In this document: piece by piece, positions 1-64,000 of the stretch | Numbering within the stretch: the first letter of the stretch is position 1 | Layout of the letters: every line of letters begins with the position of its first letter | Origin: Roseimicrobium sp. ORNL1 | Lineage (GTDB): Bacteria; Verrucomicrobiota; Verrucomicrobiia; Verrucomicrobiales; Verrucomicrobiaceae | Assembly (NCBI RefSeq): GCF_011044495.1 | Contig: NZ_CP049143.1 | Location: 7,316,001-7,380,000 of the forward strand | DNA length: 64,000 nucleotides | Direction: 5' to 3' | The notes under the pieces: generated by a model | The model's input: the letters and a program-made list of their open reading frames with translations, nothing else | The model's database searches: none | Told to the model about the DNA's origin: nothing | Position numbers and translations under genes: made by a program

Positions 1-207
1 GTAACGCCCGTCGTAATTGTCATCCATCAACAACCAGTCAGCATCTGCCCAGCCTCGGTGCGTGTGTGATTCACAATCAACCTTCCCATCACCATTCCGA
101 TCGTAGTAGGTGATTTTCTCCGCCTTCTTCAAGGGATCATCGTCAGCTGCGTATCCAGTCGAAAGTGCCGCGGCATTCAGGAGCAGAACAATCATCGTGG
201 TTCTCAT
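1..207 (-). CDS. Secreted hypothetical protein, 3' end outside window
   Basis: The visible 69 codons start at an ATG and run off the left edge without a stop. The N-terminus is a typical Sec signal peptide (basic start, then a hydrophobic stretch rich in L and A, then an AxA-like site at about residue 21). The mature part contains DRNGDGKVD at about residues 36-44, which resembles a calcium-binding EF-hand or thrombospondin-3 loop. A second Asp-rich stretch (DDNYDGRY) lies at the edge. I infer an exported, possibly calcium-binding protein. The family is not recognisable from this fragment. Confidence 0.6.
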   Translation of the reverse strand, partial: MRTTMIVLLLNAAALSTGYAADDDPLKKAEKITYYDRNGDGKVDCESHTHRGWADADWLLMDDNYDGRY

Positions 208-237
208 CGGATTCAGGACCTGGGGGTGACAGGTTTC

Positions 238-594
238 TTATGCCTCGGTCGCAGGACACCCAAATCCCAGGTGATTCCCGTCCAGATCCACGACCAGGAA
301 ATCGCGCATGCCGTAGTCGTAGTTCTTGGGCTCGGCTTTGAAAATGGCGCCCTTGCCAGTGATCTCGGCGTAGTAGGCATCCACCTCATCACAGAAGAAA
401 TAAGCCGTGCCACCTCCCACGGGGCGGTCATGGATGCTGTGGCCGGAGAGATGCAGGCATGCATTGCCGATCTTCACTCCGGCATAGTCGCCAAAACGAA
501 AGTCCTCGGTGAACCCAAGGACTTCTGTGTAGTGCTTCAACGCGGCATCCACGTTGGAGACCTGGAAGACGGGGACAGCTTCAGTGGCTCTCAT
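238..594 (-). CDS. VOC-family (glyoxalase/bleomycin-resistance-like) protein
   Basis: This 118-residue cytosolic protein has the length and pattern of a single vicinal-oxygen-chelate domain. It opens with a strand (AVPVFQVSNVDAALKHY) followed by LGF, the usual first beta-alpha module. It closes with a second module ending in DFLVVDLDGNHLGF, where the D-x-D-G-N-x-L-x-F pattern is diagnostic of glyoxalase/dioxygenase-superfamily proteins. One paired domain is present, so it probably dimerises to form the metal site. The substrate cannot be told from sequence. It stands alone, downstream of an unrelated secreted protein on the same strand. Confidence 0.85.
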   Translation of the reverse strand: MRATEAVPVFQVSNVDAALKHYTEVLGFTEDFRFGDYAGVKIGNACLHLSGHSIHDRPVGGGTAYFFCDEVDAYYAEITGKGAIFKAEPKNYDYGMRDFLVVDLDGNHLGFGCPATEA

Positions 595-658
595 GGTGAG
601 TTTTCAGTTTTTGGTGAAGGTAGATTTCACGCTCCAGCCTCCGCGGCTTTCCCGTTCA

Positions 659-1219
659 CTATGCGTCCAGAAATCGGAATACTTCATCCTCCGCCCTTTC
701 CGTGCCCGAAATATAAGAAAATGCGCCGTCGGACCTGTACGTCAGCACGTTTCCATCAGGGCAATACAACATCCATTGTTCCTGCAATTCCTCCTCATAG
801 GGGCCGGTCAGCAACTGCCCGCCCAGATCAAACGTGAAGGAGCTACGCCCAGCTTCTGGCCGGAACTTCAGATCCGATAAGGCTTGTCCGTGGAGGATGT
901 CGCACGCTGCCCGGATTTCGTCTCTATTGGACTCCCAAAAACAGAGCTCCCGCCGATCTTGGACGATTTGCCAACCGCAGCAATAGATCCAAAGATGCCA
1001 CTCCCCTTTTAGATGGACGATTCGGCGAAGGCGAGATTTGGGAATCTTGGGGCTGGGAGGAACCACTCTCCCAATCTCCAAACTGGGATTCCCAAATTCA
1101 AATGTGAGGAACGAACCGTGCCCCTGCTTCACGTTCCAGCAGGGCAGTCCGAACAGTTGGTCAAAGACCCTGTCGAGAATTTCCGCAACCGGAGTTTTGT
1201 GTCCTGGCGTCAAAAGCAA
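659..1219 (-). CDS. Hypothetical protein, 186 aa
   Basis: I do not recognise this protein. It has no signal peptide or membrane segment and is rich in aromatic residues (WHLWIYCCGW, FCFWES-like stretch). It ends with an all-beta-looking part (SSFTFDLGGQLLT, then W-M-L-Y-C-P-D-G-N-V-L-T-Y-R-S-D-G). That closing pattern recalls small accessory or immunity-type proteins, but this is only a resemblance. The only in-frame initiator reaching the 5' end is TTG with no clear Shine-Dalgarno, so the true start may lie further in. Coding is supported by the length and by compositional agreement with neighbours. Confidence 0.6.
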   Translation of the reverse strand: MLLTPGHKTPVAEILDRVFDQLFGLPCWNVKQGHGSFLTFEFGNPSLEIGRVVPPSPKIPKSRLRRIVHLKGEWHLWIYCCGWQIVQDRRELCFWESNRDEIRAACDILHGQALSDLKFRPEAGRSSFTFDLGGQLLTGPYEEELQEQWMLYCPDGNVLTYRSDGAFSYISGTERAEDEVFRFLDA

Positions 1220-1240
1220 CTTTTACCCGCAGGAATTCGC

Positions 1241-1975
1241 TTACCTCCGATCTGCCAGCTTCGCGAGCAGGCGCAGGATTGATACATAGAGCCACACCAG
1301 CGTCACCAGCAGGCCGAACGCGGCATACCACTCCATGAACTTCGGCGCGCCCTGTTCACAGCCGTTTTCAATAAAGTCGAAGTCCATCACGAGATTCAGT
1401 GCGGCGATCACCACGACAAAAGCACTGAAGCCGATCCCAACCAGCCCACTGCCGTGGATGTAGGGAATCTGGATATGGAAGAAGCTCAAGATCCAGGTGG
1501 CCAGGTACACGAGGAAGATGCCGCCCGTGGCCGCCACGACGCCCAGCTTGAAGTTCTCCGTCGCCCGGATGAGGCGCATGGAATACGCCGCGAGCAGTGC
1601 GAGCAACACGCCGCAGGTGAGCAGCACCGCCTGGAGCACAATGCCGTTGTACATCGTGTTGAATTGGGCCGAGAGCGCTCCGAGGAACACCCCTTGCGCG
1701 GCGGCGTACAACGGCGCCGTGATCGGCGACCAGGTCATCTTGAAAACCGTGATGAGGCAGAGGATGAGGCCAGCAATCGCACCCACCCCCATGTACATGC
1801 CGGATGAGGCAGGATTCGCCAGGGAGGCGCTCCAGGTGTAGGCCGCCGGCACGAGCAGGATCATGAGCAGCAGCACGGTCTTGTTCACCGTGCCCTGAAG
1901 GGTCATGGGATTGGTGACGCCGGATTCCACTTTCTGGAAGGTGGAATCAGAAAGGGTGGGATTCGCGGTTCTCAT
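1241..1975 (-). CDS. Bax inhibitor-1/YccA-like membrane protein
   Basis: The 244-residue product has about seven hydrophobic segments spread from residue 37 to the end, consistent with the BI-1/YccA (TMBIM) family of inner-membrane proteins with calcium-leak or stress roles. The N-terminus MRTANPTL with a later NPMTLQGT stretch is the form seen in the bacterial subgroup annotated as Bax inhibitor-1/YccA. The C-terminal part carries NLVMDFDFIENG, with the conserved acidic residues of the last helices. I chose the inner ATG because the 31 upstream in-frame codons look non-coding and the shorter start matches the family. Confidence 0.85.
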   Translation of the reverse strand: MRTANPTLSDSTFQKVESGVTNPMTLQGTVNKTVLLLMILLVPAAYTWSASLANPASSGMYMGVGAIAGLILCLITVFKMTWSPITAPLYAAAQGVFLGALSAQFNTMYNGIVLQAVLLTCGVLLALLAAYSMRLIRATENFKLGVVAATGGIFLVYLATWILSFFHIQIPYIHGSGLVGIGFSAFVVVIAALNLVMDFDFIENGCEQGAPKFMEWYAAFGLLVTLVWLYVSILRLLAKLADRR

Positions 1976-2098
1976 AAGAGAAGAGATGGGGTGAATGTGT
2001 CTGCGGATGATACGGGAGAATCCGCATCTGCACAGGTAAAAAATCACTGTGGTGATCCGCGATTGCACGGCGCGAACAAAAGCGGGCTTACACAGCAG

Positions 2099-2232
2099 GA
2101 TTTCAACACGGAGTCACAGAGACGCAGAGACACGGAACTGAGGTGAAATTTGTTCAGTACCCCGGTTGTTCCGCAGTCACTCCCAAAAAAATCCTCTGTG
2201 CCTCCGTGACTCTGTGTCTCCGTGTTGAAATC
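2099..2232. repeat. Inverted pair of the 'CACGGAGTCACAGAGAC' dispersed repeat
   Basis: Two copies of a repeat reading CGGAGTCACAGAGAC plus a related AGACACGG tail face each other about 65 bp apart, each flanked by a GATTTCAACAC-type end. A further copy lies near 20428-20467. This purine/pyrimidine-biased repeat fills the whole space between the BI-1-like and DUF5069 genes. A role as transcript end or REP-like element is possible. Confidence 0.7.
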
Positions 2233-2249
2233 CAGCACTCGAACAACGC

Positions 2250-2681
2250 TCACTTCGCGCGTCCTTCACGGAAATCGATGATCTCAAAGGCGGTGACGAG
2301 ATCATCGCGATCCGCGAGTCCGTCCTCCGCCTTTACCCTCCGCAGGAAGCGGCCGGGGAGATCATTCCAGCCGACCTTCCGTGCGAACTCATTCCAGATG
2401 TACACGCGCTCCTCCGTGAGCTGGAAGCCGCTGTGCTCGCAGCACCACGCGAGAATTTCCTCATCTGTGCCGCCCTGCTGCACACGGGTGCACACTTCTG
2501 CGAAAGCGACGCCGAGGTAGGAACACATCCTCCCATCCATCCCGATGGCGAGTCCGAAGTTCGGATGGTACTCCTCCGGCAGCTCGCCGCGCTGATGCAC
2601 GCGAATCTTGTCGAGCATGCGGCCAAAATAAAAGAGTCCGCCGACTTTCTCACGCGGGCTGCGTTGGGGTGGATTGATCAT
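2250..2681 (-). CDS. DUF5069 domain-containing protein
   Basis: The 143-residue soluble protein opens with PRSPREKVGGL followed by GRMLDKIR, the pattern typical of DUF5069, a family widespread in Verrucomicrobia and Planctomycetes and of unknown function. Later features include YHPNFGLAIGMDGRM, FAEVCTRVQQGGTDEEIL and a C-terminal DDLVTAFEIIDFREGR segment. The ATG start is immediately upstream of the conserved region. It is divergent from the kinase-like gene; the 94-bp gap probably holds both promoters. Confidence 0.85.
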   Translation of the reverse strand: MINPPQRSPREKVGGLFYFGRMLDKIRVHQRGELPEEYHPNFGLAIGMDGRMCSYLGVAFAEVCTRVQQGGTDEEILAWCCEHSGFQLTEERVYIWNEFARKVGWNDLPGRFLRRVKAEDGLADRDDLVTAFEIIDFREGRAK

Positions 2682-2775
2682 ACGGGCTTGATACGATACT
2701 CCGTGAGAAGCGAATCAGCATAACTTTTGCGCCGGGCTTCCGATCCTACCTGTACGGCTTCACCCAAAAACCACC

Positions 2776-4602
2776 ATGCCTAAGACCAAGCACCCCAAGG
2801 CAGTCCTCGAAAACGAGCGTCGCCCTCTCCAAGCGCTCCACTTCTCCATGCGGACCAACGAGGAGCAGGGCTCGAATCAAGCCAGTGTCACCTACCGTGT
2901 CGATGCCATGGACAACACGTCTCTGGGCTCGCATGGTGAGACGATGGGGTTTGCCAAACAGATGGTGCCCCCGGACAAGGAATTGCGTACCGCCAGCCGT
3001 CTGTTCAAAAACTCAGGGGATGCACAGGGAGATGCAGGGCTGATCACACGTCAGGTGGCGTCCAACCAGGCGGACAAACTTCTGGGGCTCAATGTCATCG
3101 CCGAGGAGAAATACGGGGTGGACAAGGACGGCAAGGTCATCGGCGTCAGTATCCAGGCAGATGGGTGCAACGTGGTTGGCAAGAAGGGCGTGCTTCAGGT
3201 GGATTGCCGGGATCCCCGCATTCAGAAGGGGCTTTCCGACTTGCAGGTGATCGATTTCATCAACGGTGAGACCGACCGGCACGCAGGAAACATCTTCATC
3301 GATCCCGCGACTGGCAAAGTCACCGGCATCGACAACGACCTCTGCCTGCCCGAGAAGCAAGTCGGAGGGCAGGCACTCGACAAAATGGTCGGCATGCCCA
3401 AGATCATGCACGAAGACACGGCCAGACGAATTCTGGAGGCGGACCCAGAAAAACTGCGCGCCATGCTCTCGACTCCTCCGCCGAAGAATGGTCCCAAACC
3501 GCTCAGCAAGGACGCCATTGATGGTGCAGTCAACCGTCTGAAGGCGCTCCAGACAGAGCTGCAAAGCCAGTCAGGGGCCATCCTGGTGGTGAAGAGCTTC
3601 AATGACAGCACCCATCACAAGGCGATGGATGACGCGAACGAGTCCTACAAAAAACAACAAAAGACCTCCATGTCCGTGAAGGCGCAACACGAGCCGAAGA
3701 GCATGGATGAGTTCATGAAGATGTCCGAAAAGGACCGGGCGAAGATTCCGCCTTCCGCCATCGACAGCCTCGATTCGACCCCGAAGACCTCCTACCTCGC
3801 CACCGTGGAGATGGAGATCGCCAAGAACAAGATCCTGACGGGGAAATACGTACTTCCGGAACATACGAACGCACCCACCGCCAAACGGCAACCCGATATC
3901 AAGCTGGAGAAGGAGCTCGCGGATGGTTACCAAAAGATGTCCGTGCCCGAGCGCAAGACCTTCGACAAGGCGTTCGAGCGTCTGAACAAGATGGAGGAGC
4001 AGCTCGACGCGAAGCGGAAGCACCTGGATGACCCAAGCATGACCGACCGCTTCAAAGCCCTCTACAAGGGCAAGCAGGAGGTGCATGACCAAAAAGAGCA
4101 GCACGCCAATGACCTCGCGAATCAGATAGCGCAGCTCAAGGGTTCACTGATCCAGAGCGCCCGGAAACTGAACGAAGAAATCGGGCAGGACAAAACTTTC
4201 TCCAACGAGACCTCGGGCACGAAGTCGTCGCTGTCTTCGCTCGTTTCCCACACATCCTCGTCCCAATCGGAATCTCAATCACACTCTCAATCCAAATCCC
4301 AATCTCTGGACTCGACGGGACACACGGCGAATGGCGCACGTTCCGAGGCTGAAGAGACCCTGCAGAATTCCAACGCGAAAAAGTCTCAGGTGGACACGCT
4401 GGGCAATACCAGCCCGGACCCCGACGAACATCTGAACGTGCGTCAGATGCTCGACCATGAACACGGGGAGCATCCGACGCGCCCCAGCACCAGGGTGGAA
4501 GTCAGCAAGGATCACCCACCCAGTGTCCGCGACAAAACGCATCTGGAAGTGCACCACAACACCAAGGGCGAGATCCATCACAGCCAGAGCCAGCATCAGT
4601 GA
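2776..4602 (+). CDS. Predicted PI3/4-kinase-like or HipA-like kinase-fold protein
   Basis: This 608-residue protein has an N-terminal region with a catalytic signature. K61 lies in GFAKQM, a possible ATP-binding lysine. An ITRQVASNQADKLLGL helix follows at about 90-105. D167-R168-H169-A-G-N172 and then GIDND (D186, D188) correspond to the DRHxxN and metal-binding DxD of lipid-kinase-like, HipA and FAM20-type kinases. Residues from about 240 to 480 are Lys/Glu-rich and probably coiled-coil. The tail from about 490 is Ser/Gln/His/Lys-rich and low in complexity, ending in His/Gln. There is no signal peptide or membrane segment. It stands alone between DUF5069 (divergent) and a flavin reductase (convergent). 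A substrate, protein or lipid, cannot be assigned, and a secreted effector is an alternative. Confidence 0.6.
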   Translation: MPKTKHPKAVLENERRPLQALHFSMRTNEEQGSNQASVTYRVDAMDNTSLGSHGETMGFAKQMVPPDKELRTASRLFKNSGDAQGDAGLITRQVASNQADKLLGLNVIAEEKYGVDKDGKVIGVSIQADGCNVVGKKGVLQVDCRDPRIQKGLSDLQVIDFINGETDRHAGNIFIDPATGKVTGIDNDLCLPEKQVGGQALDKMVGMPKIMHEDTARRILEADPEKLRAMLSTPPPKNGPKPLSKDAIDGAVNRLKALQTELQSQSGAILVVKSFNDSTHHKAMDDANESYKKQQKTSMSVKAQHEPKSMDEFMKMSEKDRAKIPPSAIDSLDSTPKTSYLATVEMEIAKNKILTGKYVLPEHTNAPTAKRQPDIKLEKELADGYQKMSVPERKTFDKAFERLNKMEEQLDAKRKHLDDPSMTDRFKALYKGKQEVHDQKEQHANDLANQIAQLKGSLIQSARKLNEEIGQDKTFSNETSGTKSSLSSLVSHTSSSQSESQSHSQSKSQSLDSTGHTANGARSEAEETLQNSNAKKSQVDTLGNTSPDPDEHLNVRQMLDHEHGEHPTRPSTRVEVSKDHPPSVRDKTHLEVHHNTKGEIHHSQSQHQ

Positions 4603-4632
4603 CGCGATGCCGCGGGTGCCTGGCTGACCTGG

Positions 4633-5277
4633 CTACACCGGTCGCTTCATGGTGAAGAGCGAGTCCGGCGTGGCACGCAGGTACCACGCGCCACCGAGAC
4701 GTGCGAGGTAGTCCACCTTGGTGGTGTCGATGCGGCCATCGCTCACCAGTTCGGAAGCCACATGAAACATGACGACTTCGCCGATGATGTAGTTCGCCGC
4801 GTCACCACCGCTTCCATGCGGCACGATCTGATGCAAGCGACACTCCAGTGCGAAGGGCGCCTCGGCCACGCGCGGTGGTTTCACTTTCAGCGAGGGCAGC
4901 GGAGTGAACCCACTCAGCGGCCACTCGCTCTCACCATGCGGCAGCGGCTTCGACGTGGCAGACATGCCGGGACCCATGGCGTGGCTCACGATGTGCACCA
5001 CATACTCGCCGGTCTCCTGGATGTTGCGCAGCGTGTCCTTTGGCGTGCCGTCGTCCTTGGTATTCGGAGAAAAGCAGATGCTGGGAGGGTTCGCGCCACC
5101 AGCCATAAAGAAGGAGAAGGGCGCAAGGTTCGGCTTTCCGTCCTTCGAAAGCGTGGAGACAAACGCAATGGGCCGCGGCGCGACGGCGTGGATGAGCACA
5201 TCATACGGATCCATCTCCGCACCGGGCGCAGCGGGATCGATGGCAAGGTGGCTAGCGGAATCGGGAGCAGCGGCCAT
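4633..5277 (-). CDS. Flavin reductase-like FMN-binding protein
   Basis: The product (214 residues from the chosen ATG) matches the flavin-reductase-like split-barrel family. It has DPYDVLIHAVAPRPIAFVSTL with the catalytic-domain R-P-I-A-x-V-S-T pattern, then NLAPFSFFMAGGANPPSICF, then a DTLRNIQETGEYVVHIV segment. These enzymes bind FMN and reduce it with NAD(P)H, or act as flavoprotein oxygenase components. An in-frame ATG 14 codons upstream exists but the extra residues are basic and non-conserved. It ends convergently 30 bp from the kinase-like gene. Confidence 0.85.
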   Translation of the reverse strand: MAAAPDSASHLAIDPAAPGAEMDPYDVLIHAVAPRPIAFVSTLSKDGKPNLAPFSFFMAGGANPPSICFSPNTKDDGTPKDTLRNIQETGEYVVHIVSHAMGPGMSATSKPLPHGESEWPLSGFTPLPSLKVKPPRVAEAPFALECRLHQIVPHGSGGDAANYIIGEVVMFHVASELVSDGRIDTTKVDYLARLGGAWYLRATPDSLFTMKRPV

Positions 5278-5319
5278 GAAAATGCGGTGAATCGGTGAGC
5301 GTGTCGCGTCACCATTCAC

Positions 5320-6162
5320 CTACGGATTGACCGCCCTGTCGAGACGCAGGCGTTCCAATTCCTGGCGGATGCTGGCGAGCTCGGAAAGGAGCGCGCTGCT
5401 CGCTCCCTGCGCGGCACGGTCCATGGACTGCGCGAGACGTTCCAGGCTGGCAATCTGCTCCCGGCGCAGGTCTTCGTCCTCCAGGGCGGCGAGACGCTTC
5501 TGCGCGAGTGCCGCCTGCTCCGTGCGACCTTCCTTGAGATACCACTCGAAATTGTGGCGCATGGCCACCTTCTCCGCCTCGCGATCATGCATGCCGGACA
5601 GGACAGCGCTGCGATAGTTGGCGATCGACGATTCCTGCGCGGCATAGTTCCGGTCGCCGTAGTTCAGCGAGCGGGAGGCATTCGCGATCAGCCAGCCGGC
5701 CTTGACCTGCTCTACGGTGACAGGACCGGTTGTGTCCAGCTCCACATCCGGCGCCACGCCGGCCTTGCGCTTCATCTCGGCCTGATCCACGCGAAGGCGT
5801 TCCTGTTCTGCATTGAAAATCGCATCCCGGTTCGCGGCCTCCGCGGCTTTCGTGTACTCCGCCGCTTTCTCGGGGTCATGCGGATAGTTCTTCCGCACGT
5901 CTTCGGGCAGTTCCCAGAATGCCACCTTGCTCACGCCGGTGTCATGCTGGAGCCGCAGCCCATCCGGCTCCACGGCAATGACTTTAGCATTCACAAACGT
6001 GCGGCCCTTCTCCGTGCGGAGGCTGGCGAAGGTCTGTGCTTGTGCCGGTGCAGGCGGTTCCGCTTCTGCTTCTGTTCCTTTGTCAGCGGGAAAGGCGTTG
6101 CCCGCTATCAAGGCGAGTGAGGAGACGCAAGCGAGGCGCGCAAAGGTACGGCGGATCGTCAT
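5320..6162 (-). CDS. Secreted protein with N-terminal beta module and coiled coil
   Basis: The 280-residue product begins MTIRRTFARLACVSS and has a signal peptide ending near GNAFPA. Residues about 40-90 form a short beta-rich module (GRTFVNAKVIAVEPDGLRL, then FWELPEDVRKNY). This type of 'property plus rule' module is frequent in exported verrucomicrobial proteins. The middle is charged. The last 60 residues (EQIASLERLAQSMDRA, then LASIRQELERLRL) form a predicted coiled coil. Function unknown; probably periplasmic. I rejected the start 39 codons upstream because those codons do not look coding and the ATG chosen places the signal peptide at the N-terminus. Confidence 0.7.
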   Translation of the reverse strand: MTIRRTFARLACVSSLALIAGNAFPADKGTEAEAEPPAPAQAQTFASLRTEKGRTFVNAKVIAVEPDGLRLQHDTGVSKVAFWELPEDVRKNYPHDPEKAAEYTKAAEAANRDAIFNAEQERLRVDQAEMKRKAGVAPDVELDTTGPVTVEQVKAGWLIANASRSLNYGDRNYAAQESSIANYRSAVLSGMHDREAEKVAMRHNFEWYLKEGRTEQAALAQKRLAALEDEDLRREQIASLERLAQSMDRAAQGASSALLSELASIRQELERLRLDRAVNP

Positions 6163-6296
6163 GTCGGAGAGACGGTTGGGGGGAGTGGGGATATTCAATG
6201 AAATGTGCACGGAAGGCGATGAAATTCGTGGGCTCTGGAAGGCGTGGACGAGACGGAGCCTCTCGTGATAGGCTCGCATTGAATTCCTTGCTTCCC

Positions 6297-6632
6297 ATGA
6301 AGCTCATTTCACGTCGCAATGCCAGGCAAGGCGGCTTCGTTCCCCTGGCCACCATCTACCTGATGGTGTTCCTTTTCGTGTACTCGATCTACCTGGGCAT
6401 CCTCCTCCCCGTGGCCAACCGGTTGAAGCCCCCCGACTCCCCAGGCTGGTGGGCCATCGTGCTCGGTCCGTTTGCTGTGTGCCTCCTGGTCGTAAGTCCC
6501 TACAGCATGTGGTGCTGGCTCAAGGGAAAGGACGTCTCCACCTTAGGCAATGCCACCCTGCTGGTCTTTGCTCTGGAAGTGCTGTTCTTTCTTTTTGCCG
6601 TGGGAGCTACCATTTGGAGGAAGCTGACATAG
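6297..6632 (+). CDS. Small hypothetical membrane protein
   Basis: From the ATG chosen the protein is 111 residues and contains three hydrophobic segments (about 15-40, 52-72 and 85-107), so it is an inner-membrane protein. A charged N-terminal stretch (MKLISRRNARQGG) precedes the first helix, suggesting the N-terminus is cytoplasmic. No family is recognisable. A longer in-frame opening exists upstream but would overlap the divergent gene's promoter and is Arg-rich. It sits 63 bp before the HxlR regulator, so the two may be co-transcribed. Confidence 0.55.
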   Translation: MKLISRRNARQGGFVPLATIYLMVFLFVYSIYLGILLPVANRLKPPDSPGWWAIVLGPFAVCLLVVSPYSMWCWLKGKDVSTLGNATLLVFALEVLFFLFAVGATIWRKLT

Positions 6633-6695
6633 GGATTGAAGGAATGGGACCAGCCCAGCAGCTTGTCACGACGGAGGATACGATTACTTTGCCCC

Positions 6696-7073
6696 ATGAA
6701 GCCGCTCTCCTACTACGAGCAGAAGCATGACAGGTTGGCCGATGACTGCCCTGTGCGTGCGGCATTGGATGTCATCCGCGGCCGCTGGAAACCCTCCATT
6801 CTTTTTGAGCTGAAGACAGGCCGGAAACGTTTTTCGGATATTCAGTCCGCTCTGCCGGAAGTCACCGCCCAAGCGCTCACCGTGCAGCTCCGCCAACTTG
6901 AGGCGGACGGCATTGTGAACCGCAAGGTGTACGCTGAAGTGCCGCAGCGCGTGGAGTACTCCTTAAGCAAACACGGCCGCGCTCTTTCGAATGTGATGGA
7001 TGCATTGGAGAAGTGGGGTATGGAGCATCAGGAAAGGGAGAGGCAGGCGGAGGCGGGTGCGGCTGCGTCATAG
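6696..7073 (+). CDS. HxlR-family winged-helix transcriptional regulator
   Basis: The 125-residue protein has the HxlR pattern: CPVRAALDVIRGRWKPSILFEL (conserved C-P-V at about 20 and G-x-W-x-x-x-I-L), then GRKRFSDIQSALPEVTAQALTVQLRQLEADGIV, the winged helix with the recognition helix, then YSLSKHGRAL. HxlR proteins sense aldehydes, quinones or electrophiles and often control adjacent reductases. The next gene downstream on the same strand is an azoreductase-type NADH:quinone reductase, which fits, although a 460-bp repeat-containing gap separates them. The inner ATG was chosen because the 20 codons before it precede the conserved fold. Confidence 0.88.
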   Translation: MKPLSYYEQKHDRLADDCPVRAALDVIRGRWKPSILFELKTGRKRFSDIQSALPEVTAQALTVQLRQLEADGIVNRKVYAEVPQRVEYSLSKHGRALSNVMDALEKWGMEHQERERQAEAGAAAS

Positions 7074-7115
7074 GGTGCGGCTGTGGGGTAGAGCGATTTA
7101 AGTTTTGAAGCTCTT

Positions 7116-7376
7116 CCTTTACGCCGAAGGCGTTGCACATTGTCCAGCCCAAGGTCAGCTTGCGAAGCAAGCGCCACCTTGGGGATGTGGAGGCAAGATG
7201 CCGAACGCTGAAAGCGTTCCACAAACGCGCCGCAGTAGGGAGGATGCAGCCATGGTTGGTCGCTTCTCTGTGGAACCCTTTCAGGGTTCAACTACCTCTG
7301 GGGCCAACCCAAGGTGGCGCCCGCTTTGCGGGCTGACCTTGGGCTGGACAATGTGCAACGCCTTCGGCGTAAAACT
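7116..7376. repeat. Long imperfect inverted repeat (about 65-bp arms)
   Basis: The left arm (7116-7182) and right arm (7309-7375) are reverse complements with few mismatches; the outer 40 bp (reading GCCGAAGGCGTTGCACATTG and on) match almost perfectly. The interior carries GAACGCTGAAAGCGTTCC and CCCTTTCAGGG-type palindromes. The design (outer arm with CCCAAGGT/ACCTTGGG, inner small hairpins) parallels the units at 20086-20347 and 22698-22970. It occupies most of the 460-bp gap between the HxlR and azoreductase genes. I see no gene in the rest of that gap. Confidence 0.8.
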
Positions 7377-7532
7377 TCCTGAGTACAGGTAAACATGCTC
7401 GAAGCTACTCACGGACCAGGAAGACGCCTGCGCCTTCAAATGAAATGCGCAATGCCACCACTCACATTCCCGTGAGTCGCTCACAATCTTGCGACGAAGC
7501 AACTCTCTCACACGGGCTCATCGTGGGCCTGT

Positions 7533-8210
7533 ATGAAGAAGAAACCACTGCTAGTCATCAATGCCAGCGGGCGCGTGACGCGCTCGGTCACCCGCCGCCT
7601 CACGAAGCACTTCTCTGAGGGATGGCTCGCGCGTCATCCAGATGCCACGATCGTGGATCGTGATGTGGGCACGCACCCGCCTTCGGCGATCACGGAGTCC
7701 TTCATCGCCGCCGCCTTCACGCCTGCTGCGGCGCGCACGCCGGAGATGCATCTCGAGCTCGCGCAAAGCGAGGCGATGATTCATGAACTCTTCGATGCGG
7801 AAGCGATCGTCATGGGTGTGCCCATGTACAACTTCGGCATGCCCGCGCAGCTCAAGGCGTACTTCGACCAGATCATCCGCGTGGGCCGCACCTTCAACTT
7901 CACCGGCGACGCGGAGCATCCCTATCAGCCTTTGATTCCTGCGAAACCACTCGTGCTGGTCACTTCCAACGGCACCGGCGGCTATGCTCCCGGTGAGCCG
8001 TATGAGCATCTGAACTTCCTGGAGCCGCATCTGGAAGCGCTGCTGCATTTCGTCGGCTTGTCGAACATCACGCTCGTGCGAGTGAACTTCGAGGAACACA
8101 AGGGTGAGGACTTTGAGCGATCGGTGGCTGAGGCGCAGGAGCAGCTGGATGGGATTCTGGGTGGTGGTGCGGTGTCTATGGCGGAACCGCTGAACGCTGT
8201 CGCGGCGTGA
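7533..8210 (+). CDS. azoR: FMN-dependent NADH-azoreductase
   Basis: The 225-residue flavodoxin-like protein fits the AzoR/acyl-carrier-protein phosphodiesterase family. It has an N-terminal strand then SGRVTRSVTRRLT for phosphate binding, MGVPMYNFGMPAQLKAYFDQIIRVGRTF (the conserved P-M-Y-N-F-x-x-P-x-x-L-K-x-x-x-D), and VTSNGTGGY for the flavin ring. These enzymes are cytosolic two-electron reductases of quinones and azo compounds using NAD(P)H. The upstream HxlR regulator is a plausible controller, in keeping with electrophile defence. Confidence 0.9.
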   Translation: MKKKPLLVINASGRVTRSVTRRLTKHFSEGWLARHPDATIVDRDVGTHPPSAITESFIAAAFTPAAARTPEMHLELAQSEAMIHELFDAEAIVMGVPMYNFGMPAQLKAYFDQIIRVGRTFNFTGDAEHPYQPLIPAKPLVLVTSNGTGGYAPGEPYEHLNFLEPHLEALLHFVGLSNITLVRVNFEEHKGEDFERSVAEAQEQLDGILGGGAVSMAEPLNAVAA

Positions 8211-8306
8211 GGGTGGAAAGAGGGCGCTGCGGCCCTGGGAGCGCTGGCCTCTGGCCGGCGTAAGCGCGTCGCGCACAATACTCATCCACAAAATGTGGCG
8301 CCGGAT

Positions 8307-8333
8307 CGTGGCCGACTTTCTCCGAAAGTCGTA
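8307..8333. repeat. GTGGCCGA(C/G)TTTCTCCGAAA(C/G)TCG hairpin repeat
   Basis: A short hairpin (GACTTTC-TCC-GAAAGTC) preceded by GTGGCC lies downstream of azoR. The same motif with one compensated base change occurs at both ends of the inverted repeat at 16556-16711, so it is a dispersed element. Apart from this element and the terminator next to it, I see nothing in the 246-bp gap. Confidence 0.65.
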
Positions 8334-8371
8334 GCGGTCAGTACTACCTCCAAGGCCAGCTATTCACCTCC

Positions 8372-8413
8372 GACAAAACAAAAAAGGACGGCAGCGCGTG
8401 CTGCCGTCCTTTG
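8372..8413 (-). terminator. Rho-independent terminator of the ThuA gene
   Basis: On the minus strand a 13-bp perfect stem (AAAGGACGGCAGC with its complement, 4-nt loop) is followed by TTTTTTGTTTTGT. It begins about 45 bp past the ThuA stop codon, a classical intrinsic terminator. Confidence 0.9.
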
Positions 8414-8456
8414 AACTTCAGAATCTCTCGCGAAGGGACTCGCGAGGTACGTTGGA

Positions 8457-9464
8457 CTACTCCACCGTCGGATTTGGCTCCGCGCTGCCATCAGCCAGGC
8501 CGAGGGCCCACTTGATACCACCGAGGATGTGGGCCTGGTACTGCTTCGCGGTTTCGACCGGATTCACGCGGCCCTTCAACTCAGGGTCGGCGCTCCAGAG
8601 GTCTTCGCGGTGACCGAGGCTGGTGTAGAACACGCGGCCTTTGCCCGGTGTGCGCACCCAGGATACGGGGAAGTACTTCTTGTCCGCGGCATCGTTCGGG
8701 TGGTGGCGCAGATGCCAGATGGAGCGCACCTTGCTGCGGTCCTGGTTCTTGATGATGTACATCTCTTCCTGCTTCAGATTCCAGGTGTCACCGATTTCCG
8801 CATTGGCGGGGTGCTTCTTGTCCGCCGCCACGAGGTCCGCAGGCACCTGTGCTTTGTGCGTTTCGAATTCACCCTGGAGCATGTCGATGTACCCCGGGAA
8901 CTGGTGGAAGGTGTCGCTGGCGGAATGCATACCGATGAAGGCGTGGCCGTCTTCGATCCACTTGATGAAGCCTTCCTTGTCCGGCAGAGGCAGCATGCCG
9001 GTCGTGTTTGCGAAGATCACGGCGTCGATGCCCTTGGCCTTGAGATTGTCTGGGCTGAGCTTGGCAAGGGACTCGGCCATCTTCGTGTCGAGCTCGGCCT
9101 GCGCAGCCTTGGCCTGGGCTTCCACCTCAGGGGTCCACTTGGCCATCTGGGCGTTGAAGCCTTCCATGTCCTTCGCGTACTTGGCCTTCGCCTTGTCATC
9201 CGCATCGGCGGCCAGGTCCTTGGGCTTGTTCGGTTTCTTGGGCACGGTCACGTCAGGCTGCTGGCAATAGTCCACCACCTTGAAGGCGCCGGACTTCTCG
9301 CCGAGTTCAGCGATGGTCTTTTCCGCAAACGGAATGGAGCTGTGGCGGAAACCCGCCGTGGTGGTGACAACAATGACCTTCTTGGGCTCAGCGGCCTTGG
9401 ACGACTGCACGGGCAGCACGATGGCCCCGGCAAGAAGCAGGAGGAGGGAGGTACGACGTAGCAT
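8457..9464 (-). CDS. Secreted ThuA-domain protein
   Basis: The 335-residue protein has a signal peptide (MLRRTSLLLLLAGAIVLP) cleaved near KAAEP. The ThuA-like class-I glutamine-amidotransferase-like fold starts at VIVVTTTAGFRHSSIPFAEKTI (the conserved G-F-R-H). Later come FANTTGMLPLPDKEGFIKWIEDGHAFIGMHSASDTF, the ThuA core with the G-x-H-S-A-x-D motif, and a C-terminal PVSWVRTPGKGRVFYTSLGHREDLW. ThuA proteins are linked to sugar (trehalose) utilisation, and the exported form is very common in Verrucomicrobia and Planctomycetes. An Ala/Lys-rich insert of about 90 residues (100-155), probably helical, separates the first two parts. A strong terminator follows. Confidence 0.88.
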   Translation of the reverse strand: MLRRTSLLLLLAGAIVLPVQSSKAAEPKKVIVVTTTAGFRHSSIPFAEKTIAELGEKSGAFKVVDYCQQPDVTVPKKPNKPKDLAADADDKAKAKYAKDMEGFNAQMAKWTPEVEAQAKAAQAELDTKMAESLAKLSPDNLKAKGIDAVIFANTTGMLPLPDKEGFIKWIEDGHAFIGMHSASDTFHQFPGYIDMLQGEFETHKAQVPADLVAADKKHPANAEIGDTWNLKQEEMYIIKNQDRSKVRSIWHLRHHPNDAADKKYFPVSWVRTPGKGRVFYTSLGHREDLWSADPELKGRVNPVETAKQYQAHILGGIKWALGLADGSAEPNPTVE

Positions 9465-9647
9465 TTGATTACGGGGGATGACGGGATGTACTGACCCGCG
9501 CCAGTCAGAGAGCTGGAGCGGGTGGAGACATACGGAAAGACGGGCGACTAGCTTCCAAAATTAGGCGAGGTAGCGGTCAAAAGCGCCTCGCGAGCCTGCG
9601 GAATCCATGGCAGGAGGTTCTGCTCGCAGCCTGCGCCTCTTCCTTTC

Positions 9648-10118
9648 ATGACCCGGACCCTGCAATTCTTCCGCACTCGATGTCTCGACTGCAATGCGGA
9701 CTTCGCGATGCCTGCACTTCCGGATATGAGCTATGGCCAGTTCATCTGGTCGGGTGAGCGCGGCATTGGATTCGCGTACTTTGACGCCTGCGACAGCTCC
9801 ATCTTCGAACACATCAAGTCGGTGATGAAGAGGGCCGTGGGATATCCAACATCTCCCACCCACGAGGACACAGATCGCTTCCATTTCGTGGTCGCTGGGT
9901 GTGCCCGAAAGATTGAAGGACAGCAACTGGTACCCCACCATGTCTGCCCCACTTGCAGGTCGCGGAACGTGTCGCCGGATGACAACGAGCCGGTGGCAGA
10001 CTGCCAGGTGGAAGACGCGTCCTATGATGAGTTCCTGGCCAAACCAGCGTTGGAGCAGATCCTGATTGTGACCATCCTATGCAACAAGTGGTCTAAAAAG
10101 CGCCGCTCCAACCTGTGA
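9648..10118 (+). CDS. Hypothetical protein with two CxxC knuckles
   Basis: The 156-residue protein has C12-L-D-C15 near the N-terminus and C-P-T-C at about residue 104, so the two pairs could form one zinc ribbon. The middle includes MSYGQFIWSGERGIGFAYFDA and a Thr/Asp-rich loop; the end is basic (KKRRSNL). No signal peptide or membrane segment is present. I do not recognise the family. It is a single gene, divergent from ThuA and convergent with the DUF1501 gene. Confidence 0.65.
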   Translation: MTRTLQFFRTRCLDCNADFAMPALPDMSYGQFIWSGERGIGFAYFDACDSSIFEHIKSVMKRAVGYPTSPTHEDTDRFHFVVAGCARKIEGQQLVPHHVCPTCRSRNVSPDDNEPVADCQVEDASYDEFLAKPALEQILIVTILCNKWSKKRRSNL

Positions 10119-10129
10119 GGTGATGCACA

Positions 10130-10166
10130 AAAACAAAAAGGGGCGGCATCCCCCGATGCCGCCCCT
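10130..10166 (-). terminator. Rho-independent terminator of the DUF1501 gene
   Basis: An 11-bp GC-rich perfect stem (GGGGCGGCATC and complement) with a 4-nt loop is followed on the minus strand by TTTTTGTTT. It lies about 40 bp after the DUF1501 stop codon and just after the end of the convergent zinc-ribbon gene. Confidence 0.9.
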
Positions 10167-10207
10167 GCTTTCTGTCGATGGTCCGCCGCCTGAGACGGGC
10201 ATCGGCA

Positions 10208-11527
10208 TCAAGCAAATATGTCGACAAGGGGTTGCCCCTTGTCCGCGATGGTGAATGGACGCTTGCTGGGTGAGTACACCACTTGATCCAGCGGCAGGCC
10301 CAAGGCGTAGGCGATGGTCGCGTTGAACTGTGGGATCTCCACCTTGTTCTCGATGACTTCACGACCTTCCTTGTCCGTCTTGCCGTAGACATAACCACCC
10401 TTCACGCCGCCGCCGGCCATGATGCCGGAGAAGGCCTTCGGGTAGTGGTCACGGCCGACATTCACATTGATGTCGGGCGTGCGGCCGAATTCGGAAGTCA
10501 CCACCACGAGCGTTTCCTCAAGAAGGCCACGCGAATTCAGGTCGCTGAGCAGGCTGGCGAGCGCCTTGTCCAGCACATCGCAAAGTTCCGGCACGCGTAC
10601 GAAGTTGGCATTGTGCGTGTCCCAGCCACCGAGCGAGACTTCCACGAAACGCACCCCACGCTCCACGAGACGGCGGGCAAGAAGGCAACCCTGGCCGAAG
10701 GGCTCGGCGCCGTAGCTCTTGCGGGTCTCTTCATTTTCCTCGGTGAGGTCGAAGGCCTTGAGGTCTTCGCTCTTCATCATGGTCATCGCGTGGTCGTACA
10801 TGTCCGTGTACGCCTTCACATTGCGATGCGGGAAGGTGTTCCGGAAATCCTTGTCGAGTTCATCGGCCAGGGACATGCGGGCGGCAAAGCGGTCCTCGGA
10901 CAGGCCCTTCTGCACGCGCACGTTCTTGATGCCGTTCTCCGGATTGTTGACGAAGAGCGGATTGTAGCTCGCAGCCAGGAAGCCGGCGCCGGGGTGGCGG
11001 CTGTCATTGCCGATGAAGACGCTCTTCGGCAGCGTGCTGTTTCCAGTAGAGGGCTGGAAGGCGGTGAGCCACGAACCCATGGCGGGGTGGCGGATGGTGC
11101 CACGCAGCGTGTAGCTGGTGTGCATCATGTAGTTCCCCTGCTCATGCGCACCCTGCGTGGAGGTGAGCGAGTTCACCACACTGACGTGATGCATCTGCTG
11201 TGCGGTGAGCGGAAGGTACTCCGAAATGCGCACGCCGTCCGCGCTGGTCTTGATGGGCTTGGTGGGACCGGCGGTTTCCACGCCTTCCTTCACATCCCAA
11301 GTGTCCAGGTGCGTCTGGCCGCCGGACATGTAGAGGTAGATCACGTTCTTGGCCGTGGCCACCTGCTTGCCTTTGAAGGCGCCTTCAAAGGGTGCGGCCT
11401 GCGCCTTGTTCGTGAAGACGGAGGGAAGCAGTCCCACCCCGAGCAGCGTGCTCGCGGTACGGGCGGCGAACTGACGGCGCGACAGTTGGTCGCCACGGAG
11501 GAGGCTGGACTGAAGGGCGGTGCTCAT
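10208..11527 (-). CDS. DUF1501 domain protein, Tat-exported
   Basis: The 439-residue protein starts with a twin-arginine signal (SRRQFAARTASTLLGVGLLP, around residues 16-35, cleaved near KAQA). It continues with NVIYLYMSGGQTHLDTWDVK, the DUF1501 opening that resembles the alkaline-phosphatase/sulfatase fold. Later blocks are GSWLTAFQP, GCLLARRLVERGVRFVEVSLGGWDTHNANF and VVTSEFGRTPDINVNVGRDHYPKAFSGIMAGGGVKGG, all typical of DUF1501. It follows the DUF1549 gene on the same strand by 22 bp, the usual verrucomicrobial/planctomycetal pair that acts outside the cytoplasm. The biochemical role is unknown. Confidence 0.93.
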   Translation of the reverse strand: MSTALQSSLLRGDQLSRRQFAARTASTLLGVGLLPSVFTNKAQAAPFEGAFKGKQVATAKNVIYLYMSGGQTHLDTWDVKEGVETAGPTKPIKTSADGVRISEYLPLTAQQMHHVSVVNSLTSTQGAHEQGNYMMHTSYTLRGTIRHPAMGSWLTAFQPSTGNSTLPKSVFIGNDSRHPGAGFLAASYNPLFVNNPENGIKNVRVQKGLSEDRFAARMSLADELDKDFRNTFPHRNVKAYTDMYDHAMTMMKSEDLKAFDLTEENEETRKSYGAEPFGQGCLLARRLVERGVRFVEVSLGGWDTHNANFVRVPELCDVLDKALASLLSDLNSRGLLEETLVVVTSEFGRTPDINVNVGRDHYPKAFSGIMAGGGVKGGYVYGKTDKEGREVIENKVEIPQFNATIAYALGLPLDQVVYSPSKRPFTIADKGQPLVDIFA

Positions 11528-11549
11528 GGCTTTTGCGAGGGTGAGGGGC

Positions 11550-13901
11550 TTACTGAATGAAGATGAACTGCTGCGTGTTGATCAACGCGTAGATCAGATC
11601 GGAGATATCGAGGCCGGCATCGGAGCTCTGGGCCTTGTTCCAGATTTCGAGTTCCCGGGGCGTGGGCTTGCGGGTGAGCAGGGTCATGTAGATGGCTTCC
11701 ACCTTGTCATCCGGATAGGGCGCCTTGTTCACCGTGAGCATGAGCTGCGAGTAGCGCTCCATGATGCCGGGCAGAAGCTGGCTGTTCATCATGGCCAGGG
11801 CCTGGGGCACGGAGGCATCATAGTTCGCGTTCTCAATGGTCTCGCGGTCGCTCTGGCCAAACTCACGCAGGTAGTGGCCGCGAGGAGCGGGCGATTCGAT
11901 TTCCGCGGCTCGCAGCCAGTTGCGCATCTGGCCCACGCGGTAGTTCGCATAGCCCTTCCGCTCCTTCTCAGGGATGCCGTAGTACACGGCTTCCTGCATG
12001 AGCTCATCGAGCTGCTTCTGGCGCTCTGCCTTCACCTGCTCGTCGGTCTTCTCGGGCTTGTCGTAGCCGGGAATCTTGATGCGGTCCGCGTTCATGTCGG
12101 TGCTCGCGATCATGCCGCCGTTCATCATCATGGAGCTGTCCGAGGAAGCCACGACGGGGTCGCCGGGTTTGTCCGAAGTCTTCGCGCCACCCACGCTCGC
12201 GGCGAGCTTCTTCACGGCGGGCAGGTAGACCTGGTTGTTCACCTCCTGCCGGGCCAGACGCTGGAGGTCGCTCACCTTGCGGCTGAGTTCCTTGGCGGTC
12301 TGCTTGTCGTCATTAGCGCGGGCGTCGGCGATCTTCTTCTGCAGTTCCTTCACCTGGTCGGACTGCTCGCGATACTTCACGGCGGCCAGTTGCGCGCCCT
12401 TCAGCATTTCCTCGGGCGTGAGTTCGTTCAGCGCGTCACCCAGCTTCTTGGCAGCCAGCACGCGACGCTCACCAGCTTCGCGGGTGGGCAGGTTCGGCAT
12501 GTCCGGCGTGGGATTGATGAGGGCCACGAAGGAATCCCACATCTGCTCCGCGCTCATGCGACGCAAGACGGGACCGGTGAAATGGTAGGTCACGCCCGCG
12601 GGGATTTCCTCCCGCGTCACGGCACGCTGGTAGGCGCGGGTGTTCAGCAGCACGCGGAGATAGGCCTTCAGGTCATACTCGTTGCTCACCATGAGCTTCT
12701 CCAGCTGCTTCATGAGCTCCGGATTCATGGGGACGGTGCCTTCCATGAGTTCATCCACCGGCTCGATCTGGCCGAGGCCGAAGACCCTCTTCCAAAGACG
12801 GTTCGCAATCACGGTGGTGAAGCGGGGATTCTCCGGCGAGGTCATCCACTTGGCGAAGGCATCAAGCTTCTTTTCACCGGGAGCGGCCTTCAGCTCGTGA
12901 CCCATCATGGTGGAGGCGGAGACCACGGACTTCGGCTTGGCATCCGTGTACTGGTAGTCGTGCGGCAGGCGGAGTTCGCGCTTCGTATTGAAGCTCACCG
13001 AGGTGTAGCGCAGGCTGTTGCGCACATCGCCCAGCACTTCCTCCACGGGGCGCATCTCTTTGCGCTTCGCTTCGCTGGCAACACGGGCCTGCTTGCCCAT
13101 CTCCTCCATCTTGTCCTTGTAGGCCTTCCTCTCCTCCGGCGTCATGTTCTTTGTAGGGGGCGCCAGCTTGAACTTGTCGCGCTCGGCCTGGATCTCCTTG
13201 TTCATCATGTCGCGCGCGGCGACCTGCGTGGGACCGTAGTAGTCATTCGTCTCCACGCCATAGGTGAAGGCCGCCATCTGGTAGAACTGCATCTGCGACC
13301 ACTTGTCGAACGGATGATTGTGGCACTGGGCGCACTCGATGCGGGTGCCGAGGAAGACACGCACGGTATTCGCCAGGTTGTCCAGTGGCATGCCACGGTC
13401 GCGCATGTAGTAGCCAATCGCGCCGGAGTCCCAGGCATCTCCCTCTGCGGAAACCATTTCCTGCACGAACTTATCCCACGGCTTGTTCTGACGCAGGCTG
13501 TCCTTGATGTAATTCGTATATGCCGTGCCGGTGATGCCCCCTGCCTGGCCGTTCGACTGGGCGCGCAGGATATCAGCCAGATAATTGTACATGTGCTGCA
13601 CATAACCCTCGCTCGCCAGCAGGCGGTCGATGAGCTTCGTGCGCTTGTCCTTGTCCGTGGAACTCAGGAACTCCTCCGCCTCACGATGGGTGGGAATGCG
13701 GCCCACGACATCCAGATAAATGCGGCGCAGGAAAACATCATCGCTGATCGCGGGATTTCCCTGGAGCTTGTTGGCCTTCCAGTCCTTTTCCAGGATGGCA
13801 TCAATCTCCCGGGCAGCCTGTTGGGCATCGGGCTTGGCGGCCTGCAGGGTGAGCGAACCGAGCAGGACCACAAGGGGGGTAATCAACGAGGGCCTTTTCA
13901 T
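11550..13901 (-). CDS. DUF1549/DUF1553 protein with CxxCH motif
   Basis: The protein is about 783 residues from the chosen ATG (another ATG lies four codons upstream). It has a signal peptide (MKRPSLITPLVVLLGSLTLQA). DUF1549 follows, with DVFLRRIYLDVVGRIPTHREAEEFL and, at about residue 190, the heme-like C-A-Q-C-H-N-H-P-F-D-K-W motif. A charged, coiled central part comes next, then DUF1553 with NPRFTTVIANRLWKRVFGLG and the EEQMWDSFVAL region. The end is TLLTRKPTPRELEIWNKA plus a terminal helix. These proteins occur with DUF1501 partners, are secreted, and may bind c-type heme. The gene leads the pair; the wide gap upstream probably holds the promoter. Confidence 0.93.
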   Translation of the reverse strand: MKRPSLITPLVVLLGSLTLQAAKPDAQQAAREIDAILEKDWKANKLQGNPAISDDVFLRRIYLDVVGRIPTHREAEEFLSSTDKDKRTKLIDRLLASEGYVQHMYNYLADILRAQSNGQAGGITGTAYTNYIKDSLRQNKPWDKFVQEMVSAEGDAWDSGAIGYYMRDRGMPLDNLANTVRVFLGTRIECAQCHNHPFDKWSQMQFYQMAAFTYGVETNDYYGPTQVAARDMMNKEIQAERDKFKLAPPTKNMTPEERKAYKDKMEEMGKQARVASEAKRKEMRPVEEVLGDVRNSLRYTSVSFNTKRELRLPHDYQYTDAKPKSVVSASTMMGHELKAAPGEKKLDAFAKWMTSPENPRFTTVIANRLWKRVFGLGQIEPVDELMEGTVPMNPELMKQLEKLMVSNEYDLKAYLRVLLNTRAYQRAVTREEIPAGVTYHFTGPVLRRMSAEQMWDSFVALINPTPDMPNLPTREAGERRVLAAKKLGDALNELTPEEMLKGAQLAAVKYREQSDQVKELQKKIADARANDDKQTAKELSRKVSDLQRLARQEVNNQVYLPAVKKLAASVGGAKTSDKPGDPVVASSDSSMMMNGGMIASTDMNADRIKIPGYDKPEKTDEQVKAERQKQLDELMQEAVYYGIPEKERKGYANYRVGQMRNWLRAAEIESPAPRGHYLREFGQSDRETIENANYDASVPQALAMMNSQLLPGIMERYSQLMLTVNKAPYPDDKVEAIYMTLLTRKPTPRELEIWNKAQSSDAGLDISDLIYALINTQQFIFIQ

Positions 13902-13983
13902 GGCTAAGATCATTAACGACCGTCATCATTAGGATTTATCACAAATAATGCCCCGAATTTGGTGAATAAGCTTTCAGCCCAAT

Positions 13984-15447
13984 TCAGGGTTTCTCCGTGT
14001 AATCTCCCCCGTTCAGGCTTTTTGCCACGGACTCCAGCCAGCGCTCCAGGGCTTCCTGCATTTCAGGCACGCGCTCAGGCTGCTCCGCCAGCAGGACGCG
14101 GCTCTCATCAGGATCATTGGCGAGGTCATACAACTCCCAGCTCACATTGCCGGTCTGCGGGTCCTCCATGCGATGCAGCTTCCAGTTTCCGTCCAGCCAA
14201 GCCGCGTGACCAGGATACTTCTGCGGCGCGAAGTGCTCTTTGATCACTGCCGCGTCCGTGAAGGCCTGTGGCTCGGGCGTTGGATCGCGACCTTCTTTCT
14301 CCGCCGCCATCTGCTCTTCCATCCACTGCTTCGCCGGCGTGCCGATGCCTTTGATGGGCGAATCCCAGAAACCAATGGGCTGCGTGCGCTTCTTCTGCGC
14401 GCCCTCCAGCAGCGGGAGCAGGCTGATGCCATCCAGCGGGCGTGACTTGTCCGGCTCTATCTCGACGATATCCAGCAGCGTGGGGAAGATATCGCTGGTC
14501 ACGCATGGCTGAGTGATGACCTTCGGCTCGGGGAACTTCGCAGGCCACTCCAGCAGCGCGGGCACGGCGAGGCCGCCTTCATACACATCACCCTTGTTGC
14601 CTCGTCGGCCACCCGTGGAGCCGATTTTCGGGAGCGCGCCATTGTCGCTGCAGTACCACAGCAGGGTGTTCTTGCGCAGGCCAAGTTCCTTCAAGGTGCC
14701 GCGCAACTTTCCGAAGGCGCGATCCATCGCGGTGATCTCGCCGTAGAAGTCCTGCACATTCTTCGGTTGGTCCGCGTAAAGCGCGCGGTCGGCATCGAGG
14801 GCCTGGTGCGGATTGTGCGGCGAGCCGAACCACACCACGGCGAAGAAGCGCTGCTCCTTCTCCACGCTGTCCTTGATGAACTGGATGGCGAGATCCGCCG
14901 TGATGTCCGAGCTGTCTCCCTGGAACTGCGTGGCCTTCCCGCGATCACTCAAGATGGGATCGAGATCGAAGAAGTTCGGCGAGGACACCCACGCATCGAA
15001 CCCCTGCGCGCCGGGAGTGGTGGGCTGGTCTTTGCGCACGGAGCCGAGGTGCCACTTGCCGAAATGCCCGGTGCGATAGTCCGCGGGTTTCAACGCTTCT
15101 GCGAGGGTAGTCTCCTGCGGTCGCAACGGCCAGCCCCACTGGAAGACACCATAACGATTCGGCGTGCGCCCGGTGAGCACGCTGCCACGCGTGGGTGAGC
15201 ACACAGGAGCCGCGGCGTGGAAGTTGTCGAACCGCACGCCCTCCTTCGCCAGGGCATCGAAGTTCGGCGTCTTCAGGTGCGGATGCCCGTTGTACGCCAT
15301 GTCGCCCCAGCCCTGATCATCGGCCATCACGAGGACGATGTTCGGCAGGGCGTCCGCGGCGCGAGCGGCGGTGGAGACGGTCGCAGCAAGAACACCGGCA
15401 AAAACGGTAGCCACAGCGCAAGTCAGGCGGCGAAGGCAGATGAGCAT
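13984..15447 (-). CDS. Arylsulfatase-type sulfatase
   Basis: The 487-residue protein has a signal peptide ending in ARAA (about residue 31) and the sulfatase core. NIVLVMADDQGWGD supplies the metal-binding D43-D44. C83-S-P-T-R followed by GSVLTGR is the formylglycine signature, so it needs the formylglycine-generating enzyme, which is not in this window. H-x-x-x-G is seen in YRTGHFGKWHLG, and SDNGALPKIGSTGGRRGNKG completes the site. The product probably removes sulfate from glycans in the periplasm. It is transcribed toward the DUF1549 gene, with which it may share a degradation regulon. Confidence 0.95.
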   Translation of the reverse strand: MLICLRRLTCAVATVFAGVLAATVSTAARAADALPNIVLVMADDQGWGDMAYNGHPHLKTPNFDALAKEGVRFDNFHAAAPVCSPTRGSVLTGRTPNRYGVFQWGWPLRPQETTLAEALKPADYRTGHFGKWHLGSVRKDQPTTPGAQGFDAWVSSPNFFDLDPILSDRGKATQFQGDSSDITADLAIQFIKDSVEKEQRFFAVVWFGSPHNPHQALDADRALYADQPKNVQDFYGEITAMDRAFGKLRGTLKELGLRKNTLLWYCSDNGALPKIGSTGGRRGNKGDVYEGGLAVPALLEWPAKFPEPKVITQPCVTSDIFPTLLDIVEIEPDKSRPLDGISLLPLLEGAQKKRTQPIGFWDSPIKGIGTPAKQWMEEQMAAEKEGRDPTPEPQAFTDAAVIKEHFAPQKYPGHAAWLDGNWKLHRMEDPQTGNVSWELYDLANDPDESRVLLAEQPERVPEMQEALERWLESVAKSLNGGDYTEKP

Positions 15448-15584
15448 GAGGCCAAGCTACCGCAGGCGCTCCCTCTGAGGCAATGCCGCAGTGCACGCGG
15501 AAAGGAAAACTCTCGCCACTTGCAACCGCCTGCAACCCGGAGGCGTCTCCATCGTTTCAAGAGCGAACCCCCACCCGTCCCCAC

Positions 15585-16535
15585 ATGCCTTCCTTCCTGA
15601 CCCCCCGTTTCGCCGCCCTCGCCTCTGCCGGCGCCCTGCTGTTCCTGCATGCCGGCGCGGCAGTCAGCCATGCGGAGGGCATTGCCAAGACCTCCGCCAC
15701 CACCGGCAGTGCGGCGACGGCTGCCATCGCGGGCCAGCGCGTGTTTGTCTGCGCGCACAGTTTCATGATCTACACGGCGAAGCTGCTTCCACCCATGGCG
15801 CAGGCAGCGGGCATCGCCCATGTGAATGCGGGCCAACAGATGATTGGCGGCTCCAAGGTCATCCAGCATTGGGACCTGCCCGATGACAAGAACCGCGCCA
15901 AGGAAGCCCTGCGCTCCGGCAACGTGGATGTCATCACGCTCTCGCCTCATATCCTCATGCCCGACCCGGGCATCACGAACTTCACCAAGCTCGGTCTGGA
16001 GAAGAATCCTCACCTGCGCGTGCTGCTGCAGGCCTCCTGGCCCGCGCGCGATGGGCATCCGGAAAAAGGCTTCCAGAACGCGGAGCGCGATGCCCTGACC
16101 CTGGAAGGTCTGAACCAGATGCGAGCTGACCATCGCACCCTCTGGCTCGCCAAGCTCGAGGACCAGGTGCGCTCGCTCAATACCGAAGCCGGACATGATG
16201 CGGTGCACATCGTCCCCGTGAGTGATGCCGTGTTCGCCCTGCGCGAGCAGGTCATCAAGGGTACGGCACCGGGCATCTCGAAGCAGTCCGCGCTCTTCCG
16301 GGATCCACTGGGCCATCCGCAGGAGGTGCTCGCCACGCTGGTGACCTATTGCCACTTTGCCACCATCTACCAGCGCACCCCCGAAGGCCTGCCCGTGCCG
16401 GAGCAACTCAAGGAACAACCGCAGGCGGAGGCATTGAACAAACTGCTGCAGAAGCTGGCGTGGGAAGCGGTGGTGAACTATCCGCTCAGTGGGGTGAAAG
16501 TGGAGGGCGTTTCCACCACCTCGCAGCGGAGCTAG
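15585..16535 (+). CDS. Secreted hypothetical protein, SGNH-like outline
   Basis: From the chosen ATG the product is 316 residues with a signal peptide (LASAGALLFLHAGAAVSHA). The mature part starts RVFVCAHSFMIYTAKLLPPMA and then GGSKVIQHWDLP, followed by DVITLSPHILMPDPGITNF. This succession of hydrophobic strand, H-S motif and second strand resembles a SGNH hydrolase-like fold common in verrucomicrobial exported proteins. A canonical GDSL serine is replaced by the S in AHSF, so enzymatic activity is uncertain. It is divergent from the sulfatase, sharing the 137-bp upstream region. Confidence 0.55.
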   Translation: MPSFLTPRFAALASAGALLFLHAGAAVSHAEGIAKTSATTGSAATAAIAGQRVFVCAHSFMIYTAKLLPPMAQAAGIAHVNAGQQMIGGSKVIQHWDLPDDKNRAKEALRSGNVDVITLSPHILMPDPGITNFTKLGLEKNPHLRVLLQASWPARDGHPEKGFQNAERDALTLEGLNQMRADHRTLWLAKLEDQVRSLNTEAGHDAVHIVPVSDAVFALREQVIKGTAPGISKQSALFRDPLGHPQEVLATLVTYCHFATIYQRTPEGLPVPEQLKEQPQAEALNKLLQKLAWEAVVNYPLSGVKVEGVSTTSQRS

Positions 16536-16555
16536 TCCTTCACGCGCGGCAGCGA

Positions 16556-16711
16556 GATAGTGGCCGAGTTTCTCCGAAACTCGCTGCACTCTTAATGCGT
16601 CGAGGACGTATCAACTCCTGACCGCTTTTCATGAGTTCTGCACCATGTCTTTTGGATGTGCATCATGGACAACATCCACGTGCAGCGAGTTTCGGAGAAA
16701 CTCGGCCACTT
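16556..16711. repeat. Inverted pair of GTGGCCGAGTTTCTCCGAAACTCG hairpins
   Basis: The left copy (16556-16590) and the right copy (16681-16711) are reverse complements, both containing the palindrome GAGTTTC-TCC-GAAACTC and the TGCAGCGAG extension. They enclose about 90 bp without a gene. The same hairpin occurs singly at 8307-8333. Confidence 0.75.
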
Positions 16712-16767
16712 TCCTTGAGCAACACCGCCATTGACCTCCGCCCCCTCCCCGCGCATCTGTTTCCCAG

Positions 16768-17520
16768 ATGAAATTCACCTCCTTTAACGTGAACGGCGTG
16801 CGCGCGGCGATGGACAAGGGCCTGCGCGACTACCTGACTTCCTGCGACGCCGATGTGATCTGCCTTCAGGAGGTGAAGGCCCTGCAAGACCAGGCCGACC
16901 TGACGTTCCTCAAGGACTACGAGGTGCTCTGGAATCCCGCGGTGAAGAAGGGCTACTCCGGCACCGCGGTGCTCACCCGCATCCCGCCGAAGACCCATGT
17001 GCTCGGTGTGGGCATGCCGGAGCATGACAACGAAGGCCGCGTGATCACGGCGGAGTTCCCGGACTTCTACCTCGTGAATGTCTACACGCCGAACGCGCAG
17101 GAACAGCTCAAGCGCCTGCCCTATCGCCTGAAGTGGGACGCGGACTTCCGCACGTATCTCAAGCGGCTGGAACAGACCAAGCCCGTTTTCTCCTGCGGTG
17201 ACTTCAACGTGGCGCATGAGGAAATCGACATCGCGCGACCGAAGGAGAACAGGAAGAATCCCGGCTTCAGCGATGAAGAACGCGCCAGCTTCAGCGAACT
17301 GCTGAACGCCGGCTTCATCGATACCTTCCGCGAACTGGAGAAAGGCGCGCATCACTACTCCTGGTGGAGCTACCGCGCCAATGCCCGCGCGAACAACGTG
17401 GGTTGGAGAATCGACTACTGGCTCATGTCCCAGGCGCTGCGCCCGAAGCTGAAGGCGGCGCGCATCCGTCCGGATATCTACGGCTCGGACCATTGTCCGG
17501 TGGAGCTGGAGATTGGGTGA
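16768..17520 (+). CDS. xth: Exodeoxyribonuclease III / AP endonuclease
   Basis: The 250-residue protein has the full exonuclease III fold: MKFTSFNVNGVRA at the start, CLQEVKA (metal-binding Glu), GYSGTAVLTR, NVYTPNAQ, then CGDFNVAHEEIDIARP (catalytic D-x-N) and the closing YGSDHCPVELEI with the catalytic S-D-H. It acts in base-excision repair in the cytosol, cleaving 5' of abasic sites and removing 3' blocking groups. Length and motifs are complete. The gene is alone, preceded by the hairpin repeat, with no obvious operon partner. Confidence 0.96.
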   Translation: MKFTSFNVNGVRAAMDKGLRDYLTSCDADVICLQEVKALQDQADLTFLKDYEVLWNPAVKKGYSGTAVLTRIPPKTHVLGVGMPEHDNEGRVITAEFPDFYLVNVYTPNAQEQLKRLPYRLKWDADFRTYLKRLEQTKPVFSCGDFNVAHEEIDIARPKENRKNPGFSDEERASFSELLNAGFIDTFRELEKGAHHYSWWSYRANARANNVGWRIDYWLMSQALRPKLKAARIRPDIYGSDHCPVELEIG

Positions 17521-17542
17521 TGGTCGAACTCTGCTGTCCTCT

Positions 17543-18070
17543 TTACAACGAGTAGCTGGGTCGATGGCCAGCTGGCAGGAATGGGTCTGGGGGCTCATTG
17601 GAGAATTGACCAGGCAGACCCCTGAGCCAATCCTGCGCCTTCTTGAGCCACGTGCGATGGTCCTTACCCTCGTAGTCGATGAGCAGTCGATCTTTGGTGG
17701 TGTAAAGTTTGTATCCCGACAGTTCCGCCAAGTGTCGTGCATGTTCCACGGCGGTCGTGTCCTCATCGAGCTGCCACGAGATGGTGCGATCTCGTAAATC
17801 AATGCCTTCGACAAAGACGATGCTGTGACCCTCGCCCTTCTGCAAAAGCCGGTCACACAGGTCAGCATAAATCACTTCGGGTGATGCCCCGTCCCATTCG
17901 CTCTTTCCCACTTTGACTTTCGACAGCCGGTCATAGGCTCGTGAATCGGCAGCCGGCACCCAGAGAATGAGCGCAACGGCAGTAAATAAGACCGCGACCG
18001 TGCAGCCCATGAGCATACGACCTGAGAGAAATTTCCCGCCCAAATAGCCCTTGTGGTGTTTTTCCATCAT
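17543..18070 (-). CDS. Tandem STN-like membrane protein, paralogue 4 (last of array)
   Basis: The 175-residue protein has one N-terminal membrane segment (about 20-40, GCTVAVLFTAVALILWVP). After it comes the array's hallmark RAYDRLSKVKVGKSEW, then an amphipathic helix (VIYADLCDRLLQKG), a strand (ISWQLDEDTTAVEHARHLAELSGYKLYTTKDRLLIDY) and a basic tail ending in a DPF box (PPDPFLP). The helix-strand pattern resembles secretin/TonB short N-terminal (STN) domains, but no secretin follows. I chose MMEKHH; the 51 upstream codons overlap the preceding paralogue's tail and look non-coding. This is the most diverged of the four copies. It ends convergently with exonuclease III. Confidence 0.65.
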   Translation of the reverse strand: MMEKHHKGYLGGKFLSGRMLMGCTVAVLFTAVALILWVPAADSRAYDRLSKVKVGKSEWDGASPEVIYADLCDRLLQKGEGHSIVFVEGIDLRDRTISWQLDEDTTAVEHARHLAELSGYKLYTTKDRLLIDYEGKDHRTWLKKAQDWLRGLPGQFSNEPPDPFLPAGHRPSYSL

Positions 18071-18099
18071 GGAGACGACGGAGCCCTGAACGGGTCCAC

Positions 18100-18696
18100 C
18101 TAGGTGGAGGATGAACTTGGCGCTGGAGCCGGGAGCGATGGTACGGAAGGGGCCAGGCCTGAAGGCGCTCCCAAGGAGGCAAAAGGATCTGCCGGGTCGG
18201 ACCGAGACCAAAATCTCTTCCACTTATAGGGCAGTGTGTATCTCACCCAGTCGCGGAACTCTCTCCGCCATGACCTGGATGGCGGCGGCACGGGGGTGGA
18301 CGAAGAATAGCATCCTCGAATATCAATGGTGATGCCCTCCTCTGTGCCGTACATGCGGGCATCTGACAATTCAGAGATATATCTGGCGCAGTCCGCCACC
18401 GAAACCGCATCAAGTTCCATCGAAATGGTGCCACTTCCAAACTGGGTTGTCTCAGGAATAAACAGGCGCAAGTGCGTCTGCCCCTCCTTTTCAAGCTGGG
18501 CATTGACCGCCGCGACCGCTTCCCGGGCGGTCGCTCCACTCAAACTGATCGGGCCTATGTTGACCTTCGCAAGTTTCAGGAACGAGCGTTCCTCAGGCAA
18601 TGGCATCCAGATCAGCACGGCAAAGGTTACCACGACTGCCAGCGTCACCGCCGCAATCGCTACCACAGTGATAGAGAGTCTGCGTGGCTTCGCCAT
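18100..18696 (-). CDS. Tandem STN-like membrane protein, paralogue 3
   Basis: The 198-residue protein starts MAKPRRLSITVVAIAAVTLAVVVTF, a basic-then-hydrophobic single anchor, followed by PLPEERSFLKLAKVNIGPISLSG. The helix TAREAVAAVNAQLEKEG, strands around ISMELDAVSVADCARYISELSDARMY and the strand GITIDIRG form the STN-like module at about 45-140. The tail is Pro/Ser-rich with the DPFA box (about residue 170). The start ATG is favoured because MAK(P/S)RR-type starts are shared with paralogue 1. It lies 29 bp upstream of paralogue 4 and 80 bp after paralogue 2, consistent with one transcript. Confidence 0.7.
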   Translation of the reverse strand: MAKPRRLSITVVAIAAVTLAVVVTFAVLIWMPLPEERSFLKLAKVNIGPISLSGATAREAVAAVNAQLEKEGQTHLRLFIPETTQFGSGTISMELDAVSVADCARYISELSDARMYGTEEGITIDIRGCYSSSTPVPPPSRSWRREFRDWVRYTLPYKWKRFWSRSDPADPFASLGAPSGLAPSVPSLPAPAPSSSST

Positions 18697-18776
18697 TCCG
18701 CCAGTGATGCAGAATTTTACATGGCTGTCACCTGCCTTCTCTTGCTCGATGGTGGTGAATCACCCGACGCAACGAC

Positions 18777-19286
18777 TCAAGGCGTCGCAAATGGATCCGA
18801 CACCGATGGCTCCGGCTTCTTCCGGAAGTAGCCCGGCACATCCGTGGTCACCCAGGAGCGGAAACTCTTGCGCCAGGAGGCCTCGCCATAGCGGGGGCCG
18901 TGGGCAAAGCTATCAATCACCAGTCCGTCAGGCGTCGCAAAGACGCCACTGCCGCTCAGCTCCGCGATGTACTTCGCACATTCCGTGGCGGAGATGGGAT
19001 GATCGAGATCCAGGGACAACGTGATGTCATGATAAGGCTCCTGCCGCTCGGCGAGCTTCACACGGTAAAGACTCTTGTTGGCCTTCTCCACCTGCGCATT
19101 CAACTCCGCCACCGCTGTCCTGGCGGAGACATTCTCCCACTTCACCGGGCCGACCTTCACCTTCGACAACTCATTGAAGATGCGCTCCTCCGGAAGGGGC
19201 ACCAGAAATGCCATGGCAAACCCCACCGCCAGCCCCGCCACCGTGGCGGTCACGGGGATGAACGGAGCCCTGCTGCTGCTTGGCAT
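18777..19286 (-). CDS. Tandem STN-like membrane protein, paralogue 2
   Basis: The 169-residue protein has an N-terminal membrane segment (about 8-32) and then FNELSKVKVGPVKWEN, the array hallmark. TAVAELNAQVEKANK is the first helix, and ITLSLDLDHPISATECAKYIAELSGSGVF plus a GLVID strand close the module. The tail is basic with W-R-K-S-F-R-S-W and ends in the DPFATP box. The hydrophobic strand followed by a Cys-containing helix (x-C-A-x-Y-x-x-x-L-S) is conserved with paralogues 1 and 3. No catalytic motif is visible, so a binding or structural role at the membrane is likelier than an enzyme. Confidence 0.7.
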   Translation of the reverse strand: MPSSSRAPFIPVTATVAGLAVGFAMAFLVPLPEERIFNELSKVKVGPVKWENVSARTAVAELNAQVEKANKSLYRVKLAERQEPYHDITLSLDLDHPISATECAKYIAELSGSGVFATPDGLVIDSFAHGPRYGEASWRKSFRSWVTTDVPGYFRKKPEPSVSDPFATP

Positions 19287-19378
19287 GAACGGAGCAAATC
19301 AGAAATGGTGACGCTTGTCACCAATCCATTCACAGGCCTGGGACGGATTGGAGATTGAATGTAATTCCACTTCACAGG

Positions 19379-20011
19379 TCAGGGCGCGCCCGCAGGCGCA
19401 AACGGGTCTGCCCCGGCAGGTGGAGCAGGAGAAGGGCTTGGCGCTGTGCCCGGCGCTGCGGCGGGAGTCCCCGGCGCTGGCGTCGGATTCAAGTTCGAAT
19501 TCACAAAGGCCTCCCAGAGGTTCGAGGTGTTGCGTTCCACCCAAAGGCGGGCCCGTATCCGCCAGGGGAGATCTCCCACGGGAATATCGCAACCACGCAT
19601 CTGCTCAAAAGTGAGCCCTGCCTGCGAGCCAGACATGCGCGCATAAGACAAATCACACAGGTACCAAGCACAATCCGCCACCGTCAGGTCAGGAAGATCC
19701 ATGATGATCGTGGACGACGTCATGGCAGTATAGTCCTTTGAAACAAACAGGCGCAGATCCGTTTCACCCTTTTTCTCCAACCGCGCATTCACGTCAGCCA
19801 CCGCTTCCTCAAGCGTGATCCCTGACCAGCGAATGGGGCCAATGTGCACCTGCGACAGCTCGGTGATCGCCCGCCTGAATGCCTCCTCGGCCCGCCTCTG
19901 AGCCAGTTCTTTCGGGGTGGGAAGCCATATCACCAGCACCAGCGTGATGATCAACACGACCATCGTCGTGATGACCAGGGCTGTCGTACTGAACCGTCGA
20001 GATTTTGCCAT
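19379..20011 (-). CDS. Tandem STN-like membrane protein, paralogue 1 (first of array)
   Basis: The 210-residue protein starts MAKSRRFSTTALVITTMVV and has a single anchor (about 9-30). A charged stretch of about 12 residues not found in the other copies follows. Then come ITELSQVHIGPIRWSG, the helix EEAVADVNARLEKKGET and the strand-helix IIMDLPDLTVADCAWYLCDLSYARMS. The C-terminus is a 40-residue Pro/Ala-rich linker ending in the DPFAPAGAP box. It is the first gene of the array in transcription order. The 480-bp region upstream contains a long repeat unit, so the promoter must lie in or just before it. Confidence 0.7.
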   Translation of the reverse strand: MAKSRRFSTTALVITTMVVLIITLVLVIWLPTPKELAQRRAEEAFRRAITELSQVHIGPIRWSGITLEEAVADVNARLEKKGETDLRLFVSKDYTAMTSSTIIMDLPDLTVADCAWYLCDLSYARMSGSQAGLTFEQMRGCDIPVGDLPWRIRARLWVERNTSNLWEAFVNSNLNPTPAPGTPAAAPGTAPSPSPAPPAGADPFAPAGAP

Positions 20012-20085
20012 CGTGATATCGTGGCAGAAGGCACCGGCGTTGTCATCACCATCTCATCCATCTTGTTGCACGCGGGTCCTGAGCT

Positions 20086-20347
20086 TCTGCATCGCGCCCT
20101 GAAGGGGCACAGGAATCCAGCCCAGGGTTAGGGAGCCTTGGCGACCGACACCCTGGGTGGTGTATCATGATGTATTCGACTCTGAAAGAGTCGCGGAGTC
20201 GTCGAATAGCACTTATGGTATGGCAGACCATTTCGTCGCTCTCCGCGACCCCTTCATCAGGGTCGGATGATTTTTTGATGCTGACCCAGGGTGTCGGTCG
20301 CTTAGGCTCCTTAACCCTGGGCTGGGTTCCTGCGCCCTTCAGGCTGC
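20086..20347. repeat. Long dispersed inverted repeat unit, copy A
   Basis: The unit has outer arms of about 65 bp (20086-20157 and 20284-20347, reverse complements reading CCAGCCCAGGGTTAGGGAGC and the GACACCCTGGGT end). The interior holds CGACTCTGAAAGAGTCG and CGACC-CTTCATCAGGGTCG small hairpins. Copy B at 22698-22970 has the same orientation and about the same sequence, including the GGTCGGATGATTTTTTGATG stretch. Together with the neighbouring 20428 repeat it fills the gap between the STN-like array and the GH127-like gene. Confidence 0.85.
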
Positions 20348-20427
20348 AACCTCGGGCACCTTGGGCAGGCACCCATTGGTCAGCCTATTTTACAAGCTGC
20401 AATGGGATCAGGGCTCTCCGCCCCATC

Positions 20428-20467
20428 TCACCTCCGTGTCTCTGTGGCTCCGTGACTCTGTGTTGAA
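20428..20467. repeat. Copy of the 'CTCCGTGACTCTGTGTTGAAAT' dispersed repeat
   Basis: The pattern CCTCCGTGTCTCTGTGGCTCCGTGACTCTG and the GTTGAAATC end match the right half of the inverted pair at 2099-2232. It sits immediately downstream of the GH127-like gene's stop codon. Confidence 0.7.
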
Positions 20468-20491
20468 ATCGAGCGCGTGTTCCCGCATCCC

Positions 20492-22120
20492 TCAACGGCT
20501 CACCTTGGCCGGGTAAATTCCGACCTTCGGATCACAGGCGAGCACCTCGTCGCCTCGCCAATCCAGTTGGAACTTGCGATGGCTGATGGGCATCTCCTCG
20601 ACCGTCTGCCGCTCCGGCAGGTCATGGCTCAGTGCGATGACGCTCCCAGCAGTGACAGCCTCCTTCGCCATGACCACATAGGCTCCCTCCCACCGAAGTG
20701 GCAGTGGCACAGGCTTGTCATCGATCGACAGCCGTACGGACTCGCGTGAGGCCCATCCTGGAACACGCATGCGGATCATCGACGGCTCCTTCACAGTGAC
20801 GCTGAGCGTGGCATCGCGATCACGCCTCGAACGCACGGCAATGGCGGTGGTATCGATATCGAAATGCAAGTTCACGGAATGGCTGCCATCCGTGCCCGTG
20901 GTGACGATGTTCTGATGGAAGTCCGCCAGCGAATGCAGCACGGCGGCGAACACATCCAGAATAGCCCCGTAGCCAAAGGGGTGACTGTAGACGCCCCATG
21001 CTCCATCACGGCGCGGGTTCTTTGCGTCGGCGATTTGCGAAGGGAAAAGACGAGCGCGAATCAGGCGCTCCACATCATCAAGCAGGTCCACCTGTCCGGC
21101 CCGCAGTGCGAGCCAGAGCGCGATCTGGGCGACATCGCCGCAGCTCGCATGCTCGCCGATGGGATCGCCTTCCTTGTCGGGAAAACGTATCTTCCCCTGA
21201 TCATGCGGCGTCCAACCGGAATGGCTGATGGACGTACCCCAAAGGCCATGGCGATAGGTCCCGGCCACGGCATTCACATAGGTCTTGTCACCAGTCGCAA
21301 GGCCGTACAGCAGCAGACCTCGCAGCGTGCCACAATAGGAATGCGTGTGGCCCACATGCGTGGGATCGAGTAGTTCCGCGCGCACCTTGCCTGAGGGATC
21401 GATGCTCTGGCGCAAATGCACTTCAGCGAGGCGCCCGGCAAGCTCGAGCGCACGCGGATCACCCGTGGCTTCATGGAACCACACGATGCTCTCAATCGCC
21501 CGGCCGGTGGTGGCCGTCGCATTGAACCACTGGCCCGCAGGGGAGCTCTGCGCACACAGCGGGTCTTTCGTCAGTGGCTTTCCAGTGCGTTCGGCGAGCT
21601 TTGCGTAGTCCATCTGGCCGTCCGCCTCCAGCAGGCTGTGCATGGTCTCAACGAGCTTCTGACCCTGCTGCAGCGCCCAGTCGCTTTTGCGGTGACGCAC
21701 AAGGGCGGTGTAGGCGAGCATCGACTCCCGCAGGTTGTGCGGCTGGCACGAGGTGCTGCCCAGCAGTGCGGCAGCATTGTCCGACAGTGTCTGCACATTT
21801 TTCAGCATCGCCGTCTCCGCGTATTCCGGGATGCGCACTCCGGTCGCGGCCTCGTAGCGGAGCATCGCGTCCCACCAGCGACCACTATCGTGCCCCAGCT
21901 CCCACCCGCCTGTAGGAAGGTACTGCTGATCCCGATTCAGCCAGGAAAGGCAACACTTCGCCCCCCGATCCATCGCCCTGCGCAGAGGATCCATTTGCGC
22001 TGACCCCGTCGCGGTGTCTGTGTCTGCGGCACCGGACCACGAGCGCAAGGCCGCGGCCGAAGCAGTTGTGACCGCAAGTTGCTGGACGAATTTCCGGCGG
22101 GTGAAGCGTGGGACGTGCAT
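20492..22120 (-). CDS. GH127-like (DUF1680-type) glycoside hydrolase, Tat-exported
   Basis: The 542-residue protein has a twin-arginine signal (TRRKFVQQLAVTTASAAALRS). The central 300 residues alternate helices and Gly-rich turns in a six-hairpin (alpha/alpha)6 manner, with WWDAMLRYEAATG, TGRAIESIVWFHEATGDPRALELAGRLAE and GEHASCGDVAQIALWLALRAGQ. The acidic and Cys-containing GEHASCGD segment is in the position of the Glu/Cys metal-binding block of beta-L-arabinofuranosidases of GH127. The C-terminal beta domain (TVKEPSMIRMRVPGW) has the usual R-x-P-x-W motif of this clan. Probable substrate: plant arabinan or a related glycan. The exact specificity is uncertain. Confidence 0.7.
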   Translation of the reverse strand: MHVPRFTRRKFVQQLAVTTASAAALRSWSGAADTDTATGSAQMDPLRRAMDRGAKCCLSWLNRDQQYLPTGGWELGHDSGRWWDAMLRYEAATGVRIPEYAETAMLKNVQTLSDNAAALLGSTSCQPHNLRESMLAYTALVRHRKSDWALQQGQKLVETMHSLLEADGQMDYAKLAERTGKPLTKDPLCAQSSPAGQWFNATATTGRAIESIVWFHEATGDPRALELAGRLAEVHLRQSIDPSGKVRAELLDPTHVGHTHSYCGTLRGLLLYGLATGDKTYVNAVAGTYRHGLWGTSISHSGWTPHDQGKIRFPDKEGDPIGEHASCGDVAQIALWLALRAGQVDLLDDVERLIRARLFPSQIADAKNPRRDGAWGVYSHPFGYGAILDVFAAVLHSLADFHQNIVTTGTDGSHSVNLHFDIDTTAIAVRSRRDRDATLSVTVKEPSMIRMRVPGWASRESVRLSIDDKPVPLPLRWEGAYVVMAKEAVTAGSVIALSHDLPERQTVEEMPISHRKFQLDWRGDEVLACDPKVGIYPAKVSR

Positions 22121-22291
22121 GGCAGGTTGGCTTAACGATTTTGGGAGGCGTGTTCTCTCTGTGCCGGCATGTAAGACGACACACTCGCCACGGACTTCAC
22201 CATGCTCCTCACATGCGAATGAGCAGGGGCGCCATACCCTCCAGCAACGTGCACTCCAGGGCGATGGCAGAGACCCATCCCACCGGTCTGG

Positions 22292-22588
22292 TTATGACTT
22301 GTCTTGTCGCAATGTCTTCCAAATCTCCCGGATGGCCACTGACGAGAGAGCATCATGGCTCATGGGTTCGTCGCTGGCTTCCACCAGCTTGCGGCAGCGG
22401 AGGCAAAGCCCGGGGAATTGGCCGCCACGGAACGCATTCCTCAGGAACATGCCAAAGGAGTGGTGGCAGAAAATGAGCTCCGTCTCAGGAATCGCCCGGA
22501 GCGTCTCGCGATCTTCCGGCGTCATCATGCGCAGAATCCGCCAGATATCGTACCGCACGAGTAGATCCAATAACCACCGCATGAACAT
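22292..22588 (-). CDS. Small DUF6794-like protein
   Basis: The 98-residue protein opens with hydrophobic/aromatic MFMRWLLDLLVRYDIWRILRMMTPEDRE. It then has a segment LIFCHHSFGMFLRNAFRGG and ends SSVAIREIWKTLRQ. The order F-x-x-G-M-x-x-R-N-x-x and the later I-x-x-x-W-x-x-L recall DUF6794-type small proteins, often near effector or immunity genes, but identity is tentative. There is no operon partner; it lies between the GH127-like gene and a long repeat unit. Confidence 0.55.
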   Translation of the reverse strand: MFMRWLLDLLVRYDIWRILRMMTPEDRETLRAIPETELIFCHHSFGMFLRNAFRGGQFPGLCLRCRKLVEASDEPMSHDALSSVAIREIWKTLRQDKS

Positions 22589-22697
22589 GGAGCAACGCTA
22601 GCTGCGAGAACGGTGCAGGGTCAAGGGTGGTGTAATCATGATTCCTCCCATTCATTCTGGTTCAACAAGCTGGCTCGGCGACTTTATGCAACGGAGC

Positions 22698-22970
22698 CCC
22701 AGATACCTGCATCGCGCCCGGAAGGGGCGCAGGAGTCCAGCCCAGGGTTAGGGAGCTTCAAGCGACCGACACCCTGGGTGGTGTATCAGGATGTATTCGA
22801 CTCTGAAAGAGTCGCGGAGTCGTCGATTAGCCGTGATGGCATTGCAGACCATTCCCTTGCTCTCCACGACCCTTTCAGGGTCGGATGATTTTTTGATGCC
22901 GACCCAGGGTGTCAGTCGCTAAGGCTCCTTAACCCTGGGCTGGGCTCCTACAGTCCTTCAGACTGCAGCT
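22698..22970. repeat. Long dispersed inverted repeat unit, copy B
   Basis: Copy B has outer arms (reading GAAGGGGCGCAGGAGTCCAG and on) and the same interior hairpins as copy A, with scattered base changes. The copies are direct repeats bracketing the GH127-like and DUF6794-like genes. Apart from this and a weak REP near 23021-23045, the gap before the alcohol dehydrogenase holds no gene. Confidence 0.85.
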
Positions 22971-23137
22971 TCGGGGCATCTTGGAGGTTCCAATTTGTCA
23001 GCCTATTTCACAAGCATCCCAAGGATCAGGGGCACTCCTGCCCCTATTCCTATGGTCTGCCATCACCACTCTGCCTCGCCCTTCTCTCAGGATCACCACC
23101 CACCGTCCCACCGCTCACTGTCCTACCGTCGCACCGG

Positions 23138-24184
23138 CTACTTCAGCGACTTCATATCAATCACGAACCGGTACTTCACATCGCTCTTCAGCAGGCGGTC
23201 ATACGCGGTGTTGATGTAGTCCATGTTGATCATCTCAATCTCGGACGTGATGCCGTGCTGACCGCAGAAGTCGAGCATCTCCTGCGTCTCTGCGATGCCG
23301 CCAATGCCGGAACCTGACAGGCTGCGACGACCCATCAGCAGGGGGAAAGCCGCCACGGGCAGCGGATGCTCCGGAGCACCCACCAGGGTGATGTTGCCAT
23401 CCACCTTCAGCAGGTTGAGGTACTCATTGATGTCATGCTGCGCGGACACGCAGTCGAGGATGAAATCGAAGCTGCGTGCGTGGGCTTTCATCTCATCGGC
23501 GTTCTTCGAAACAACCACTTCATCCGCGCCGAGGCGTTTCGCGTCCTCCGCCTTTCCGGGAGACGTGGTGAAGAGCACCGTATGCGCGCCCAGGGCATGG
23601 GCAAACTTCACCCCCATGTGGCCCAGACCGCCCAGGCCCACGATGCCCACCTTCTGTCCCTTGCCTACCTTCCAGTGATGCAGCGGCGAGTACGTGGTGA
23701 TACCCGCGCAAAGCAGCGGCGCCACGGCCGCGAGATCCAGGTTCGCAGGCACATGCAGGACGAAGGCCTCATCCACCACGATGCTGTCCGAGTATCCGCC
23801 AAAGGTCTGGGCTCCGGAGTGCTTGTCCGGGCCATTGTAGGTGAAGACGGGGCCTACATCACAGTACTGCTCCAACCCGCGGTCGCAGCTCGGACACTTG
23901 CGGCACGAGTCCACCATGCAGCCCACCGCCGCGAGGTCGCCCTCCTTGAACTTCGTGACATGCGCGCCCACCTTCGTCACACGACCCACGATCTCATGCC
24001 CCGGCACACAAGGGTAGATGGTGTTGTGCCACTCATTCCTCACCTGGTGCAGGTCCGAGTGGCACACGCCGCAGTAGAGAATCTCAATCGCCACATCATG
24101 CGGCAGCGGATCACGACGCTCGAAGTTGAACGGGCCAAGCTTGTCAGCAGCAGCGTGAGAGGCGTAACCAAGAGTCGCTTTCAT
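23138..24184 (-). CDS. Zinc-dependent NAD(P)-linked alcohol dehydrogenase (YahK type)
   Basis: The 348-residue protein has the zinc ADH arrangement. Catalytic C41 is in GVCHSDLHQ and H63 in GHEIVGRV. The structural-zinc lobe is MVDSCRKCPSCDRGLEQYC. A Rossmann GLGGLGHMGVK sits at about 185-195, and AETQEMLDFC near the end. The subgroup (cinnamyl-alcohol-dehydrogenase-like, E. coli YahK) reduces aldehydes with NADPH in the cytosol. No signal sequence is present. It is a paralogue of the Tat-exported enzyme at 38560-39735, sharing the GITTYSPL and FTTSP blocks. Confidence 0.93.
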   Translation of the reverse strand: MKATLGYASHAAADKLGPFNFERRDPLPHDVAIEILYCGVCHSDLHQVRNEWHNTIYPCVPGHEIVGRVTKVGAHVTKFKEGDLAAVGCMVDSCRKCPSCDRGLEQYCDVGPVFTYNGPDKHSGAQTFGGYSDSIVVDEAFVLHVPANLDLAAVAPLLCAGITTYSPLHHWKVGKGQKVGIVGLGGLGHMGVKFAHALGAHTVLFTTSPGKAEDAKRLGADEVVVSKNADEMKAHARSFDFILDCVSAQHDINEYLNLLKVDGNITLVGAPEHPLPVAAFPLLMGRRSLSGSGIGGIAETQEMLDFCGQHGITSEIEMINMDYINTAYDRLLKSDVKYRFVIDMKSLK

Positions 24185-24366
24185 AAGGGGAAAAGGAAGT
24201 TGGCGGTTGTTGAGCGTGGTTTGCAGTCGTTGAGCCGTTGTTTGTGAGGGCTCCCCTGAGGAAGCGTGTAGAGTGCAATGGCCCAGACTGCTTTACGCGT
24301 CCGACCCCGAGGGCGTGCGTGACAAATGTGGGAAAGTGGGGGGCTGAGGGGCGCAGCCCCTGCAAT

Positions 24367-24529
24367 GGAGCGCGGACACTCTTGTCCGCCACCCCTGACG
24401 CTCCACCTCAACTCACCTTGCAGGCAAGGCCGCGTGCCATCAGCAGCTTTTGACCCGCGACATCGATCGATCCCCACGCCAAAGTCGGAAGCAAAGCCAT
24501 AGAACGGTGGACAAGAGTGTCCACGCTCC
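24367..24529. repeat. Left REP pair (BIME) flanking the RAYT gene
   Basis: A GGAG-headed hairpin (24367-24390, GCGGACA-CTCT-TGTCCGC) faces an inverted second hairpin (24506-24529, stem GTGGACA/TGTCCAC). The spacer contains GCAGGCAAGGCCGCGTGCCA. The whole is the reverse complement of the right flank with few differences. Apart from this unit, the gap down to the alcohol dehydrogenase (24185-24366) shows nothing recognisable. Confidence 0.9.
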
Positions 24530-24554
24530 TTTCGAACGCGAATTGACGCGTTCG

Positions 24555-25220
24555 TTAAGTCGAGTCTTCTTTGGCCTTCGCGGTCGGCTTCTCCCAATAG
24601 AGATATTCTCCTTCGCGCAAACCCGCGAGCACGGGATTCCTGCGGATGTAGTTCATAACCGCATCGAAGTGCTCACCATTTCGAATGAGTCGATCAAAGT
24701 AATCAGGCTGCCAGAAGGGTTCTAACTCGGAGAGACCCGCCTTGTGGATCATGCCCGAGGACACACCCTTCCATCCTTGCAGAATGTCAGGCAACAATTG
24801 CCCCACTCGCATGGACACAAGGACGTGCACATGATTGGGCATCACCACGAAGTTAATCAGATCATACCTTACCTCGTTAAAGTGCAGAAGACGCCCTGCT
24901 ACCACCTGAGCAACACGTCCGTCACGCATGGCACAGCAACCATGCCCCGAGTCCAGCCATCTTTCGAACGGCTTGGTGAAGCGTTCGTGGTACTCCCTTT
25001 CCACGCTTTCTTCCCAAGGCTGGGGATGGCTTGCTTTGAAGGCTCCGCTCTCGCGTCGCCACTCGTTCAGCACCTCTGCAGGAATCGAGTCTGAAAGCCG
25101 ATAATTGACCATCACAGGACAAGCTCCCTGCTGCCAGTGCGGAAGCTTGTGGCGAGTAGCGGAAACGTCCAGTCGCGGATTGAAGTACGGAACCTCCATC
25201 ACTTCACTATTACAGCGCAT
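24555..25220 (-). CDS. REP-associated tyrosine transposase (RAYT, Y1-type)
   Basis: The 221-residue protein has the Y1 HUH-nuclease order: a strand RYDLINFVVMPNHVHVLVSM with the H-x-H metal ligands (N-H-V-H), then LPDILQGWKG helix, SELEPFWQPDYFDRLIRNGEHFDAVMNYIRRNPV containing the candidate catalytic Tyr (D-Y-F-D-R or N-Y-I). The YIRRNPVLAGL end is characteristic of the RAYT subgroup. RAYTs are single-copy transposases that recognise a tetranucleotide plus hairpin (REP). It lies exactly between two mirror-image REP pairs. An unusually long N-terminus (about 110 residues of Trp/Glu/Arg-rich sequence) precedes the HUH part. Confidence 0.9.
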   Translation of the reverse strand: MRCNSEVMEVPYFNPRLDVSATRHKLPHWQQGACPVMVNYRLSDSIPAEVLNEWRRESGAFKASHPQPWEESVEREYHERFTKPFERWLDSGHGCCAMRDGRVAQVVAGRLLHFNEVRYDLINFVVMPNHVHVLVSMRVGQLLPDILQGWKGVSSGMIHKAGLSELEPFWQPDYFDRLIRNGEHFDAVMNYIRRNPVLAGLREGEYLYWEKPTAKAKEDST

Positions 25221-25249
25221 GGAAAAACAATCAAGGTGGGTTCGTCAAA

Positions 25250-25412
25250 GGGGCGTGGACACTCTTATCCGCCGTTCTGTGGCATTGCTTCAGTCTTTGG
25301 TGTGGAGTAGTTCAATGTCGCGGGTCAAAAGCTGCTGATGGCACGCGGCCTTGCCTGCATGACGGCACGAGATAGTACATCAGGGGTGGCGGACAAGAGT
25401 GTCCGCGCTCCT
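25250..25412. repeat. Right REP pair (BIME) flanking the RAYT gene
   Basis: A GGGG-headed hairpin (25250-25273, stem GTGGACA/TATCCGC, slightly degenerate) and a GGAG-headed inverted hairpin (25386-25412) enclose a spacer with the same GATGGCACGCGGCCTTGCCTGC as the left flank in reverse. Length and internal order mirror the left flank, making about 165-bp inverted ends around the RAYT gene. Confidence 0.9.
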
Positions 25413-25442
25413 TTGTAGGGAGGCTGCGCCCCCGGCTCCCCC

Positions 25443-26981
25443 TCACTCCGCCGCCTTCCCACGGAATCTCTCCGCCACACGCTCCACGCCACCACGTGGG
25501 CCGGCCACTTCCACGAATCCCTTCCCTCCCGTAGCCGCATCCACCGCCGCTTTCGCCGGATAGGGATACAGCGGGATCTCAATCGCCGTCCGCCCGTCCA
25601 CGATGCGCTGCGCCTGAATCTTCCCGGGCGCTGCATTCTTCTCACGCCAGTCCATCACGAGCTTCAGCATGCTCGGCAGTTTGTTGATGCCTGGGCCCGG
25701 ACCGTGCGCCATGCCAGGAACGAAGTAGAGCCGCGCGAACGACTGCGCCTTCTCTACCGAGCCGAAGTGCTCCACCACACGCTCGTAATAATCCAGCGTG
25801 GCATGATACGGCACCACGGAGTCCGCCGAGCCGGTGATCATGAGAATCTTCCCGCCACGTGCTTCAAACGCACTGAGATCCGCATTCTCCGCGTTCAGAT
25901 AAGGAGCGAGCTCTGCGGTGTAGGTATCGATGTCCTTGCCGAAATCAATCGTCGTGAGGTCCTTCTCCTTCCCGAAGACCCACTGGAAAAGATACAGGTG
26001 CCCATGCGCACTCTTGAAGTCCGCACCGAAGGGGATGCCGCAGAAGATGCGCTCGCCCGTCACTGCATGCTTCGGTCCGCTGAAGAGCTTCCGCATCGCA
26101 TCCGCGTGCTGGTCGGTGAGTGTCGCATCCTTCGTGCGGGCCAGTGCGATCACGGCCTCAATATCCTGCGCGGTGCAACGCGGGTCAGACACCATCTTCC
26201 CTGCCGTCTGCGGCAGTTCGCGTGAGGCCATGTATTCATTTCCTGCGGCGATGACGGCCTTCTCCTGCTTCTCCGTGAAGGGACAGGCGCGCAGTATCTG
26301 GTCATTCCACAGGAAGTAGGCATGCAGCGGCGTGCGGCAGTGCGCGGGCACATTTGCCACGATGCCGTCATAATCCTCCGGATACCGCTGCGCCTCCTGC
26401 AGCGCCTGCTGACCACCGGTGGAGCCGCCGTTGAAGTACGAATACTCCGGCGCCTTTCCGTAGTAGGCCTTGATGAGATCCTTCGCCGCCACCGTCATGA
26501 GATGCGTGGCGCGATAGCCAAAGTCCTTCCACACTTCGCGATTCCCAATGCCCGAGTCCGAGTTCGGCGCGGTGCCCATGTCCGTGGTGGCCACGGCGAA
26601 TCCCTGACTCAGCGGTCCCGCCAGGCTGTCTGGATTGATTTTCCCCGCCGAACCGCCATTGCCCAGACCGATGAAGCGCCCATTCCACTTGTCCCCATCC
26701 GGCAGCCAGGCTTCCACCTTGATGTTCGACCCCTTCGCCGGTTGCAGCAGCAGATTCACCACGATGCGCGCCGGCTGCTCACCCGCCGCGATGTGCCCCA
26801 CGAACACAATCTTCCCGGACTCAATTTGCAGCGACCGGAGCCTCGCCGCCCCCTCCTCCGCCGGTGACACCGCCTGTGCTTTCGGTGGGGCCTTCGTCCC
26901 CTCCTTCGCCAGAATTGGCATGGCCACAGTTCCGCACAACAACACAGAGAAGGACGTCAGGAGCAGGGAATGAGGTTTCAC
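25443..26981 (-). CDS. Tannase/feruloyl-esterase-family hydrolase
   Basis: The 512-residue exported protein (signal peptide ending near ILAKE) belongs to the tannase/feruloyl esterase group. The oxyanion-side GLGNGGSAGKI, then DMGTAPNSDSG and the nucleophile elbow GGSTGGQQAL (S187) are present. So are the two conserved Cys regions (CPFTEK, DPRCTAQD) of the lid domain, and the acid and base regions GSADSVVPYHATLDYY and PGMAHGPGPG. It hydrolyses phenolic esters such as feruloyl or galloyl groups in plant matter. It is divergent from the rhamnogalacturonan-acetylesterase-like gene, an agreement in plant-polymer use. Confidence 0.92.
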   Translation of the reverse strand: MKPHSLLLTSFSVLLCGTVAMPILAKEGTKAPPKAQAVSPAEEGAARLRSLQIESGKIVFVGHIAAGEQPARIVVNLLLQPAKGSNIKVEAWLPDGDKWNGRFIGLGNGGSAGKINPDSLAGPLSQGFAVATTDMGTAPNSDSGIGNREVWKDFGYRATHLMTVAAKDLIKAYYGKAPEYSYFNGGSTGGQQALQEAQRYPEDYDGIVANVPAHCRTPLHAYFLWNDQILRACPFTEKQEKAVIAAGNEYMASRELPQTAGKMVSDPRCTAQDIEAVIALARTKDATLTDQHADAMRKLFSGPKHAVTGERIFCGIPFGADFKSAHGHLYLFQWVFGKEKDLTTIDFGKDIDTYTAELAPYLNAENADLSAFEARGGKILMITGSADSVVPYHATLDYYERVVEHFGSVEKAQSFARLYFVPGMAHGPGPGINKLPSMLKLVMDWREKNAAPGKIQAQRIVDGRTAIEIPLYPYPAKAAVDAATGGKGFVEVAGPRGGVERVAERFRGKAAE

Positions 26982-27188
26982 AGTGGGGAGAGAGGGGAAG
27001 GTTTCGCGGAGAGATTAACCAACGCATCAACCACCACACAACAAACATCTCCGCCCACGGATTCACGAAATTCCAGACTCGCCACCGTGCCTCCCCTCTC
27101 CACTTTCGTTGGAATGTCCCCGCGTTTGCAACGTTGATCGCAGTCCGCACCGCATCTTCATCTCCTCATCCTTCGCCAACGCCCCCTC

Positions 27189-28013
27189 GTGAGATCCCTG
27201 TCCCTCTCCATGCCCTCCCTCGCTGCGACCATCATCGCAGCCGCCATCACCTGTGCGCCCTTCCTTTCCCCGCGCACCGTCACGGCTGCGGAAGCGAAAC
27301 CAGTACCCGCATCCTCTGAAAAAATCATCCTCGTCGGCGACTCCACTGTGGCCTCGAAGTCCGGCTGGGGAGACGCGTTTGGCAAACTCGCCCGGTCCGA
27401 AGTGACCGTGGTGAACCTCGCCCTGGGAGGCCGCAGCTCGAAGAGCTTCCGTGATGAAGGCCACTGGCAGAAGGTGCTCGACGCGAAGCCCGCGCCCACG
27501 TGGGTGCTCATCCAATTCGGTCACAACGACCAGCCCGGCAAAGGACCCAAGCGCGAGACGGATGCGAAGACCACCTTCCGCGAGAACCTCGCCCGCTACG
27601 TGACCGAGGTGCGGGCCATGGGTGCGCAGCCCGTGCTCATCACCTCGCTCACACGACGCAACTTCAATGCGCAGGGCCGCATCGAGCCCGGACAGGCCAC
27701 CATCATCCGAAATGAAGATGGCCAGGATGAGCAGCGCCCCGACCTCCTCGCGCAATACGCCGAGGGCACTCGCGCCGTGGCTGCCGAGCTCAAGGTGCCT
27801 CTGCTGGATCTGCACGCCCGCAGCATCGAGCAGATGAACCAGCTCGGTCCGGAAGCAGCCGTCGCCTTCGATGCGAAGTCGCGAAACCCCGCCGCTCCAG
27901 ACAAGACCCACCTCTCGGAGAAAGGCGCAGAGGAAACGGCGAAACTCATCGCAGATGAGGTTCGCAAGAACGTACCGGCGCTCGCCAAGCTCTTGCAGGC
28001 TCCTGCGCAGTGA
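27189..28013 (+). CDS. Rhamnogalacturonan acetylesterase-like SGNH hydrolase
   Basis: The 274-residue protein has a signal peptide (hydrophobic stretch at about 10-30). The SGNH blocks are all present: LVGDSTVAS (nucleophile S52), NLALGGRSSKSF (Gly), QFGHNDQPGKG (Asn) and the closing DKTHLSEKGAE (D-x-x-H). The block-I variant G-D-S-T is the one of rhamnogalacturonan acetylesterases, which remove acetyl groups from pectin. It is divergent from the feruloyl-esterase-like gene, 207 bp apart, so both may share a promoter region and a plant-cell-wall role. Confidence 0.9.
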   Translation: MRSLSLSMPSLAATIIAAAITCAPFLSPRTVTAAEAKPVPASSEKIILVGDSTVASKSGWGDAFGKLARSEVTVVNLALGGRSSKSFRDEGHWQKVLDAKPAPTWVLIQFGHNDQPGKGPKRETDAKTTFRENLARYVTEVRAMGAQPVLITSLTRRNFNAQGRIEPGQATIIRNEDGQDEQRPDLLAQYAEGTRAVAAELKVPLLDLHARSIEQMNQLGPEAAVAFDAKSRNPAAPDKTHLSEKGAEETAKLIADEVRKNVPALAKLLQAPAQ

Positions 28014-28075
28014 TCGTGGTATGAACTAGCGCCCGCACACAACCATGCAGACAAGACAACGCATGGCCCAGGCTC

Positions 28076-28281
28076 AAGGAGTGGGGACATTCCTGTCCCC
28101 ATTTGGTGTGTATGCGGCAAGCCAACAGAGCGCCGCATGGCTGCACAGGTTAAGGTCGCAAAACAGCAGAGCAGCAAAGTAAGCTGAAGCGGTGTGCTGT
28201 GAGCAAGTGAGGTGCGCTGGGTGAGCGCTGGATCAGGGGTGTGCACCAAAAAAATGGGGACAGGGATGCCCCCACTCCTTG
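28076..28281. repeat. Inverted pair of GGAG-headed GGGGACA hairpins
   Basis: A left copy (AAGGAGTGGGGACATTCCTGTCCCC, 28076-28101) and an inverted right copy (28253-28281) enclose about 150 bp without a gene. This is the common second class of REP-like element in the window. Downstream up to the methyltransferase start there is only a TTGCG-CTCTTTGCGGC repeat (28316-28335). Confidence 0.85.
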
Positions 28282-28479
28282 AGGCTGTGCACACGTCACA
28301 CCGCACGCACTTCTTTTGCGCCTCTTTGCGGCCAATCCTTTCCGCAACAAATCACCCGCACAGGAAGAAACCTGCAATTCCGTCGCACCCGCCCCCGTCA
28401 CACTCCTGCCTACACGGAAAACTTTCCTCACCTCGCCCCTCACCCGCACCCTTCCATCACTCCATTCCACTCCGTTCCC

Positions 28480-29496
28480 ATGCTCAATCCCTCTCCCATC
28501 CTCCAGACCGCGTTCGGTTTCTGGAACTCGAAAGTCCTCCTCACCGCCGTTGAGTTCGGCCTCTTCACCACGCTCGCGGGCAAGCAGCTCACCGGGGCCG
28601 AGCTCGCCAGTGCCCTGCAGCTCCACCCGCGTGCTGTGCCGGATTTTTTCGATGCACTCGTCGCCATGAAGTTCCTGGACCGCGATGGCAACGGCCCACA
28701 GTCACGCTATTTCAACACGCCGGAGGGCGACCTCTTCCTCGTGGAGAGCAGCCCGCGCTACATCGGAGGCATCATGAAGATGCTCAATGCTCGCCTCTTC
28801 AAATTCTGGCATGACCTCCCCGAGGCCCTGCGCACTGGCAAGCCCCAGAACGAAATCAAACACAACCAGCGTGGCATGTTCGAGGAGCTCTACTCCGACC
28901 TCCCGCGCCTGGAGCAGTTCATGGGCGCCATGACCGGCCTGTCGCGCATGAACTTCGAGGCCTTCGCGGACAAGTTCGACTTCTCACCCTACCGCACCCT
29001 CTGCGACATCGGCGGCGCCACCGGTCTGCTCTCCACGGAGGTGGCCAAGCGCCACCCCTATCTCCACTGCACCAGCTTCGACCTGCCCGAGGTGGAGCCC
29101 ATCGCGCAGAAACACATTGCCGCCGTGAACCTGCAGGACCGCGTGAACACCGCGCACGGCGACTTCTTCAAGGACCCCCTGCCCAAGGCGGACGTCATCA
29201 CCATGGGCATGATCCTCCATGACTGGAACCTGGAGAAAAAGAAGCACCTCATTCGCGCGGCGTACGACGCCCTGCCACCCGGCGGCGCCTTCGTGGCCAT
29301 CGAAGCCCTCATCGACGACGCCCGCCGTGAGAATGTGCAGGGCCTCCTCATGTCGCTGAACATGCTCATCGAGTTCGGCGATGCCTTCGACTACTCCGGA
29401 GCCGACTTCCGCGAGTGGTGCACCGAGGCCGGCTTCACCCGCTTCGAAGTCATCCCCCTCGCCGGCCCCTCCAGCGCCGCCGTGGCGTACAAATGA
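28480..29496 (+). CDS. SAM-dependent O-methyltransferase (plant/bacterial small-molecule type)
   Basis: The 338-residue protein has an N-terminal helical/winged dimerisation domain (AVEFGLFTTLAGKQLTGAELASALQLHPRAVPDFFDALVAMKFLDRDG) and a C-terminal Rossmann SAM domain. The SAM motif I is LCDIGGATGLLSTEVAKRHP and motif II has SFDLPEVEPIA. The HGDFFKDPLPKADVITMGMILHDW block has the catalytic-base His region, and LMSLNMLIEFGDAFDYSGADFREW ends it. Members methylate hydroxyl or C/N positions of secondary metabolites. The ATG was chosen because the upstream in-frame codons lie in repeat DNA. It is a single gene with no biosynthetic cluster near it. Confidence 0.9.
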   Translation: MLNPSPILQTAFGFWNSKVLLTAVEFGLFTTLAGKQLTGAELASALQLHPRAVPDFFDALVAMKFLDRDGNGPQSRYFNTPEGDLFLVESSPRYIGGIMKMLNARLFKFWHDLPEALRTGKPQNEIKHNQRGMFEELYSDLPRLEQFMGAMTGLSRMNFEAFADKFDFSPYRTLCDIGGATGLLSTEVAKRHPYLHCTSFDLPEVEPIAQKHIAAVNLQDRVNTAHGDFFKDPLPKADVITMGMILHDWNLEKKKHLIRAAYDALPPGGAFVAIEALIDDARRENVQGLLMSLNMLIEFGDAFDYSGADFREWCTEAGFTRFEVIPLAGPSSAAVAYK

Positions 29497-29509
29497 TGCC
29501 CAGGAAGTA

Positions 29510-29534
29510 GGATGTGATATACTGTATCACATCC
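29510..29534. repeat. Perfect 10-bp inverted repeat after the methyltransferase
   Basis: GGATGTGATA and TATCACATCC are perfect reverse complements separated by 5 nt, just 13 bp past the stop codon. There is no following T-run, so it could be an RNA-stabilising hairpin or a protein-binding site rather than a standard terminator. Confidence 0.6.
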
Positions 29535-29555
29535 CACCAGTGAGCGCATCCTCTC

Positions 29556-29582
29556 AAGGATCGGGGACATTCCTGTCCCCGC
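29556..29582. repeat. REP-like hairpin GGGGACA-TTCC-TGTCCCC
   Basis: A copy of the GGGGACA-class hairpin with a GGAT rather than GGAG head, lying between the methyltransferase and the tandem PH-like array. It is a single element without an inverted partner. Confidence 0.75.
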
Positions 29583-29654
29583 AGCGTGTTGCAGCCGACG
29601 CTGCGGAACCCAACAACGCAGCCAATTTGGACTGCTGGAACATGAGGGACCGCC

Positions 29655-30146
29655 CTACCTCACCGGACTGAGCTCCGCAGCCGCAGCCCTCATGGGCCGG
29701 TAGTACCTCTCCAATTCCGCCTTCACCTCCATGCGCAGCCGCAGCCGCATCTTGCCTGCCGCATCATCCTCGACATCCATCACGTAGTGCGGATACACGC
29801 CCAGGATGTTTCTCTTCTTCACACTCCGCACGCTCTCCCAGGATACCAGGAACGGCAGGTGGAACAAGACGGAAGGACCCTCCCGAAAAACATACACCCC
29901 CTCCTCCGCAAAGACGACCAGGGCACTGCTCCGATACACGACCAGCCACCGGGCAAGACCGCCAAACTGCAGCATGGGCACAGCGTAGGCCTCTCCCTCG
30001 GGCGGCACCATCGCAGAATGTTCCCTCGCAAACCTCCGCCACCCCAGGAACGAACTCCCAAAACTCACGCTCCCAACGAAGGCAATGAAAGCCAGCCCCA
30101 TCAACAGCACAGGGCCCACGGAAGACCACAGCCCAGAGGACACCAT
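29655..30146 (-). CDS. Tandem PH-like membrane protein, paralogue 6 (last of array)
   Basis: From the ATG chosen the product is 163 residues (TTG and GTG codons up to 13 residues upstream are alternatives). One or two hydrophobic segments (about 10-35) precede the family's opening GWRRFAREHS. Then come the shared YRSSALVVFAEEGVYVF (position 1 of the beta fold), FHLPFLVSWESVRSVKKR, YVMDVEDDAAGKMRLRL and a C-terminal helix ELERYYRPM. The order (beta hairpin, P-F-L-x-x-W-x-x-V-R-x-x-x-K, beta hairpin, helix) fits a bacterial PH-like (YcxB-type) domain anchored to the membrane. It is the shortest copy and the least similar in the N-terminal anchor. Confidence 0.65.
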   Translation of the reverse strand: MVSSGLWSSVGPVLLMGLAFIAFVGSVSFGSSFLGWRRFAREHSAMVPPEGEAYAVPMLQFGGLARWLVVYRSSALVVFAEEGVYVFREGPSVLFHLPFLVSWESVRSVKKRNILGVYPHYVMDVEDDAAGKMRLRLRMEVKAELERYYRPMRAAAAELSPVR

Positions 30147-30289
30147 TTGCAGCGAGAACAGCGACAGCGGAAGCAGCACTCGCAAAGTATCCCCCGCTCA
30201 GAGTTCACCTGTCAAGACAGCAGGGAAAGCGACCTTCTGTCAGACTCACCCAGTCCTCCTGCGTTTCCTTGTGGCCATCCTCACTCTCC

Positions 30290-30844
30290 TCAAGCCCTCG
30301 GCTCCACTACTTCATTGAACCTCACTCCCACTCCCACCACCATCCCTCGCCGGTGATCCTCGCGATGCCCCCTCGGGAATGCTCGGCGCGCCTGCGGCGT
30401 CGGATGTTCCGGCCGGTAGTGCCTGAAGAAATCGTCCTCCATCTCCTTGGAGAGCCACAGGCGCAGGCGCCCCTGGGCATCTTCTACTTCCACGATGAAA
30501 CGGTTGCCGCGCAAGGGGCATCCCTTTTTCCGCAGCCGGCGCACGCTCTTCCACGACAGGAGAAAGGGCGCATGGAACGCCCGGTGCACCCACGACGCCG
30601 AGAAATGGATGCCCTCCTCCGCAAAGACCACCCGCACCGAATTCCGATACCAGCCCATGAAGCCAAGTCTCACCCGGACAGCACGGTGCACCTCCCCCAC
30701 TGGCTGGGTCCTTGCCCGACACTTCCTGGCAAACGACCGCCAGCCCGCGCAGGAAACCAGCAGGCAAGCCCCCAGCCAGATACCCACCACGATCAGCGGA
30801 AACAGGAACCAGGCCTCCTGAATTCGTAATGCAGAGAAGGACAT
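30290..30844 (-). CDS. Tandem PH-like membrane protein, paralogue 5
   Basis: The 184-residue protein begins MSFSALRIQEAWFLFPLIVVGIWLGACLLVS, a single membrane segment, followed by CAGWRSFARK. The PH-like block has YRNSVRVVFAEEGIHF, FHAPFLLSWKSVRRLRKK, RFIVEVEDAQGRLRLWLSKEMEDDFFRHYRP, closely matching paralogues 3 and 4. The C-terminus (about 25 residues) is Arg/Pro-rich with a final GVRFNEVVEPRA. It starts 143 bp downstream of paralogue 4's stop, so the array is spaced, not overlapping. Membrane-associated; function unknown. Confidence 0.75.
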   Translation of the reverse strand: MSFSALRIQEAWFLFPLIVVGIWLGACLLVSCAGWRSFARKCRARTQPVGEVHRAVRVRLGFMGWYRNSVRVVFAEEGIHFSASWVHRAFHAPFLLSWKSVRRLRKKGCPLRGNRFIVEVEDAQGRLRLWLSKEMEDDFFRHYRPEHPTPQARRAFPRGHREDHRRGMVVGVGVRFNEVVEPRA

Positions 30845-30988
30845 AGGAACGGTGGAAAAAGTGGCGGCACCCTTTGTGCCAATTCACCTGACGGCCCCAC
30901 TCCATCGTTCCAAATGCCCATTCAATCAAGGGTCCGGCAATGGCAGGCAGGGACCCTCAACCACAGGCATGAAACCAAAAAAGTCACC

Positions 30989-31963
30989 TCACGACCTCGG
31001 CTCTGCCATCAGGGTCGCTGATGCTGCGGCCACGGTCGCGGTGATCGTCGCAAGCATTGGCACCGTTACCGGCACTGTTTTGGGCACATAGAAACTCACG
31101 GTTGGTTCCGGTGCTGGTGCAGGTGCGGGCACTGGCGCTGGCACCGGCATTGGCGGTGGTGCAGCAGCGGGAATAGGGGCACTGACATTCACTTTGGCAT
31201 ACACTGGTGCTCCTACCGACACAGGCGCGCTTACCGGTACGGGTGCTCCTACCGACACGGGTGGCGCTTTCGCTCCGCTGCTACCACCAGCCTGCATGCC
31301 CATGCCCACGATGGTGAAGAGGCTGGGATAGGTGGCGGGAATGGTATTCACTTCGACTTCTGCGTCGATGCCGGCGCCAGGATTCGCGTTTTTATTCTCA
31401 TTCTCATTCGCACTCTCTGCCACACCCACCGTGGCGCCCACGCTTTCCCCTTCAGGATTCTCCTGGGGCTGATCCTTCGGGAACGCCCGGCGCGCAATCG
31501 GCTTCGGCTTCTGCGGCCAGTAGTACTTCAGAAAATCTTCCTCCATCTCCTTCGAGAGCAACAGGCGGATGGGCCCCTCCTCATCTTCCACTTCCACGAT
31601 GAGGCGTTTGCCGCGCTGCTTGAAGCCAGCCTTCTTCCGGATGCGGCGCACACTCGTCCACGGCAGCAGAAAGGGCGCATGGAACACGCGCAACATGAAC
31701 GGCACGGAAAAGTAAATCCCCTCCTTCGTGATGACCGCCCGCACCGAGTTCCGATACGAACCGACGAATTCAAACTTCACCGAGGGCACCAGGTGCACCG
31801 TCCCCTCCGGCTGCATCCGGCCCCGGTCCCCCGTCGGATACTTCCGCGCAAACCACCGCCAGCCCATGCAGGAAATCAGGAAACAACCGCCCAGCCAAAA
31901 GCCCACCACAATCAGCGGAAAAAGCATCCAGAACTCCTGAAGGCGGGGAGCGGTGAGCAGCAT
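30989..31963 (-). CDS. Tandem PH-like membrane protein with long Val/Ala/Pro tail, paralogue 4
   Basis: The N-terminal 180 residues share the array design: anchor (LLFPLIVVGFWLGGCFLISCMGWRWFARKYP), YRNSVRAVITKEGIYFSVPFMLRVFHAPFLLPWTSVRRIRKKAG, then RLIVEVEDEEGPIRLLLSKEMEEDFLKYYWP. It differs by a C-terminal extension of about 140 residues. First comes a Glu/Asn-rich linker, then repeats of the A-P-V-(P/S)-V-x type, rich in Val, Ala and Pro. The terminal 30 residues are hydrophobic (TVPMLATITATVAAASATLM) and may form a second membrane segment. At 324 residues it is nearly twice the length of its neighbours. Confidence 0.7.
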   Translation of the reverse strand: MLLTAPRLQEFWMLFPLIVVGFWLGGCFLISCMGWRWFARKYPTGDRGRMQPEGTVHLVPSVKFEFVGSYRNSVRAVITKEGIYFSVPFMLRVFHAPFLLPWTSVRRIRKKAGFKQRGKRLIVEVEDEEGPIRLLLSKEMEEDFLKYYWPQKPKPIARRAFPKDQPQENPEGESVGATVGVAESANENENKNANPGAGIDAEVEVNTIPATYPSLFTIVGMGMQAGGSSGAKAPPVSVGAPVPVSAPVSVGAPVYAKVNVSAPIPAAAPPPMPVPAPVPAPAPAPEPTVSFYVPKTVPVTVPMLATITATVAAASATLMAEPRS

Positions 31964-32109
31964 AGAGTAGTAAAGCGAGATTTGGAATCAGGCGTTGGCT
32001 GGAGCAACTGTCAAACCAACTCCCCTCCACTGAATGTCTCTTCAGAGGATAGGCATACATATGCGACATCTCGATAAGGCGCCCCCTTACAAGACATCAT
32101 CCCACCCAA

Positions 32110-32131
32110 GGAGCGGCAGCTTCAGCCGCCG
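32110..32131. repeat. REP-like hairpin GGAGCGGCAGC-TTCA-GCCGCCG
   Basis: A short imperfect hairpin preceded by GGAG, of the class also seen at 35211, 35509 and 59897. It lies in the gap upstream of paralogue 4. A TTGCGTCTCTTTGCGGC repeat lies at 32208-32227; nothing else is visible there. Confidence 0.65.
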
Positions 32132-32231
32132 ATGGGGAGAGTGATCCCCGTACTCCGCAATGCGGCGAAAGGTCTGCCATCTCCCCTTTCCCAACTCTTG
32201 AGCCTTTTTTGCGTCTCTTTGCGGCTAAGTC

Positions 32232-32735
32232 CTAATCCTTCCCACCCGCCGACACCGACTCTGGCTGGGGCAGCCAATACTTCTGCAGTTCCTCCCCAGC
32301 CTCCGCCGGGAGATACAGCTCGATGGAGCCCGTATCCTCATCATCCACCACCTCCACCTGGTAGCGGTCCTCCACGAAATAGCCGCGCCTCTTCTCCACG
32401 CTCCGCACACTCGACCACGGCAGGAGGAAGGGCGAATGAAAGAGCCGGAACGGCAGGATTGCACGGAAGTAGATCCCTTCCTCCATCAGAATGACCCGCA
32501 CCATGTAGCGATACCATCCCCGGCCGATGCGAAACCCCATCTTCGGAACGTCATGCACCGTCCCCAGTGGCCCGAGCTTGATCGTCTTCTTCCCGAGCGC
32601 CTGATACTTCCTCGCAAACCGTTCCCATCCCGACCGCGCCACGAAAAAGCACACCACCACCCACAGCCCCACCCCAATCACGGGGAACATCAAGACTTCC
32701 CAAAGACTCAGCGTTGCTAATGCGGGCGAGGACAT
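32232..32735 (-). CDS. Tandem PH-like membrane protein, paralogue 3
   Basis: From the chosen ATG the protein is 167 residues. The anchor region reads LSLWEVLMFPVIGVGLWVVVCFFVARSGWERFARKYQ. The PH-like part has YRYMVRVILMEEGIYFRAILPFRLFHSPFLLPWSSVRSVEKR and RYQVEVVDDEDTGSIELYLPAEAGEELQKYWLP, with the VR-W-S-V-R core shared across the array. A GTG start 14 codons upstream is possible but adds no conserved sequence. The relation to paralogues 4 and 5 is obvious by eye. It is probably one inner-membrane protein with the domain facing the cytoplasm. Confidence 0.75.
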   Translation of the reverse strand: MSSPALATLSLWEVLMFPVIGVGLWVVVCFFVARSGWERFARKYQALGKKTIKLGPLGTVHDVPKMGFRIGRGWYRYMVRVILMEEGIYFRAILPFRLFHSPFLLPWSSVRSVEKRRGYFVEDRYQVEVVDDEDTGSIELYLPAEAGEELQKYWLPQPESVSAGGKD

Positions 32736-32940
32736 ACGCGGAAACGGGAGCTGAAGCTGTGGGGGGAACAGCGACACGAAAGTCTACCACAGCAGGCCAC
32801 CACGGGGAAAGAGCAACCATGAGTGCCCACGCTCCTTTGAGCAACGAGCAGCCGCCAGCCCGGACACCATCCCCACCCTTCCGAACCTCTTGCGTCTCTT
32901 TGCGGCCAATCCCCAGTCCTCAGTAACCACGAACCAATCA

Positions 32941-33407
32941 TCACCCCACCCGCTGCAGCCGTTCCGGCGGGAGATGGTTCAGCAGTGCCTGCTCCGCCGC
33001 TTTCGACAGCCGTAGCCCGATGTCGCCTCCCATGTTCACCAGGACCAGTTCGTAGTACCGCCCCCTTAGGAAGCTCTTCTTCTCCTCCACCCGCTCCACG
33101 CCCTCCCACGGCAGCAGAAACGGCGGATGAAACATCCGGAACGGGAGCGACACATAAAAGTACATCCCCTCTTGGGTGAAGATGACCTGCACCACATTGC
33201 GGTAACCGCCGAGCAACATGCCAAATTGAACTCCCGGCACGTTGTACGCCTTTCCCTCTGGCCGCACCCGGGCCGGATACCTCTCCGCCAGCCCTCCCCA
33301 TCCCATTCCTGAAATGATCGCCGAAACGAGCACCCATCCGCGATGAACACCACCGGGAACCAGACGAAGAAATAGGGAGGAGCTTGCGAGCCGGCAGCCA
33401 TCGTCAT
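32941..33407 (-). pseudogene. Tandem PH-like membrane protein, paralogue 2, frameshifted
   Basis: The C-terminal 145 codons encode the family pattern: MGWGGLAERYP, YRNVVQVIFTQEGMYFYVSLPFRMFHPPFLLPWEGVERVEEKK, LRLSKAAEQALLNHLPPERL. The matching N-terminus (MTMAAGSQAPPYFFVWFPVVF, reading from an ATG at 33407) lies in another frame; at about 33335-33350 the anchor region passes into the second frame as GWVLVSAIIS. Compared with its paralogues this looks like one inserted or deleted base inside the membrane segment. If real, the gene is broken; a sequencing error would restore it. A longer uninterrupted reading upstream does not resemble the family. Confidence 0.6.
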
Positions 33408-33580
33408 GCCTCACCTCTACCACAAGAAGTGAAACCCGTGCCTCGCCAAAGTGCCTCACCGCTGCCCCCAGCGCGTGAATCAATCAAAACCCGAGCGCGC
33501 AGCGCCCAATCCAATCTCCAAGGGCCTGCCACCCGCAACCCACCCCGCTCATTCCCACCCTGAGCCGCCGTTGAATTGAA

Positions 33581-33694
33581 AGGAGCGTGGACACTCTTGT
33601 CCGCCGTTCCGCCGTCCGGCTTGTTCCTTTGTCCTGGAGAAAGACAGCTCCGCGCATCAGAAGCTGCTGATGGCACACGGCCTTGCCCGCCGCG
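33581..33694. repeat. Orphan REP unit related to the RAYT flanks
   Basis: A GGAG-headed hairpin (GTGGACA-CTCT-TGTCCGC, 33581-33604) is followed by about 50 bp and then GCTGCTGATGGCACACGGCCTTGCC, the same spacer block as in the RAYT flanks. No second hairpin and no transposase are present, so it is a truncated orphan of that unit. Confidence 0.85.
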
Positions 33695-33730
33695 ACCACC
33701 TCCCACAGCAACTGGCTGATTCACTATCAG

Positions 33731-33862
33731 ATGGGCGTGAAGAAGGACGGCACCCTCTTGAAATACCGCGAGTCCATCGAAGGCCGTCCTCCCAAGCCGA
33801 AGTCGCATCCAGAGCCACAGCCAACTCCGAAACCAAGGACTAGAGCGTTTTCTATTTAATTT
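33731..33862 (+). pseudogene. Remnant open reading frame cut by the IS630 element
   Basis: Reading upstream of the insertion, a frame gives WLIHYQMGVKKDGTLLKYRE then a Pro/Lys-rich tail (GRPPKPKSHPEPQPTPKPRT). The frame starts inside the orphan REP unit with no clear start codon, and without the element it would end soon after in RTRTRTGAV-stop. I take it as the 3' part of a lost or degraded gene, not an intact one. The family is unknown. Confidence 0.4.
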
Positions 33863-33886
33863 GTCGCACATTAAGGATGGTGTAGA

Positions 33887-34270
33887 GTGGAGTTCATGAA
33901 GAGCTTCAGTCTGGATCTGCGCAAGCGACTGGTGGCCGGGCGACGCCGGGGACAAAGTGCCGAAGAACTCGCGCGACTCTTTGGCGTTTCCAAACGCAGT
34001 GTAGAACGCTTCTGGAAGCGTCATGTGCAAGAGGGCACTGTGGAACCCAAGCAGCGAGGTGGATACCGGCGCTCGCGTCTCGAGGGGCATGATGAGGTGC
34101 TGCATCAATGGATCACCCAACAACCTGATCTGAGTCTGGAGGAGATGTGTGAGCGTTTGAGCAAGCAGTTGGACATCCGCATTGGCACCACTGCCCTGTG
34201 GCATCGGCTTGAGAAGCTGGGCTTGAGCTATAAAAAAAACGCTTCACGCCGCCGAGCAAGAGCGGCCTGA
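33887..34270 (+). CDS. IS630 transposase, N-terminal frame (orfA)
   Basis: The 127-residue frame has the helix-turn-helix RRRGQSAEELARLFGVSKRSVERFWKRH and the second DNA-binding region with HQWITQQPDLSLEEMCERL, ending TTALWHRLEKLGLSYKKN. The last family block LGLSYKK marks the end of the domain. It stops soon after a run of eight A (34232-34239), where a shift by one base continues as TLHAAEQERPD into the second frame. This fits programmed +1 frameshifting or transcriptional slippage, both known in IS630. Confidence 0.9.
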   Translation: MEFMKSFSLDLRKRLVAGRRRGQSAEELARLFGVSKRSVERFWKRHVQEGTVEPKQRGGYRRSRLEGHDEVLHQWITQQPDLSLEEMCERLSKQLDIRIGTTALWHRLEKLGLSYKKNASRRRARAA

Positions 34271-34271
34271 T

Positions 34272-34838
34272 TTGCAAGTCGCACGCCAGCTCTGGCGTGA
34301 GCAGCAGCCCCAATGGGACGGCCATCAACTGGTCTTCTTGGATGAGACAGGACTCAACACCAAAATGAGTCGGCTGTATGGGCGTTCTACTCGTGGACAA
34401 CGCTGCCGCTGTGCGGTGCCCTTCGGCCACTGGCATACGGCGACATTGGTAGTGGCGCTGCGGCATGACCGCCTCTGTGCTCCTTGTGTTCTGGATGGTC
34501 CCATGAATGGACCTGCTTTTCTGGCCTACATCGAGCAGTTCCTGGCTCCGCAACTGGCCGCTGGCGACATGGTGATCTGCGATAACCTGGCCAGCCACAA
34601 AGTCAGTGGAGTGGCGCAGGCCATCGAAGCACGAGGAGCGCGCTTGATTTATCTGCCGGCGTACAGCCCTGACCTCAATCCCATTGAGATGGCCTTTGCC
34701 AAGCTCAAAGCCCACCTGCGCCGCGCAGCCCAACGCACTTTTGAAGGCCTGGAAACAGCCGTCGCACAAGCCCTGGACACTTTCTCACCAGAGCACTGCG
34801 CCAATTTTTTTCGTCATGCCAACTATGCGACAAATTAA
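34272..34838 (+). CDS. IS630 transposase, catalytic frame (orfB)
   Basis: This frame supplies the DDE domain: VFLDETGLNTKMSRLYGRST (first Asp), MVICDNLASHKVSGV (second Asp) and LPAYSPDLNPIEMAFAKLK (the Glu in N-P-I-E). The listed start is the first in-frame TTG, but no Shine-Dalgarno is present and expression is expected by fusion with the upstream frame. Reading continues upstream in this frame through AAEQERPDLQVARQL to the poly-A run. All three acidic residues are present, so the transposase could still be active if frameshifting works. Confidence 0.9.
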   Translation: MQVARQLWREQQPQWDGHQLVFLDETGLNTKMSRLYGRSTRGQRCRCAVPFGHWHTATLVVALRHDRLCAPCVLDGPMNGPAFLAYIEQFLAPQLAAGDMVICDNLASHKVSGVAQAIEARGARLIYLPAYSPDLNPIEMAFAKLKAHLRRAAQRTFEGLETAVAQALDTFSPEHCANFFRHANYATN

Positions 34839-34921
34839 ATAGAAAATGCTCTAGGACTAGGACTGGAGCGGTTTAATTAAGTTACAGTGCAGCCATTTTT
34901 GTCTTGGGACGCGCCACCCCA

Positions 34922-35018
34922 ACCGCGACGAGCGGTCGCAGCCACAGCCACAGCCTGAATCATCCGCCACACGGCAGTAAGTCTTGGTACTACTGTGGCT
35001 GCGACCGCTGGTCGCGGT
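34922..35018. repeat. Inverted repeat with CCGCGACGAGCGGTCGCAGCCACAG arms
   Basis: Arms of about 25 bp (34922-34946 and 34993-35018) are reverse complements with one or two mismatches. The arms contain GCGGTCGCAGCCAC, itself partly palindromic. They lie in the non-coding gap (34860-35586) between the IS element and paralogue 1 of the array. No gene is visible in that gap. Confidence 0.7.
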
Positions 35019-35210
35019 GCGGCAAGTCACCCTGATCCAAGGCCAAGGCTACGCCCACCACCCCTAAACGCTTCGCCGCACCTCATCCCGCCCCGGCAAC
35101 CACCCGAATAGAAAGGCGCTACGCGCAAACGATGTCTCGATTCACGCTGAGGGCAGCGTGAGCCACCTTGGCAAAGCCCCCCTTGTGCGTCTTTTCGCGG
35201 CGAACCCTCA

Positions 35211-35233
35211 AGGAGCGGCTGCTTTAGCTGCCG
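35211..35233. repeat. REP-like hairpin AAGGAGCGGCTGC-TTTA-GCTGCCG
   Basis: GGAG-headed hairpin with one mismatch in the stem; near-identical copies at 35509-35530 and 59897-59918, and a related one at 32110. The neighbouring TTGTGCGTCTTTTCGCGGC motif at 35184-35203 is a diverged copy of the TTGCGTCTCTTTGCGGC repeat. Confidence 0.75.
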
Positions 35234-35261
35234 AAGGTGACCCACCCCACTCACCCGACCA

Positions 35262-35362
35262 TGGTGAATATGGCGAACATGGTGCCATTTCCCTAAACCC
35301 CTCAGCTTCCTTTCGATTCTCAGAACTCTGCGGAATCTCCCCATATTCGCCATGTTCCCCAT
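35262..35362. repeat. Inverted repeat of ATGGCGAACATGG-type arms
   Basis: The left arm (CCATGGTGAATATGGCGAACATGG) and the right arm (CCATATTCGCCATGTTCCCCATG) are imperfect reverse complements separated by about 50 bp. It is part of the repeat-filled gap upstream of the array and shows no coding signal. Confidence 0.55.
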
Positions 35363-35508
35363 GCCAACCCTCTCCAGAGTGATGGAAGTGACAAATGTGA
35401 ATGTGTTCCAAAAAGTCTGTAGGAAAAATTCTATAGGAATACTTTTTAGAACAGGGTCACGATCGTCATTTCCGTCACTGGACCTTGGGAAACGGAACTC
35501 ACCCCCAA

Positions 35509-35583
35509 GGAGCGGCTGCTTTAGCTGCCGTTGGCCGGGAGCTCAAAGGTGCGGAGCCAAGGATCGGGGCACTCCTGTCGCCT
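35509..35583. repeat. REP-like hairpin pair before the first array gene
   Basis: A GGAG-headed GCGGCTGC-TTTA-GCTGCCG hairpin (35509-35530) is followed by a degenerate GGGGCA-CTCC-TGTCGCC hairpin (35562-35583). They lie 3' of paralogue 1's stop codon, in the position of a transcript end. Confidence 0.6.
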
Positions 35584-35586
35584 CAT

Positions 35587-36045
35587 TCATTCCACCCGAT
35601 GCAGCCGCCCCTCCGGAAGGTACCTGCACAACTCCTGCTCCAGCTTCTCCGGCAGCCACAGTTCCATCGAATCCTCCGTGCCCCCGCCCTCCACCACCAC
35701 CTGGAAGTAGCGCCTGCGGGAAGAAACCTTCACTTCCTCCACCCGTCGCACACGCTCCCAAGGCAGCAGAAACGGCGGATGAAAGGGGCGGTAAAGGAAC
35801 CGCATGTGCAGGTACAGGCCTTCCTCGGCGAACACCACCCGAACGACGTTCTTGTACGACGCCATCGTATCGCCAAACCGCGCCGCCGGCGCCTTGTAGG
35901 ACTTCCCCGGTGGACGATGGGCGACCGGATACGCACGGGCAAAGGCCTTCCACCGGGGAGAAACGAGAAACCAAACGACCAGCCAGCCGCTCACAGCAGT
36001 CATGGGGAAACAAAGGTCCCAAGGCAGGTCATCGGTTGCGGGCAT
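35587..36045 (-). CDS. Tandem PH-like membrane protein, paralogue 1 (first of array)
   Basis: From the ATG chosen it is 152 residues: anchor LCFPMTAVSGWLVVWFLVSPRWKAFARAYP, then the PH-like part YKNVVRVVFAEEGLYLHMRFLYRPFHPPFLLPWERVRRVEEVK, RYFQVVVEGGGTEDSMELWLPEKLEQELCRYLPE and a final RLHRVE close to paralogue 2's RLQRVG. The 45-codon upstream extension is Thr/Glu-rich and not shared, so I excluded it. It is the first gene of the array in transcription order. It is separated from paralogue 2 by 2.2 kb of repeats and the IS630 element, which probably uncouples it from the other copies. Confidence 0.75.
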   Translation of the reverse strand: MPATDDLPWDLCFPMTAVSGWLVVWFLVSPRWKAFARAYPVAHRPPGKSYKAPAARFGDTMASYKNVVRVVFAEEGLYLHMRFLYRPFHPPFLLPWERVRRVEEVKVSSRRRYFQVVVEGGGTEDSMELWLPEKLEQELCRYLPEGRLHRVE

Positions 36046-36265
36046 GGCCCATCCATACCGGCCTCGTCCGAACAAGCCAAGAGGACAATCTCGAGGGGTG
36101 GTGTCCCAAAGCCACAGAAAGGAACGTGCGGATGAATCGGCATCGACAATCTCGCCCTCGGTGGCCGTGATGGATTCCATTCAATTCCTACAGCCGGGTG
36201 GCGAATTCACCCTTCGCTGTTGATGCGCTGCCCCGCACATCATAACCTGTGGTCGTCTCCCATCC

Positions 36266-37171
36266 GTGAACACGCCGGAAAGAACCACTGCCGCTGCTTT
36301 CCCTCGCTATTCCACAGGCGAAGTCATCGCCGATAGTGCTGCACTCCACTGGCCCGGACTCTATGCACGGCGCTACCGGCACCAACGCGTAGTCGACCGC
36401 TTCCTCGTGCCCGCCACTCCCGAGCCATTGATTTCCTGTGCCCTGTCTGGCTCGGCGGAATTCCGTGAGCGCGAACTCGGCGAAAACTGGGTCACTCGGC
36501 ACATCGGCAAGGGACACATTTTCATCACGCGTGCGAAGGCACCCTATGAGGTCCGCTTCAAATCTCCCGCCGGAGAAGAGTTGGAGGTGATCCAAGTGCA
36601 CGTCGCCGTGGAACCTTTTCTCACCGCGCTGGAAGCTGCCCATCCCGGCAAAACCACCGAAGTAGAAGTCGTCGACTTTTCCGGCCATGACGAGGCACTT
36701 TTCCATCTGTGCTTTGCGTGCGCGGAAATGCTCGCCGCAAAAACACCGGGAAACTCTAGGCACATCAGTGATCTCACAAACCTGCTCGCCTCCTACCTGG
36801 TCGAGAAATACACCAATGCGGCACCGGAGAAAACGGACTTCCGCGGGGGACTGCCCATCAGACAACTGCGCAAGATTGAAGGCTATATCGGCGAACACCT
36901 CGCTGAAGAAATCTCCGTCGAGACACTGGCCAGCCTCACCGGTCTCAGTGTGTTTCACTTCTCACGCGAATTTAAACACGCTACCGGGATGACGCCCTTG
37001 CAGTTCGTGACGCGAGAGCGCATCACCCGCGCGGAAATGCTTCTCCGCGAGACATCGCTAAGCATCATCGATATTGGAATGGAGACCGGCTATACGAATC
37101 CAAGCTATTTCAGCAAGGTGTTCGCACGTGTCGCAGGCGTGACACCCAGCGTCTTCCGAAATTCGCTCTGA
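36266..37171 (+). CDS. AraC-family transcriptional regulator
   Basis: The 301-residue protein has an N-terminal sensor part without a recognisable ligand family (cupin-like strands such as GKGHIFITRAKAPYEVRF). The C-terminal AraC DNA-binding domain (about 200-301) has two helix-turn-helix units: ISVETLASLTGLSVFHFSREFKHATGMTPLQFVTRERITRAEMLL and then SIIDIGMETGYTNPSYFSKVFARVAGVTPSVFR, the AraC signature. It probably regulates the genes that follow on the same strand. The start is GTG; no strong ribosome-binding site precedes it. Confidence 0.92.
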   Translation: MNTPERTTAAAFPRYSTGEVIADSAALHWPGLYARRYRHQRVVDRFLVPATPEPLISCALSGSAEFRERELGENWVTRHIGKGHIFITRAKAPYEVRFKSPAGEELEVIQVHVAVEPFLTALEAAHPGKTTEVEVVDFSGHDEALFHLCFACAEMLAAKTPGNSRHISDLTNLLASYLVEKYTNAAPEKTDFRGGLPIRQLRKIEGYIGEHLAEEISVETLASLTGLSVFHFSREFKHATGMTPLQFVTRERITRAEMLLRETSLSIIDIGMETGYTNPSYFSKVFARVAGVTPSVFRNSL

Positions 37172-37296
37172 GATCGCTGTGTTCATTTGCAGCAAGATCG
37201 TGTCAGGCGGAGCAGGATCACGCGAGCAGCGGCCGCCGCCTGTGGGATGATTCTCTCGCAACCTGACATCACATCAGGCGAACGAGAACCACCCAA

Positions 37297-38058
37297 ATGA
37301 ACATATCCTTTCAAAACAAAGTTGCGCTCGTCACAGGTGCGGGCTCAGGAATGGGGCTGGCAACCGCAAGGGCATTTGCAGAAGCAGGCGCATCCGTTGC
37401 GCTTGCGGACCTGGATGAGGGTGCGGTGCGCTCCGCGGCAGCAGCGCTTCGCGCTTCCGGTCATGATGCCATCAGCGTCCGCTGCAACGTCGCCGATGAA
37501 TCCGAGGTGGCAGCGATGATTGAGCAAACGGTGTCCAAGTTTGGGCGCCTTGATGCCGCTTTCAACAACGCCGGCATCCAGTCACCGGCCCTCGAAACAG
37601 CCGACGTTAACAACGATGAGTTCGACCGCGTGCATGCGGTCAACTTGCGCGGCGTGTGGAACTGCATGAAGCATGAACTGCTCCATATGCGCGCACAGGG
37701 CAGTGGCGCGATTGTCAACAATTCCTCCATCGGTGGTCTCATCGGACTTCCGGGTCGCGCGGCCTATCATTCTACCAAACACGGTGTGTTGGGCCTCACC
37801 AAGAGCGCCGCCCTGGAGTACGCCTCCCGTGGCATATGCATCAACGCGATCTGTCCCGGGACCATTGATACGCCCATGGTGAAGGAGATGCTCGCCAAGG
37901 AGCCGGATGCCATGAAGGAAATCCTGAGGAGCCAGCCGATTGGGCGCTTGGGTCGGGTGGAGGAAATCGCCTCCGCAGTTCTCTGGCTTTGCAGCCCTGG
38001 CGCGGGTTTCGTGATTGGCCATGCGCTGGTGATTGATGGCGGATACACCGCACAGTGA
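37297..38058 (+). CDS. Short-chain dehydrogenase/reductase, classical type
   Basis: The 253-residue enzyme has TGAGSGMG (Rossmann nucleotide loop, residues 13-20), D-L-D after the second strand (favouring NAD over NADP), the structural NNAG, the catalytic Ser in NNSSIGGL and YHSTKHG (Y-x-x-x-K). It ends in the C-terminal IDGGYTA of classical SDRs. Substrate unknown; cytosolic. It begins 126 bp after the AraC gene and is followed by three genes spaced 16-30 bp apart, so it probably heads an AraC-regulated operon. Confidence 0.93.
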   Translation: MNISFQNKVALVTGAGSGMGLATARAFAEAGASVALADLDEGAVRSAAAALRASGHDAISVRCNVADESEVAAMIEQTVSKFGRLDAAFNNAGIQSPALETADVNNDEFDRVHAVNLRGVWNCMKHELLHMRAQGSGAIVNNSSIGGLIGLPGRAAYHSTKHGVLGLTKSAALEYASRGICINAICPGTIDTPMVKEMLAKEPDAMKEILRSQPIGRLGRVEEIASAVLWLCSPGAGFVIGHALVIDGGYTAQ

Positions 38059-38087
38059 GACACTAAAACATCCAAAGGAGACTCGCG

Positions 38088-38543
38088 ATGAAAGGACATA
38101 TCCTGCTGACCAGCATGCTGGCGATGACACTCGTTCACCCTGCCGCTGGAGCTGACAAAAAGCCCCCAACTGATGGAAAGCCCATGAAGATTGCCCTCAA
38201 GGTGAATGACAGGTCATTCGAAGCCACGCTGCTCAACAACCAGACCGCACGCAACTTCGCATCTCTGCTTCCGCTGACGCTCACGATGAATGACCTCTTC
38301 AGCAGGGAAAAATTCGCACACCTGCCACGCGCCATTTCCACCGGGGGAGAACGCACCTTCACCTACAGCGTCGGCGATATCGCCTACTGGTCACCCGGTG
38401 GGGACGTAGCTTTGTTCTATCGGCACGACGGTCAGGAGATTCCCAAGCCTGGATTGATTCTCATTGGGAGAATGGATGTGAGCGCGGATGCCTTTAAAGG
38501 CCCGGGCTCGGTGCAAGTGCGGATTGAGGCGGTGAACAAGTAG
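38088..38543 (+). CDS. Secreted cyclophilin-like fold protein
   Basis: A strong Shine-Dalgarno (AAAGGAG about 7 bp before the ATG) precedes this 151-residue protein. It has a signal peptide (MKGHILLTSMLAMTLVHPAAGA) and the bacterial cyclophilin-like pattern: strand MKIALKVNDRSFEATL, then NQTARNFASLLPLTLTMND, YSVGDIAYWSPGGDVALFY and a closing IGRMDV strand. Proteins of this family commonly accompany alcohol dehydrogenase or SDR genes under AraC control. The fold lacks peptidyl-prolyl isomerase catalytic residues, so I suppose a small-molecule-binding role in the periplasm. Confidence 0.85.
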   Translation: MKGHILLTSMLAMTLVHPAAGADKKPPTDGKPMKIALKVNDRSFEATLLNNQTARNFASLLPLTLTMNDLFSREKFAHLPRAISTGGERTFTYSVGDIAYWSPGGDVALFYRHDGQEIPKPGLILIGRMDVSADAFKGPGSVQVRIEAVNK

Positions 38544-38559
38544 AAGAAACCCAACCAAC

Positions 38560-39735
38560 ATGGAGACCATGAACCACACAACAAAAACAAGAAGGAGATT
38601 CATCCAGATGTCCACCGCCCTCGGTGGTGGAGCACTGCTCACCGGAGTTCCGCAACTTTTTTCACAACAGATGAAACAGAAGAACGTGTTATCAAAAGGT
38701 TATGCCGGCAAGGATACATCAGGACTGCTGACCTCATGGTCCTTCGAGCGAAGACCTGTCGGCGATGATGATGTCCTGATTGACATCAAGTATTGCGGCA
38801 TCTGCCACTCCGATATTCACCAGATCAAAGGGGACTGGGGTCCGCAAAAGTATCCTCAGGTACCTGGACACGAGATCGCTGGAGTCGTCGCAGCCGTGGG
38901 CGAGAATGTCACCCGATTCAAAGTTGGAGACCAGGCGGGCGTTGGCTGCATGGTGGACAGTTGCGGCACCTGCGAAAGCTGCAAGCACGGTGAAGAGCAG
39001 CATTGCGACAAGGAGAGCACCGTCTTCACCTACGGTTATCCGGAAGCGACGTCTCCCACGGGCATCAGCCAGGGTGGCTATGCCACCAACATCGTGGTGA
39101 AGGAACGCTTCGCAATAAAGATACCGAACAGCATCCGCCTGCAGGACGCTGCTCCTCTCCTCTGCGCTGGAATCACCACCTATTCACCGCTGATGAAGTC
39201 CTCCATCAAAAGGGGCGACAAGGTCGGTGTCGCTGGCATCGGCGGCCTCGGGCATCTCGCCGTCAAGCTGGCAGTCGCCAAAGGCGCAGATGTTTATGCA
39301 TTCACCACTTCGCCCGATAAGGTGAAGGACATCCTGTCCTTCGGAGCCAAGGAAGCGATCGTAGTAACGGATACCAGCGTACTCAAACCGCACTACAAGT
39401 CCCTGGACTACATGGTTTCCACCATTCCGGTGAACTTCGACGTGGCTGCTTACGCCTCGCTGGTGAAACCCTACGGCAATTTCATTCAGGTGGGCATGCC
39501 AGCGAAGGGAGAGGTGACGATCAATAACTTCGCCTTCAACAGGAACCGGGTGCGCTACAGCACCTCGCTTATCGGCGGCATTCCGCAGACACAGGAGGTG
39601 CTCGACTTCTGTGCGGAGCAGAAACTGTATCCGCAGATTCAAATCATCTCGTCTGCAGAAATCAACGGCGCCTGGACCAAGGTGCTCAACAAAGAGGCCC
39701 GGTACCGGTACGTCATCGATACCTCGACGATCTGA
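38560..39735 (+). CDS. Tat-exported zinc alcohol dehydrogenase (YahK type)
   Basis: The 391-residue protein is a zinc ADH with the same plan as the one at 23138-24184: catalytic GICHSDIHQ and GHEIAGVV, structural-zinc Cys lobe (MVDSCGTCESCKHGEEQHC), Rossmann GIGGLGHLAVK, and the QTQEVLDFCAEQ end. A twin-arginine signal (TKTRRRFIQMSTALGGGALLTG) precedes it, which is unusual because the periplasm lacks free NAD(P). Possible solutions are a tightly bound cofactor exported with the folded protein or a non-redox role. The ATG chosen is the outer one; an inner ATG three codons later keeps the signal intact. Confidence 0.9.
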   Translation: METMNHTTKTRRRFIQMSTALGGGALLTGVPQLFSQQMKQKNVLSKGYAGKDTSGLLTSWSFERRPVGDDDVLIDIKYCGICHSDIHQIKGDWGPQKYPQVPGHEIAGVVAAVGENVTRFKVGDQAGVGCMVDSCGTCESCKHGEEQHCDKESTVFTYGYPEATSPTGISQGGYATNIVVKERFAIKIPNSIRLQDAAPLLCAGITTYSPLMKSSIKRGDKVGVAGIGGLGHLAVKLAVAKGADVYAFTTSPDKVKDILSFGAKEAIVVTDTSVLKPHYKSLDYMVSTIPVNFDVAAYASLVKPYGNFIQVGMPAKGEVTINNFAFNRNRVRYSTSLIGGIPQTQEVLDFCAEQKLYPQIQIISSAEINGAWTKVLNKEARYRYVIDTSTI

Positions 39736-39759
39736 CGAGGACACCGCAACTGCAATGCC

Positions 39760-40275
39760 ATGCGATACTCACGTCGCGCAGTTCTGAAAATTTCCGGCGC
39801 TACCGTTCTGGCGGCAGGGTCCGGCCTCCCATCTGCAACTACGCTTTTAGAAGCCATCACACGCCAAAAGGAGTCCACTATGAATATTAAACGAATTGGC
39901 TCACAACCCTCCGCCAAAGGTCCCTCGGACTGGTTTACCGGTACCGTGCGCATTGACCCTCTGTTCCAAGCACCCGCCCCCGCTCGCGCTGCCGGTGCCA
40001 GTGTCACCTTCGAGCCGGGAGCCCGCACCGCCTGGCACACCCATCCACTGGGACAAACGCTCATTGTCACCGCAGGCTGTGGCCGCGCACAATGCGAAGG
40101 TGGCCCCATTGCGGAAATCCGCCCCGGTGATGTGGTGTGGTTCCCGCCCGGAGTGAAGCACTGGCACGGGGCTACACCCACCACCGCCATGACCCACATC
40201 GCGATTCAGGAAGCGCTCGATGGTAAGGTGGTCGACTGGATGGAACAGGTGAGCGACGCTCAATACGAAAAATAG
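39760..40275 (+). CDS. Cupin-domain protein with possible Tat-type leader
   Basis: The protein is 171 residues from the first ATG. It begins with a twin-arginine-like leader ([20 protein letters not shown]). The cupin core starts with [11 protein letters not shown], contains [20 protein letters not shown] (H-x-H metal ligands at G-x-x-x-x-W-H-T-H) and the second motif [25 protein letters not shown] second start at 39880 has AGGAG spaced six bases before the ATG, a better ribosome-binding site than the first, giving a 131-residue leaderless form. Both forms may be made. It closes the AraC-led cluster. Confidence 0.85.
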
Positions 40276-40348
40276 GGAGCACGTACCTACTTCGTTCCCA
40301 AGTTTTTGTGAGAAGCTGCCTCGCACAATTTCAAATTCCCGCTTGCAT

Positions 40349-40364
40349 TTGACTAAACAGTCAA
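40349..40364. promoter_or_regulatory. TetR operator-like palindrome before the TetR gene
   Basis: The palindrome TTGACT-AAAC-AGTCAA ends 13 bp before the TetR ATG. A related half-palindrome is found before the RND adaptor gene at 41190-41207, both containing AGTCAACTA. I infer autoregulation; there is no experimental basis. Confidence 0.6.
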
Positions 40365-40377
40365 CTATCATCCACCC

Positions 40378-41106
40378 ATGGGCAGAACCAGCGATGCCAA
40401 AGAACGCCTCCTCGAGGCGGCGCTGGATCTTATCTGGGAGCGCAGTTACGGGGTCGTGACCATCGACAACATCTGCGAGGCGGCCAAGGTGAAGAAGGGG
40501 AGCTTTTATTACTTCTTCAGTTCCAAGGCCGAACTGGCCGTGGCCACCCTGAACAACCACTGGGCGAACTATGGCCGGGCGAAGTGGGACGAAATGTTCT
40601 CCCCCAGCCTGCCGCCGCTGGTGCGCATCCGCACCTTCATGCAGTCCGTGCATGACAGCCAGGAGGAGATTCGCGCTGAGTACGGCCGCGTGCTCGGGTG
40701 CCCGTGCTTTTGCCTTGGGACTGAGCTGGCTCACGACGATGAAGCCTTGCGTAGTGTGGCCCAGGACATCCTTGCCAAGCAGCTCCGCTACTTCGAGTCA
40801 GCCATCCGCGATGCCCAGGCAGAAGGCGTGGTGAACCCCGGCGATGCCAGCATGAAGGCGCGCTGCCTCTTCGCCCTGTTCGAGGGGTCCCTCGCGCAGG
40901 CCCGCATCCAGGATGACCTGGAGATTCTCCGCACGCTGCCGGATACCGCCATGGACTTGCTGGGCGTAGCCCCGGCGAACATCCCCGCCTGCCTTCCCAA
41001 GGTCTCCTGCGCGGCGGCGGCTGCAACTTCCCCGGCATCCGCCCCCGCGGGGTCGCCCGTATCTGCCCCTGATATTGCGGCAACTCCCTCCCTGGCGACG
41101 GCCTAG
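40378..41106 (+). CDS. TetR/AcrR-family transcriptional regulator
   Basis: The 242-residue protein has an N-terminal TetR helix-turn-helix (KERLLEAALDLIWERSYGVVTIDNICEAAKVKKGSFYYFFSSKAELA, residues 7-55). The ligand-binding helical domain continues to about 200, including CPCFCLGTELAHDDEALRSVAQDIL. The last 45 residues are Ala/Pro/Ser-rich and probably disordered, longer than usual for the family. It precedes an RND pump in the same direction and is the obvious regulator of that pump; the matching operator-like sequences support this. It probably responds to a toxic hydrophobic compound. Confidence 0.93.
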   Translation: MGRTSDAKERLLEAALDLIWERSYGVVTIDNICEAAKVKKGSFYYFFSSKAELAVATLNNHWANYGRAKWDEMFSPSLPPLVRIRTFMQSVHDSQEEIRAEYGRVLGCPCFCLGTELAHDDEALRSVAQDILAKQLRYFESAIRDAQAEGVVNPGDASMKARCLFALFEGSLAQARIQDDLEILRTLPDTAMDLLGVAPANIPACLPKVSCAAAAATSPASAPAGSPVSAPDIAATPSLATA

Positions 41107-41189
41107 CTGGCTGAGCCATCCCGGGGCTCCCTGCCCCACCGTATCCCGTTCGTTTCCAACGCTTCCTGCCCCTTTTTTCGCGCGATTTT

Positions 41190-41207
41190 GTTTACCATCT
41201 AGTCAAC
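41190..41207. promoter_or_regulatory. TetR operator-like palindrome before the RND genes
   Basis: GTTTACCATCTAGTCAAC is an imperfect inverted repeat (GTT(T/G)AC on one arm, GTCAAC on the other), 24 bp before the adaptor ATG. Its AGTCAACTA right half is the same as in the operator before the TetR gene, so one repressor could bind both. Confidence 0.55.
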
Positions 41208-41230
41208 TACTAAAGACCTGATTGAATCCC

Positions 41231-42538
41231 ATGAGCACTCAAGACCTCCAAGAAAGCCCTGCCAGTTCGGAATTAGAAAGCAGCCGTGGGCAGGCGACGG
41301 CCGAGCCCCTGACCCCATCCGCATCCGCCCCGCGGAGCGTGCCGACCAGCACGAGCAAGAAGACCCCGTGGATCGCCGCCGGTGTGGCCGTGGCGGTGAT
41401 TGGCGGGCTGACGTACCTGACCGCCGGCGAGACCTCCACGCATGAGGGTTCCTCTTCCTCCGCAAAAGAAGCCGCCGCGCCTGCCACACCGCCCGCGCCC
41501 CGCGTGACGGTCTCCACCGTGGAGGAACGCACCGTGACGGAAACCCGCGAGCTGCTGGGCCGCGTGGATGCCCGTGAGACGGTGGAGGTGCGCCCGCGTG
41601 TCTCCGGCCACATCCAGGAAGTGAAGCTGCAGGCCGGTCAGCTGGTGAAGCAGGGCGAGGTGCTCTTCACCATCGACCCGCGCTGGTACCAGGCGCAGTA
41701 TGACCTTGCCAAGGCCGCCGTGGACGGCGCGAAGGTGCGCGTGCGCATTGCCGAGCGTGATGCGCGTCGTGCCGATGACCTCCTGAAGAGCCGCGCCATC
41801 TCCGTGGAGGAGGCGGACACGCGCACTTCGAAGTTGGAGGAAACCCGCGCCGAGCTCGCCGCTGCGGAGGCCACGCTGTCCTCCGCCCGCCTGGACCTGG
41901 AGTACACGGAAGTGCGCGCACCCATCAGCGGACGCGTGAGCCGCGCCTATGTGACCGCGGGCAATCTCATCTCCGGCGCCCCCAGTGGCGGCACCGTGCT
42001 GACGACGATTGTTTCCGATGGCGACATGTATGTGTACGCGGACGTGGATGAAGCCACCCTGCTGAGCTACAGCCGCCTGGACCGCGAAGGCCGCCTGCGC
42101 AAGGAGAACGGCCGCATCCCGGTGGAGATGCAGCTCAGCGATGAGACGGGCTATGTGCATCGCGGTTATGTGGAGTCCTCCGACAACCGCGTGGACCCCG
42201 GCACGAGCAGCCTGGTACTGCGCATGGTCTTCCCCAATCCGGAAGGCAAGCTCGTCGCCGGTCTCCCCGCCCGCGTGCGTCTCCCCGTGAGCGCGCCGCA
42301 GCCCACGCTGCTCATCACCGAGCGCGCCATCGGCACGAATCAGAGCCAGAAGTACGTCTTCACCGTGGACAACACGGAGAAGGTGAACCAGCGCCCCGTG
42401 AAGCTCGGCCCCGTGATCAATGGACAGCGCGTCATCCGCGACGGCCTGCAACCCGGCGACCGCGTGATCGTGAATGGCCTGCAGCGCGTGACCGCGGGCA
42501 TGGTGGTGAATGCGGAGAGTTCAGTCGCGATGAAGTAA
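41231..42538 (+). CDS. RND efflux periplasmic adaptor (membrane fusion protein)
   Basis: The 435-residue protein has a single N-terminal anchor (WIAAGVAVAVIGGLTYLTAG, at about 47-66) after an unusually long Ser/Ala/Thr-rich tail. The adaptor core follows: VRPRVSGHIQEVKLQAGQLVKQGEVLFTIDPRWY (lipoyl part), the coiled-coil hairpin (ADDLLKSRAISVEEADTRTSKLEETRAEL), the second lipoyl half VRAPISGRVSRAYVTAGNL, the beta-barrel and the membrane-proximal domain with GLQPGDRVIVNGLQRV. It links the RND pump to an outer-membrane channel, which is not encoded nearby. The gene is first in the operon after the TetR regulator. Confidence 0.93.
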   Translation: MSTQDLQESPASSELESSRGQATAEPLTPSASAPRSVPTSTSKKTPWIAAGVAVAVIGGLTYLTAGETSTHEGSSSSAKEAAAPATPPAPRVTVSTVEERTVTETRELLGRVDARETVEVRPRVSGHIQEVKLQAGQLVKQGEVLFTIDPRWYQAQYDLAKAAVDGAKVRVRIAERDARRADDLLKSRAISVEEADTRTSKLEETRAELAAAEATLSSARLDLEYTEVRAPISGRVSRAYVTAGNLISGAPSGGTVLTTIVSDGDMYVYADVDEATLLSYSRLDREGRLRKENGRIPVEMQLSDETGYVHRGYVESSDNRVDPGTSSLVLRMVFPNPEGKLVAGLPARVRLPVSAPQPTLLITERAIGTNQSQKYVFTVDNTEKVNQRPVKLGPVINGQRVIRDGLQPGDRVIVNGLQRVTAGMVVNAESSVAMK

Positions 42539-42552
42539 CGCCCACCTCTCAA

Positions 42553-42575
42553 GGAGTGGGGGCATTCCTGCCCCC
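42553..42575. repeat. REP-like hairpin after the RND adaptor gene
   Basis: GGAG-headed GGGGGCA-TTCC-TGCCCCC hairpin, 15 bp past the adaptor stop codon, at the start of the 517-bp gap that separates adaptor and pump genes. Confidence 0.8.
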
Positions 42576-42729
42576 ATTTCATGGCGCTCCACGCGCCACC
42601 ATCTCCTGATACACCCTATCATCCCGGCCCACCCCGCCGGCCACAGCCGCCGCTTTGCCTTTTTCCCAAGCACCCTTCCCCACCTCTCGAAAAACTCATG
42701 CACACGGAAACACTGCCGACCTCAGCAAA

Positions 42730-42902
42730 GGAGCGCGGACACTCCTGTCCGCCACGACTGATGCACCAGCTCCCGGCCTTCCAATGGAGCGGCCAGGCAA
42801 GTCCACGGCTGTATCTCCGCGACATGGAAGGCGGCCTCTTCCCTCCGGCACGAGACCAGCAAATCACGCCGCAGACCAGCGGACAAGAGTGTCCGCGCTC
42901 CT
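42730..42902. repeat. BIME inside the RND operon (orphan REP pair)
   Basis: A GGAG-headed GCGGACA-CTCC-TGTCCGC hairpin (42730-42753) and its inverted mate (42879-42902, AGCGGACAAGAGTGTCCGCGC) enclose about 125 bp. The spacing equals that of the RAYT flanks and the spacer retains fragments resembling theirs (GGCAAGTCCACGGC), with no transposase between them. It lies between adaptor and pump. Confidence 0.85.
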
Positions 42903-43055
42903 GTGATCACAGCGAAGCGGACGACCTCTATTTCTTCTCCCACTACGCCGCCCTCGCCGCCTAGCAACGCGAGCCTCTCCCATCTCGCACCACGCTTCCT
43001 CCGCGTTTCGAAATCAGAAATCTCAAATCAAAAATCATCAATCCCGTCCCGTGTC

Positions 43056-46000
43056 ATGAACTTCTCGGACTTCTTCATCAAGCGCCCCATCTTCGCGGGC
43101 GTGTTGTCCATCATCATCTTCCTGGTGGGCGCCATCTCCATGCTGCGCCTGCCCATCAGTGAGTATCCCGAAGTGATCCCGCCCACGGTGGTGGTCACGG
43201 CGAAATATCCCGGCGCGAATCCGAAGACCATCGCAGAGACCGTTTCCACACCCCTGGAGCAATCCATCAATGGCGTGGAGAACTCACTCTACATGTTCTC
43301 CCAGGCCACGAGTGATGGCACCATGACGCTGACCATCACCTTCGCCCTGGGTACGGACCCGGACAAGGCGCAGGTGCAGGTGCAGAATCGTGTGGCGCAG
43401 GCGCTGCCGAAGCTGCCGGAGGAAGTCACGCGCAACGGCGTGGTCACCGCAAAGAGCTCGCCGAACCTCACCATGGTGGTGCACCTCTTCTCCCCCGATG
43501 GTCGCTATGACGATGTGTATGTGAGCAACTACGCCACGCTCCAGGTGAAGGACATTCTCACGCGCCTGCCCGGTGTGGGCCTCGTGCAATCGTGGGGCGC
43601 AGGTGAATACGCCATGCGTGTGTGGCTGGACCCGAACAAGCTCGCCTCCCGCAATCTCACCACGGGCGATGTGATTTCGGCCATCCGCGAACAGAACGTG
43701 CAGGTGGCCTCCGGCGCCGTGGGCAAGCAGCCGAATGGAAACGGCGCGGACACGGAACTGCTCATCAATACCAAGGGCCGCCTCGTGAACGAAGACGAGT
43801 TCGGCGAGATCATCGTGAAGATTGGCGCGCGTGGTGAGCGCACCCTGCTGCGCGACATCGCCCGCATCCAGCTCGGCGCGAATGAATATGCGCTGCGCTC
43901 GCTCCTGGCGAACAAGACCGCCGTGGGCATCGGTGTCTTCCAGCTTCCCGGGTCGAATGCCATCGAGCTCTCCGACAACGTGCGCAGGACGATGGCGGAC
44001 CTCAAGAAGGAATTCCCCGAAGGACTCGACTACGCCATCGCCTATGACCCCACGGTTTTCGTGCGCAGCTCCATCGAGGCGGTGGTGCACACACTTCTCG
44101 AAGCCATCCTGCTCGTGGTGCTGGTGGTGATTCTCTTCCTGCAGACGTGGCGTGCCTCCATCATCCCGCTCGCGGCTGTACCCGTGTCACTCGTGGGTAC
44201 CTTCGCGGTGATGAGCGCACTCGGCTTCTCCATCAATGCACTCTCCCTCTTCGGTCTGGTGCTGGCCATCGGCATCGTGGTGGATGACGCCATCGTGGTG
44301 GTGGAGAATGTGGAGCGCAACATCGCGCTCGGGAAGTCTCCCTTCGAAGCGACACGCACTGCCATGCGCGAAGTGACGGGCCCCATCGTGGCCACGGCGC
44401 TGGTGCTCTCCGCGGTGTTCATTCCCACGGCCTTCATCAGCGGATTGACGGGACAGTTCTATAAACAGTTCGCTTTGACCATCGCCATCTCCACGGTGAT
44501 CTCCGCGTTCAATTCGCTCACGCTCTCGCCCGCCCTGAGCGCACTGCTGCTGCGCGACCACCATGCGCCGAAGGATGCGCTCACGCGTTTCATGGACAAG
44601 GCGTTCGGCTGGCTCTTCCGTCCCTTCAATCGTTTCTTCGACTGGGCGTCGCACAAATATTCCAACGGTGTCGCGCGTCTCATCCGCGTGAGTGTGGCCG
44701 CGTTGATTGTGTATGGCGGCCTGCTCTTCTTCACCGGTCATGTGTTCAAGCAGGTGCCCTCGGGCTTCGTGCCTTCGCAGGACAAGCAGTACCTCGTGGC
44801 CTTTGCGCAGCTTCCGGATGCCGCCTCACTCGAACGCACGGATGAAGTGATGCGCCGGATGGGTGAAATCGTCGCGCAGCATCCCGGCATCGAGACCTCG
44901 CTGGCCTTCCCCGGCCTTTCCATCAACGGCTTCACGAACAGTCCGAACAGCGGGATCATCTTCCCCATGTTGAAGGACTTCAAAGAACGCAAGGGCAAGC
45001 CCGGCATGTCCGGCGAGGAGATTGCGAAGGACCTGCAGGCGAAGTTCAATGAGATCCAGGATGCCTTCGTCGCCGTGTTCCCTCCGCCGCCGGTGAATGG
45101 TCTCGGCACCACGGGTGGCTACAAGCTCTATGTGGAGGACCGCGCTGGCCTCGGCTATGACGAGCTCTACAAGGCCACGCAGGATCTCATTACCAAGGCG
45201 AACCAGACGCCCGGGCTCGCGGGCATGTTCTCCAGCTTCACCATCAATACCCCGCAGCTCGATGTGGAAGTGGACCGCGCGAAGGCGAAGCAGCAGGGTG
45301 TGCCACTCGCGAATATCTTCGAAGCCATGCAGGTGAACCTGGGCTCGCTGTATGTGAATGACTTCAACCGCTTTGGCCGCACGTATCAGGTGATTGCGCA
45401 GGCGGATGCCGAGTTCCGCGCAACCTCGGAGGACATCATGCGCCTGAAGACGCGCAACGCCGCCGGCGAAATGGTGCCACTCGGCTCACTCGTGAAGGTG
45501 GAGGAGACCTACGGCCCCGACCGCGCCATGCGCTACAACGGCTATGCTGCAGCGGACATCAGCGGTGGCGCTGCTCCTGGGTATAGCTCCGGCCAGGCAG
45601 AGGCCATTCTGGAGAAGCTCGCCGCGGAGACCCTGCCGAAGGGCATGGTGCTCGACTGGACGGACCTCACCTATCAGCGCATCATCGCGGGGAATACAGG
45701 ACTCTATATTTTCCCGCTGAGCATCCTGCTCGTGTTCCTTGTGCTCGCCGCGCAGTATGAGAGCTTCCGCCTGCCCTTCGCCGTGCTGCTCATCGTGCCC
45801 ATGGCCCTGCTCTCTGCGATGCTCGGCGTGTGGCTCACCAAGGGCGATAACAACATCTTCACGCAGATCGGTTTGATCGTGCTCATCGGTCTCGCCGCGA
45901 AGAATGCGATTCTGATTGTGGAGTTTGCCGTGAAGCTTCGCGAAGAAGGCAAGGGCATCGTAGAAGCCGCACTCGAAGCGTCACGCTTGAGGTTACGCCC

Positions 46001-46253
46001 CATCTTGATGACGAGCATCGCGTTCATCGCGGGTGTGTTCCCCCTGGTGGTCTCCACCGGCGCCGGCGCCGAAATGCGACAGGCGATGGGTGTGGCCGTG
46101 TTTGCCGGGATGATTGGCGTGACGCTCTTTGGCTTGTTCCTGACGCCCATCTTCTATGTGGTGTTGGAGAAGCTCGGGATGAAGAAGGTGAAGAGCGCGA
46201 CGCCTACGACTGCGCATGAGAATACACCTGCGGAGACCATCGTGACCGCCTAA
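43056..46253 (+). CDS. RND multidrug efflux pump, HAE1 type
   Basis: The 1,065-residue inner-membrane pump has the AcrB-type layout: MNFSDFFIKRPIFAGVLSIIIFLVGAISM (first membrane segment), two large periplasmic loops and twelve membrane segments. Its membrane-core blocks include LFGLVLAIGIVVDDAIVVVENVERN, with the DD proton relay in GIVVDDAIV, and GLIVLIGLAAKNAILIVEF in the second half. It exports hydrophobic compounds with proton uptake. I chose the ATG with MNFSDFF; the longer in-frame opening is rich in Ser/Pro/Thr and overlaps repeats. The outer-membrane channel partner is absent from the window. Confidence 0.95.
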   Translation: MNFSDFFIKRPIFAGVLSIIIFLVGAISMLRLPISEYPEVIPPTVVVTAKYPGANPKTIAETVSTPLEQSINGVENSLYMFSQATSDGTMTLTITFALGTDPDKAQVQVQNRVAQALPKLPEEVTRNGVVTAKSSPNLTMVVHLFSPDGRYDDVYVSNYATLQVKDILTRLPGVGLVQSWGAGEYAMRVWLDPNKLASRNLTTGDVISAIREQNVQVASGAVGKQPNGNGADTELLINTKGRLVNEDEFGEIIVKIGARGERTLLRDIARIQLGANEYALRSLLANKTAVGIGVFQLPGSNAIELSDNVRRTMADLKKEFPEGLDYAIAYDPTVFVRSSIEAVVHTLLEAILLVVLVVILFLQTWRASIIPLAAVPVSLVGTFAVMSALGFSINALSLFGLVLAIGIVVDDAIVVVENVERNIALGKSPFEATRTAMREVTGPIVATALVLSAVFIPTAFISGLTGQFYKQFALTIAISTVISAFNSLTLSPALSALLLRDHHAPKDALTRFMDKAFGWLFRPFNRFFDWASHKYSNGVARLIRVSVAALIVYGGLLFFTGHVFKQVPSGFVPSQDKQYLVAFAQLPDAASLERTDEVMRRMGEIVAQHPGIETSLAFPGLSINGFTNSPNSGIIFPMLKDFKERKGKPGMSGEEIAKDLQAKFNEIQDAFVAVFPPPPVNGLGTTGGYKLYVEDRAGLGYDELYKATQDLITKANQTPGLAGMFSSFTINTPQLDVEVDRAKAKQQGVPLANIFEAMQVNLGSLYVNDFNRFGRTYQVIAQADAEFRATSEDIMRLKTRNAAGEMVPLGSLVKVEETYGPDRAMRYNGYAAADISGGAAPGYSSGQAEAILEKLAAETLPKGMVLDWTDLTYQRIIAGNTGLYIFPLSILLVFLVLAAQYESFRLPFAVLLIVPMALLSAMLGVWLTKGDNNIFTQIGLIVLIGLAAKNAILIVEFAVKLREEGKGIVEAALEASRLRLRPILMTSIAFIAGVFPLVVSTGAGAEMRQAMGVAVFAGMIGVTLFGLFLTPIFYVVLEKLGMKKVKSATPTTAHENTPAETIVTA

Positions 46254-46267
46254 GCGATTGGTGTGGA

Positions 46268-46337
46268 TCTGTGTGGCGAAGCCACCTTGGACTGCGGCAG
46301 CCTGCTGCCGCAGTCCAGAGTCCACAGCCTGCTGTGG
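46268..46337. repeat. Left 70-bp inverted repeat with two hairpins
   Basis: It contains GCGGCAGCCTGCTGCCGC and CCACAGCCTGCTGTGG hairpins and matches, as a reverse complement, the segment at 47671-47742 with few changes. The pair brackets a 1.3-kb region with a single gene. Confidence 0.85.
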
Positions 46338-46393
46338 CGATGATGGCACCCGTTCGTGAGGTGAAAACACCCCATAAGCGAGTAGCCCACAAA

Positions 46394-46419
46394 GTGGGGC
46401 AGGAATGCCCCCAGTCCTA
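46394..46419. repeat. REP-like hairpin GGGGCA-GGAA-TGCCCC, inverted orientation
   Basis: A copy of the GGGG(A/G)CA class of the REP-like hairpin with a diverged (CTAGGACT) tail. A degenerate further copy follows at 46486-46506. Apart from repeats, I see nothing in the gap after the pump gene. Confidence 0.65.
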
Positions 46420-46592
46420 GGGCAAGGCCGCGCAACATCCTGGAAGAGCATGACGCTCCACCAAGGGGCGCCAGCTCCCAAGGCTCGGGGACACTCTTGT
46501 TCCCTCAGTTTTCAGTGTGCTCCTGGTTGAGAAGCGGGGCCCCGCCCCCAGAGGCAGCGGCGGAGCTCGGATGGATGCGCGCTTCATGGCCC

Positions 46593-47135
46593 TCACTCAC
46601 CTCCGGCCGCTTGCTCGGCCCACGCATGCATCACCACACGCGTGCTTCCTCCCAGCCAGCCCACCTTGGCGAGGCGGGCACGCTGGACATCGCGCGCCTC
46701 CAGGAGACCTCGCACGGTAGCGAGGCTCACCTTCGCAGCGCGGCCTGTGTCCCACGAGCGAGGCGCGGCGCGGAGCTGCCCCTGGGCCTCCACCCAGAGA
46801 CGATGCCGCAGTTGCGCCGCCTCGCGTTGGAGCGCTCGCCTTGCGGCTTCACCCTCCAGTTTCCGCAGCCAGGTTTCCCGCTCCTCCCACTGTGCCACGG
46901 TGTCCTCGGCCTCAATGAGCCGCGGATGGCACCGCACCACGGTTTTCCAAGTCCGCCCGGCTGAGCTTGGGCGGGCCACCATGACCCGCAACTCCTCCGG
47001 ATGATAACTCAGATGCACCAGTTCACCGGTGCTCGTTTCGCCTTCCCACGCTGCTATTGTCGTGCCCGGCAGGCGTTTTGCCCGCACCACTTCCAGCGTC
47101 TGCTGGGGCTTCATCAGCCCCGACTGTGTTTTCAT
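46593..47135 (-). CDS. Hypothetical protein bounded by inverted repeats
   Basis: The 180-residue protein has no signal peptide or membrane segment. The first half includes TTIAAWEGETSTGELVHLSYHPEELRVMV and TWKTVVRCHPRLIE. The second half is Arg/Glu/Ala-rich and helical (WEERETWLRKLEGEAARRALQREAAQLRHRLWVEAQ), then RAAKVSLATVRGLLEARDVQRARLA, ending in an aromatic and Ala-rich stretch. I do not recognise a family. The gene is the only one inside the 1.4-kb segment between the 70-bp inverted repeats. Confidence 0.5.
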   Translation of the reverse strand: MKTQSGLMKPQQTLEVVRAKRLPGTTIAAWEGETSTGELVHLSYHPEELRVMVARPSSAGRTWKTVVRCHPRLIEAEDTVAQWEERETWLRKLEGEAARRALQREAAQLRHRLWVEAQGQLRAAPRSWDTGRAAKVSLATVRGLLEARDVQRARLAKVGWLGGSTRVVMHAWAEQAAGGE

Positions 47136-47139
47136 TTTA

Positions 47140-47231
47140 GTTCAACTTGATGCTGCTCCGTGGGCACGCCGTTTCGTGGGCGCTACTCACCCGCGGAGAT
47201 CAAGTTGACGACCGGCCCGTTGCGGGGCCGG
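47140..47231. repeat. Inverted repeat and hairpin upstream of the orphan gene
   Basis: GTTCAACTTGATGCTGCTCC (47140-47159) and the CGGAGATCAAGTTGAC stretch (47194-47209) are imperfect reverse complements, followed by the GC hairpin CCGGCCC-GGGCCGG (47212-47231). They lie just upstream of the start of the gene, so may be an operator or a transposon end. Confidence 0.55.
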
Positions 47232-47540
47232 AGCTTGGCTAGGTTAAGACTGGGTCTCGATTAGACATGCTGTGAGACAGATACCATGACAGTAACCAGG
47301 GGTCAATCGATTCTGCCGATGGGTGCGTGGGATGGCAGCGCGGTAGTATCACGCCATCGTGGAGGCAGGAGTGCCCCCGATCCTTGGGCGAAGCCATGCA
47401 CCATGCCTTCAAGAAACATCGTGCTTTCCAGAGGAGCGTCAGCTCCTCCAAGAATGGGCGACGCTCTTGTCCCGTCTGTCGGGCGGGCTATCAGCGCAGC
47501 ACGCTCAATCCACTTCTTCGCTTCACACCAGCCGCATTCG

Positions 47541-47640
47541 CTGCCTGAAGGGCAGCAGGAGCCCAGCCCAAGGTTAGGGAGCCCAAGCGACCGACACCTT
47601 GGGTAGGCACGGAAATGGCATGGCACTCTGAAAGAGTGCA
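47541..47640. repeat. Half copy of the long dispersed inverted repeat unit
   Basis: The segment CTGAAGGGCAGCAGGAGCCC, then AAGGTTAGGGAGCCCAAGCGACCGACACCTTGGG and ACTCTGAAAGAGT matches the left half of the units at 20086 and 22698. The right arm is missing or highly diverged. The rest of the gap (47232-47540) is without genes that I can support. Confidence 0.7.
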
Positions 47641-47670
47641 GGAGCCGTATCTACTCCTTCGCGGGTTCCC

Positions 47671-47742
47671 AATCGCCGCAGCAGGCTGCGGACTCTGGAA
47701 AGCGGCAGCAGGCTGCCGCAATCCAAGGTGGCTGCGCCACAC
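47671..47742. repeat. Right 70-bp inverted repeat with two hairpins
   Basis: Reverse complement of the copy at 46268-46337, ending 8 bp before the stop codon of the FAD oxidoreductase. Differences from the left copy are partly compensated within the hairpin stems. Confidence 0.85.
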
Positions 47743-47750
47743 AAGTCACC

Positions 47751-50063
47751 TCATCTCATTTCGATTCTGTCCGGCACACGATTGTTGTTCGCGTCGAACG
47801 GCATCGCATCCTCGAGGTTCTTCATGCCATCGCCATCCTCATCTCCGTCCGCGCTGAGCCACGTGCCTTTCTCGGGAAGCCACTCACCGCGTTGCTGCAA
47901 GATTTTCCAGATGAACTGGGCACATTCCCCCCGGTAGAGAGGTTGATCTGCATCCTTGCTCTTGAGCAACCCCTTGGGCGATGGAAACCCCAGACGTGTC
48001 AACCAGTCGTGCAACGTGTTCCAGCTCGCGACGGCATTCGGTTGGAAGCGTTGTTTGGAAAGATCGAAGTCACCCCAGGCAAACATGGACTCGAACGCAG
48101 GCAGCTCTGTGTCACCTGTGTTCACGTCGAGGAATCGTGACTTCATATCAGGAGGTAGTGACGGCCAGTCCTTGGCGTCAACGCAGGCACGGCAGGTCCG
48201 CACCAGTAACCTCACAAGTTCACGCCGCGTCATGGGATCGTCCTGCCCGAAATGGAGGTCCATTCCTTCCGGCACCAGAATGCCGCGCACCGCCAGCATG
48301 TTCACCGCTTCAAAGCAGGTCTCGTCAGGGTTCAGTCCGTGGAAGGGCCAGAGCAGCAGGCCCGGTCCACCGCAGCCGCGTACGAGCTTCAATTGCAGCT
48401 CCCGCACCTTCGCCATATCTCCCGCGATGTCCCGTGGCTCCACGCCATCGCGCAGGCACATCCATGCGAGCGTCGCGCCTGCCTGGCCCACATGCATCAT
48501 CTGTCCATGCAATCGCAAGGCCGACTGCACCACACTGCTCACGCCGATGTTTTTTCCCGCGCCGATGAGTCCCTTCATCTCCACCGGCACAAGACCGCGC
48601 AATGGAAAGGCCGTGCGATCCGTATCTGTGTGCCAGCCACGTGAAGGCGTGTGCACATTCTGCCAGGGACCGTTGCGATCCTCCGTGAGGAACTTCCGTC
48701 GTGTGGGGTGGAAGTCGATGTTGAACTGGAAACCAAACACCGAATCCGTGGGTATCACCTTGGCGAACTCGGGTTGCCGGTCCTCCGCACGGATGTCCTG
48801 CTCGCGCATCATGTAGAGCGCCTCCAGTCGCAGGCCTTCGCGCACATACGGCTTCGGTGGCAGCCGGTCCGCCGTGCCGAATTCGTCCGTGAGCGCCATG
48901 TAACGGAAGGACTGTGGGAAGTCCCCCACACGATCATGCACCGCCGTCTGCAGGTGATACAGCATACCCAGCGCGTGCTCCTTGATGTCCGCGAACACGA
49001 TGGCGCGCTGGTGTGGGGTGAGGTTCACGAAGTTCTTCTTCGAAGAGCCCGGTTCATCCTTCTCCAGCGCGTCCACCAGTCGCTGCGGAAGCTGGCAGAG
49101 CGGATAGTCCTGCGTGGGATAGTTCAGAAACGTGGCCTCCGTGCCCGGAGCAAAGCCGTTGTGCCAGCGGTCTACGAGACGACGATGCGTATACGGACTA
49201 TTTCCACTGGGGGAGTACATGCCCGTGCCCATGTCGCTCTCCACCCACGGCGGAATGCGATCCAGTGCAGCGAAGGAGCGCGGATCATAGCTCGCCGGCT
49301 TCGGGATGGTCTCATCCTTGCCGCCGGTCTCACGCAGCACGAGGCACCACGAGATGGGATTCATCTCCTGCGAGCCCGCGGCATCATCAAACGACTCCGG
49401 CGCACTCGGCTCTCCAAACCTCGAACGGAGGTCCGGCCCCGCGCCATACTTTGCGCCGCTCAGGCGAATCACATCACCCCAGTCGCTGGCATCCATGGTC
49501 AGCTTCGCCTGCACGGCAAGTGTCTCTGCACCACCCGTGGTGCGCTCGAACTCCACACCCATCACACGCCCCTTCTCCACCATCACCTTCAGCGGTTGCC
49601 ATCCACGCTCGATGCGTAGGGCGCCGCTCTTCACATACGGCTCCACGAGTTCCTCGAAGATTTTCGCTGCCGCGGCTGGCTCGATGGTTTCCGTACCGCA
49701 GAAGGCATTGCCGGGACTGGCGATGCCGTACTTCGCCGAATTGTGCGCACGAATGCGTTGCACCACTTCGGAGAAGAGACCGCTGCGGGGGAAGTTCGCA
49801 TGGCGTCCCTTCACCAGCGTCCACTCATCCAGACATCCCACACCCTCCGCGCTGAACTCACCGCCGAGCCAGCCGATGTCATTCACGAGGATGATTCGTT
49901 TTACGCCAAGTCTCGCCGCCTGGACTGCTGCGGCGCAGGCAGACTCGTTGCCGCCGATGATGAGGAGGTCGGCTTCGAGGGTGTTTGCTGCAGGGGCCTT
50001 GGCCAACCCAAGGGACAGCAACAGAAACGGAAGCGCGAGGGAAAGGAAATGCAGTCGTTTCAT
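47751..50063 (-). CDS. Secreted FAD-dependent oxidoreductase with SLH-like and Ca-loop C-terminus
   Basis: From the chosen ATG the protein is 770 residues. A signal peptide (LHFLSLALPFLLLSLGLAKAPA) precedes a flavin-binding Rossmann start ADLLIIGGNESACAAAVQAARLG (G-x-G-x-x-A variant) and the FAD-dependent oxidoreductase core (VNDIGWLGGEFSAEGVG, LTMDASDWGD, GAGKNIGVSSVVQSALRLHGQM). The C-terminal 200 residues differ. VNMLAVRGILVPEGMDLHF then DPMTRRELVRLLVRT look like an S-layer-homology module, with a second weak copy near GECAQFIWKIL. The end DGDEDGDGMKNLEDAMPFD is Asp-rich and calcium-binding-like. The enzyme substrate is unknown; probably cell-surface associated. Confidence 0.85.
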   Translation of the reverse strand: MKRLHFLSLALPFLLLSLGLAKAPAANTLEADLLIIGGNESACAAAVQAARLGVKRIILVNDIGWLGGEFSAEGVGCLDEWTLVKGRHANFPRSGLFSEVVQRIRAHNSAKYGIASPGNAFCGTETIEPAAAAKIFEELVEPYVKSGALRIERGWQPLKVMVEKGRVMGVEFERTTGGAETLAVQAKLTMDASDWGDVIRLSGAKYGAGPDLRSRFGEPSAPESFDDAAGSQEMNPISWCLVLRETGGKDETIPKPASYDPRSFAALDRIPPWVESDMGTGMYSPSGNSPYTHRRLVDRWHNGFAPGTEATFLNYPTQDYPLCQLPQRLVDALEKDEPGSSKKNFVNLTPHQRAIVFADIKEHALGMLYHLQTAVHDRVGDFPQSFRYMALTDEFGTADRLPPKPYVREGLRLEALYMMREQDIRAEDRQPEFAKVIPTDSVFGFQFNIDFHPTRRKFLTEDRNGPWQNVHTPSRGWHTDTDRTAFPLRGLVPVEMKGLIGAGKNIGVSSVVQSALRLHGQMMHVGQAGATLAWMCLRDGVEPRDIAGDMAKVRELQLKLVRGCGGPGLLLWPFHGLNPDETCFEAVNMLAVRGILVPEGMDLHFGQDDPMTRRELVRLLVRTCRACVDAKDWPSLPPDMKSRFLDVNTGDTELPAFESMFAWGDFDLSKQRFQPNAVASWNTLHDWLTRLGFPSPKGLLKSKDADQPLYRGECAQFIWKILQQRGEWLPEKGTWLSADGDEDGDGMKNLEDAMPFDANNNRVPDRIEMR

Positions 50064-50180
50064 GGTGGAACGGAGCGGGACGAGAGTACGCGGCAAGGTC
50101 TCGCGATCGCGCATCGAGTTGTGGAGCCGTCTCGTGAGCAACTCAGCCCTTGAGTAACGAAAGTGAGGAGTAAGCGAACC

Positions 50181-50397
50181 ACCTTGCGCGAAGCGCCTCG
50201 GAGTGCGTGTGCGAAGCACCGCTTTGGTGGGGAACTTGGGTCCGGAGGAAGCCCGCATACCACTCTCCGTGGCTCCGCACCCATCGTTGATACACCATTC
50301 ATCCTTTTCCCGTTGTGGGGGTTCTCCAAGTCTCTCGTTCCCTTCACACGTCCAAAGCGGTGCTTCGCACACGCACTCCAAAGCGCTTCGGGCAAGG
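50181..50397. repeat. Inverted repeat upstream of two divergent genes
   Basis: Two arms of about 46 bp (50181-50227 and 50352-50397, each with GAGTGCGTGTGCGAAGCACC or its complement) are near-perfect reverse complements, with a 125-bp loop containing no gene. The unit lies between the divergent FAD oxidoreductase and lipoprotein genes. Confidence 0.85.
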
Positions 50398-50572
50398 TAG
50401 TACACGGTATCGCACATACGCCATTCCATACGCCGGACATGTCACGAGACGCGTCCATCACCTCCAGCCACGCTCTTGACTGTGGCCCGAGGCATGAGAC
50501 TTCTCCAGCGCTCCCATGGTGCATCACCATCCGCCACTCCGTTCACTTCTGCCAAGTGCTTCAGCACTCCTC

Positions 50573-52237
50573 ATGACCGCTCGTCGCGTCTTTATCCTCA
50601 CACCGTTGGTGGCAGCTCTGTGTGCGAGCCTTGCCTCATGCAGCACGACCAAGGGCACCAATGCCGTCACCCGCGAGACATCCACCTCCTCCCTGCTCTC
50701 CGCAGCCCAGACCGCACGCAACCGCCTGGCATCCGATCCGGATAACCCATATGCCAATGTCCTCTACAATCACGCCGTCGCGGGTCTCGTGCGGTGGTAC
50801 GATGCCATCCCGCTCGACCAACGCGAATCCGCCACCCGTGCCGCAGGCCTCACCGTAGAACAAGACGCGACCAACGAATCCGGCCTGCATCGCTTCATGC
50901 TCACGTCAGACGTGCCGCGAAACCTGCTGGCACATTCCCAGGGGCGCGGCGGCATCGGTGTGCCTGTCGTGGCATGGCGTCCGAATGACGGCACCGGGAA
51001 GTTCGACAACCTCCGCCCACCAGAAGGCATCTTCGCCTCGATGACCGCAGTACTCGACCGCAAGAGCACGAAGCACGGCGACAAATGGACCCTGCGTTTC
51101 CTCTGGCCCATTCAGCACAAGACCATCTCCTTCGCCAATCGCACCGAGCCGCTCGCTGCCGACTTCAGCGCACCTATCGCCGTGCTCATCCAGCATGCGG
51201 AAGAGCTGCGCAAAAGCGGTTTCCGCGGCATGCTGAATCCCACCACGAATCGCGTTCGCCGGGAGAAGCTCTACCTCATCCAGCCCTACGATCCGCAGAA
51301 GATTCCGCTCATCATGGTGCATGGGTTGCAATCCACGCCCGTGGCCTTTGCCAATCTGGTGAATGACCTGCTCGCGGATCCGTTGATTCGCTCACGCTAC
51401 CAGATCTGGCACTACCACTACCCCACGGGCACACCCGTGATGTGGAATGCGATGGTCTTCCGCCGCACGGTGGATCACACGCTGCGCATGATCGATCCCG
51501 AAGGGAATGACTACGCGACCAATCATCTCTTTGTCATCGGCCACAGCATGGGCGGCGTGCTCACACACACGCTGGTATCCGACTCCGGATACAAGCTGTG
51601 GGACAGCGTGGTGAAGGTGCGTCCGGACAAGCTGCATGCACCCGCCATCAGTCAGCAGACACTGGAGGACCTGTTCCTCTTCCGCCACGACCCGCGGGTG
51701 AAACGCGTCATCTTCATCTCCGTGCCACATCGTGGCAGTGCGATTGCAGACAACTGGATTGGCGACTTCGGGCAATCACTCTACCGCGCCGACCCGAAGC
51801 TCAACGAAACGCTCGGCCCCCTGCTGGAGAATCATCGTGATGTGATCGACCCCTTCCTTCTGAATCTCGCGCAGGCTGGGAAGATCAGCTCCATCCGCAC
51901 CCTGTCCGGCAAGAGCCCCTCATTGATGGCCCTCTCCACCATTCCGCCACAGGTGCCTTTCCACAGCATCATCGGGCAGAAGAAGGATGGGCCGAAGGAA
52001 GAGGGCAGCGACGGTGTGGTGCCGTACACCAGCAGTCATCTGGACGGCGCCGAATCCGAGCTCATCGTGAAGCACGGCCATGGTTCCTTCCGGAGTGATG
52101 CTGCCGTAGATGAGATAAGGCGCATCCTGCGGCTTCATATTGGCGTGAAGTCGCCGTATGATCCCTGGGAGGGTTTGCTTCCGCCTGCCGCGCCTGATCT
52201 CAGCAACCAACAGGTCAGTGAGTCAGCACATAGGTAA
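50573..52237 (+). CDS. Alpha/beta-hydrolase lipoprotein
   Basis: From the chosen ATG the product is 554 residues with a lipoprotein signal (hydrophobic stretch ending in the lipobox L-A-S-C at about residue 22). The hydrolase core shows IPLIMVHGLQSTPVAFANLVNDL (oxyanion loop) and FVIGHSMGGVLTHTLV (nucleophile elbow with catalytic Ser), plus RVIFISVPHRGS and VKHGHGSFRSD (candidate His). The N-terminal 180 residues are a Thr/Ala-rich helical part and a strand region (FDNLRPPEGIFASMTAVLD) of no known family. It is probably an outer-membrane-facing esterase or lipase. An ATG 19 codons upstream exists but weakens the signal. Confidence 0.88.
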   Translation: MTARRVFILTPLVAALCASLASCSTTKGTNAVTRETSTSSLLSAAQTARNRLASDPDNPYANVLYNHAVAGLVRWYDAIPLDQRESATRAAGLTVEQDATNESGLHRFMLTSDVPRNLLAHSQGRGGIGVPVVAWRPNDGTGKFDNLRPPEGIFASMTAVLDRKSTKHGDKWTLRFLWPIQHKTISFANRTEPLAADFSAPIAVLIQHAEELRKSGFRGMLNPTTNRVRREKLYLIQPYDPQKIPLIMVHGLQSTPVAFANLVNDLLADPLIRSRYQIWHYHYPTGTPVMWNAMVFRRTVDHTLRMIDPEGNDYATNHLFVIGHSMGGVLTHTLVSDSGYKLWDSVVKVRPDKLHAPAISQQTLEDLFLFRHDPRVKRVIFISVPHRGSAIADNWIGDFGQSLYRADPKLNETLGPLLENHRDVIDPFLLNLAQAGKISSIRTLSGKSPSLMALSTIPPQVPFHSIIGQKKDGPKEEGSDGVVPYTSSHLDGAESELIVKHGHGSFRSDAAVDEIRRILRLHIGVKSPYDPWEGLLPPAAPDLSNQQVSESAHR

Positions 52238-52316
52238 GTAGTAAGCAGTGAGTAGTAACTAGAATCTCGATGCTGCTGGGCGCGGACGAGCTCACGAGCA
52301 AGCTCTCCGTTTCTAC

Positions 52317-53033
52317 CTACTGCTTGCTGGGTTCTCCCACCACCCGCCACTCCCCTTCTTTCAACTCCCCCAGCTCATACTCACCAAAGCGCACCCGGTG
52401 CAGCTTCTCCACATGCCACCCCTGGCTGGCGAACATGCGCCGCACTTGATGGTACCTGCCTTCCGTGAGCGTGACTCTCGCCACACGCTCACTCACGATC
52501 TCCAGCTTCGCCGGCAGACACGGCGCTTCTTCACTCCGCAGCATCAGCGTTCCTGAGGCAAAGACATCAACAAGTCTCTGCTCCAGATCGTGGTCCACCT
52601 CCGCTTCATACACCTTCTCGACGATAGACTTCGGTGAGGTCCAGCGCTGCACCAACTCCCCGCGATCCGTGATCAGCAGCAGGCCACTCGTATCCTTGTC
52701 CAGACGACCCACACTGGTCACCGGTGGATTGCGTTTCGTCCAACGTTCCGGCACCAGCTTATAAATCGTTTCGCCTTCCCCTTCGGCATGCGTGCAGACA
52801 TAGCCCACCGGCTTGTGCAGCATCACCAGCAAACCTTCAGGCGCCTCCAGCGACTCACCCTCCACACGCACCTCCGCGACATCCTGCGGCGCAATCTTCT
52901 GCCCCTCATCCTCCAGTACCTCGCCGCGCAACGTCACCAGTCCCGCGTCAATCAGCTCACGCACCTCCCGCCGGCTGCCGTGTCCGAGTGAAGACAGCAG
53001 TTGATCGAGGCGGCGGGGTTTGTTTTGAACCAT
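52317..53033 (-). CDS. RsuA/RluB-family rRNA pseudouridine synthase
   Basis: The 238-residue protein starts with an S4 RNA-binding domain (RLDQLLSSLGHGSRREVRELIDAGLVTLRGEVL). The catalytic domain has GRLDKDTSGLLLITDRG (catalytic Asp, D112), MLHKPVGYVCTH (the H-K-P-x-G-Y motif) and TLTEGRYHQVRRMFA. The family acts on 16S or 23S rRNA uridines in the cytosol. The ATG chosen starts MVQNKPRRLD; the 11 earlier codons lie in the overlap with the next, divergent gene. The two start codons overlap by two bases. Confidence 0.93.
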   Translation of the reverse strand: MVQNKPRRLDQLLSSLGHGSRREVRELIDAGLVTLRGEVLEDEGQKIAPQDVAEVRVEGESLEAPEGLLVMLHKPVGYVCTHAEGEGETIYKLVPERWTKRNPPVTSVGRLDKDTSGLLLITDRGELVQRWTSPKSIVEKVYEAEVDHDLEQRLVDVFASGTLMLRSEEAPCLPAKLEIVSERVARVTLTEGRYHQVRRMFASQGWHVEKLHRVRFGEYELGELKEGEWRVVGEPSKQ

Positions 53034-53868
53034 GTTCTTAAGGCGTGGATGCGGTCGGTATTGCACCGTGATCGCATTGGAAACACCGTCAAAGACTACT
53101 TTGCCAGCCCTTCAGTTTGCCTTTGCCTTCGTCTTCCTGGCCGTCGGCGGTTCGCTATTTTTGTTATTTGGAGCGCTGTCCTTCTATTTTCATTGGAAAG
53201 ACTTTCTGAATCTCAAACAGCATGCCTTCTTCGAGCGCAGCGTGCTAGAACGCTTCATGCCACGTCCTGTTCCGGGTGATCTGGACGAGGGCCGTATACG
53301 CAAACTCCAGAACGACTATGAACAAATGGTCAAGTTCCGCCAACCGACTCTGCTTGGCGCCATGGGGTTTGATGTTTGCATTATTGCCCTTGGATTGTTT
53401 GCAGTCACACAGGCCCGTCCGCAGAAGATCCGCGCGTCATTGCAAGTTCGTCGCGGTGCCAATGCACGTAGCAAACCCAATTTCGTCCAGCAAGATCCAC
53501 GGTCCCGACTGGCACGTCTCAGTCTCCTTGCAGGTTCCGCGGTGATCCTTGCGGGTGGCGCATTTGCAATCAACCATTTCAGAATCGAGACCGTACGCGT
53601 GCAGGACAGCCCGCTACTGGAGACCATGACCCTCGATTTCTACATGCCCGAGCCCGTTCGTGGCAGCGTGGATGCGGCCACGGTACGCAAGCTTCAGAGG
53701 GACTACGCAATTCTACAGGAGTCCCACCTGCGCCACTTGAAGGCCACTTTGTGGGTGTTGGTCATGGCCAACTTCGCCAGCCTGGTCACCGTGCTTTTTC
53801 AACTCTTGTGGCTGTGGCCACGCAAAGCGCAACCACAGCCACAAATCGAAAACACACCCGCTGCTTAA
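53032..53868 (+). CDS. Membrane protein with internal duplication
   Basis: The 278-residue protein has four hydrophobic segments and consists of two related halves. Half one (about 42-130) has FMPRPVPGDLDEGRIRKLQN followed by DYEQMVKF. Half two (about 175-265) has YMPEPVRGSVDAATVRKLQR followed by DYAILQES. In both, a membrane segment precedes and follows this motif. A GTG start at about codon 13 is an alternative that would avoid overlapping the divergent synthase. No known family is recognisable; the periplasmic or cytoplasmic orientation of the repeated motif is unclear. Confidence 0.6.
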   Translation: MFLRRGCGRYCTVIALETPSKTTLPALQFAFAFVFLAVGGSLFLLFGALSFYFHWKDFLNLKQHAFFERSVLERFMPRPVPGDLDEGRIRKLQNDYEQMVKFRQPTLLGAMGFDVCIIALGLFAVTQARPQKIRASLQVRRGANARSKPNFVQQDPRSRLARLSLLAGSAVILAGGAFAINHFRIETVRVQDSPLLETMTLDFYMPEPVRGSVDAATVRKLQRDYAILQESHLRHLKATLWVLVMANFASLVTVLFQLLWLWPRKAQPQPQIENTPAA

Positions 53869-53876
53869 GCTCAAGC

Positions 53877-55223
53877 TTACGCCAGCCCCGGAATCTCCCA
53901 GCCCGAGCGGTAACTGCGTCTCACGAACTTCGTCGCGTCCTCAGAGTTGGTGAAGACCATCTTCTCCGCATCCCACTCGAGGGTCTGTTGCGGGAAGATG
54001 CTGGCGAGGCAGCCAAGCAACACCGCTTCGGTGAGCGGGCCGCTGTAGTCGAAGTTCGCACTCGGCTTCGTGGTGCCACCCTTGAGGCAGCAGTCCACCC
54101 ACTCGCCCCAGTGATTGCGGGGCTCAAGTTTATTGGGACGGCGTCCGGCGAATTTGTCCTTCGGATGCAGCGTGGGGGTGCTGCCATGCGGATGCACGAG
54201 CACGCCTTCGGTGCCGATGTACACCGTACCCTGGCCGGGCCACTTGCCTTCCACCAGCGCCTGGACTTCTGCTGAGGGAAGCTGGTCGCCGTCATACCAG
54301 GTCACCTTGATGGTGTCTCCCGCCGTGTACTGCGTGCCGGGGTAGAGGTATTCCACCTTGCCGTTGATGGCCCAGTTCTCCGCATTGGGAGGAGGCGGAC
54401 CGTGGGAGGTGACGGACTTCGGCATGGTCAGGCCGAGCGCGCGGTACCAGCCGCTGAACATGTGGCAGCCCATGTCACCCAAAGTGCCCGTGCCGAAGTC
54501 CCGGCGCTTGCGCCAGTTTCCGGGGTGATAGTAGCCGCTGATGTACTGACGCTCCTTCGCCACGCCGAGCCACTTGTCCCAGTCGAACTCCGCCGGCGGC
54601 GTGTCCTTCTTGTCCGGCACCGGGTCCATGTCGCCCCACTTCTTGTTGGAGAAGGTGTGCGCCTCCTTCACCTTGCCAATCGCGCCTTCCTGGATGTAGG
54701 CCACGGCGAAGCGCTCGGTGAAGTCGGAAGAGACCTGGATGCCCATCTGCGTCATCACGCCCTTGTCACGGGCGAGCTTGGTGATGGCACGGCATTCGAG
54801 GAGATTTTGCGTGAGCGGCTTCTGGCCGTAGACGTGCAGGCCTTTGTTGATGGCCGCCATGCCAATGGGACCATGCATGTGGTCCGGCGTGCTCACATTC
54901 ACCGCATCGATCTTGCCCTCTTCCTTCACCAGAAGCTCGCGCCAGTCCTGGTAGACGCGCACATTGGGGAACTGCTCCTGCACGCGCTTGAAGTTGCGCG
55001 TGTCCACATCGCACACAGCGGCGAGTTCCCAGTTCGGGTGCTTGGCCAGGTTGCTGATGTCCGTCCAGGACATGCCGCTGGCGCCGAAGGCCGCGTGACG
55101 CAGCTTGCCATTCGGCGAGGCAGCCCGCAGGCCGGAGGTGACAAAAGGCGCGCCAAGGAGGGCTGCAGCACCCGTTTGCAGGAAACGACGGCGGGACGAG
55201 GTGGAAGAAGCTGAAGGAGTCAT
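53877..55223 (-). CDS. Tat-exported Gfo/Idh/MocA oxidoreductase
   Basis: From the chosen ATG it is 448 residues with a twin-arginine leader (TSSRRRFLQTGAAALLGAPF). The Rossmann part reads LRHAAFGASGMSWTDISNLAKHPNWELAAVCDVD. The active-site helix carries VSTPDHMHGPIGMAAINKGLHVYGQKPLTQNLLECRA (the conserved K-P-L or E-K-P-like motif), and the second domain has GVAKERQYISGYYHPGNWRKRRDFGTGTLGDMGCHMF. Members oxidise sugars or polyols, often with a tightly held nicotinamide cofactor, in keeping with export. The 166-codon longer opening reads like non-coding sequence and is rejected. Confidence 0.92.
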   Translation of the reverse strand: MTPSASSTSSRRRFLQTGAAALLGAPFVTSGLRAASPNGKLRHAAFGASGMSWTDISNLAKHPNWELAAVCDVDTRNFKRVQEQFPNVRVYQDWRELLVKEEGKIDAVNVSTPDHMHGPIGMAAINKGLHVYGQKPLTQNLLECRAITKLARDKGVMTQMGIQVSSDFTERFAVAYIQEGAIGKVKEAHTFSNKKWGDMDPVPDKKDTPPAEFDWDKWLGVAKERQYISGYYHPGNWRKRRDFGTGTLGDMGCHMFSGWYRALGLTMPKSVTSHGPPPPNAENWAINGKVEYLYPGTQYTAGDTIKVTWYDGDQLPSAEVQALVEGKWPGQGTVYIGTEGVLVHPHGSTPTLHPKDKFAGRRPNKLEPRNHWGEWVDCCLKGGTTKPSANFDYSGPLTEAVLLGCLASIFPQQTLEWDAEKMVFTNSEDATKFVRRSYRSGWEIPGLA

Positions 55224-55476
55224 GATGCGTGAAAAGCGAATCGTGAACCAGTGCATACGCCATATGCCAGTCGAACCTTCGCGAGCAGGCATAATTCGAC
55301 CGGGCTGAGTGACAAAAGGCAGCGTCCTCTTTAGTCCACGCCTAAGGTAAGATTTTTCTTTCCCCCTGCCATCCCCTACCCTGCCCGGAGTCGACTCCTT
55401 AGTAAGGCCGACAATCCTCCGCTGGCAGACTGACATGCCCGCGGCGCCCCTACCCTTCCCTCCCAACCCTCTCTTG

Positions 55477-56712
55477 ATGAAGCGATTTTCCTGTGAATGC
55501 GGCAACGTGTTGTTCTTCGAGAACTCCCAGTGCCTGCAGTGCGGTTCCGACACCGGTTTCGACCCCGCCGTCGGAACCATGGTCAAGCTCACCCCGGAAT
55601 CCGGGCTGAAGCGCTGCGACAACGGCCCCGCCCACGGCGTGTGTAACTGGCTCATGCCCAAGGAAGACCCCAACATCTTCTGCACCGCCTGCCGGCTGAA
55701 CCGCACCATCCCGGACCTCAACCTCTACGGCAATCTCGCCCTCTGGGCCCGCATGGAGTCCGCCAAGCGCCGCCTGCTGGCCACCCTGCTCGGCCTTGGC
55801 ATCGAGGTGCATTGCCTGAACGAAGACCCGGTGGGCGGCCTCGCCTTCGACTTCATCCAGACCCTGTCCAACCCTCCCGTCACCACCGGCTACGCGGTCG
55901 GCGTGATCACGGTAAATCTCCAGGAGGCAGACGACGCCGTGCGCGAGCGGACCCGCCAGCAGCTCGGCGAGAGCAGCCGCACCCTGCTGGGCCACTTCCG
56001 CCATGAGACGGGCCATTACTTCTGGGAGCGCTGGTTCGGCATCCTGAATCTGAACCACCCTCTGCGCAGGGCCTTCGGCGAACTCTTCGGCGATGCCAGT
56101 CTGGACTATACGACCGCGATGAACCGCCACTACTCCCAAGGCCCACCGGTGGGCTGGGAGCAGTCCTACATCAGCGCCTACGCCAGCATGCACCCGTGGG
56201 AGGACTGGGCGGAGACCTGGTCGCACTACCTGCAGATCCTGGATGGCCTGGAGAGCTGCGAAGCGTATGGCCTGCAACTCGGAGCTGGCGCGCTGGAGGT
56301 GACGCCATTTCCCAAAGAGTCCGCCACGCTCCCGGAGAATCTCCCGCAGGAGCCCGCAGAGGATCAGAAGTTCCTCACGTGGCTGCATCGCTGGGTGCGT
56401 CGCGCGCCCATGTTCAATGAAATCTCCGCCAGCCTCGGCCAGCCCGCGCTGTACCCGTTTGTCCTGAGCCTGCCTGCGGTGAAGAAACTCCGCTTCGTGC
56501 ACTACGTGGCCAGTGTGGGCCGCACCAACCTCCAGACGCCGGCACAAGCGCCGACGCAGTCGCAGTCGCAATCGCAGAAGTCCACGAACTCGACGCAGCC
56601 CCCTCCCCCCTCCGCGCCAGCCTCACCCGGCTCTTATGGGACACGCACGGGAGCGCCCGCGTCTGCTCCTTCGCTTGCAACTGCCGGTTCGACAAGGCAA
56701 GTTGCATCATGA
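55477..56712 (+). CDS. Zinc-ribbon metallopeptidase (HExxH), DUF2248-like
   Basis: From the chosen ATG the protein is 411 residues. It starts with a four-Cys zinc ribbon (FSCECGNVLFFENSQCLQCGSD) and a further Cys-rich segment (CNWLMPKEDPNIFCTACRLNRTIPDL). The catalytic domain has LLGHFRHETGHYFWERWF, the H-E-x-x-H site, then the downstream SAYASMHPWEDWAETWSHYL with the third-ligand region. This is the PF15887-type putative zinc peptidase family. The C-terminal 70 residues are Gln/Ser/Pro-rich and low in complexity. It overlaps the next gene by four bases (ATGA), indicating translational coupling. No signal peptide is seen, so cytosolic. Confidence 0.88.
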   Translation: MKRFSCECGNVLFFENSQCLQCGSDTGFDPAVGTMVKLTPESGLKRCDNGPAHGVCNWLMPKEDPNIFCTACRLNRTIPDLNLYGNLALWARMESAKRRLLATLLGLGIEVHCLNEDPVGGLAFDFIQTLSNPPVTTGYAVGVITVNLQEADDAVRERTRQQLGESSRTLLGHFRHETGHYFWERWFGILNLNHPLRRAFGELFGDASLDYTTAMNRHYSQGPPVGWEQSYISAYASMHPWEDWAETWSHYLQILDGLESCEAYGLQLGAGALEVTPFPKESATLPENLPQEPAEDQKFLTWLHRWVRRAPMFNEISASLGQPALYPFVLSLPAVKKLRFVHYVASVGRTNLQTPAQAPTQSQSQSQKSTNSTQPPPPSAPASPGSYGTRTGAPASAPSLATAGSTRQVAS

Positions 56713-57569
56713 GCTGGTTTCCGCAGTCGAAGGATCACCTGCCGCTGACATGGTGGAAGGGGAACGCCATTTACCTCTCCGCGTACATTGCCATTGTTGG
56801 CGTGGCCAGCATGATCGTCACGGCCCTCCTGGGCAGGGGCATCATGGGCGTTCTTGAGTTCTCCTATGTGGGGTTGGTCGGTCAGTTCCGCGTGTGGACT
56901 CCGCTGACTTATATCCTCGTAAATCCATTCGACCTTTTCCTCCTCCTCTCGGCTTACATCTTCTGGAAGTTTGGCGAGGACCTCGAAAAGTTTTTTGGCC
57001 GCCGGGCATTCATCCGGCTTTTCTTGCTGCTCGTCCTCGTCACCCCCGTGGTGCTGACTGTTTTCGGTCTGCTGGGCTTTGGCACATGGGCTGCCATGGG
57101 CATCAGCGGCGTGTTTTTTGGCGTGTTCATCGCTTTTGCCACTCTTTACCCACGGGCACAGATTTCACTCTTCATCGTCACCGTTCCTGCGGGCGTGCTT
57201 GCCATGTTTTACGTGGGCATCATGGCAGTGATCCATCTGGCAGCACGGAACTTGCCGGCTTTCATCATGCTGGCCTGCCAGGTGCTCGCCGCCTACGGGT
57301 TTGTCCGGTTTCACCAGGGCCGCTGGTCGCTGGAAGCGCTTCAATCAAAGCTTCACGCCCCAAAGCCGGCGAAGTCCCAGCGGGAATCCGATCTGACCGT
57401 GCTGCCGCCCTACCGTAAAGACAAGGCGGAAACGGAGCGCGGGCACCGCTCGGAAGCCGAGAAGGTGGACGCCATCCTGGAAAAGATCAGCCAGAAGGGC
57501 ATGCAGAGCCTCACCGCTGCAGAACGCAAGTTGCTGGAAAAGGCCAGCGATCGGCTGAAGAAAGGCTGA
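56709..57569 (+). CDS. Rhomboid-family intramembrane protein with C-terminal DUF6576-like motif
   Basis: The 286-residue protein has five to six hydrophobic segments (about 20-45, 63-90, 98-120, 128-150, 153-178, 182-198). The sequence AMGISGVFFGVFIAF carries the rhomboid G-x-S-G motif (catalytic Ser), and a His in IHLAARN could be the partner, so proteolytic activity is possible but not certain. The cytosolic C-terminus (SEAEKVDAILEKISQKGMQSLTAAERKLLEKASDRLKK) matches the short DUF6576-type helical motif often attached to such rhomboids. It is translationally coupled to the zinc metallopeptidase, pointing to a joint protein-turnover function. Confidence 0.8.
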   Translation: MSWFPQSKDHLPLTWWKGNAIYLSAYIAIVGVASMIVTALLGRGIMGVLEFSYVGLVGQFRVWTPLTYILVNPFDLFLLLSAYIFWKFGEDLEKFFGRRAFIRLFLLLVLVTPVVLTVFGLLGFGTWAAMGISGVFFGVFIAFATLYPRAQISLFIVTVPAGVLAMFYVGIMAVIHLAARNLPAFIMLACQVLAAYGFVRFHQGRWSLEALQSKLHAPKPAKSQRESDLTVLPPYRKDKAETERGHRSEAEKVDAILEKISQKGMQSLTAAERKLLEKASDRLKKG

Positions 57570-57622
57570 AGACAAGCTGTCCGTCCCGCTTGCACCCGCC
57601 GCCTCAGGCGTAAGGTATCTTT

Positions 57623-59866
57623 GTGTCCGTTTTCTCCCTCAATTCCGAATACCACCCGCGCGGTGACCAGGCGCAGGCCATTGCGAAGCTGGTGAAGTCT
57701 GTGGAAGCAGGCAATCGCCACCAGACCTTGCTGGGGGTGACGGGCTCGGGGAAGACCTTCACCATGGCGAACATCATCGCCCAGATCGGCAGGCCCGCGC
57801 TCATCATGAGCCACAACAAGACGCTCGCCGCGCAGCTCTATTCCGAGTTCAAAAACTTCTTCCCGGACAACGCGGTCGAGTACTTCGTCAGCTACTTCGA
57901 CTACTACCAGCCCGAGGCCTACATCCCCCGCTCAGACACCTACATTGAGAAGGACTCGAGCATCAACGATGAAATCGAGCGCCTCCGCCTCTCCACCATG
58001 GGCGCGCTGCTCACGCGGAAGGATGTGGTCGTGGTCGCCAGCGTGTCCTGCATCTACGGCTTGGGTTCACCGGAAGATTATGAGGGCATGATGCTCCCCG
58101 TGCACCGCGGCGAAACGATGACCCGCGAGACCATGCTCTCAAGGCTGGTGGACATGCTCTACGAGCGCAATGACATCTCCTTCACCCGCGGCAAATTCCG
58201 CGCGCGTGGTGATGTGGTGGAGGTCTTCCCCGCGTATCTCGACAACGAGGCCATCCGAGTGGAGTTCTTCGGCGACGAGATCGATCGCATCAGCGTCTTC
58301 GACCCGCTCACCGGGAGTGCCACCACGCAGCTCCAAAGCTACACCTTCAATCCCGCGAAGCAGTTCGTCACTCCAGGAGACAAGCTGCGTGTCGCCATCA
58401 AGGCCATCCGTGCCGAACTGGATGCACGCGTGGCGGAGTTCGAATCGCAGGGCAAGCTGCTCGAAGCGCAACGCATCCGCATGCGCACCGAGTATGACAT
58501 CGAGATGATGCAGGAGATGGGCTTCTGCCAGGGCATTGAAAACTACAGCCGCCACCTCTCCGGTCGCGCGCCGGGCAGCACCCCGGGCACGTTGTTGGAT
58601 TTCTTCCCGGACGACTTCCTTTACTTCGCGGATGAGAGCCACGCCACCATCCCGCAGATCGGCGGCATGTATGAGGGTGACCGCTCTCGCAAGACCGTGC
58701 TCGTGGAGCATGGCTTCCGCCTTCCCAGCGCGCTGGATAACCGTCCGCTGAAGTTTAATGAGTTCATGGCCAAAATAAAACAGGCCGTGTATGTGAGCGC
58801 CACACCCGCCCAGTTCGAGGTGGACAACAGCGTCGTGGGAAACAAGGGCTACGTGCCGCACAAGCGTGAACGCATCGGCGAAGCAGAGACCGTTCCCGCC
58901 CTCCTGCCCGGCGGCGTCAATGGCAGTGGCAAGTCCAACCTGCAGTCCCAGCTCACCAACCCCCGCTCCATCGTGCGCATCTCCGGCAGCAGCGAGCCGA
59001 TTGAGAAATTTGATGTCACCACGAAGGGCAAGCACCTCATCGTGGAGCAGATCATTCGGCCCACCGGCCTGCTGGATCCCATCGTGACGCTCAAGCCGCT
59101 CAAGGGCCAGATCGATGAGACCATGGAGCTCTGCCGCGTGCGCATCGAGCGGGGCGAACGTGTGCTGGTAACCACCCTCACCAAGCGCACCGCGGAGGAC
59201 CTCACCGACTACCTGCGCAATCTCAACTTCAAGGTGCGCTACCTGCACAGTGACATTGATGCCATCGAGCGCGTGGAAATTCTCCGCTCCCTGCGCGCTG
59301 CCGAGTTCGATATCCTTGTGGGCATCAATCTTCTTCGGGAAGGTCTCGACCTTCCCGAAGTGAGCCTCGTGTGCATCCTGGATGCGGACAAGGAAGGTTT
59401 CCTCCGTAGTGAAACCTCCCTCCTGCAGACCGCCGGCCGTGCGGCGCGCCACGTCAATGGCGAGGTGGTTCTTTTCGCGGATCAGATCACCGGCAGCATC
59501 CAGGCCCTGCTGAACATCAGTGCCTATCGCCGCGAGCGTCAGACGGATCACAACGAGGAACACGGCATCACCCCGCAGACCGTGAAGCGTGCCGTCCAGG
59601 AAAGCCTGCACGGCTGGCAGGCCGGCAAGCAGCTGGAAGAAAGCGTGGTGAAGGACGAAGCCGGTGGCTACGCCGTCACCGAAGTCCTCCGCGAACTCGA
59701 AGCCGAAATGGCCGAAGCCGCCAGCAGCCTCGAGTACGAAAAAGCCGCGCTGCTTCGCGACCAGATCCGCGAGTTGAAGAAACAAGCCGGCATCAGCGAC
59801 TCCATGACCCAGCTTCCGCAGCGGAAGGTGAAGTACGGCGGGAAGAAGCGGGCGAAGAAAGGGTGA
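57623..59866 (+). CDS. uvrB: Excinuclease ABC subunit B with a 70-residue insert
   Basis: The 747-residue protein is complete UvrB: Walker A GVTGSGKT at 38-45, beta-hairpin YFDYYQPEAYIPRSD, DESH at 337-340, helicase motifs IIRPTGLLDP and DLPEVSLVCILDADKEGFLRS, and the C-terminal UVR motif (EMAEAASSLEYEKAALLRDQIREL) that binds UvrC. It is longer than the usual 660-680 residues. Between VSATPAQFEV (about 400) and IVEQIIRPTGLL (about 475) there is a 70-residue insert containing G-V-N-G-S-G-K-S, a Walker-A-like match. It is a cytosolic nucleotide-excision-repair component. The start is GTG; the 54-bp gap after the rhomboid gene may make it part of the same transcript. Confidence 0.96.
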   Translation: MSVFSLNSEYHPRGDQAQAIAKLVKSVEAGNRHQTLLGVTGSGKTFTMANIIAQIGRPALIMSHNKTLAAQLYSEFKNFFPDNAVEYFVSYFDYYQPEAYIPRSDTYIEKDSSINDEIERLRLSTMGALLTRKDVVVVASVSCIYGLGSPEDYEGMMLPVHRGETMTRETMLSRLVDMLYERNDISFTRGKFRARGDVVEVFPAYLDNEAIRVEFFGDEIDRISVFDPLTGSATTQLQSYTFNPAKQFVTPGDKLRVAIKAIRAELDARVAEFESQGKLLEAQRIRMRTEYDIEMMQEMGFCQGIENYSRHLSGRAPGSTPGTLLDFFPDDFLYFADESHATIPQIGGMYEGDRSRKTVLVEHGFRLPSALDNRPLKFNEFMAKIKQAVYVSATPAQFEVDNSVVGNKGYVPHKRERIGEAETVPALLPGGVNGSGKSNLQSQLTNPRSIVRISGSSEPIEKFDVTTKGKHLIVEQIIRPTGLLDPIVTLKPLKGQIDETMELCRVRIERGERVLVTTLTKRTAEDLTDYLRNLNFKVRYLHSDIDAIERVEILRSLRAAEFDILVGINLLREGLDLPEVSLVCILDADKEGFLRSETSLLQTAGRAARHVNGEVVLFADQITGSIQALLNISAYRRERQTDHNEEHGITPQTVKRAVQESLHGWQAGKQLEESVVKDEAGGYAVTEVLRELEAEMAEAASSLEYEKAALLRDQIRELKKQAGISDSMTQLPQRKVKYGGKKRAKKG

Positions 59867-59896
59867 ATTCGAGCAACGCTCGAAGCCTCCACCCAA

Positions 59897-59999
59897 GGAG
59901 CGGCTGCTTTAGCTGCCGTTGGCGCCAAGCGTCCCCTCACCGCACCATCCTCCACCACATCGCCCCAGGCCCAAGGAGGGGGAACGCCTCGTTCCCCTT
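59897..59999. repeat. Two REP-like hairpins after uvrB
   Basis: GGAG-headed GCGGCTGC-TTTA-GCTGCCG (59897-59918) and AAGGAGGGGGAACGCCTCGTTCCCC (59976-59999) lie in the 178-bp gap between uvrB and the YdcF gene. The second has a different stem but the same GGAG head. Confidence 0.75.
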
Positions 60000-60044
60000 G
60001 CGTTGCAAACCTTGCGGTCCACCATTGTCGAAGAACGCCAACAC

Positions 60045-60632
60045 ATGCGTCGTCGACTCAAAACCATCCTTGTCCTTCTGCTGGGTTCGCTTGGCATCTG
60101 GCTATTGGCGGTGAGCATCGCTATCTGGACCGTTGGGCAAACAGACCACGCCACGAAATCGGATTGCATCATCGTGCTGGGCGCCGCCGCCCAAGGCTCG
60201 CAACCGTCTCCCGTCTTCGAGCAACGTCTCCGGCACGGAATTGACCTCTACCAGCGCCAGCTTGCCCCGCGTCTCCTCTTCACCGGCGGCTACGGTGATG
60301 GCAAAACTCATTCAGAAGCCAGCGTCGGTTCCGCCTATGTACAGCAACATGGCGTGCCTGCCATCTCGATTCTGCTGGAGGAAAAGTCACGCACCACCAG
60401 GCAGAACCTCGAAGAAGCTCTCAAGGTGATGAACGCCCACGGCCTGCAGTCAGCCATCATCGTCAGCGATCCTCTGCACATGAAACGCGCCCTGATGATG
60501 GCGGAAGATCTCGGCATCCAGGCCTCGTCATCGCCGACTCCCACCTCCATGTACCGCTCCTTCGGAGCCCAGGCAAAGGTCCTGATGCGTGAGGTGTACT
60601 TCATGCATCACTACATGGTGAGTGGAGAATAA
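60045..60632 (+). CDS. YdcF-family (DUF218) protein
   Basis: From the chosen ATG the 195-residue protein has a single N-terminal anchor (TILVLLLGSLGIWLLAVSIAIW) and the DUF218 core: SDCIIVLGAAAQGSQPSPVFEQRLRHGIDLYQ, LLFTGGYGDGKTHSEASVG (the conserved G-G and E) and ILLEEKSRTTRQNLEEALKVM, then VSDPLHMKRALMMAEDLG. YdcF/SanA/ElyC proteins are implicated in envelope integrity under stress; some bind SAM or nucleotides, but the reaction is unknown. The longer opening upstream (42 codons) overlaps REP elements and is not used. Confidence 0.9.
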   Translation: MRRRLKTILVLLLGSLGIWLLAVSIAIWTVGQTDHATKSDCIIVLGAAAQGSQPSPVFEQRLRHGIDLYQRQLAPRLLFTGGYGDGKTHSEASVGSAYVQQHGVPAISILLEEKSRTTRQNLEEALKVMNAHGLQSAIIVSDPLHMKRALMMAEDLGIQASSSPTPTSMYRSFGAQAKVLMREVYFMHHYMVSGE

Positions 60633-60685
60633 ATGACCGGAGCATTTGCGGCGGCATCACATCAAGTGAGGCTCCGCCTCACTCA

Positions 60686-60999
60686 AGGCGTGGGGACATT
60701 CCTGTCCCCATGGAAGCGCGAACCACACCTTCAAGCGCTCAATACATCCCTTCGCGTCAACGAAGCGACTGCTTCGCAGGGAGCGGCACTAGCCTAGTGC
60801 CGTCATATGCAGCGTGGCCACGTGAGCAGCGTGGAAGCGACCTTACAACTTCGAAGGGAAAGGCTCCGCACCCATTTTGCTCACCGCCGGCACTAAGGCT
60901 AGTGCCGCTCCCTGCGAGAGGCTCTTCACCACTTGGGACGCGCTACCCCAATTGACTCCGTTCGTACTTCAATGGGGACAGGAATGTCCCCACTCCTTG
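60686..60999. repeat. Cluster of four REP-like hairpins
   Basis: Two nested inverted pairs lie in the gap before the deformylase gene. The outer pair is of the GGGGACA-TTCC-TGTCCCC class (60686-60710 and 60972-60999). The inner pair is GGAGCGGCACTAGCCTAGTGCCG (60780-60804) and its inverted copy (60888-60911). The nested arrangement suggests successive insertions. No gene is visible in the 404-bp gap. Confidence 0.85.
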
Positions 61000-61036
61000 A
61001 ACGTTGCGCATCACGCATAGCAGACTCACTCCACTC

Positions 61037-61648
61037 CTACTCCCCGTCTTCCTCCTCATCCCCCTCGCGCGTCTGCTGCGCGCAGGTCCAGCCTTCTTCC
61101 TTCCACTCCTGCACGAGGCGCTTGAGCTTGCGCTGAGCGCCGAGCTTCGAAGCGGCAGAAAGGCGGTCGGTGAAGAGGATCCCATTAAGGTGGTCGATCT
61201 CATGCTGAAACGCGCGGCCCAGCAGGCCATCGGCCTCCATGGTCACGGTCTCGCCTTCGAGGGTTTGATAGGTGACCTTCACCACGCCGGCGCGGCGCAC
61301 GTCATAGCGTAGATGAGGGATGCTGAGGCAGCCCTCCTCACCGGTGGCCTTGGTGTTGTCCAGCACGAGCTTGGGATTGAGGAAGATGACGGGCTGCGTC
61401 TCCGCCAGCGTCTTGTCCTCGCCATTCACGCGCAGCACGGTCACGGACTGGTCGGTCGGGGGCACCTCGATCACCGCCATCTGGATGGCCACCGCTACCT
61501 GCGGCGCAGCGAGACCCACCCCGCGCGCGTCATGCATCGTCTCCATCATGTCGGCGGCGAGTTTGCGGATCTCGTCCGTCACCTGCGTGACGGGCTGGCA
61601 CTTCATACGCAGGACAGGATTTCCGTAGAGAACGATGGGCAGAATCAT
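61037..61648 (-). CDS. def: Peptide deformylase
   Basis: From the ATG chosen the 203-residue enzyme has all three deformylase motifs: GVGLAAPQV (about 43-51), EGCLSIP with the metal ligand C107, and HEIDHLNG with H149 and H153. It removes the formyl group from new polypeptides in the cytosol using Fe2+. The C-terminus (EGWTCAQQTREGDEEEDGE) is acidic and longer than usual. It follows exbD on the same strand after 68 bp and may belong to the Ton transcript. Confidence 0.97.
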   Translation of the reverse strand: MILPIVLYGNPVLRMKCQPVTQVTDEIRKLAADMMETMHDARGVGLAAPQVAVAIQMAVIEVPPTDQSVTVLRVNGEDKTLAETQPVIFLNPKLVLDNTKATGEEGCLSIPHLRYDVRRAGVVKVTYQTLEGETVTMEADGLLGRAFQHEIDHLNGILFTDRLSAASKLGAQRKLKRLVQEWKEEGWTCAQQTREGDEEEDGE

Positions 61649-61716
61649 GGGTCGGACCACTAACTAAGCACAAAGGATATGGTCTCAAAAGAGATAAGAG
61701 CCGCGACTGCGATTTG

Positions 61717-62160
61717 CTATTTCGCATTCGCGCCCTCCACGGCGCGCTGCAGGAGCGTGGAGATGTCGTTGACGAGACCGGCCGCCACGAGGGCATCAAG
61801 CGTGGAGACCCACATGCCATGGGGCGCGTCGCGGTCGACGGACACCTTCAGCTTCACATGGGGGTCGGTCATCTTCAGCTCCTTCAGGGCGGACACCAGA
61901 TCCTGCGGTGAGACCTCCCGATCCGCCAGGAAGATTTTCTGTTCCTTGGTGATGGTGAGGGACGTCTGGGCATTCTGCGCCGCCATGGTCTTCCCCAGGT
62001 TCTCCGCGGTCGGGAGCTTCACTGGCATATGCGTTTCCTTCTTCTCCTTCTTCTTCCACGTGGTGGTGACCACGATGAACAGCAGCACGATCACAAGAAT
62101 ATCCACCAGCGCCACGATGGGGATCACGGGCGAGGAGCGGCGGCGGCGGCGAAGATTCAC
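61717..62160 (-). CDS. exbD: ExbD/TolR-family biopolymer transport protein
   Basis: The 147-residue protein starts MNLRRRRRSSPVIPIVALVDILVIVLLFIVVTTTW, with the basic N-terminus, conserved P-x-x-x-L-V-D-I-L-V in the membrane helix (the Asp carries protons) and a periplasmic domain ending TLDALVAAGLVNDISTLL. It couples the proton motive force to TonB together with ExbB. Order tonB-exbB-exbD is typical of Verrucomicrobia. The helix is followed by a Lys/Glu stretch (KKKEKKE), longer than in most homologues. Confidence 0.9.
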   Translation of the reverse strand: MNLRRRRRSSPVIPIVALVDILVIVLLFIVVTTTWKKKEKKETHMPVKLPTAENLGKTMAAQNAQTSLTITKEQKIFLADREVSPQDLVSALKELKMTDPHVKLKVSVDRDAPHGMWVSTLDALVAAGLVNDISTLLQRAVEGANAK

Positions 62161-62198
62161 AGGCGGTGCAGGTGCGGTGCGCAGGATTCGGTTCGAGA

Positions 62199-62897
62199 CT
62201 AGCGGAACATCGCACGCTTCACTTCGAAGTGACGGTGGAAGTCATGGATGGCGTTGCGCAGGATGAGCTCCATGCGCACGGAGATGGCGTCCAGCTTGCG
62301 GCTGAAGTAGCCGTGCGCAATCACCGTGGGAATGGCGACGAGCAGGCCGGCAATCGTGCTGTGCAGCGCCTCGGCAATACCCCGGGCGACCATCGCCGTG
62401 TCACCGTCCGCGCCCTCGGCGCCACTGCCGCCGAAGGAGCCGAACACCGTCACCAGACCCACCACCGCGCCCAGCAGGCCGAGCAGCGGAGCGATGGTCA
62501 CGATGACTTCGAGAATGGGGATGCCCTCCTCCAGCTTGTGCAGGATGCCGCGCGCGGCGGTCTCGCAGGCTTCGTTGTTCTCCTCGCGCGTCTCATGCTT
62601 GCCGGAGATGGCGATGATGCCGAGCTGTGCCGCCACACTGCCATCCTCCTCCAGGATGTGCTGCAGCGGGGAGATGTCCCCCGTGGAAGCGTAGTTTTCG
62701 ATCTTCTTGATCTCCTCCACGATGTTCGGGGGGAAGAGCATCCGATCGCGGAGCTGCAGCGCCTTGATGATGATGATGGTCACACTGGCCAGGGAGCACA
62801 GGGCAATGAGGATCATCACCTCGCCACCTCCGCGTGCGAAGTTCCAGACGGTGTCGATGCCGCTGCTGACGGAGGCGAGAAGTTCGAGATCGGGCAT
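62199..62897 (-). CDS. exbB: ExbB/TolQ/MotA-family proton channel
   Basis: The 232-residue protein has three membrane segments (about 28-48, 130-160 and 185-210). It shows the family block LEVIVTIAPLLGLLGAVVGLVTVFGSFG, with T-I-A-P-L-L-G-L-L-G-T/A, and GIAEALHSTIAGLLVAIPTVIAHGYFSRKLD. It forms the channel with ExbD and energises TonB. It lies 18 bp downstream of the tonB-like gene and 38 bp before exbD, so the three are one operon. Confidence 0.93.
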   Translation of the reverse strand: MPDLELLASVSSGIDTVWNFARGGGEVMILIALCSLASVTIIIIKALQLRDRMLFPPNIVEEIKKIENYASTGDISPLQHILEEDGSVAAQLGIIAISGKHETREENNEACETAARGILHKLEEGIPILEVIVTIAPLLGLLGAVVGLVTVFGSFGGSGAEGADGDTAMVARGIAEALHSTIAGLLVAIPTVIAHGYFSRKLDAISVRMELILRNAIHDFHRHFEVKRAMFR

Positions 62898-62914
62898 GGT
62901 TCAGATCGGGCAGT

Positions 62915-64000
62915 CTATTTCGGAGTGATGACAATGTTGTAGATCATCTCCATCCGCTTTTCGAGTCGGCCCTTGTTGAGCTTGGGCACAAAGTCGGCGG
63001 GAAGTGGAGGAATCTCAGCCTTCAGGATGGCTTCAATCGTAAAGTCGGCCAAAAGTGGACTGGCCTTGTCTTCGAGAATCTCAAGGTCCTCGATTTTTCC
63101 CTGCTCGTTGACGTAAAACCGCAGGCTCATGTGGCCGGATTGGACAGCGTCCCTCCGAAGGTTGTAATACTCGTGCCACTTCTTCTCAATGGCACTGGTC
63201 ACGAGCCGCTGGTAGCGACCGGAAGGAGTCGCTGCCGCAGCGACGGCGTCTTCTTCACCCACATTGCTGATGGACCCTTTCACCTTGCCGCGATGCGTCT
63301 CTGGCTGGAAGGCGTTCTCCTCAGGCTTCGGGGTGTTCTTGACTGGCTCCGCCACCGGGACGGCCTTGGGAATGGGCACCTCCTCGGCAGCCTCACGCAT
63401 GAGGGGTGGCTTCACCGGTTCGGGCGGGGGCAGGGTCTTCGGAGGCTCGGGCTCAGGCTTGGGAGGTTCCGGTTTAGGCGGCTCCTGCATGAGCTTCTGG
63501 TCCAGCTCCTTCATCATGGTTTCCGCCGGGGAGTCTTCCTTCTTCGCAATCTCGGGCGGCGCAGGGGCCTCTTCCTTCATTGCCTCCTTGGGCTTTTCCT
63601 CGGTCACCGGCGGTGGGGGCGGAGGCGGAGTGGCCTTTACCACGGGAGCAGGGGGTGCAGGTTCCGGCTTGGGCTCTGGCTTGACTTCAGGCTTCGGCTC
63701 CGGCTTTGGCTCAGGCTTGGGAGCGGGTGGAGTCTCGGCCACCTTGGGAGGAGTCGGTGGCGGAGTGGGTTTCACCGGGGGAGCCGCGGGAGCGGAGTCA
63801 TCCTTCGTCTCACCGGCCTTGAAGGTGCGATCCGCGAGCTCCTTGGTCACGCGATCCATCTTCCCATCCATGGAGGGCATCGCAGGGCCATCTGGAGAAG
63901 AGGCAGCATTCCCCCGCGTCATGGCCACCGTGTTCCGGTCCGATTCAAAATCCGCGTTCTTGGGCGCCTCTGCCACCGCAGTGTTCTGCGTAGTGCGGAT
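62915..64000 (-). CDS. TonB-like energy transducer, N-terminal part outside window
   Basis: The reading frame continues through the right edge without a stop; the first visible residues (IRTTQNTAVAEAPKNADFESDRNT) are typical of the periplasmic start of verrucomicrobial TonB-like proteins, so the N-terminal anchor must lie outside. The middle 200 residues are Pro/Lys/Glu-rich with repeats such as P-K-P-E-P-K-P-E, a long periplasm-spanning linker. The C-terminus (VTSAIEKKWHEYYNLRRD, FYVNEQGKIEDLEILEDKAS) has the strand-helix pattern of TonB C-terminal domains. Together with exbB/exbD it forms a Ton system. A GTG at 63976 is a possible internal start but not the true one. Confidence 0.85.
   Translation of the reverse strand: MRTTQNTAVAEAPKNADFESDRNTVAMTRGNAASSPDGPAMPSMDGKMDRVTKELADRTFKAGETKDDSAPAAPPVKPTPPPTPPKVAETPPAPKPEPKPEPKPEVKPEPKPEPAPPAPVVKATPPPPPPPVTEEKPKEAMKEEAPAPPEIAKKEDSPAETMMKELDQKLMQEPPKPEPPKPEPEPPKTLPPPEPVKPPLMREAAEEVPIPKAVPVAEPVKNTPKPEENAFQPETHRGKVKGSISNVGEEDAVAAAATPSGRYQRLVTSAIEKKWHEYYNLRRDAVQSGHMSLRFYVNEQGKIEDLEILEDKASPLLADFTIEAILKAEIPPLPADFVPKLNKGRLEKRMEMIYNIVITPK

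Follow-up and report, generated by a model that had tools for sequence, protein, structure and literature searches.

A transposase gene enclosed by two mirror-image copies of a repeat raises the question of whether gene and repeats move together, as a transposon recognised by its paired ends, or whether the gene stays in place and serves repeats dispersed elsewhere. Such an arrangement surrounds a gene for a REP-associated tyrosine transposase (RAYT) in the window, the stretch of 64,000 nucleotides of the Roseimicrobium sp. ORNL1 genome analysed here.

The RAYT gene and its mirror-image flanks

The gene, its flanks and the further repeats of the same family in the window are the following.

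24338..24537, unstranded: left arm of the mirror-image flanks, 83% alike to the right arm over 204 columns
24367..24529, plus strand: left REPIN, a REP, an asymmetric interior and an inverted REP, belonging with the dispersed copies to one family
24367..24389, plus strand: left outer REP, GGAG head, intact hairpin, 0 motif mismatches
24507..24529, minus strand: left inner REP, GGAG head, intact hairpin, 1 motif mismatch
24555..25220, minus strand: RAYT gene, 221 aa, HUH residues H130/H132, catalytic Y191
25240..25441, unstranded: right arm of the mirror-image flanks, ending beside the 3' end of the tannase-family gene
25250..25411, minus strand: right REPIN, whose interior mirrors that of the left REPIN
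25250..25272, plus strand: right inner REP, decayed, GGGG head, broken stem, 2 motif mismatches
25389..25411, minus strand: right outer REP, GGAG head, intact hairpin, 0 motif mismatches
33582..33604, plus strand: isolated REP of this family, in what looks like a remnant of the composite with terminal inverted repeats (TIRs)
42730..42752, plus strand: single REP of the same family, within a short open reading frame
42879..42901, minus strand: another single REP of this family, sharing the reading frame of the REP at 42730..42752

The RAYT gene lies between genes for an alcohol dehydrogenase (23138-24184, minus strand) and a tannase-family protein (25443-26981, minus strand), and both its reading frame and its catalytic residues are intact. 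Its 221-residue product contains a Y1/IS200-like transposase domain (Pfam Y1_Tnp PF01797, E 4.5e-10, 40.1 bits against a cut-off of 23); it also matches the NCBIfam model REP_Tyr_transpos (NF047646) at E 1.5e-16, with a score of 60.6 bits that falls below the curated cut-off of 80, so that the protein is not assigned to this equivalog. The REP-bound RAYT TnpA_REP (4er8) is the top PDB match by sequence and also by fold, the latter assessed on a predicted structure (pLDDT 86.4, pTM 0.79; Foldseek E 3.3e-6; VIA Z 13.6, rmsd 3.1, 137 aligned residues). Specifically, H130, H132, Y191 and N195 are invariant across 29 aligned sequences and P196 nearly so, which gives an HUH pair and a catalytic tyrosine in a Y---NP motif, the class 2 signature according to the accessible text of PMC6006769. 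The motifs NHVH, WQ and YIRRNP resemble those that the table of Quentin et al. gives for subclasses 2.4 and 2.7. By family, motifs and predicted fold, 24555-25220 is thus identified as a RAYT gene. The preliminary description had reached the same identification, with correct coordinates for the gene and the flanking repeats, and the HUH and tyrosine residues on which it hinged are retained in the alignment.

The two flanks join in one gapped BLAST alignment (24338-24537 with 25240-25441, 204 columns, 83%), and the inverted arms run from 24335-24466 to 25312-25443 (132 nt, 80%) and from 24474-24532 to 25247-25305 (59 nt, 86%). The likeness runs past the outer REPs (24331-24358 against 25422-25449, 28 nt, 71%). 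The left flank had been described as the reverse complement of the right: the mirror arrangement holds, and the interior GCAAGGCCGCGTGCCATCAG block is found in both flanks, but the two are alike at 83% and not identical. Similarly, of the four GGAG hairpins first reported three are intact, while the right inner REP (25250-25272) has a GGGG head, a broken stem and a DNA fold z-score of -0.47, compared with -4.07, -2.29 and -3.26 for the other three. The gene is flanked by REPs in inverted orientation, one of the four being decayed. The window has seven matches to the REP motif, whereas 100 shuffles average 0.00.

This organisation recalls several known systems, here compared through the accessible parts of the papers cited. 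As in REPtrons (Nunvar 2010, PMC2817692; TnpA_REP, PMC8266576), a single-copy HUH/Tyr gene lies between inverted REPs that occur in large numbers in the genome; the differences are a GGAG foot instead of GTAG or GTGG, and three predicted helices ahead of the HUH strands, with the HUH at residues 130-132 of 221. With TIRtrons/TIRYTs (Di Nocera 2013, PMC3733652) the locus shares a tyrosine transposase placed between long inverted repeats, of which some recur in the genome; however, most TIRs described there are unrelated to REPs, whereas the inverted repeats of the window contain REP pairs. Two Pseudomonas cases in the same paper do join degenerate REPs to other stem-loops. Finally, the Y1 transposase fold and the catalytic residues are those of IS200/IS605 insertion sequences, but there is no multi-copy autonomous element here.

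Arrangement and location of RAYT loci

A genome-wide search for the flank repeats, as proposed in the preliminary description, returned 106 REPs of the window family (7.96 Mb, one contig; at most 3 mismatches) and none in a reversed control. With 5 mismatches allowed, 104 REPs at the loci examined resolve into 50 head-to-head pairs and 4 singles, and in 28 of the 50 pairs the two REPs lie exactly 136 bases apart, start to start. The family thus consists of dispersed and mostly paired inverted REPs with a spacer, that is, of REPINs. In the accessible text of Bertels and Rainey 2011 (PMC3116915), the dispersed unit is likewise two inverted REPs plus a spacer, and REPIN clusters lie beside RAYTs; unlike there, 33 of the 50 pairs are nested in a TIR element. 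In contrast to its abundant cognate REPs, the RAYT gene is single copy: the genome gives 12 RAYT-like matches including its own (weakest E 0.008), and the best paralogue is 47% identical. The two RAYT flanks are mutual closest relatives among the 50 pairs (84%, against at most 77% otherwise), and two quick trees support their grouping at 94 and 98.

One of the 50 pairs (42730-42901) consists of the two single REPs inside the short reading frame, where they are read in frame as the peptides ERGHSCPP and GQECPRS. The corresponding frame (about 67950-68200 of contig C9) in G001, the sole other genome of the genus searched, contains no REP within 5 mismatches (the window's own genome is G000). Among the 15 gaps of at least 18 nt listed in aligned G000/G001 blocks, none is a whole REP or REPIN with a GGAG foot; one gap of 19 nt, at 35769, carries a REP-like stem sequence. 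A different palindromic repeat of about 260 bp has two copies in the window (20092-20359 and 22713-22974) and many matches in G001.

Inverted flank repeats were found at 31 of 39 RAYT loci (8 without) and direct ones also at 31 of 39, the direct match of L070 being an overlap artefact; neither kind was found at any of 23 control loci, namely those of the two neighbouring genes in relatives. When the better-matching orientation is scored per locus, leaving out L070 at its contig end, 15 of 38 loci are mirror, 19 direct, 2 tied and 2 have none. A second set, drawn from named genomes and overlapping the first by at least six loci (L188, L189, L190, L198, L200, L211), gave shared flank repeats at 57 of the 67 loci examined out of 80 (20 mirror, 32 direct, 5 tied), compared with 2 of 61 controls. 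Hence RAYT loci in both sets are as a rule bracketed by repeats common to the two sides, whereas no such rule holds for mirror orientation.

The window RAYT is sister (support 100/99) to ten RAYTs from other genomes of the family, which keep common neighbours across genera. Eight of the ten lie on the contig that carries carB. A RAYT occurs at most 1500 nt after carB in 5 of the 25 carB loci examined (G003, G004 on the opposite strand, G008, G014 and G015); in G016, G030 and G011 a sister RAYT lies on the same contig as carB, and the sister RAYTs of G029 and G009 have a far-side gene in common with the carB-linked one of G030. This comparison covers 25 of the 30 carB loci; G019 at least is cut at a contig end and thus uninformative, and a search of G009 at E 1e-100 gave no match to carB. 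In the window's own genome and in G001, the 1500 nt that follow carB contain neither a RAYT nor a window REP. Hence the lineage mostly keeps one neighbourhood, although some genomes lack it there, and the window copy has a different location; it follows that the unit or its gene moved or was transferred at least once. At one further locus (L159, in G020), carB is followed by a REPIN of the family alone, where relatives have REPs and a RAYT; this may mark a loss of the gene.

The window RAYT is absent from G001, whose best RAYT is 47% identical. Both outer neighbourhoods of the locus are kept there, but they enclose 42.7 kb, against 6.1 kb in G000, and the DNA between them mostly differs, the exception being an alcohol-dehydrogenase-like gene (75%) in opposite orientation. 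Because of this difference in intervening DNA, the search for an empty site of the unit, which the earlier account had called for, yielded no clean one in G001. Plasmids and phages gave no match at E 1e-10, and the genome holds one copy of the unit, not the several near-identical whole copies of an IS200/IS605 element. The window copy lies at a different locus from its sisters and G001 lacks it, so the whole unit may once, as a rare event, have been relocated or transferred.

A candidate for a moved unit, the RAYT pair L032/L077 (87.6% DNA identity over 978 columns, with differing flanks), was withdrawn after wider comparison: synteny is kept on one side and a rearrangement breakpoint lies on the other. 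This RAYT is orthologous between G000 and G001 and lies at an apparent 130-kb inversion; its outer-side homology stops at the REP foot and resumes 130 kb away, just past another RAYT (L036). The comparison covers the two ends of this putative inversion, on either side of the stretch from 55 to 140 kb, and its breakpoints (G000:C1:30092 and about 153900-160782) fall at or near two different RAYT loci.

GGAG-headed REPs and the RAYT clade

The window-type REP, with 4 mismatches allowed, flanks 10 of 14 RAYT loci whose product is at least 46% identical to that of the window and none of the 25 below; the four close relatives without it are L032, L077, L075 and L089. In the second set of loci, window-type REPs also adjoin three more distant RAYTs, namely L203 (39%, one side only), L206 (42%) and L226 (41%). 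Their median number per genome is 14 in the 11 genomes whose best RAYT falls in the window clade (own genome included) and 6 in 25 genomes of the same family (p 0.002, or 0.004 without the own genome, relatedness being ignored); REP-rich genomes without a RAYT of the clade are G010 (35), G023 (20) and G033 (19). RAYT clade and REP sequence thus match, if loosely, and a strict rule of one REP for one RAYT clade is contradicted by L203, L206 and L226.

The foot of the REPs is GGAG, which sets them apart from the GTAG-tagged superfamily with its GTAG or GTGG foot. In a survey of 99 loci, 55 had a recurrent hairpin shared between the flanks (foot allowed 0-2 nt from the stem, several feet per locus possible): a GGAG foot was present at 24 of them, whereas a tetranucleotide occurs at 2.1 loci on average, and GTAG or GTGG without GGAG was present at 11. 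On the RAYT tree, GGAG loci make up 22 of the 30 inside one branch (SH 98) and 2 of the 25 outside it, a distribution that takes 9 changes; shuffles take 18.1, and none of 500 is as low. GGAG-headed REPs thus mark one RAYT clade. The finding looks new: the literature searched (titles and the beginnings of abstracts, with few subscription papers) contains no report of such a clade. GGAG is not claimed as a wholly new head, since the P. putida REP TGTGGGAGCGGGC... has GGAG beside its stem in the accessible table of PMC2817692. Inside this Verrucomicrobiota-dominated clade lies L192, a gammaproteobacterial RAYT (Lamprocystis purpurea) that is 49% identical and has GGAG-headed REPs; its position points to a possible horizontal transfer.

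The outer element and the reading of the locus

An outer sequence, shared between loci, encloses 33 of the 50 REP pairs on at least one side. It belongs to an element of roughly 300 bp with terminal inverted repeats (TACCGAGAAGAGTTGAAAAC...GGTA, also written TACC...GAGTTGAAAAC) and 3-bp TNA target duplications; genome positions 6837401-6837699 and the loci L268-L285 are examples. Within 3 mismatches, the ends match 13 times in G000 and 5 times in G001. TNA duplications accompany 14 of 17 two-ended elements (10 by script and 4 by eye; 3 without), and the script found an identical TNA in 12 of the 19 rows into which these 17 elements fall, against a shuffled mean of 3.1 and a highest value of 9 in 2000 shuffles. 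Four further end matches (L270, L276, L277, L285) gave no end pair. Terminal inverted repeats with a TNA duplication are the features of IS5-like MITEs, and on the TNA duplication we presume the element to be of IS5 type; it differs from a MITE of that type in carrying one or more REPINs.

The same outer ends enclose other REP families. Specifically, a GGAG-CGGGAACG family is enclosed in both G000 and G001, and GGAG-TGGGGACA is enclosed while itself enclosing GGAG-CGGCACTAG. Compared by eye, CGGCACTAG is the REP of RAYT L032, and TGGGGACA differs from that of L033 by a single base pair. Four elements (L271, L277, L283, L285) show such nesting between REPs of two families, with the outer pair complete in three. 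Three copies, which group together on the REPIN tree, have their REPIN in the opposite orientation within the outer element. The 33 copies with outer sequence all sit in a single part of the REPIN tree, along with 6 of the 17 copies without it. A poorly resolved REPIN tree, with no starred branch among 47, needs 7 changes for the outer-sequence state, against 14.3 in shuffles (0 of 500 as low). The 41 matches in G000, where 40 of 54 candidates were scored, and the single match in G001 included no full-length outer element free of REPINs. A weak junction-spanning match at window 15027-15074 (E 0.006, 79%), within a reading frame that by eye looks sulfatase-like (13984-15447), was taken as chance. 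Apparently, then, the outer element is a DDE-type MITE with REPINs as cargo. This too looks new, as no report of REPINs as MITE cargo was met in the literature searched, again titles and abstract beginnings with few subscription papers.

How the locus came about can be read in several ways. That the four REPs and the gene form one IS-like mobile unit, transposing with its paired ends, was the proposal of the preliminary description, and it could draw on the mirror-image arms of about 200 bp that extend beyond the outer REPs, on the absence of the unit from G001 and on its position elsewhere than in the sister genera. We now regard it as very unlikely. A single copy in 7.96 Mb, sister RAYTs that share the carB contig (8 of 10) or a far-side gene with a carB-linked copy, orientations divided between mirror and direct over the 38 loci, a decayed fourth REP and the lack of plasmid or phage matches at E 1e-10 all weigh against a unit recognised by its ends, and in the sole candidate for a moved unit, L032/L077, one side is orthologous while the other holds a rearrangement breakpoint. 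We give an even chance to a history of two separate REPIN insertions followed by gene conversion, in which paired ends play no role: the flanks are each other's closest relatives, and direct and mirror arrangements are both common (19 and 15 of 38; 32 and 20 of 67), although the 28 nt of likeness beyond the outer REPs exceed what REPIN insertion explains.

A further reading, on which we are rather tentative, has the REP family dispersed mostly by hitchhiking in the DDE-moved TIR element, with the RAYT perhaps a relic. It agrees with the 33 enclosed pairs, with the TNA duplications in 14 of 17 two-ended elements and with the clustering of outer-sequence copies on the poorly resolved tree; on the other hand, 17 pairs have no recognised outer element, 6 of them among the composite copies on the tree, the RAYT frame and catalytic residues are intact, and the search by end sequence identified no autonomous transposase with the outer ends.

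In our judgement the locus is quite probably an ordinary REPtron, that is, a single-copy, non-self-mobile RAYT that has a REPIN of its cognate GGAG-headed family on either side and acts in trans on REPINs. By analogy with the biochemistry of E. coli TnpA_REP, such a RAYT would bind REP hairpins in single-stranded DNA, would read the GGAG foot as a guide and would cleave and rejoin REP or REPIN units in trans. The flanking REPIN pair would be kept as its cognate substrate, and the mirror symmetry would represent one of two common arrangements, probably homogenised by gene conversion between the flanks, and not transposon ends.

The mechanisms of REP dissemination are called poorly understood in the accessible text of PMC8266576. 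With the balance about equal for and against, we propose that REPINs can leave their RAYT. In this genus, several families of GGAG-headed REPINs, whose sequences match the REPs of at least two and probably three different RAYTs, would be carried, one at a time or one inside another, by a TIR/TNA MITE that a DDE transposase moves; a REP family would then expand by double-strand cut-and-paste and not through its cognate single-strand enzyme, the mirror-flanked RAYT being a fixed source of cargo. In a genome with 12 RAYT-like matches, several REP families and REPINs nested in an apparently conventional MITE, the two routes of spread may be separable by sequence, and the GGAG-headed clade would be a natural set in which to compare guide recognition with that of GTAG enzymes. 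In conclusion, REPINs as the cargo of a MITE are a more interesting lead than the mirror symmetry of the locus.
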